20,657 nucleotides of DNA from a virus. The stretch covers positions 1 through 20,657 of the IMG/VR virus record IMGVR_UViG_3300030102_003715. The stretch is one strand, 5' to 3'. Of this stretch, positions 1 through 20,657 are shown one piece after another (position 1 is the stretch's first letter; every line of letters starts with the position of its first letter). The notes under the pieces were generated by a model that saw only the letters and a program-made list of their open reading frames with translations, had not been told where the DNA came from and did no database searches. A program made the position numbers and the translations under genes.

Positions 1-312
1 GCCAACGTCACAAAATACATTGATATTATCGATCAGCTAGATAAAATCCAAGCTAGTCCAGATATTACGCAAATTGGTGATTTGCCCGAACAGCTTCAAA
101 ATGCTCTGGGGTATGGCTCAGACATGTATAAAGAGTTTGCAGACATGGCGGACAAGGGCGAATTAAGTACCGAGCAATTCAATAAAATTGTGGAATATTT
201 CCAAACACTCGGTGAAACTGCAACTGCCACAGCAGAAGTCATTACAGGACCCGGTTTTAAATCTGTTAAAGTGTCTATGGATACAGCAGCCGCAGGACCA
301 CGACCTTTTTAA
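1..312 (+). CDS. Unidentified protein, 3' end only (5' truncated by window edge)
   Basis: The frame is open from base 1 to the TAA at 310-312, giving at least 103 residues; an internal TTG at 82 is possible but has no clear ribosome binding site, and the frame upstream of it reads like normal protein, so the gene most likely begins before the window. The visible part looks mainly helical and mildly acidic (for example EQFNKIVEYFQTLGE), ending in a short Ala/Gly/Pro tail. No catalytic motif or family is recognised. It sits directly before a sigma70-like promoter that begins five bases after its stop, so it probably belongs to the previous transcription unit. Confidence 0.6.
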   Translation, partial: ANVTKYIDIIDQLDKIQASPDITQIGDLPEQLQNALGYGSDMYKEFADMADKGELSTEQFNKIVEYFQTLGETATATAEVITGPGFKSVKVSMDTAAAGPRPF

Positions 313-316
313 TTAC

Positions 317-345
317 TTGACAAGTCCAACCTAGATGGTTATAAT
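317..345 (+). promoter_or_regulatory. Consensus sigma70-type promoter before the RuvC-like gene
   Basis: TTGACA (317-322), a 17-base spacer, then TATAAT (340-345): both hexamers and the spacing match the bacterial housekeeping consensus exactly. The expected transcription start, about 7 bases after the -10 box, falls at 351-352, on the ATG of the downstream gene. A weak dyad AACC/GGTT (328-331, 337-340) lies across the spacer. It shares the upstream ACTTGACAA core with the two promoters at 751 and 1802. Host RNA polymerase use is inferred. Confidence 0.8.
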
Positions 346-350
346 AAAGA

Positions 351-884
351 ATGATTCTTGGTTTAGATATTTCTACAAGCATTACGGGCTGGACTATTGC
401 TGACTTTTCTGGCAATGTGATTGAGTACGGCGCTTGGGATACTAGAAAGTATAAAGATTTTTTTGATAAAGCAGAGGCGGTGAGCAAAGGTGTTACAGAG
501 ATACACATCCAATACGGTGGAAAGATTAAACACGTTTATATTGAACAGTCGCTCCAGACGTTCCGATCAGGTTTCTCATCTGCTAAAACTTTATCAAGCT
601 TGTCTCGTTTTAATGGCATTGTGTCATGGCTTGTTTACGATCTATTTCAGATTAAGCCAGAATACATCGCGGCGACAAGTGCTCGAAAGCTCTGCGGTAT
701 TAAAATTCCCAGAGGAGAAAAAGCAAAGCCTGTTGTCTTAAAGTATTTACTTGACAACCAGCCGGGTTTCGTGATAGAATATACACGTCATGGAAATCCA
801 AAGCCAGAGTCATATGACATGGCTGACTCAATCGTGATCGCAAAAGCGGGGGTGGTATGCGAGCAGAAAAGGTTAGAATCTTAA
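351..884 (+). CDS. RuvC-like Holliday junction resolvase (RNase H fold)
   Basis: A 177-residue protein with the RNase H-fold resolvase pattern: strand-1 Asp in LGLDIST (D6), a Glu in VYIEQSL (E65), and a C-terminal SYDMADS with D156 and D159. Proteins of this type cut four-way DNA junctions using two metal ions bound by these acids; in a T4-like phage this would take the role of endonuclease VII (gp49) in clearing branched DNA before packaging. The ATG at 351 must be the start because D6 is catalytic and the upstream frame offers no better choice. There is no Shine-Dalgarno sequence, and the promoter lies only 5 bases upstream, implying leaderless translation. Its last 28 bases overlap the primase gene. 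The fold assignment is firm; exact substrate preference is inferred. Confidence 0.85.
   Translation: MILGLDISTSITGWTIADFSGNVIEYGAWDTRKYKDFFDKAEAVSKGVTEIHIQYGGKIKHVYIEQSLQTFRSGFSSAKTLSSLSRFNGIVSWLVYDLFQIKPEYIAATSARKLCGIKIPRGEKAKPVVLKYLLDNQPGFVIEYTRHGNPKPESYDMADSIVIAKAGVVCEQKRLES
751..780 (+). promoter_or_regulatory. Probable extended -10 sigma70 promoter inside the RuvC-like gene, driving primase
   Basis: TTGACA (751-756), an 18-base spacer, then TAGAAT (775-780) preceded by TGA (772-774), an extended -10 element. The start would be near 787, about 70 bases ahead of the primase ATG at 857. It has the same ACTTGACAA context as the promoters at 317 and 1802, which supports it although it lies inside coding sequence. 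Confidence 0.55.
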
Positions 885-1789
885 GAAACGTTTTGGGTCA
901 CAGCCACGACCGTGGTGATGAGCATCTTTTTACTTGCCCTTATTGTCGCCACCACAAGCGTAAATTTTCTGTTAATATTGAGAAAAACTATTTTAAGTGC
1001 TGGATTTGTGACAAGCGAGGCAGAAACGTTGGCAGGGTTATTAGAAAGTTTGGAACTTTAACTAACTTTCGAGAATGGCAAGATCTTGTTGGCAAAGTTA
1101 ATCTTAGCGACTTTGATGATCTATTTGCCAAGAAAGAGAAGGAAGAGGTAGAAATAATTCTGAATTTGCCAGATGAGTTTTGCTCACTGGCTAACAAAGA
1201 TTTGCCTAGATCGGCAAAGCCATTCTTAAACTATTTGTCTCGACGCGGAATACATAAAGAACAAATAATCAAATGGAAGATAGGGTATTGCACAGAAGGT
1301 ATATACAAGAACAGAGTAATCATACCATCATTCAATAAAGATGGGCGCGTAAATTATTTCGTTGCTCGCTCGATCACAGACGACTGGCAGAAATATAAAA
1401 ATCCTCCTGCAAGCAAAGATATTATTTTTAATGAACTGTATGTTGATTGGGAACAAGACATTATCATAGTTGAAGGTATCTTTGATGCAATAAGAGCAGG
1501 CAATGGCATACCGATACTCGGATCAACAATTAGAGAGGGCGGCAAGCTTTTTAGAGCGATAGTTGAAAGCGGGTCAAAGATATACTTGGCTCTCGATGAA
1601 GACGCAGACATGAAATCAAACAAGATAATTAAAAGCCTCATGTCGTATGGGGTAGAGGTGTCAAAGATCAACACTTCGGGGTATGAAGACATAGCTGAAA
1701 TGCCCCAAAAGATGTTTTTGGAAAGAAAACGAGAAGCAACATATATGAGTTCTGACAATCATTTGTTAGAAAGACTAACTTCAATTTAA
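857..1789 (+). CDS. DNA primase with zinc-binding and TOPRIM domains
   Basis: A 310-residue protein that should make RNA primers for lagging-strand replication. An N-terminal zinc module carries CPYC (C27, C30) and CWIC (C48, C51), a four-cysteine arrangement like phage primases. A linker of about 65 residues follows, then a DnaG-like core with KNRVIIPSFN and YFVARS (about 151-172), and a TOPRIM domain with VEGIFDAI (E206, D210) and LDEDAD (D247, D249, D251) for metal binding. There is no helicase domain, so a separate replicative helicase (gp41-like) must be encoded elsewhere. The ATG at 857 follows a GGGGGTGG run and overlaps the RuvC-like gene by 28 bases. It could be called a gp61-like primase by position and role, but domain similarity is to the general DnaG/T7 gp4 type. 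Confidence 0.85.
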   Translation: MRAEKVRILRNVLGHSHDRGDEHLFTCPYCRHHKRKFSVNIEKNYFKCWICDKRGRNVGRVIRKFGTLTNFREWQDLVGKVNLSDFDDLFAKKEKEEVEIILNLPDEFCSLANKDLPRSAKPFLNYLSRRGIHKEQIIKWKIGYCTEGIYKNRVIIPSFNKDGRVNYFVARSITDDWQKYKNPPASKDIIFNELYVDWEQDIIIVEGIFDAIRAGNGIPILGSTIREGGKLFRAIVESGSKIYLALDEDADMKSNKIIKSLMSYGVEVSKINTSGYEDIAEMPQKMFLERKREATYMSSDNHLLERLTSI

Positions 1790-1801
1790 GGTAGTTTGCA
1801 C

Positions 1802-1829
1802 TTGACAAAGCACGAAATCGTGTTACATT
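1802..1829 (+). promoter_or_regulatory. Extended -10 sigma70 promoter before the Mre11-Rad50 fusion gene
   Basis: TTGACA (1802-1807), a 16-base spacer, TACATT (1824-1829) with TGT just ahead (extended -10). The predicted start is near 1836, leaving a leader of about 18 bases with the ribosome binding site GGAGAGG (1842-1848) before the TTG start at 1854. It lies in a true intergenic gap. Confidence 0.65.
1811..1822 (+). promoter_or_regulatory. Operator-like dyad between -35 and -10 boxes
   Basis: CACGA-AA-TCGTG is a perfect 5-bp inverted repeat with a 2-base centre lying wholly within the promoter spacer. That position is typical of a repressor site, but no matching regulator is seen here and a dyad this short may be chance. 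Confidence 0.3.
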
Positions 1830-1853
1830 CTATAAGGGACTGGAGAGGTTTAC

Positions 1854-4800
1854 TTGAAATTCGCACACATCGCGGACACACATATCCGCAACTTAAAGTA
1901 TCAAAAAGAATATCGTGCAGTATTTGAAAAGCTGTACGAAACTCTAAAAGAAGAAAAAGTAGATTACATTATTCACTGTGGTGACATCGCTCACACAAAG
2001 ACGCAAATTTCTCCTGAATTTGTAGAGCTATGTTCGGACTTTTTTCGAAACCTAGAGTCAATCGCCCCAACATATATTATTCTTGGGAATCATGACGGCA
2101 ACTTAAAAAACAATAATCGTCAGGATGCTCTTACGCCTATTGCAGCCGCGCTTGATTTGCCTAATCTGCATCTCCTAAAGAAGTCGGGCGAGATCGAATT
2201 AGAAGGTGGTTATTGCCTAAATGTTCTTTCGGTATTCGATGAGGATAATTGGGTCAGCCCATCAGATGACAGTAAAGTTAATATCGCTCTCTATCATGGA
2301 TCTATTTCTGGGGTCACGACCGACACGGGCTGGGTGATGGATCACGGCGATCACACACCAGAGATCTTTAAAGATCATGACTTTGCATTCTTGGGCGATA
2401 TTCACAAGACTAATCAAATTATTGATACAGAAGGTCGCGTCCGATATTGTGGCTCAACAGTTCAACAGAATCATGGCGAATCTAATGACAAGGGGTATCT
2501 TATCTGGGATATTCAGGATAAAGATAAGTTTACATGCAAGCACGTCAAGCTACTAAACCCCAAGCCATTTGTAACTATCGAGCTGACCAAAGACGGCAAG
2601 ATTCCAAATAATATCCTTGTGCCAGTTGGTGCTCGTTTGCGAATTGTATCAAACAATAACTTGCCGCTTGTTAAGATGCGTAGAGCTTTAGAAGCCGCCA
2701 AGCATCGATATAAGCCAGAAGCGATCACATTCTTGAATAGAGCCGCTGGTCAGCGTGGTGACGTTAGCAAGCTTGCTCAAGAAATTAAGCAAGAGAATTT
2801 AAGAGATATTACGGTACAAGAAAAATTAATTTCTGAATACCTAAAAGACTACGAAGTGTCAGATGACACACTTCAAAAAGTATATGGGCTAAACCTTAAG
2901 TACAACAAGGTGGCTGAAGAACAAGAGGAGGTGGCTAGGAATGTTAACTGGAGCCTACAAAACGCAGCTTGGGATAACCTTTTTAATTATGGTGGCGGTA
3001 ATAACATTGACTTTTCAAAGCTCAATGGCATTGTTGGAATTTTTGGAAAAAACTATTCTGGTAAATCTTCCGTAATTGATAGCATTCTGTACACCATATG
3101 GAACTCTACTTCCAAGAACGAAAGAAAGAATCTGAACATTATCAACCAGAACAAAGAGTTGGGCTCAGGCAATGTTCAGGTGACAATCGGAGAGAAGACT
3201 TATAGTATTGTTAGGACTTCTGAAAAATATATTAAGAAGTACCAAGGCAACGAAACCACTGAAGCCAAGACGAATATTGACTTTTCGTGTCTCGATGAAG
3301 TCACACAGGAGACAACGAGCCTTAATGGACTTACAAGAAACGAAACAGACAAGAATATTCGAAAGGTCTTTGGCTCTTTGGATGACTTCTTGTTCTCGTC
3401 AATGTCCTCGCAACTAGATGCCTTGTCTTTCTTGAAAGAAGGGTCTACGAAGAGAAAAGAGATCTTTGCAAAGTTTTTGGATCTTGAGATATTTGAAAAG
3501 AAGTTTAAGCTTGCCAAGGGCGATGCCTCTGATCTTAGGGGGGCAATTAAGCGTCTGGAAGGCAGAGATTTTGCTGAAGAAATCAAGGAAGCACAGGATG
3601 TCTTTACGTCACACGAGCAGGAGCTAGAAAGTCAGCAACAAACGTGTGAAAGCCTCAAGGGCAAAATTGGCGTCGCTAAAGAAGAGCTTAGCAACATAGA
3701 GCAAAAGATCGACTCTATTCCAGTTGAGTTGGTCGATATTGCCCAAGTATTATCAGACATTGTTGAGCACACCAACGACCTTAATGATGCAAGAAGCAAC
3801 TTGGCTCGCCATGAGAAAGAATTGAAAGAAAAGAAAGAAGTCTTAGAAAAAGTAGCGACTTTCTTAGAAGATTTTAATATCGACGACGTTAGAGAAAGAA
3901 AAGAGAAATCAGTAGAAATTTCTCAGAGGATCAAAATCTTAGAGAAAGAACTAGAAATAATTAATAAGAAAATTTCTACTCTTGATGATCCGGGCTTCTT
4001 GAAGGGGTGCAAGTGCCTTCATGAAGCAGAAGAAGCTATGGAAGAAAAGCCAAGCAAAGACCAGCACCTACAAGACTTGAACAATAAGTTTACAGAATTA
4101 GATCCAGACGAAGCTGAACAAACGATAGGAAAGTTCAACGAACTTAGCAAAAGAAAGACAACTTTATCGGAAAGAATCTTAAAGTTGAATCTATATATCC
4201 AGCAAGACGAAAATAAAATTGACAATCTAGAAAGACAACTTGAAGTTTTGCATTCTAAGAAGAAAGGATATCAAGCTAACAAAGAGGCGATTGATAATTT
4301 AGAGAGCTTTCTAGTGGAGAAGAGAAGTAAAGAAGAGCACTTGAGCGACTTGAATGGTCAGCTTGACGCATGTCAGGCTACTATCATGAACCTCTACAAA
4401 GTGCATGGATCTTACGAAGAGAAACTAAACACACTCATCAGCCTACAGGCAGAGCTTGATGATTTAAGACAGGAGTATTCAGCTTATGATTTATTTATGC
4501 GGTGTATGCACAATAACGGGATTGCATACGATGTTATCAAAAAAAGGCTTCCGGCGATCAATGAAGAGATTGCTAAGGTTCTCGCAAACATAGTAGATTT
4601 CGAAATCTTTTTTGAGGACGATGGAAAGAGGCTTAACATTTTTATCAAGCACCCAAGTCACGAGCCAAGACCACTGGAGATGGGTTCTGGGGCAGAGAAA
4701 ACTATCGCTGCTATGGCTATTAGGCTTGCCCTGTTGTCTGTCTCTAGTCTTCCAAAGGGAGATGTGTTTATTCTTGATGAGCCGGGAACTGCTCTTGACG

Positions 4801-4955
4801 CAGATAACATGGAAGGCTTTGTTAGAATTTTGGATGTTGTTAAATCGTATTTTAAGACAGTTTTGCTTATCACGCACCTTGATTCGCTCAAAGACTGCGT
4901 GGATACACAGATAACAATTGATAAGGTTGATGGGTATGCTTTTATCAATCAATAA
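1854..4955 (+). CDS. 46/47-like fusion: Fused Mre11/SbcD/gp47-like nuclease and Rad50/SbcC/gp46-like ATPase
   Basis: A 1033-residue single chain that should process DNA ends for recombination-dependent replication and may help degrade host DNA. Residues 1 to about 330 are a calcineurin-type phosphoesterase: ADTH (D8, H10), CGD (D44), GNHD (N79, H80), YHGS (H148), GDIH (H184). A linker leads into the ATPase: Walker A GKNYSGKSS (G398-S406), then long Lys/Glu-rich coiled-coil arms (about 560-900) with an apex CKC at 719-721, the ABC signature GSGAEK (from 944), Walker B FILDEP (D975, E976) and the switch LLITHLD (H1008). In T4 and E. coli these are two separate proteins, nuclease gene and ATPase gene adjacent; here no stop or frameshift separates them. 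Start is TTG at 1854 with GGAGAGG 5-6 bases upstream. All catalytic motifs are intact; the hook departs from the usual CXXC. Confidence 0.9.
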   Translation: MKFAHIADTHIRNLKYQKEYRAVFEKLYETLKEEKVDYIIHCGDIAHTKTQISPEFVELCSDFFRNLESIAPTYIILGNHDGNLKNNNRQDALTPIAAALDLPNLHLLKKSGEIELEGGYCLNVLSVFDEDNWVSPSDDSKVNIALYHGSISGVTTDTGWVMDHGDHTPEIFKDHDFAFLGDIHKTNQIIDTEGRVRYCGSTVQQNHGESNDKGYLIWDIQDKDKFTCKHVKLLNPKPFVTIELTKDGKIPNNILVPVGARLRIVSNNNLPLVKMRRALEAAKHRYKPEAITFLNRAAGQRGDVSKLAQEIKQENLRDITVQEKLISEYLKDYEVSDDTLQKVYGLNLKYNKVAEEQEEVARNVNWSLQNAAWDNLFNYGGGNNIDFSKLNGIVGIFGKNYSGKSSVIDSILYTIWNSTSKNERKNLNIINQNKELGSGNVQVTIGEKTYSIVRTSEKYIKKYQGNETTEAKTNIDFSCLDEVTQETTSLNGLTRNETDKNIRKVFGSLDDFLFSSMSSQLDALSFLKEGSTKRKEIFAKFLDLEIFEKKFKLAKGDASDLRGAIKRLEGRDFAEEIKEAQDVFTSHEQELESQQQTCESLKGKIGVAKEELSNIEQKIDSIPVELVDIAQVLSDIVEHTNDLNDARSNLARHEKELKEKKEVLEKVATFLEDFNIDDVRERKEKSVEISQRIKILEKELEIINKKISTLDDPGFLKGCKCLHEAEEAMEEKPSKDQHLQDLNNKFTELDPDEAEQTIGKFNELSKRKTTLSERILKLNLYIQQDENKIDNLERQLEVLHSKKKGYQANKEAIDNLESFLVEKRSKEEHLSDLNGQLDACQATIMNLYKVHGSYEEKLNTLISLQAELDDLRQEYSAYDLFMRCMHNNGIAYDVIKKRLPAINEEIAKVLANIVDFEIFFEDDGKRLNIFIKHPSHEPRPLEMGSGAEKTIAAMAIRLALLSVSSLPKGDVFILDEPGTALDADNMEGFVRILDVVKSYFKTVLLITHLDSLKDCVDTQITIDKVDGYAFINQ

Positions 4956-4981
4956 ACTAATTATTACTACCGGAGGTACAA

Positions 4982-5164
4982 ATGACACAGACTGATGCCC
5001 TACAGGCTCTTATCAGTGCAGTAACCATTGCACAACAACGAGGAGCTTATAGTCTGGAGGAAGCCAGTGCTGTTCACCAAGCAGTTACGGTTTTCACGAA
5101 GGCAAGCGCTCCAGCGCCTGACGCTGAAGCAAAAGTTGAAAAAGAACAAAAGAAAAAGAAATAA
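4982..5164 (+). CDS. Small charged protein of unknown function
   Basis: A 60-residue protein starting at an ATG with a strong CGGAGG site 6-7 bases upstream. Residues 1-42 appear to form two amphipathic helices (TDALQALISAVTIAQQ and LEEASAVHQAVTVF); the end is Ala/Pro then a run of Lys. No membrane segment, no cysteines. Similar short proteins with an N-terminal AL..LI.A...AQ.RGA.SLEEA pattern are, as I recall, widespread hypotheticals in marine phages, but no function is known to me. It is the first of a run of small genes after the recombination gene. Confidence 0.75.
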   Translation: MTQTDALQALISAVTIAQQRGAYSLEEASAVHQAVTVFTKASAPAPDAEAKVEKEQKKKK

Positions 5165-5179
5165 TTTTTTGGAGGTAAT

Positions 5180-5374
5180 ATGAGAATGGCACTTAAAGGA
5201 GCAGTCGATAAGACGCTAGAAAAGGTTGTTTCCCGCAAGCTTCTTGTTTGGGCTACGGCAACTGGACTAGCAGCAACAGGATTTTTGACAAGCGGAGATT
5301 GGGTGACTATTTCTGCCCTTTATCTTGGCGGTCAAGCTGTTATTGATGCAGTCGTTAAGCTTAAGGCGGCATAG
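5180..5374 (+). CDS. Small two-helix membrane protein, holin-like
   Basis: A 64-residue protein with a basic amphipathic N-terminus (residues 1-20) and two probable membrane helices (about 21-37, LLVWATATGLAATGFLT; about 42-59, VTISALYLGGQAVIDAV) separated by a short SGDW turn. Size, helical hairpin layout and charge fit a pinhole-type or class II/III holin, and it is followed immediately by a spanin-like gene, but no holin family is recognised directly. ATG at 5180 follows TTTGGAGGT. Its stop TAG overlaps the GTG of the next gene by one base, so the two are translationally coupled. Confidence 0.65.
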   Translation: MRMALKGAVDKTLEKVVSRKLLVWATATGLAATGFLTSGDWVTISALYLGGQAVIDAVVKLKAA

Positions 5375-5751
5375 TGCGTAATCTTTTTAGATTTATAGGC
5401 ACCTATTGGAAGGAGATCGCATTAGCAGTTTTACTGTTTGTGGTCTCCTTCTTTTGGTGGCAAGACCACAAAGGTCTTGTTAATGCATACGATGCGTCAG
5501 TAGAAAGCTACGAGACAAGAATTAAAGAATTGAAAAAGAGCCACCAACGTGAGACGGAACGCAAGGCTAAGGCTCTGGAAGATTATAAAGAAAAACTGGA
5601 AGAACTTGAAATGGAGTACATTGAGTACCAGCAAGCTGTGGCAGAAGCAAGACAAGAGCGTGTCAATGATTTTGTCACTCTCCGACAAGAGAACCCAGAT
5701 CAGTTAATTTTGGAAATTGAGGCAAAATTTGGATTTGAATATGTGGAATAG
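5374..5751 (+). CDS. Membrane-anchored coiled-coil protein, i-spanin (Rz)-like
   Basis: A 125-residue protein with one N-terminal membrane segment (about 13-30, EIALAVLLFVVSFFWW) and a long charged, probably periplasmic coiled coil (about 38-105, rich in K/E/R), ending in NPDQLILEIEAKFGFEYVE. This N-in/C-out layout is that of inner-membrane spanins, which bridge to an outer-membrane partner and fuse the membranes at lysis. The start is GTG at 5374 within TAGTG, coupled to the holin-like gene. No lipoprotein partner is nested inside it; the following gene encodes an exported protein that may be the partner. It could also be a generic membrane scaffold protein. Confidence 0.65.
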   Translation: MRNLFRFIGTYWKEIALAVLLFVVSFFWWQDHKGLVNAYDASVESYETRIKELKKSHQRETERKAKALEDYKEKLEELEMEYIEYQQAVAEARQERVNDFVTLRQENPDQLILEIEAKFGFEYVE

Positions 5752-6190
5752 GATTGCCGCAACACTAAGCTTCGCTTTGATTTTGTGGAGCGGTCCAGCT
5801 TATGGTGATGAAGGTAAGTTTACTCTTGTTCCGCGTGGAGGGACCGTATCGTTTGAAGCCACATGTTTTGACTCAAAGGCTACAGCGAAACTGTTAACTT
5901 GGAAAGAGTTTTTGTCAGAAGAATATAAAACCAAATGCGAATATGAAAAGCAGGCTTTGGTTCTTGATTCTGAGTTGATTATAAAAAATATGCAGATTAC
6001 TCTTGAAGAAACGGAGATCAGATATCAGGTCGAGATCGACACAAGAGACAAAGAGTTGGAAACACTCAGGGAAATAATTAAGAAAAACAAAAAGCTAAAC
6101 ATTCCAGTTGTTATCGCTACAAGTGTAGTAACAGGTATAGCGATTGGTGTCGGCACAGCATATGCTATTGACAAGGCGATTGGAGAATGA
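5741..6190 (+). CDS. Exported protein with signal peptide and C-terminal membrane segment
   Basis: The ATG at 5741 is chosen over an in-frame TTG at 5717 because it places a clean signal peptide at the N-terminus (MWN then a hydrophobic core, cleavage likely after AYG, about residue 23). The 149-residue product then has a predicted beta region with one Cys (TCFDSKATAKLL), a second Cys near CEYEK, a charged coiled coil (about 80-118) and a C-terminal membrane helix (about 121-143, IPVVIATSVVTGIAIG). There is no lipobox, so it is not a classical Rz1 lipoprotein. It overlaps the spanin-like gene by 11 bases, which suggests a shared role in the envelope at lysis. Function is inferred from topology only. 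Confidence 0.7.
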   Translation: MWNRIAATLSFALILWSGPAYGDEGKFTLVPRGGTVSFEATCFDSKATAKLLTWKEFLSEEYKTKCEYEKQALVLDSELIIKNMQITLEETEIRYQVEIDTRDKELETLREIIKKNKKLNIPVVIATSVVTGIAIGVGTAYAIDKAIGE

Positions 6191-6597
6191 AAAGGCACAA
6201 AGACCCAAATTATGTCGTTAGAGTAGAGAAGGCTATCGCAAAAAAGTATGGTCCAGAGACTATTCAAAACCCTAAAGCAAACTGGGACGACGAGAAAGAA
6301 AAAGAATACAAAGAGCAAATTAAAAAAATGCTAGAGAAAGAGGATCAATTTCGAGAAAAAGCTGAGAAGATTGAAGTCGATGGCGTTTTTGTTAATAAAA
6401 AACTACTTACTAGAGAACATAACCGAAAATGCCCAGTATGTAATTCTTTTTCTTTTAGTATACACGATGATGTATACATGCTAAAATACGAATGTTGCAA
6501 ATCTTGCTATGTTCGTTGGGTCGAAGACAGAGAAGAGCGATGGGAAAGTGGGTGGAGACCCGCGACAGGAGAAACTAAATGTCAGCAGAATCATTAA
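6187..6597 (+). CDS. Zinc-ribbon protein of unknown function
   Basis: A 136-residue protein. The first 65 residues are charged and helical; the C-terminal half has CPVC (C82, C85) and CCKSC (C104, C107), spaced like a small treble-clef or zinc-ribbon fold, followed by YVRWVEDREERWESGW. The ATG overlaps the preceding TGA (ATGA), and its own end overlaps the next gene by 19 bases. Zinc binding is likely; nucleic acid or protein partners cannot be told. Confidence 0.7.
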   Translation: MKRHKDPNYVVRVEKAIAKKYGPETIQNPKANWDDEKEKEYKEQIKKMLEKEDQFREKAEKIEVDGVFVNKKLLTREHNRKCPVCNSFSFSIHDDVYMLKYECCKSCYVRWVEDREERWESGWRPATGETKCQQNH

Positions 6598-7127
6598 AAG
6601 TTGTAAGAGGTCTGGCTCAGGCAGCAGCCAATGCTTATGACGGAGCCCTTGATGATGAGGGAAATCCAATTAAGATTGGCTTGAAAAGAGAGGAAGGTCA
6701 TCCCATCCATGATTCTCGAACTTTGGATGGCTTCAAGGTAACATTTTCTGGTCCACACATGATTGTCAATTATCAGGCTGAAATTAAGCTGAAAGAAGTT
6801 TATAGGGGCGGCTTTGAGTCTGAGATGGAGCAAATTATTGAAGACATTGTTTCTTTTTTGAAAAAGAGATATAGAAAAATAACGGGGGAAAGCGTTTCTT
6901 TGAAGGCGGATGGTGAAGTAAAAGTTATTGTTCAAAACACAAGCCGTGTCCGCACATTCTGTCAGGCTCACAGAAAATACATTATTTCTAGCCTTGCAGA
7001 GGTTCAGCCAATTTTGGAGCCGAGTGCAGGTGATTTGCAAGATGGGTTCCAGAAGTTTCTGGACCAAGGCGGCTTCCAAGGTAGCCGACCGGAGAATGAT
7101 TCGCGTAAAGTGAATAATGATTCATGA
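6579..7127 (+). CDS. Unidentified protein directly upstream of large terminase
   Basis: A 182-residue protein with a GGAG ribosome site 7 bases before ATG 6579. It looks alpha/beta: a helical start (LKVVRGLAQAAANAYDGA), strand-rich middle (FKVTFSGPHMIVNYQAEIKL), a charged helix (MEQIIEDIVSFLKKRYRKI), another strand segment, and a flexible tail overlapping terminase by 11 bases. In T4 the small terminase gp16 (164 residues) occupies this place, so that role is possible, but I see no helix-turn-helix or clear gp16 likeness. A head-tail connector or tail-completion role is equally possible. Confidence 0.7.
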   Translation: MSAESLKVVRGLAQAAANAYDGALDDEGNPIKIGLKREEGHPIHDSRTLDGFKVTFSGPHMIVNYQAEIKLKEVYRGGFESEMEQIIEDIVSFLKKRYRKITGESVSLKADGEVKVIVQNTSRVRTFCQAHRKYIISSLAEVQPILEPSAGDLQDGFQKFLDQGGFQGSRPENDSRKVNNDS

Positions 7128-8700
7128 TCTGTCAAAGAAGGAGATTGTTAAGGAAGTAGTCAAATCAGGAAAAGATCCTGTCTATTTCATTAACAACTAC
7201 TGCAAGATATCACACCCCTTAAAGGGCTTGATCCCTTTTAAGACATTTGATTATCAAGACAGTCTCTTGAACGACTTCAATGATCATCGATTTACAGTTA
7301 TTCTAAAAGCTAGGCAGTTGGGTATATCAACTATTGTTGCTGCCTATGTTGTGTGGCTTATGTTATTTCATCGCGATAAGAATATTCTTGTCATGGCGAC
7401 AAAGTTTAATACAGCAGCCAACTTAGTCAAAAAAGTAAAAGCGATCATGAGAAACCTGCCACCTTGGATTAGGATCGCAGACATCTCTGTCGATAATAGA
7501 ACCAGTTTTGAATTATCAAACGGATCTCAAATTAAAGCCACATCAACATCTGGAGACGCAGGTCGTTCTGAGGCTCTTTCTTTGCTTGTTATTGATGAGG
7601 CTGCTCACGTCGAAGGCTTAGAGGAACTTTGGACCGGCTTGTATCCTACTTTGTCTACAGGTGGTCGCTGTATTGCCCTGTCCACTCCCAACGGTGTTGG
7701 AAATTGGTTTCATAAGACTTACATAGAGGCTGAATTAGAAGACAATATGTTCAAGCCAATTAACTTGCCTTGGGATGTGCATCCTGAAAGAGATCAGGAG
7801 TGGTTTGTTAACGAGACAAAAAACATGTCTCGTCGCCAGATCGCACAGGAGCTTGAATGCAACTTCAATACCTCTGGAGAAACAGTTATCCATCCAGACG
7901 ATCTTGAGCGCATAAATCAGTTAATTACTGAGCCAAAGCACAGGACTGGCTTTGATAGAAATTACTGGATATGGGAAGAATATAATCCCGAAAACTCCTA
8001 TATGGTTGTGGCAGACGTTGCCCGAGGTGACGGTGCGGATTATTCTGTTTTCCATATTTTTAAGCTGGAGACAATGGAAATAGTTGCCGAATACCAAGGT
8101 AAGCCAAGTCTAGACATGTATGCGAATATACTCTTTCAGGTTGGGAAAGAATATGGTGATGCACTCATGGTTGTTGAAAATGTTGGCATAGGTATTTCTG
8201 TTCTTGAAAAGCTGCAAGAGTTAGAATATCCAAATGTTTATTTTTCTATCAAAGGCACGCACGAATACATTGATGCAAACAGTGCCCAGTTTAAAAATAA
8301 TGCAATCGCTGGTTTTACTACTTCTTCAAAGACAAGACCACTAATCGTTGCTAAGCTGGAAGAATTCATAAGAAACAAACTAATTACCGTATACTCTAAT
8401 CGTTTGTTTAACGAATTTAAAACATTTATATGGAACAATGGTAAGCCTCAAGCTATGCGCGGCTATCATGACGATTTAGTCATGTCATTAGCAATCGGAT
8501 GCTGGGTCAGAGATACCGCACTTACAGTAAACCAAAGAAACACTACATATAACAAAGCCCTGTTAGACACAATGATTTTCACAACATCAAGGATGAGCAC
8601 AAAAATACCGGGACAGATTGGCTACGATAAAGATATGGTTCAAAAAAGAAATGAAAGTATTTCACAACAAAAAGAATTTTCTTGGCTTTTCAAAGGATAG
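7117..8700 (+). CDS. 17: Terminase large subunit, gp17-like packaging ATPase/nuclease
   Basis: A 527-residue protein that docks on the portal, pumps DNA into the prohead and cuts the concatemer. The ATPase half has the variant Walker A ARQLGIST (65-72), Walker B LLVIDEAAH (D160, E161) and a coupling motif ALSTPNG (187-193). The nuclease half (RNase H fold) has VVADVARGDGADYS (D300), VVENVGIG (E354) and YHDDLVMSLA (D452, D453). Length is slightly shorter than T4 gp17 (610). The ATG at 7117 has no good ribosome site and overlaps the upstream stop by 11 bases, so coupled translation is likely. The portal gene follows after four bases. Confidence 0.95.
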   Translation: MIHDLSKKEIVKEVVKSGKDPVYFINNYCKISHPLKGLIPFKTFDYQDSLLNDFNDHRFTVILKARQLGISTIVAAYVVWLMLFHRDKNILVMATKFNTAANLVKKVKAIMRNLPPWIRIADISVDNRTSFELSNGSQIKATSTSGDAGRSEALSLLVIDEAAHVEGLEELWTGLYPTLSTGGRCIALSTPNGVGNWFHKTYIEAELEDNMFKPINLPWDVHPERDQEWFVNETKNMSRRQIAQELECNFNTSGETVIHPDDLERINQLITEPKHRTGFDRNYWIWEEYNPENSYMVVADVARGDGADYSVFHIFKLETMEIVAEYQGKPSLDMYANILFQVGKEYGDALMVVENVGIGISVLEKLQELEYPNVYFSIKGTHEYIDANSAQFKNNAIAGFTTSSKTRPLIVAKLEEFIRNKLITVYSNRLFNEFKTFIWNNGKPQAMRGYHDDLVMSLAIGCWVRDTALTVNQRNTTYNKALLDTMIFTTSRMSTKIPGQIGYDKDMVQKRNESISQQKEFSWLFKG

Positions 8701-8704
8701 ATAA

Positions 8705-10693
8705 ATGGCAGATCAAAGAAAAAATCCAGATAACAATGAGTCAGCTTTATTCAAGAGGCTAACACGGCTATTTTCTGGTCCGATAACAAATTACAGATCT
8801 CAGATGACCAGAGATTATAAAAGATCTCAGTTAGATTATTTTGCCCAGAGATTCCAGAGCGCAAGCGGTCAGCAGTTTAAGCGTAGCGGTTACAATCCTT
8901 TTGCACAATTAAATTCTTCTACTATGGCAAATCAGCGACGTTCTGAGAGATACGTCGATTTTGATCAGATGGAATACATGCCAGAGATTGCCAGCGCACT
9001 TGATATCTATGCCGATGAGATGACAACTCATTCTTCGCTACAGCCGATGCTGAACGTGAAATGCCCCAATGAAGAAATTAAGGCAGTCTTGACAACACTC
9101 TATCAAAACATTCTTAATGTCGAATATAACCTATTTGGCTGGTGCAGAACAATGTGCAAGTATGGAGATTTTTTCCTGTACCTAGACATTGATGAGCACA
9201 TGGGCATTAAAACGGTCATTGGCTTGCCATCGACAGAGATTGAAAGATTAGAGGGCGAAGACAAAACTAATCCAAATTATGTACAATATCAGTGGAACTC
9301 TGCTGCTATGACATTTGAAAATTGGCAGATTGCACATTTTAGGATTCTTGGCAATGATAAGTACACCCCTTATGGCACATCTGTTTTAGAGTCGGCACGA
9401 CGCATCTGGCGTCAGCTAACTCTTATGGAAGATGCGATGATGGCGTATAGAATTGTCCGCTCACCAGAGCGTCGAGTTTTTTATGTTGATGTCGGGAATA
9501 TCCCACCATCAGATGTTGAGCAATACATGCAAAAGGTCATGACTCAGATGAAGCGTAACCAGATTGTTGATAACAATACTGGTCGCGTTGACCTTCGATA
9601 CAACCCAATGAGTATCGAAGAGGATTATTTCATTCCAGTCAGAGGCGACAACTCTTCCAAGGTGGAGAACTTAGCTGGCGGTCAAAATACAAAAGACATT
9701 GAAGATGTTAAATATTTAAGAGACAAGCTGTTTTCTGCTCTTAAGATTCCCGCTGCGTATTTGACACAGGGTGACTCTGTAAACGAAGATAAGACTACGC
9801 TAGCGCAAAAAGATATTCGCTTTGCCCGGACCATCCAAAGGCTTCAGAGAGCGGTCGTGTCAGAGCTAGAAAAGGTTGGAATTGTTCACCTCTACACGCT
9901 CGGGTTCCGTGGAGATGATTTGCTCAACTTTAAACTCAGCTTGAACAACCCTTCCAAGATTGCTGAGCTTCAAGAGCTAGAGCACTGGAAGACCAAGTTT
10001 GATGTTGCGGGCGCAGCGACCGAGGGCTTTTTCAGTCGTCGTTGGGTTGCAGAGCATTTATTTAGCATGTCCGAGGAAGAATTCCTTAGAAACCAGAGAG
10101 AGATGTTTTATGATCGCAAATATGATGCCCAGCTTAATGCTGCTGGAGAAGCCGCTGGTGAGGCAGAAGCTGGTGCTGGCGGTGGAGATCTTGGCTTGGG
10201 TGGCGATGAAGGTCTTGGGGATGATCTTGGTGGTGACGAGCTTGATCTTGGAGGTGATGCTGCTGCCGGTGGCGATGCAGGAGGCGCTGAAACGCCCGCT
10301 GCCGAACCGGAAGGCGAAGATGATGTGCTTCTGGCAGCACCCGGTAAGCGAGACGTTCCAAAGGTGCAGGTCGGAGAGGACGGATCGTATATTACACCGG
10401 GCTCAAAGGGCAAGGCATACACACCAGCTAAGAGGGATAAGCGTCCTGCCGGGGCTAGAACTAGGTCTTACGATAGAATCGCAAACCCTGAGTTTAACAC
10501 CAAGAGAGCGATATTCAAAGGAGCCGATGGTTTAAAGCGTCTCAGTAATGGGATTTATACAGAAGAGCGGTCTACTTATGAAGAGAGGCAGCAGCTTCAA
10601 GAAGCTAGATTATTTGAAGTAAACCACGAAATTAATAAGCTTATAGAAGGCATGGAGTCAGCAACAAATGACAAAAAAGATGAGACACAATAA
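8705..10693 (+). CDS. 20: Portal vertex protein, gp20-like
   Basis: A 662-residue protein that should form the dodecameric ring through which DNA enters and the tail attaches. Portal-like features include the N-terminal region with FARYVDFDQMEYMPEI-type composition (RSERYVDFDQMEYMPEI, around 77-93), the membrane-like clip/stem region with ARRIWRQLTLMEDAMMAYRIVRSPERRVFYVD, split here as ARRIWRQLTLMEDA and YRIVRSPERRVFYVD (about 230-262), and KIPAAYLTQG (about 347-356). It is longer than T4 gp20 (524) because of a C-terminal extension: an acidic Gly-rich segment at 478-540 then a basic, probably flexible stretch. ATG at 8705 has AAGGA upstream. Next to terminase and followed by other head genes. 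Confidence 0.93.
   Translation: MADQRKNPDNNESALFKRLTRLFSGPITNYRSQMTRDYKRSQLDYFAQRFQSASGQQFKRSGYNPFAQLNSSTMANQRRSERYVDFDQMEYMPEIASALDIYADEMTTHSSLQPMLNVKCPNEEIKAVLTTLYQNILNVEYNLFGWCRTMCKYGDFFLYLDIDEHMGIKTVIGLPSTEIERLEGEDKTNPNYVQYQWNSAAMTFENWQIAHFRILGNDKYTPYGTSVLESARRIWRQLTLMEDAMMAYRIVRSPERRVFYVDVGNIPPSDVEQYMQKVMTQMKRNQIVDNNTGRVDLRYNPMSIEEDYFIPVRGDNSSKVENLAGGQNTKDIEDVKYLRDKLFSALKIPAAYLTQGDSVNEDKTTLAQKDIRFARTIQRLQRAVVSELEKVGIVHLYTLGFRGDDLLNFKLSLNNPSKIAELQELEHWKTKFDVAGAATEGFFSRRWVAEHLFSMSEEEFLRNQREMFYDRKYDAQLNAAGEAAGEAEAGAGGGDLGLGGDEGLGDDLGGDELDLGGDAAAGGDAGGAETPAAEPEGEDDVLLAAPGKRDVPKVQVGEDGSYITPGSKGKAYTPAKRDKRPAGARTRSYDRIANPEFNTKRAIFKGADGLKRLSNGIYTEERSTYEERQQLQEARLFEVNHEINKLIEGMESATNDKKDETQ
10136..10324 (+). 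repeat. Low-complexity acidic Gly/Ala/Asp segment within the portal gene
   Basis: Encodes residues 478-540 of the portal, with imperfect repeats such as GDLGLGGDEGLGDDLGGDE and GGDAAAGGDAGGAE. The DNA shows reiterated GGTGATG/CTTGG units, so length may vary between relatives by slippage. Probably disordered and surface exposed. Confidence 0.75.
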
Positions 10694-11495
10694 AAAAAGA
10701 AACACAGCATTCTTATTTGAGGCTCTAGTAGGCGAGCTTACTAAAGCTGTTGTCGCAAAGGATGAGCCAAAAAGACAGAGAACTTTGAACATTATCAAAA
10801 AGTATTTCTCTAAAGGCAAGCCTTTGTACGAAGACTTACAGCTTTACAAGGCTCTTGTTGATACGAGAGGGTTAACGACTATTGTTGCTGAGAAGCTTAT
10901 TTTTGAAGTAAGAGCGCAACGTAAGTTTGTTTTAGATACCCAAGTCTTCGAAGAGCAGACTGAACTTATTGACGACATGAATAAGGAATATAGCAAAAGT
11001 GTATTTTCTAATTTTGTGCCAAACTATAAGAGCCTAGCAACTATTGCTCAGATCTTTAATACAGATACACCAGTTAAGGACAGGGTTTTACTAGAGTCAA
11101 GCGTGATTGACTTGCTCACATCGCCAGAAGCAGAAGAGCCAAAGCCTATGCAACCAATTGATAACTTGGTCTATAAGACGTTTGTTTCCAAGTTTAACGA
11201 CAAGTATAGCGAAGCCCTTAGCGAGAGTCAAAGAAAACTTTTGAGCAAGTATATCTCATCTTTTTCCGACAAGGGCTTAGAGTTTAAGATCTTTGTCAAT
11301 GAAGAGCTTGGTCGCCTCAAAAATGTTCTAAGTGAATCTCTTTCATCTGACGAGATCAAAAGTGACAACAATATGCTGCAAAACGCAAAAACTGTTTTGA
11401 GCAAGCTGGAAAACTTTGCAGAGCAACCAATTAATGAATCTATGGTCAGAGACATTTTAAAAATGCAACAACTGGCGCAGGAGATTGAAGCTTAA
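10668..11495 (+). CDS. Unidentified probable head-assembly protein
   Basis: A 275-residue, almost wholly helical, charged protein beginning with a basic stretch (KKMRHNKKRN) then FLFEALVGELTKAV. It overlaps the portal end by 26 bases, with GGAG about 10 bases before ATG 10668. Placement between portal and prohead protease is where T4 has the core proteins gp67 and gp68, so a prohead core role is plausible; however no sequence likeness to those short proteins is visible. No cysteines, membrane segments or enzyme motifs are seen. Confidence 0.75.
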   Translation: MTKKMRHNKKRNTAFLFEALVGELTKAVVAKDEPKRQRTLNIIKKYFSKGKPLYEDLQLYKALVDTRGLTTIVAEKLIFEVRAQRKFVLDTQVFEEQTELIDDMNKEYSKSVFSNFVPNYKSLATIAQIFNTDTPVKDRVLLESSVIDLLTSPEAEEPKPMQPIDNLVYKTFVSKFNDKYSEALSESQRKLLSKYISSFSDKGLEFKIFVNEELGRLKNVLSESLSSDEIKSDNNMLQNAKTVLSKLENFAEQPINESMVRDILKMQQLAQEIEA

Positions 11496-12055
11496 TGGCT
11501 ATTAGCATTAAAATTGGATCCGATCCAGAAAGTAAAGAAGCTGGCAAGTCAATCAAGGACGTGCCTGTAGATATCACATTCAAGCTTGATATGCGGCGTA
11601 GCCTTGACGGCGACTATATGATCAGTGACCATCCAGATATTGATATTGTTATCAAGAAGGACAAGATCATCCTTTTTCCAAAAGAGCAAATGAATGATAT
11701 AGTGTATGATGTTGAAGATAAGTTTTTTAAGTTTATGCAAAAAAAGGGAATCGTAAAGCCAGATACAATTCGTGCTGGCAATGTTTATTTTTCAATGGAA
11801 GGAATGCTTGAGGGCAAACCAGAAGATAAAGATAGATTGCCGCTGATTGTGGGGAACATAGAAAAGTTTATAGATTCAGAAAGACCATACTTTGAATATG
11901 TCGAAAAGTATAAGCAGATGGAAGACGATCACATGCTCGACCCAAGCAGGGAAGACTCTACAGAGCTAGGCGAAGTTCCGCAGGCAAAAGAAAAAGGTGG
12001 TATCCGACCCGGCTATGGTAGAGTTAGTCCTTATTTCTTAAGCTATATGTTATGA
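11495..12055 (+). CDS. Unidentified conserved-looking phage protein
   Basis: A 186-residue protein starting at ATG 11495 within TAATG, coupled to the upstream gene. The first 75 residues look like a beta-rich domain (VDITFKLDMRRSLDGDYMI, DIDIVIKKDKIILF), then helical segments and a flexible acidic tail. I recall similar proteins with an L..RR..DGD.MI.DH.DIDIV pattern in marine phages near portal and protease genes, without assigned function. Structural or assembly role inferred from position only. Confidence 0.75.
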   Translation: MAISIKIGSDPESKEAGKSIKDVPVDITFKLDMRRSLDGDYMISDHPDIDIVIKKDKIILFPKEQMNDIVYDVEDKFFKFMQKKGIVKPDTIRAGNVYFSMEGMLEGKPEDKDRLPLIVGNIEKFIDSERPYFEYVEKYKQMEDDHMLDPSREDSTELGEVPQAKEKGGIRPGYGRVSPYFLSYML

Positions 12056-12065
12056 TGAGGTAGTT

Positions 12066-12392
12066 ATGGAATTGCTTTATTTTATATTGGCTGCGTATGG
12101 AATGACGCAGCTTATTGTTTATGGGTCCATCTTTAATAAGATTAGACCCACTAAAGAGTGGCTTGGGGGCTTTGGAGAATTGTTTAATTGCCCTATGTGC
12201 ATGGGCTTTTGGGTTGGCGTGTTTTTGTGCGGGATAAACAGTTATACGGAACTATTTACTTTTGAGCATCGCTTAATAAATTACTTTATTATGGGCTGCA
12301 TTAGTTCTGGAACATCATATGTTTTAAATATGATTTTTGGCGACTATGGAATCAAGATTCAAAACTTGGAGGCTGAAAATGGCACGCACTAA
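12066..12392 (+). CDS. Small membrane protein with CPMC motif, DUF1360-like
   Basis: A 108-residue protein with an N-terminal membrane helix (about 3-20), a conserved-looking FNCPMCMGFWVGVF (40-53) that begins a second helix, and a third hydrophobic segment (about 70-90). The C-P-x-C-x-G-F-W-x-G pattern is that of small membrane proteins of the DUF1360 (YjcA) type, whose function is unknown. GAGG lies 5-6 bases before ATG 12066. It is the only obvious membrane protein inside the head gene run. Confidence 0.75.
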   Translation: MELLYFILAAYGMTQLIVYGSIFNKIRPTKEWLGGFGELFNCPMCMGFWVGVFLCGINSYTELFTFEHRLINYFIMGCISSGTSYVLNMIFGDYGIKIQNLEAENGTH

Positions 12393-12480
12393 GATTATCG
12401 CTAAAAGAAGTTGGTATCTTCGACCTGTTGCACGCTGCTGCAAAGGAGCAAGTCTCGGGCGGGTTGCGCCCGCTCTATAG
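12379..12480 (+). CDS. Micro-ORF, 33-residue basic peptide
   Basis: ATG 12379 is preceded by a good TTGGAGG site (7 bases spacing) and runs to TAG 12480, overlapping the upstream gene by 14 bases and exactly filling the gap before the protease gene. The peptide is strongly basic with two adjacent Cys (KRSWYLRPVARCCKGAS). Its end contains a hairpin CGGGCG-GGTTG-CGCCCG. No family is recognised; coding is supported by the ribosome site and fit, not by homology. Confidence 0.5.
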   Translation: MARTKIIAKRSWYLRPVARCCKGASLGRVAPAL

Positions 12481-12489
12481 GAATTAATC

Positions 12490-13107
12490 ATGGGAAAACA
12501 ACTTTTACGAGAATATTATGAATTATGTGAAGGCGGCATTTGCCAAGATCTACTGACCGAAGCCGAGAAAAAGTATGTGGCAGAGGGCGGTATGATTTTG
12601 TCTGGCTGTATGCAGAAGTACGACACGCCAAATGGCAACGGTCGTGTCTATCCTGAAAGTGTCCTTCGCAGAGAGATTAAAAACTATATGAAACTTGTGG
12701 ATGAGAGAAGGGCTCTTGGCGAACTTGACCATCCAGATGATTCAGTTATTAACTTAAAAAATGCATCCCACATGGTTACACAAATCTGGTGGGACGGCAA
12801 CGCTGTTATGGGCAAGGTTAAAGTTCTTAACACCCCATCAGGCAAAATTTTACAAGCTCTTGTGAGGGACGGCTGCAAGCTCGGTATCTCTTCTAGGGCT
12901 CTTGGGTCGCTTGACGAATCAAAGGGGCATGCCGTTGTCCAAGAAGATTTGCAATTGATTTGCTTCGACTTTGTTTCAGAGCCGTCCACACCGGGCGCTT
13001 TCATGAGCGTTGGTGCTAGCATGAACGAAGGCAAGCAGCCAAACGTATTTACAAAAGCAGACAGAATTAATAGGCTGCTTAATGACATTGTGGGAGACCA
13101 TGAATAA
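12490..13107 (+). CDS. 21: Prohead protease, gp21-like
   Basis: A 205-residue serine protease that should cleave scaffold and capsid proteins during prohead maturation. GELDHPDD supplies the catalytic His (H81), GISSRALGS the Ser (S134 or S135), and ICFDFVSEPSTPGAFM the conserved acidic strand (about 157-172), matching T4 gp21 and related assemblins. Residues 22-25 read LTE|A, a site of the T4 type, so an N-terminal propeptide of 24 residues may be removed by self-cleavage. ATG 12490 follows AGGA by 8 bases; its stop overlaps the next ATG (TAATG). Confidence 0.93.
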   Translation: MGKQLLREYYELCEGGICQDLLTEAEKKYVAEGGMILSGCMQKYDTPNGNGRVYPESVLRREIKNYMKLVDERRALGELDHPDDSVINLKNASHMVTQIWWDGNAVMGKVKVLNTPSGKILQALVRDGCKLGISSRALGSLDESKGHAVVQEDLQLICFDFVSEPSTPGAFMSVGASMNEGKQPNVFTKADRINRLLNDIVGDHE

Positions 13108-14567
13108 TGGATCGAAAACTATTAGAAGAAATTATACTTGAAGAGTTTGGGCAATTGGACGAGGGTATTCTTGACAAAATTAAGAATGCTTTCTCAAGAG
13201 CCTTCATGAGCAAAGACCAGAAATTCCTCTCTGACTTTGAAAAAAAGAACCCAAGTCTTAAGATAGATGACGAGAAGGACTTGCAAGCTCTTATAGATAC
13301 CTCAAAGCAAGTGGGCGGGCTTTCGCCAGATGGGGAAAGATATCTTAGCATGAAAAAAGCCGAGTTTAACGCAGCAGCAGCAATGAAAAAGTTGGACGAT
13401 AGCTTGCCAGATAATGTTGCACACGGAAACAATCCGTTGCCTTACGACGTGACAAATCCTCCAGTGCTTTTGGATCCCATAACAATGTTTGGAACATATG
13501 GGTTTGTTTGGGATTATGGAGCTTCTACAACTGGCAAAAAGCCCAAGAAATACAAAGCAACTAACGCTGCCGGTGCAAGACTTTTCTACAAGCAGCGCTG
13601 TAGACAAGGGCTGGTTATGTATTGTCCTAGCCGCTTATATGTGGGTGGCTCCCCCACTCCTGTGGATGGTGAACCACCAAGCACAGAGCCACCAGTAGAA
13701 GGAGAGCCGCCTACAGGTCCTAAAGCAAGCCCTGATGTGCCCCTTTCCATTTACAAGCGACAAAAAGATGAGCCAAGCCTTCGAAATGCTCAGGGCACAG
13801 TCGAGATGCCTCTTGTCACATACATGCAGAAGAAGCTCAATCTAGGACCAAAAGCCACGCAAAGAATCCTTAAAGGACTCGTTGGCACTCTTAAATCAAG
13901 AAACATTCCAATTGCAGAATCGCAATTGAAAGAGCTAACGATACTTGTCGAGGAGACAACTGAAACCTTCTTTAAGAGACGTGGAACGCCGGTTAAGTTT
14001 GATCCTAGAGAGTATACTAAGTTCCTCAAGCGACTTGGCAAAGACCGAGCTAAACTTAAAGCCTCTATTCCTGAGCTAGAGAAAGAGCTTGAGGACGCAA
14101 AAAAGAATCCCGCTTACATGGGCGCAAATATCCAGTTAGCCCAGAATGCTCTCGCTCAAGCCAAAAAGCAGTTGGGAGATTTTGAAAAAGATGCTGAAGC
14201 TGGGGTTGCAAGACAAAAAGGCATGAAGGCGGACCAAAAAGCTAAGAGAAAAGAAATTGAAGCAAAAGCCAAGAAGATGCCACTTGTTGGTCGTGTCCTT
14301 ATGACATATGCAGCACGATCTGGATCAAGAGCGGGAGAGTATGACAAAGCTTTCTTTGACGCTCTTGGAGATGAGAAAAAACAAAATAGAATCATCAAGA
14401 ATATTGAAAAGATTTTACGTCGCCAGATGAGAAGACGCGGATACGAAGACTCTCAGATTAAGGCAGCACTCAAAGAGGGTGTTCTTAGTGGCGTACTTAC
14501 GGAGTCAACCGAGACCTCCATTATTGATGAGACAATTAAAGAAATGAAAAAGGCGAGGTTGTTTTGA
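13107..14567 (+). CDS. Unidentified 486-residue probable head protein
   Basis: Starts at ATG 13107 coupled to the protease stop. The N-terminus is acidic and helical (LLEEIILEEFGQLDEG), which contains LDE|G, a possible prohead-protease site. The middle has a Pro/Glu/Gly-rich linker (about 180-215, PPSTEPPVEGEPPTGPK), then a long charged coiled coil (about 315-395) and a basic C-terminal part (ILRRQMRRRGYEDSQ, LLF-type end KKARLF). Two domains joined by a Pro-rich hinge are therefore likely. No catalytic motif is recognised. Position suggests a core or internal head protein; DNA contact is possible given the basic end. Confidence 0.75.
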   Translation: MDRKLLEEIILEEFGQLDEGILDKIKNAFSRAFMSKDQKFLSDFEKKNPSLKIDDEKDLQALIDTSKQVGGLSPDGERYLSMKKAEFNAAAAMKKLDDSLPDNVAHGNNPLPYDVTNPPVLLDPITMFGTYGFVWDYGASTTGKKPKKYKATNAAGARLFYKQRCRQGLVMYCPSRLYVGGSPTPVDGEPPSTEPPVEGEPPTGPKASPDVPLSIYKRQKDEPSLRNAQGTVEMPLVTYMQKKLNLGPKATQRILKGLVGTLKSRNIPIAESQLKELTILVEETTETFFKRRGTPVKFDPREYTKFLKRLGKDRAKLKASIPELEKELEDAKKNPAYMGANIQLAQNALAQAKKQLGDFEKDAEAGVARQKGMKADQKAKRKEIEAKAKKMPLVGRVLMTYAARSGSRAGEYDKAFFDALGDEKKQNRIIKNIEKILRRQMRRRGYEDSQIKAALKEGVLSGVLTESTETSIIDETIKEMKKARLF

Positions 14568-14971
14568 AGAAAGCAGAACTAAAAAATATGTTGAAGCCTC
14601 TAGTAAAAGAGTGCATTAAAGAATGTCTTTTTGAAGAAGGCGTTCTTTCTTCTGTTGTGTCAGAAGTTGTTAAAGGCATGGGCACAACTGTTATAAAAGA
14701 AGAAGTGGCACCGCCTGTCTTTACAAAGCCGGTGCGACAACAGCCAAGCAACAACGGGGCTCTAAAAGAGCACAAGCAAAAGCTTTTAGATGCGATTGGC
14801 AAGGATGCATATGGCGGGGTTGATTTATTTGAGGGCACAACCCCAGCAGCAGCACAGCGGTCGCCGGAATTGGCTAGCCCTCTTGGTGACGTTGATTCAG
14901 ATGATCCCGGTGTTGATATATCGGGCATTGTTGCATTGGGCGGAAAAAATTGGAAAGCTTTTATGGGCTAA
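14564..14971 (+). CDS. Unidentified small protein of the head gene run
   Basis: A 135-residue protein starting at TTG 14564, which overlaps the preceding TGA (TTGA). The N-terminal half is an amphipathic helix pair (KKAELKNMLKPLVKECIKE and FEEGVLSSVVSEVVKG), the rest is flexible, ending in VDISGIVALGGKNWKAFMG. As I recall, proteins with a KKAELK..LKP..KECIKE start are common in marine phages beside protease genes, unassigned. The start choice rests on the MKKAELK reading and coupling, since no strong ribosome site is present. Confidence 0.7.
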   Translation: MKKAELKNMLKPLVKECIKECLFEEGVLSSVVSEVVKGMGTTVIKEEVAPPVFTKPVRQQPSNNGALKEHKQKLLDAIGKDAYGGVDLFEGTTPAAAQRSPELASPLGDVDSDDPGVDISGIVALGGKNWKAFMG

Positions 14972-14999
14972 AGACTAATTAAAGGGAAGAGGAAATAAA

Positions 15000-15446
15000 A
15001 TGTCAGTTTTTGAAAAATATGGCGTTGGGTTCAACAACGTTGGTTCTTATCAGGCAAGCGCAAGACCATTTATCACAGCTTCTTGTGATGTTCCTGCATC
15101 TGGCTCGAACATGGCTTTAGCTTTTGAGGTTAAATTTCCAAAGGTTACCAAGTTTGTTACCATTCGACACGACGGCAATGACACAGTTTCAGATGCCAAT
15201 ATGTCAGACATGCGCTTTGCGTTTGCTTCTGGTGGCTTGGGACCAGCACACAACTATGTGACACTGGAGCCTTCTGCTTCCTATACCGCAGATTTTAGGG
15301 TGACACGAGTCTACCTCATGAATGACGGTAATGGATCAGGAAACACCATTGGCAAGGCAACTGTCATCGCAGGGCTTACGCAAATTGAGGCTACGCACTT
15401 GTCAGAGGGCTGGGAGCACGTTGATGGCGTCGGACCAACTGACTGA
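15000..15446 (+). CDS. Unidentified beta-rich probable virion protein
   Basis: A 148-residue protein with AGAGGA just upstream of ATG 15000. It is rich in Gly, Ser, Thr and Val, has few charged residues and reads as alternating strands (AFEVKFPKVTKFVTIRH, ADFRVTRVYLMND), typical of small capsid decoration or fibre-base proteins. No family is recognised. Its stop overlaps the next ATG (TGATG), so it is likely made with the DNRLRE-like protein. Confidence 0.7.
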   Translation: MSVFEKYGVGFNNVGSYQASARPFITASCDVPASGSNMALAFEVKFPKVTKFVTIRHDGNDTVSDANMSDMRFAFASGGLGPAHNYVTLEPSASYTADFRVTRVYLMNDGNGSGNTIGKATVIAGLTQIEATHLSEGWEHVDGVGPTD

Positions 15447-16147
15447 TGCCAGTTAGCACTATCACGCCTGCTGGTGATTCATCTTTCGCCGCCCCTACTA
15501 AAACTGGCTCCGATTGGACAACAGTTATTGGTGCCTCCGAAGCGGGCTCTATCTTTGATCCCGGTGCCACTGATACTATGTTCCAGACTAGGCTATCAAG
15601 TGGCACTTTTACAAATCGTCGCGGTTTCATGTATTTTGACTTAGCAGCCAGCGGGATCCCTAAGAAAGCACAATTTTTAAAACTTAGAAAGGCACAGCTA
15701 AAGTTAACCTTCTCTAATCGAGGCGGGGATGCAAACGGGACGAAGTTTAAAATTTTTGCTTTGAATGCAAAAAACGCTGGATTCGATCCTCATGTTGAGG
15801 ATTATGATAATTACCTCTCTAATATATCTTCGGGAATTTTTGATGCATCAGCGACCGGAGAACTTACTTTTAATATTAGGCAAGGCAGACTACTTCGTTG
15901 GCTAGAGTCAAAAATAAGAAGAAGATCGGATCTTTATTTAATGGTCAGGGCTTATCATGATATACAAGATGTGGACCCAACCGGGACCAACCGGGCTATA
16001 TTTCGAAGCCCAACTTACGGAACTGCCTCTGAGAGACCCAAGCTTGTTCTTCAGTACAAGGTAACTAATGAGCGCATGTCTGCTGGAGGTGGATTTAGTA
16101 GTGGAAACATAATCACTCCTAGTAGAAATGGATTTGGAAGATTTTAA
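15446..16147 (+). CDS. DNRLRE-like beta-sandwich virion protein
   Basis: A 233-residue protein. The core pattern resembles the DNRLRE/CBM96 domain: a T-x-x-x-x-G start with FQTRLSSG, then RGFMYFDLAASGIP (59-72), KLRKAQLKLTF (79-89) and a closing ERPKLVLQYKV (196-206) before a Gly/Ser tail. Such domains form jelly-roll sandwiches in secreted or surface proteins. A head fibre or decoration role is inferred. It contains the short DNA direct repeat ACCAACCGGG/CCCAACCGGG near 15975. Confidence 0.6.
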   Translation: MPVSTITPAGDSSFAAPTKTGSDWTTVIGASEAGSIFDPGATDTMFQTRLSSGTFTNRRGFMYFDLAASGIPKKAQFLKLRKAQLKLTFSNRGGDANGTKFKIFALNAKNAGFDPHVEDYDNYLSNISSGIFDASATGELTFNIRQGRLLRWLESKIRRRSDLYLMVRAYHDIQDVDPTGTNRAIFRSPTYGTASERPKLVLQYKVTNERMSAGGGFSSGNIITPSRNGFGRF

Positions 16148-16159
16148 TAAGGAAATATA

Positions 16160-16405
16160 ATGTCATACCGAGATAGAAAGTTCATGCCAAAAGGCAATAA
16201 GCCGTCGCATGTAACAGTGACGCCAAAGAAAAATGAAAACCCAGAGAGATTAATTAAAAGGTTTATAAGAAAAGTTAAGAAGTCTGGAGTAATGGAAGAG
16301 TTGAGAGAAAGGCGTTACTATGAAAAGCCCTCCGTTAAGAGAAGAAAAAAGCGAAAGCAGCGTGACAGAGTTTTGCGAAAGTTGGCTGAAAAGGCACCTC
16401 AGTAG
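16160..16405 (+). CDS. rpsU-like: Ribosomal protein bS21 homologue
   Basis: An 81-residue very basic protein. Residues 18-75 follow the bS21 pattern: a short strand VTVTPKK, then ENPERLIKRFIRKVKKSG (25-43), VMEELRERRYYEKPSVKRR (44-62; YEKPS is the family hallmark) and a Lys/Arg-rich helix. bS21 sits on the 30S subunit near the anti-Shine-Dalgarno region and affects initiation; phage copies are known and are thought to replace the host protein late in infection. The N-terminal 17 residues extend beyond the usual start. AAGGA precedes ATG 16160. It lies between virion genes and the scaffold gene. Confidence 0.88.
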   Translation: MSYRDRKFMPKGNKPSHVTVTPKKNENPERLIKRFIRKVKKSGVMEELRERRYYEKPSVKRRKKRKQRDRVLRKLAEKAPQ

Positions 16406-16464
16406 TATACAACATAAAATCTAAAGGATTTTATATTTTTTACATACTACTTATTTGTGTAGTA
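16401..16464 (+). promoter_or_regulatory. Possible RNA switch: three segments with competing pairings
   Basis: AGTAGTAT (16401-16408, overlapping the bS21 stop) can pair with ATACTACT (16444-16451), enclosing the hairpin at 16414-16434. Alternatively TACTAC (16445-16450) can pair with GTAGTA (16459-16464), only 10 bases before the scaffold ribosome site GGAG (16474-16477). The two pairings exclude each other. Regulation is inferred. Confidence 0.4.
16414..16441 (+). terminator. AT-rich intrinsic terminator-like hairpin after bS21
   Basis: ATAAAATC-TAAAG-GATTTTAT forms a perfect 8-bp stem with a 5-base loop, followed by A and six T. The stem has only one G-C pair, so termination may be partial, giving an attenuation point between bS21 and scaffold. 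Confidence 0.5.
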
Positions 16465-16485
16465 ATCTTCCACGGAGAATATTAA

Positions 16486-17517
16486 ATGTCATCATTATTG
16501 GAACAGGCTATCGTAGATGCTAGCGCTCTAAAAGAAGCCGCTCTTAAGAGTGCAGAAAGCTCTATCTTAGAGAAGTACGCACCTGAGATTAAAGACGCAG
16601 TTTCTGCCTTACTTGAGCAAGAAGATGAGCTTGGCATGGCACCCATGGCACCCATGGCTGGTGCAGAGACGGATAGCGCTGTGGTTGATGCAGCCAGAGA
16701 GGGCATGAAGCTTTGCCCATGCCCCGACGACAACGAAGAGGTTGAATTTTCGTTTGAAGAGTTGAGGCAGGAAATCGAAGATGAGCCACCCGCAGAGGAA
16801 GCGCTTGAGGAAGAAGTCAACGAAGAAGAAGATTACGCCCTTACAGAAGAAGTTTTAGAGGCTCTTCTGGAGGCTGAAGATGATGAAGCCGCCGAAGAAG
16901 AAATTGTTGAGGAGGAGGTCGAGATTACAGAAGAAAATCTTGACTCCATCCTTGAAGAACTTATTGTGGATATCAAGCCACAAAAGAGTGGCTGGGCAGG
17001 AACCCCGGCTTCTGTTATGGATTTTAACGCTGAGCTTGAGCTTGCTAGACTGGCGTCTACCGAGGCTCAGCAGGAAATTGAAGATATGAAACAAGCTCTT
17101 GATAATGTCAAGAAGGACTACGCTCAAATTAGCGAAAGTTATAAAAATGTCCAAGCTAAAAACAAGACGCTTGTTAACACAGTTTCTGGCTTGAAGGAGA
17201 AGCTTGAAGAAGTTAATCTCTCGAATGCCAGATTGTTTTACACGAACCGTGTGCTGAATAGTGACTCCCTGAATGAGCGGCAAAAGAATAGAATTGCCGA
17301 AGCTATTTCAGAATCTCGTTCTGTAAATGAGGCGAAAGTTATTTATAACACGCTTCAAAACGCAGTGGGCTCCTCTTCTGTGAAGAAAGGACCAAAATCG
17401 CTGAGTGAGGCTGTTAATAGAAACACGCCTTTGGTGGCTCGTCATGGGTCATCAAGCAGTGCTGATAACACGCAAGTTGAGCGTATGCAAAGACTTGCTG
17501 GAATTAAAAACAAATAA
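16486..17517 (+). CDS. 22: Prohead core scaffolding protein, gp22-like
   Basis: A 343-residue, strongly acidic protein that should form the inner core on which the capsid assembles and then be cut up by the protease. It has an Ala/Glu helical start, a MAPMAP repeat, a very acidic block (about 79-160, many EEE runs), a coiled coil (about 180-245, QQEIEDMKQALDNVKKDYAQ) and a conserved-looking ending ERQKNRIAEAISE with LAGI near the C-terminus. Several L-x-E sites suit protease digestion. ATG 16486 follows GGAG by 8 bases. Direct adjacency to the capsid gene (15 bases) matches the T4 order 22-23. Confidence 0.85.
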   Translation: MSSLLEQAIVDASALKEAALKSAESSILEKYAPEIKDAVSALLEQEDELGMAPMAPMAGAETDSAVVDAAREGMKLCPCPDDNEEVEFSFEELRQEIEDEPPAEEALEEEVNEEEDYALTEEVLEALLEAEDDEAAEEEIVEEEVEITEENLDSILEELIVDIKPQKSGWAGTPASVMDFNAELELARLASTEAQQEIEDMKQALDNVKKDYAQISESYKNVQAKNKTLVNTVSGLKEKLEEVNLSNARLFYTNRVLNSDSLNERQKNRIAEAISESRSVNEAKVIYNTLQNAVGSSSVKKGPKSLSEAVNRNTPLVARHGSSSSADNTQVERMQRLAGIKNK

Positions 17518-17532
17518 AAGGAGGACTATTAA

Positions 17533-19329
17533 ATGTCTGTTTTAGAAAAACTTACAGAAGGTATTGTTAATAGAGATCTCCGTTCAGAAGGTGCTGCTCT
17601 TCTCACTAAGTGGGAAAGAACAGGACTTCTGGAAGGTCTCGACACGGACCGCACCAAGCACACGATGGCACGTTTGCTGGAAAACCAAGCTAAGCAACTT
17701 CTCAAAGAAGCTGCCGGTTCGTCTATGGCGGCTGGCGACGTTGAGGGTTTCGCAGCCGTGGCTTTCCCAATCGTTCGTCGCGTCTTTGGCGGTCTAATTG
17801 CTAATGATCTGGTTAGTGTGCAGCCTATGAGCTTGCCATCTGGTCTGATCTTCTTCCTCGACTTCACGTTCGGGGATACTCGTCTCGGTCAAACCGATGG
17901 CGATTCACTCTACGGTCAGGGTGTTGTTGGTCAAGAGTTAACTGGCGGCGTCTCTCTTACTGGTGATAACGCTAGTAAGGGTCCATACAACATGAACAAC
18001 GGGTTTTCTTCGCCTACAAGTTCGATTGCGTTCAAGGGCTTGGAGCTTATCGCTTCTGGTGTTGTGGGTACTCCGGGTGATTCTACCTATCCTACCACAC
18101 AAGCTGCAAATGACACGCTCAATAAGCTTGTTAATTTCGATCCTGATCTTCAGGGCAAATCGGTTGTTGTTGCAATGGTCACTGGCTCTGCGACTCTTAG
18201 TCAGTTCAACACCCGAGACTTTGTTGCGCTCGCCTCTGATCAGGGTGCGGCGTCTCCGGGTCGCCTTGTGCGCCACCTGACCCAGATCAACTCTGGTTCC
18301 GCAGGTAATGCACCGGGTGAGGCAATCTACAAGATGCAGCTTGTCTTTGAGGCGACTGGTTCGCAGGTGCTTGATAACGGTGCAGCCACTACGGGTGACC
18401 AGAATTCGCTTCTGGGCATGATCACTGGTTCGCACGTTAAGAGCTTTGGGTTCCCAATTGCTGACAACTTCAATGGTACGCCAACTGCTGGTTCGGATGA
18501 GGCACTTGGTGCGATTCGGGCAACCACCACTTGGGGTCTTGAGGACCAAGAGGCGATCCCAGAGATCGACATCAAGGTTGACTCCGTGAGCGTTACGGCT
18601 ATCACCAAGAAGCTGAAAGCGAAGTGGACCCCTGAGTTAGGTCAGGACCTCAACGCTTACCACAACTTGGATGCCGAGGTTGAGCTTACTAGCATTCTGT
18701 CTGAGCAGATTGCTCTTGAGATTGATCGTGAGATCCTTGAGGATCTTATTAAGGGTGCTACCGCTGGTACGTTCTACTGGTCGCGCTCGCCGGGTCTGTT
18801 CGTGAACAGAACTACTGGTGCTGAGATTGGTGCATCTTCGGCTGCTCCTGACTTCACTGGTACTGTTTCCGAGTGGTACGAGACCCTTATCGAGACCATC
18901 AATGATGTGTCCGCTCAGATCCACCGCAAGACTCTGCGGGGTGGTGCTAACTTCGTGGTGACTTCGCCCGAGGTTGCAAACATCCTTGAGTTTACGGCTG
19001 GCTTCCGAGCAAGCGTCACTGCTGATCAAGACAGTGGTACCATCGGTGCTGTGAACGTTGGTTCGCTCTCCAAGAAGTTCGACGTGTACGTCGATCCTTA
19101 CTTCCCCCGGAACGTGCTTCTGGTCGGTCGCAAGGGTAACAGCTTCCTTGAGTCGGGCTTCGTCTACGCTCCGTATGTCCCACTTCAGGTCACGCCGACT
19201 ATCTTCGGTGTCGAGGACTTCGTGCCCCGTAAGGGTGTCATGACTCGCTACGCTAAGAAGATGGTGCGTCCTGATATGTACGGTCTGGTTATCTGTCGCG
19301 GTCTCCTTGGTGAGTCTGGCGCAAGCTGA
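17533..19329 (+). CDS. 23: Major capsid protein, gp23-like
   Basis: A 598-residue HK97-fold capsid subunit. The segment IVRRVFGGLIANDLVSVQP (80-98) followed by MSLPSG corresponds to the T4 gp23 stretch with VRR...L...D...VQPM..P.G. An LKE|A site (57-60) upstream fits removal of a propeptide of 59 residues, close to the T4 cleavage after residue 65. The C-terminal half includes TFGVED-type FGVEDFVPRKG and KKMVRPDMYGLVICRG. AGGAGG precedes ATG 17533 and a strong terminator follows. Its third codon positions are visibly richer in C and G than the neighbours, as expected for a very highly expressed gene. Confidence 0.95.
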   Translation: MSVLEKLTEGIVNRDLRSEGAALLTKWERTGLLEGLDTDRTKHTMARLLENQAKQLLKEAAGSSMAAGDVEGFAAVAFPIVRRVFGGLIANDLVSVQPMSLPSGLIFFLDFTFGDTRLGQTDGDSLYGQGVVGQELTGGVSLTGDNASKGPYNMNNGFSSPTSSIAFKGLELIASGVVGTPGDSTYPTTQAANDTLNKLVNFDPDLQGKSVVVAMVTGSATLSQFNTRDFVALASDQGAASPGRLVRHLTQINSGSAGNAPGEAIYKMQLVFEATGSQVLDNGAATTGDQNSLLGMITGSHVKSFGFPIADNFNGTPTAGSDEALGAIRATTTWGLEDQEAIPEIDIKVDSVSVTAITKKLKAKWTPELGQDLNAYHNLDAEVELTSILSEQIALEIDREILEDLIKGATAGTFYWSRSPGLFVNRTTGAEIGASSAAPDFTGTVSEWYETLIETINDVSAQIHRKTLRGGANFVVTSPEVANILEFTAGFRASVTADQDSGTIGAVNVGSLSKKFDVYVDPYFPRNVLLVGRKGNSFLESGFVYAPYVPLQVTPTIFGVEDFVPRKGVMTRYAKKMVRPDMYGLVICRGLLGESGAS

Positions 19330-19357
19330 TAAGCCTTAGAGATTAGATAATAATCTT

Positions 19358-19387
19358 AACCCGCTCTCTTCGGAGAGCGGGTTTTTT
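19358..19387 (+). terminator. Strong Rho-independent terminator after the capsid gene
   Basis: AACCCGCTCTC (19358-19368), loop TTCG (19369-19372), GAGAGCGGGTT (19373-19383): an 11-bp perfect stem closed by the very stable UUCG tetraloop and followed by a six-T run (19382-19387). It should end the head operon transcript. Confidence 0.93.
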
Positions 19388-19404
19388 ATTTACTTAAAAC
19401 TATT

Positions 19405-19410
19405 TATAAT
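19405..19410 (+). promoter_or_regulatory. Possible promoter -10 element (TATAAT) downstream of the terminator
   Basis: TATAAT sits in an AT-rich stretch just after the terminator and 29 bases before the next ATG, so transcription could restart here. No -35 box is visible at the proper distance; a phage late-type promoter, which lacks one, is possible. Confidence 0.35.
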
Positions 19411-19438
19411 ATCCATCTTGGACCAATAGGAGATAAAC

Positions 19439-19702
19439 ATGGGTAAGAAAAGAAGAATGATGGCTAAGCCACAGAAGTTTGGGACAAAATTTGCAAGCCA
19501 CCCTAGAATGGCAGATCGATCTAACCAGCAGGTGGCAGAGGAGATAACTCCTGTTGTTGAAAAGGCAGAGACTCCGGTCTTAGATATTGTCGAAGAGGAG
19601 ATCGCTCCTGAGCCCAAGCCAAAGGCAAAGCCTAAAGCAAAAGCTGCACCTAAGCGTAAAGCCACTACTGCCAGAGCCAAAAAGACAACTTCTAAGAAGT
19701 AG
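19439..19702 (+). CDS. Small protein with basic Lys/Ala/Pro-rich tail
   Basis: An 87-residue protein with AGGAGAT before ATG 19439. It has a basic N-terminus (GKKRRMMAKPQKFGTKFA), an acidic middle (33-57, including DIVEEE) and a repetitive C-terminus (58-87, PKPKAKPKAKAAPKRK then TTARAKKTTSKK) like histone H1 or DNA-condensing tails. DNA binding or an internal head role is inferred. IVE|E is a possible prohead-protease site that would release the basic tail. No family is recognised. It is separated from the capsid gene by a terminator. Confidence 0.7.
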   Translation: MGKKRRMMAKPQKFGTKFASHPRMADRSNQQVAEEITPVVEKAETPVLDIVEEEIAPEPKPKAKPKAKAAPKRKATTARAKKTTSKK

Positions 19703-19752
19703 CGCTCTTTTGTTGTGTGGCTGACTATTTACTATGATAGGAGGAACCATGC

Positions 19753-20657
19753 ATGGCTATACCCAAGCTAAATCCAGTAAGTCAGCAAAGCGCTGTTGTT
19801 CTCCCGGCTACGGGTTCAACATCTGATGTATCTTCAGCATGTCCGCTGGGCATGTACACAGGCTCGGTTGACTTTTTATCTGGTGCATCAGATCAGGTGG
19901 CGTACACATATCAAAAGCTTGGCGGCGATATCTTGGATATCGAAGTCACTTCAGGATCTGTATATGCCAATTACGAAGAAGCCTGCTTGGAATACTCTTA
20001 CATCGTAAACACACATCAAGCTAAGAATGTTCTTGGCGATGTTCTTGGGCAAGCAACAGCAAGCTTTGACCACAACGGTGTTATAAAAGGCGGTGAAGCA
20101 CTTAGCGGCAGCAATATTGAGTTAAAATATCCTAAGTTTGATTTAAGATACCCCAAACGTGTTGGACCCGCTGTTTCGTCATACGCTGGATTTGGTGGTA
20201 CAAAAGCATTTTACTCCGCGTCAATTGATCTGATTACAAACCAGCAAGATTACGATTTACAAAGCTTAATTTCTAGTTCTGCGGCAGAGTCCGATTCTGG
20301 TAAGCCATACGCTTTGCAGGTCGGAAACAACCGGATAACAATTGAAAAAGTATTCTACAAGACACCGCAGTCTATGTGGAGATTTTTTGGATATTATGGC
20401 GGTCTGAATGTTGTGGGCAATGGGTCCATCTATGGCTACGGTCAGTACACGGATGATTCAACTTTTGAAATAGTTCCTGTATGGCAAAACAAGATGCAAG
20501 CTATGGCGTATGAGGATCACATCTATACAAGGCTTTCTCACTACTCATACGAGATTAAAAATAACAAACTGAGACTATTCCCTCAGCCAGATGCAAAAAT
20601 CATAGATAAGTTGTGGGTTGAGTTTACTATTGATAACGAAACAAACTCATGGGAGGA
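19753..20657 (+). CDS. Virion structural protein, 3' end missing (possible neck/connector)
   Basis: The frame is open from ATG 19753 to the window end (301 codons). AGGAGGA (19739-19745) is 7 bases from this ATG but only 3 from the alternative ATG 19749, which stops after 25 codons, so 19753 is the start. The product opens with AIPKLNPVSQQSAVVLPATG, has YEEACLEYSYIVNTHQ about residues 75-90, and later YEIKNNKLRLFPQP and KLWVEFT. Its mix of strand and helix and position after the capsid gene suggest a structural protein; resemblance to head-tail connector proteins is a recollection, not proof. Confidence 0.75.
   Translation, partial: MAIPKLNPVSQQSAVVLPATGSTSDVSSACPLGMYTGSVDFLSGASDQVAYTYQKLGGDILDIEVTSGSVYANYEEACLEYSYIVNTHQAKNVLGDVLGQATASFDHNGVIKGGEALSGSNIELKYPKFDLRYPKRVGPAVSSYAGFGGTKAFYSASIDLITNQQDYDLQSLISSSAAESDSGKPYALQVGNNRITIEKVFYKTPQSMWRFFGYYGGLNVVGNGSIYGYGQYTDDSTFEIVPVWQNKMQAMAYEDHIYTRLSHYSYEIKNNKLRLFPQPDAKIIDKLWVEFTIDNETNSWE

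Follow-up and report, generated by a model that had tools for sequence, protein, structure and literature searches.

The gene at positions 16160-16405 of the window, by which we mean the whole stretch of 20,657 bases analysed here out of a 23,547-base IMG/VR virus record, encodes a genuine bS21 ribosomal protein. This protein keeps the basic residues that correspond to Shine-Dalgarno (SD) contacts in Escherichia coli, holds a fixed place among the head genes of an SD-using, T4-like phage lineage and, in a subgroup that includes the window, carries an N-terminal tail under strong purifying selection. We consider it reasonably probable that the phage bS21 is an old resident of the head module which is made late, replaces the host bS21 and supports the late phage mRNAs. 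The features on which the argument draws are as follows.

7117-8700 (+): terminase large subunit (TerL); PF03237, phrog_2
8705-10693 (+): portal protein, gp20-like; PF07230, 268.7 bits
12490-13107 (+): prohead protease (S77), gp21-like; PF03420, 101.7 bits, phrog_207
14564-14971 (+): orf135, conserved; directly 5' of bS21 in relatives without the extension, by synteny
15000-15446 (+): orf148; 5' of bS21 in the extended form and 3' in the short form, by synteny
15446-16147 (+): orf233, without a family match; ends 12 nt ahead of bS21
16149-16153 (+): SD-like AAGGA, 6 nt ahead of the ATG, seen in the sequence; predicted anti-SD pairing -6.2 kcal/mol
16160-16405 (+): bS21 (rpsU-like), 81 aa, ATG start; PF01165, phrog_21469, and PDB bS21 chains by sequence and fold
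16160-16207 (+): N-terminal extension MSYRDRKFMPKGNKPS, not in ordinary bS21, by alignment; pN/pS 0.028 for codons 2-17
16256-16270 (+): K33-R37, aligned with E. coli bS21 R17-R21; E. coli contacts from PMC10123108
16319-16333 (+): YEKPS motif, residues 54-58, by alignment
16486-17517 (+): scaffold-like acidic gene, placed like T4 gp22; putative, by position and composition
17533-19329 (+): major capsid protein, gp23; PF07068, 249.2 bits, phrog_138

The window protein matches the Pfam family Ribosomal_S21 (PF01165) with 63.1 bits (E 2e-17, cut-off 27) over residues 19-72 and profile positions 1-54 of 55, and PHROG 21469, "ribosomal protein S21", with an E-value of 1.4e-11. A PDB sequence search with an E-value limit of 1 gave 43 chain sequences, almost all of which are bS21. 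The AlphaFold2 model has a mean pLDDT of 82, with about 49 for the first ten residues, and the three best Foldseek matches of the predicted fold were bS21 chains, each from a different ribosome, although their E-values (0.05-0.44) are weak. The initial annotation, which had named the protein bS21 from its overall pattern and its YEKPS hallmark and had proposed a profile search as a check, is confirmed by these matches, and the motif itself lies within alignment columns 53-58, which are nearly invariant. Columns 33, 34 and 37 (K33, R34 and R37 in the window) are basic in all 32 of 32 aligned sequences, and K33 and R37 align with E. coli R17 and R21, both of which are reported to contact the SD of the mRNA (PMC10123108). 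No second bS21 is present in the record, 16160-16405 being the sole copy.

Placement among head genes, also claimed from the sequence at the outset, is borne out by the family matches of TerL, the gp20 portal, the S77 protease and the gp23 capsid protein. The order on this single strand is T4-like, running from TerL, portal and prohead protease through bS21 to the scaffold-like gene and the gp23 capsid gene. The scaffold-like gene, which begins 80 nt after bS21, gave no family match above cut-off, and its name is a putative one. Directly 3' of the capsid gene there is a strong terminator-like hairpin (19358-19383, +; 11 pairs, 7 of them G-C) followed by a T run. Elsewhere in the window, a single ORF of 1033 aa (1854-4955, +) fuses an SbcD/gp47-like nuclease (phrog_100, residues 1-451) and an SbcC/gp46-like ATPase (phrog_77, residues 303-1027), unlike T4, where gp47 and gp46 are two separate genes; tblastn matches across both parts are present in Microcystis phage Mel-JY01 and in the huge phage LR756508.

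A scan for bS21 listed 73 viral loci, and head-cluster genes related to those of the window surround bS21 in all but three of them. Because starting from bS21 biases such a survey, a second one was anchored on capsid proteins, bS21 then being sought between protease and capsid; the best 80 matches of the capsid scans were kept, and the counts are samples. Among the matches listed, bS21 was found in 18 of the 18 protease-capsid intervals of the window's lineage, and, for two distant groups, in 28 of 37 from the one found with Mel-JY01 and in 22 of 31 from the one found with LR756508, always on the capsid strand in the loci that bear it. Some of the loci scored as having none may hold a copy too divergent for the profile. 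A tblastn search with the window bS21 gave no matches in annotated phages, though Mel-JY01 has one, which marks a failure of sensitivity and not absence. No bS21 was found in the whole genome of Flavobacterium phage immuto (L155, MW353176), whose capsid and portal proteins place it with the nearest cultured phages among the matches listed. Two loci (L073 and L074; 5875-6294) have a bS21 domain embedded in a longer ORF (about 139 aa) that extends beyond it at the N- and the C-terminus, and none of the window's head-cluster genes was recognised around this ORF.

When the NE of its KKNE is aligned with the NE of RENE in E. coli bS21, the window protein is about 16-17 residues longer at the N-terminus, in agreement with the unusual addition of 17 residues noted earlier. 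At least 13 residues precede the core in 14 of 50 distinct lineage members; these extensions mostly start with MSY, MGY or MAY and are rich in Arg, Lys and Asn, and the remaining members start at the core or at most 10 residues ahead of it. Among six close relatives, extension codons 2-17 display many synonymous changes and a single Phe/Tyr exchange, with a pN/pS of 0.028 as against 0.118 for the core, figures that describe rather than test since the pairs share ancestry. SD-like sites stand ahead of the MSY start in the window and in most of the extended relatives, which, together with the purifying selection on the codons, argues that the extension is translated from the upstream start. These sequence patterns indicate that the addition is a genuine feature of the translated protein, kept under strong purifying selection.

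The extension accompanies an altered gene order, with no exceptions where the order is readable. Wherever orf148 was found, it precedes bS21 in the extended forms (8 of 8) and follows it in the short forms (25 of 25), and the distance from the start of the orf135 match to the start of bS21 is approximately 890-2300 nt in the 12 measurable extended forms and 367-483 nt in 36 of 36 short forms. Neither the capsid-protease tree (p-AU 0.91) nor the bS21 tree (p-AU 0.28) rejects a single clade of extended forms. Two members, L190 and L198, lack the MSY start in their extensions and have long branches on the bS21 tree, and may for these reasons not belong with the extended forms. No mention of the extended form was found in the passages on phage bS21 that were consulted; a strongly conserved tail, confined to a phage subgroup with bS21 at a different spot of the capsid cluster, is new and well supported.

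Considering the use of SD sites by the phage, the mean anti-SD pairing upstream of the window's 23 genes is -6.7 kcal/mol, compared with -3.8 for shuffled upstream sequences and -2.8 for random stretches, and strong SD use is seen in 50 of 50 lineage members. Since Bacteroidota ribosomes are reported to fail to recognise SD sequences (PMC9976891), this argues against a Bacteroidota host. The C-terminal RLY/KLY motif described for gamma- and betaproteobacterial bS21 (PMC7550191) is missing from the window protein, which argues weakly against hosts of these classes, and neither psbA nor psbD was found in Mel-JY01 or in 13 related contigs (14 records in all), so that there is no sign of a cyanophage. 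Suggesting the host from a bS21 phylogeny, as had been proposed, does not work, the lineage bS21 forming one clade apart from the sampled bacterial bS21. The bacterial bS21 nearest to the lineage clade (L108, L138, L149) belong to Dehalococcoidia and another bacterium (SH-aLRT 83, weak), and a Chloroflexota host suggested by them is a lead, no more.

Several candidate signals around the gene were rejected. No exact or one-mismatch site for the T4-type late promoter TATAAATA lies just ahead of bS21, and its counts across the window are at chance (26 found vs 21.3 expected). Sigma-70-like hexamers at 16134-16161 were discarded as a bS21 promoter, their regional count being at chance (11 vs 9.6); they overlap the start codon and therefore cannot yield a full-gene transcript. 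The hairpin 3' of bS21 (z -1.7) was not convincing. At the position of Tyr54 (F. johnsoniae numbering) the window protein has Arg, and an aromatic residue is found there in 0 of 50 lineage members. A link between an aromatic residue at this position and SD-less phage genes was also dismissed, as the difference seen overall does not persist when the distant group is taken by itself (p 0.39). Five loci of that group (L327, L347, L255, L346 and L336) show hardly any SD signal, at -1.4 to -2.1 kcal/mol, which suggests non-SD hosts, yet their bS21 has Arg at the Tyr54 position.

With regard to descent, the bS21 of the window's lineage form one clade on the bS21 tree (28 rows, SH-aLRT 95-98). When the 44 phage rows were constrained to one clade apart from the 61 bacterial rows, the likelihood exceeded that of the free search (p-AU 0.85), on 60 columns and with only those bacterial rows that are most like the window protein; as one phage clade is not rejected, the gene may have been acquired once, long ago, though this is not proven. 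Alternatively, host rpsU may have been captured several times independently at one tolerant spot of the head cluster, in line with the several virus-host exchanges inferred by Mizuno et al. (PMC6375957) and with the free bS21 trees, which set two phage groups apart. The distances of bS21 and capsid protein correlate over all 100 loci (rho 0.67), but inside the lineage the correlation is absent (rho 0.04, p 0.30), and length-matched protease blocks reach 0.24-0.54. The overall value thus reflects mainly the split between the two groups, and strict vertical descent is not shown within the lineage. This missing correlation also speaks for repeated capture, although it may also stem from exchange among these phages or from a signal that was lost because the protein is short and fast. 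Against repeated capture stand the higher likelihood of the one-phage-clade constraint, the single clade of lineage bS21 and the constancy of position and strand, and we regard it as possible, if on the unlikely side.

According to the reading that we prefer, bS21 would be a long-standing head-module gene in a large T4-like phage lineage, probably produced late in infection along with the head proteins. The phage protein would take the place of the exchangeable host bS21 on the 30S platform, at the mRNA exit and beside the anti-SD tail of the 16S rRNA, and would there aid initiation on the abundant SD-bearing late phage mRNAs. Late production is plausible given the shared strand, the 12-nt gap to the upstream gene and the late transcription known from other phages: in lake phages, bS21 reaches high transcript levels at a late stage jointly with the core structural genes, in a bS21 region that Chen et al. 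describe as not being one operon (PMC9723584). Entry into the ribosome has a precedent in phage HTVC008M, whose bS21 becomes incorporated into the ribosomes of E. coli (PMC6375957). In the window's subgroup, bS21 would have come to stand away from orf135, mostly near the scaffold gene, and to bear a basic tail at its N-terminus. As E. coli bS21 is reported to contact the 3' end of 16S rRNA and the SD helix with its N-terminal part (PMC10123108), the tail most likely adds rRNA or mRNA contacts at the mRNA exit and, by this analogy, would most likely lie near the SD helix.

Steering of host ribosomes to phage mRNA is a published hypothesis, and in Francisella the loss of one bS21 homolog alters which proteins are made (PMC9578407). 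For the phage bS21 studied here we can only infer such selectivity, which is without a visible basis because no SD type sets the phage mRNAs obviously apart from those of an SD-using host. That the extended bS21 is a specialised phage ribosomal protein, whose basic tail at the mRNA exit confers a preference for late phage mRNAs, is accordingly put forward as a tentative and rather doubtful proposal; if true, it would mean a virus-made specialised ribosome in an SD-using host, with a tail that evolved in a subgroup with altered gene order. A phage bS21 that keeps ribosomes replete once host rpsU expression stops, with all mRNAs being translated and no selectivity involved, would agree with a core close to bacterial bS21 and with intact SD contacts; it leaves unexplained a lineage-specific tail more constrained than the core, and we take it to be a conceivable but fairly unlikely account.

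The only activity assay of a phage bS21, in which E. coli ribosomes with the HTVC008M protein gave about 5% of normal protein output in vitro (PMC6375957), counts against the preferred reading and favours a protein that makes ribosomes poor at host mRNAs and acts mainly by inhibiting host translation. However, the host in this assay was a foreign one, a protein expressed late with the head genes would come at the wrong time and the phage's own genes carry ordinary SD signals, which renders a host shut-off highly improbable. We give even less credence to bS21 being a virion cargo, that is, a basic protein packed in the head and injected to act early in the next infection, the tail being a head-targeting peptide. 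The T4 prohead protease has the consensus L/I-X-E, and no such site occurs in any of the 14 extensions, so that these do not resemble targeting peptides of the T4 internal-head-protein type, which end in L/I-X-E. The position of the gene between the protease and scaffold genes would suit a cargo, as would the finding of the tail where the gene is mostly nearer the scaffold gene, and encapsidation is named as a possibility by Chen et al. (PMC9723584). Against a cargo, the tail is lacking in short-form relatives, where bS21 nevertheless stays in the cluster.

No other ribosomal protein is as common in viruses as bS21. In the lineage described here, whose phages use SD sites, it is a constant component of the head module, implying that models of anti-SD blocking drawn from Bacteroidota are not the whole account. 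The tailed clade, beside its tail-less sister phages, provides a natural comparison for the effect of the tail on the ribosome.

Mizuno 2019 and Chen 2022 (PMC6375957, PMC9723584) had already covered phage bS21, its incorporation into ribosomes, its location next to the genes for protease and capsid and, for Bacteroidetes phages, its transcription at a late stage. Among the 900 published bS21 phages of Chen et al., whose hosts are diverse, protease and capsid genes, where nearby, are typically 2-4 genes from bS21 (PMC9723584). As this survey shows the same placement, the position of bS21 in the head cluster is already known, and having an own bS21 among capsid genes is a known habit of many aquatic phages. 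The lake Bacteroidetes jumbo phages described by Chen et al. (PMC9723584) resemble the window in having bS21 near TerL, portal, protease and capsid genes and in the late role in translation proposed for it. They differ in that bS21 and the structural genes are on opposite strands and in that the Tyr54 position is occupied by an aromatic residue, whereas the window has bS21 on the same strand, Arg at this position, SD use and an N-terminal tail. Pelagibacter phage HTVC008M and the 1310 bS21-encoding viruses reported with it (PMC6375957) share with the window a bS21 of aquatic myoviruses; the HTVC008M protein has 67 aa, compared with 81 aa in the window, and is described as most similar to that of its alphaproteobacterial host, whereas the bS21 of the window's lineage identify no host.

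Two further phages carry the gene in a comparable place. The cultured Microcystis phage Mel-JY01 (PP395634) has an annotated RpsU (WWT39311.1) on the same strand between protease and capsid, as in the window; its capsid protein is 36% identical to that of the window and its bS21 about 43% identical over 49 residues, with a short N-terminus (MFDTTYGINP) unlike the window's extension. In the uncultured huge phage LR756508 (484 kb), an unannotated and very divergent bS21, without YEKPS and without a tail, lies on the same strand directly ahead of scaffold-like and capsid genes, as it does in the window, and the capsid protein is 39% identical to the window's.
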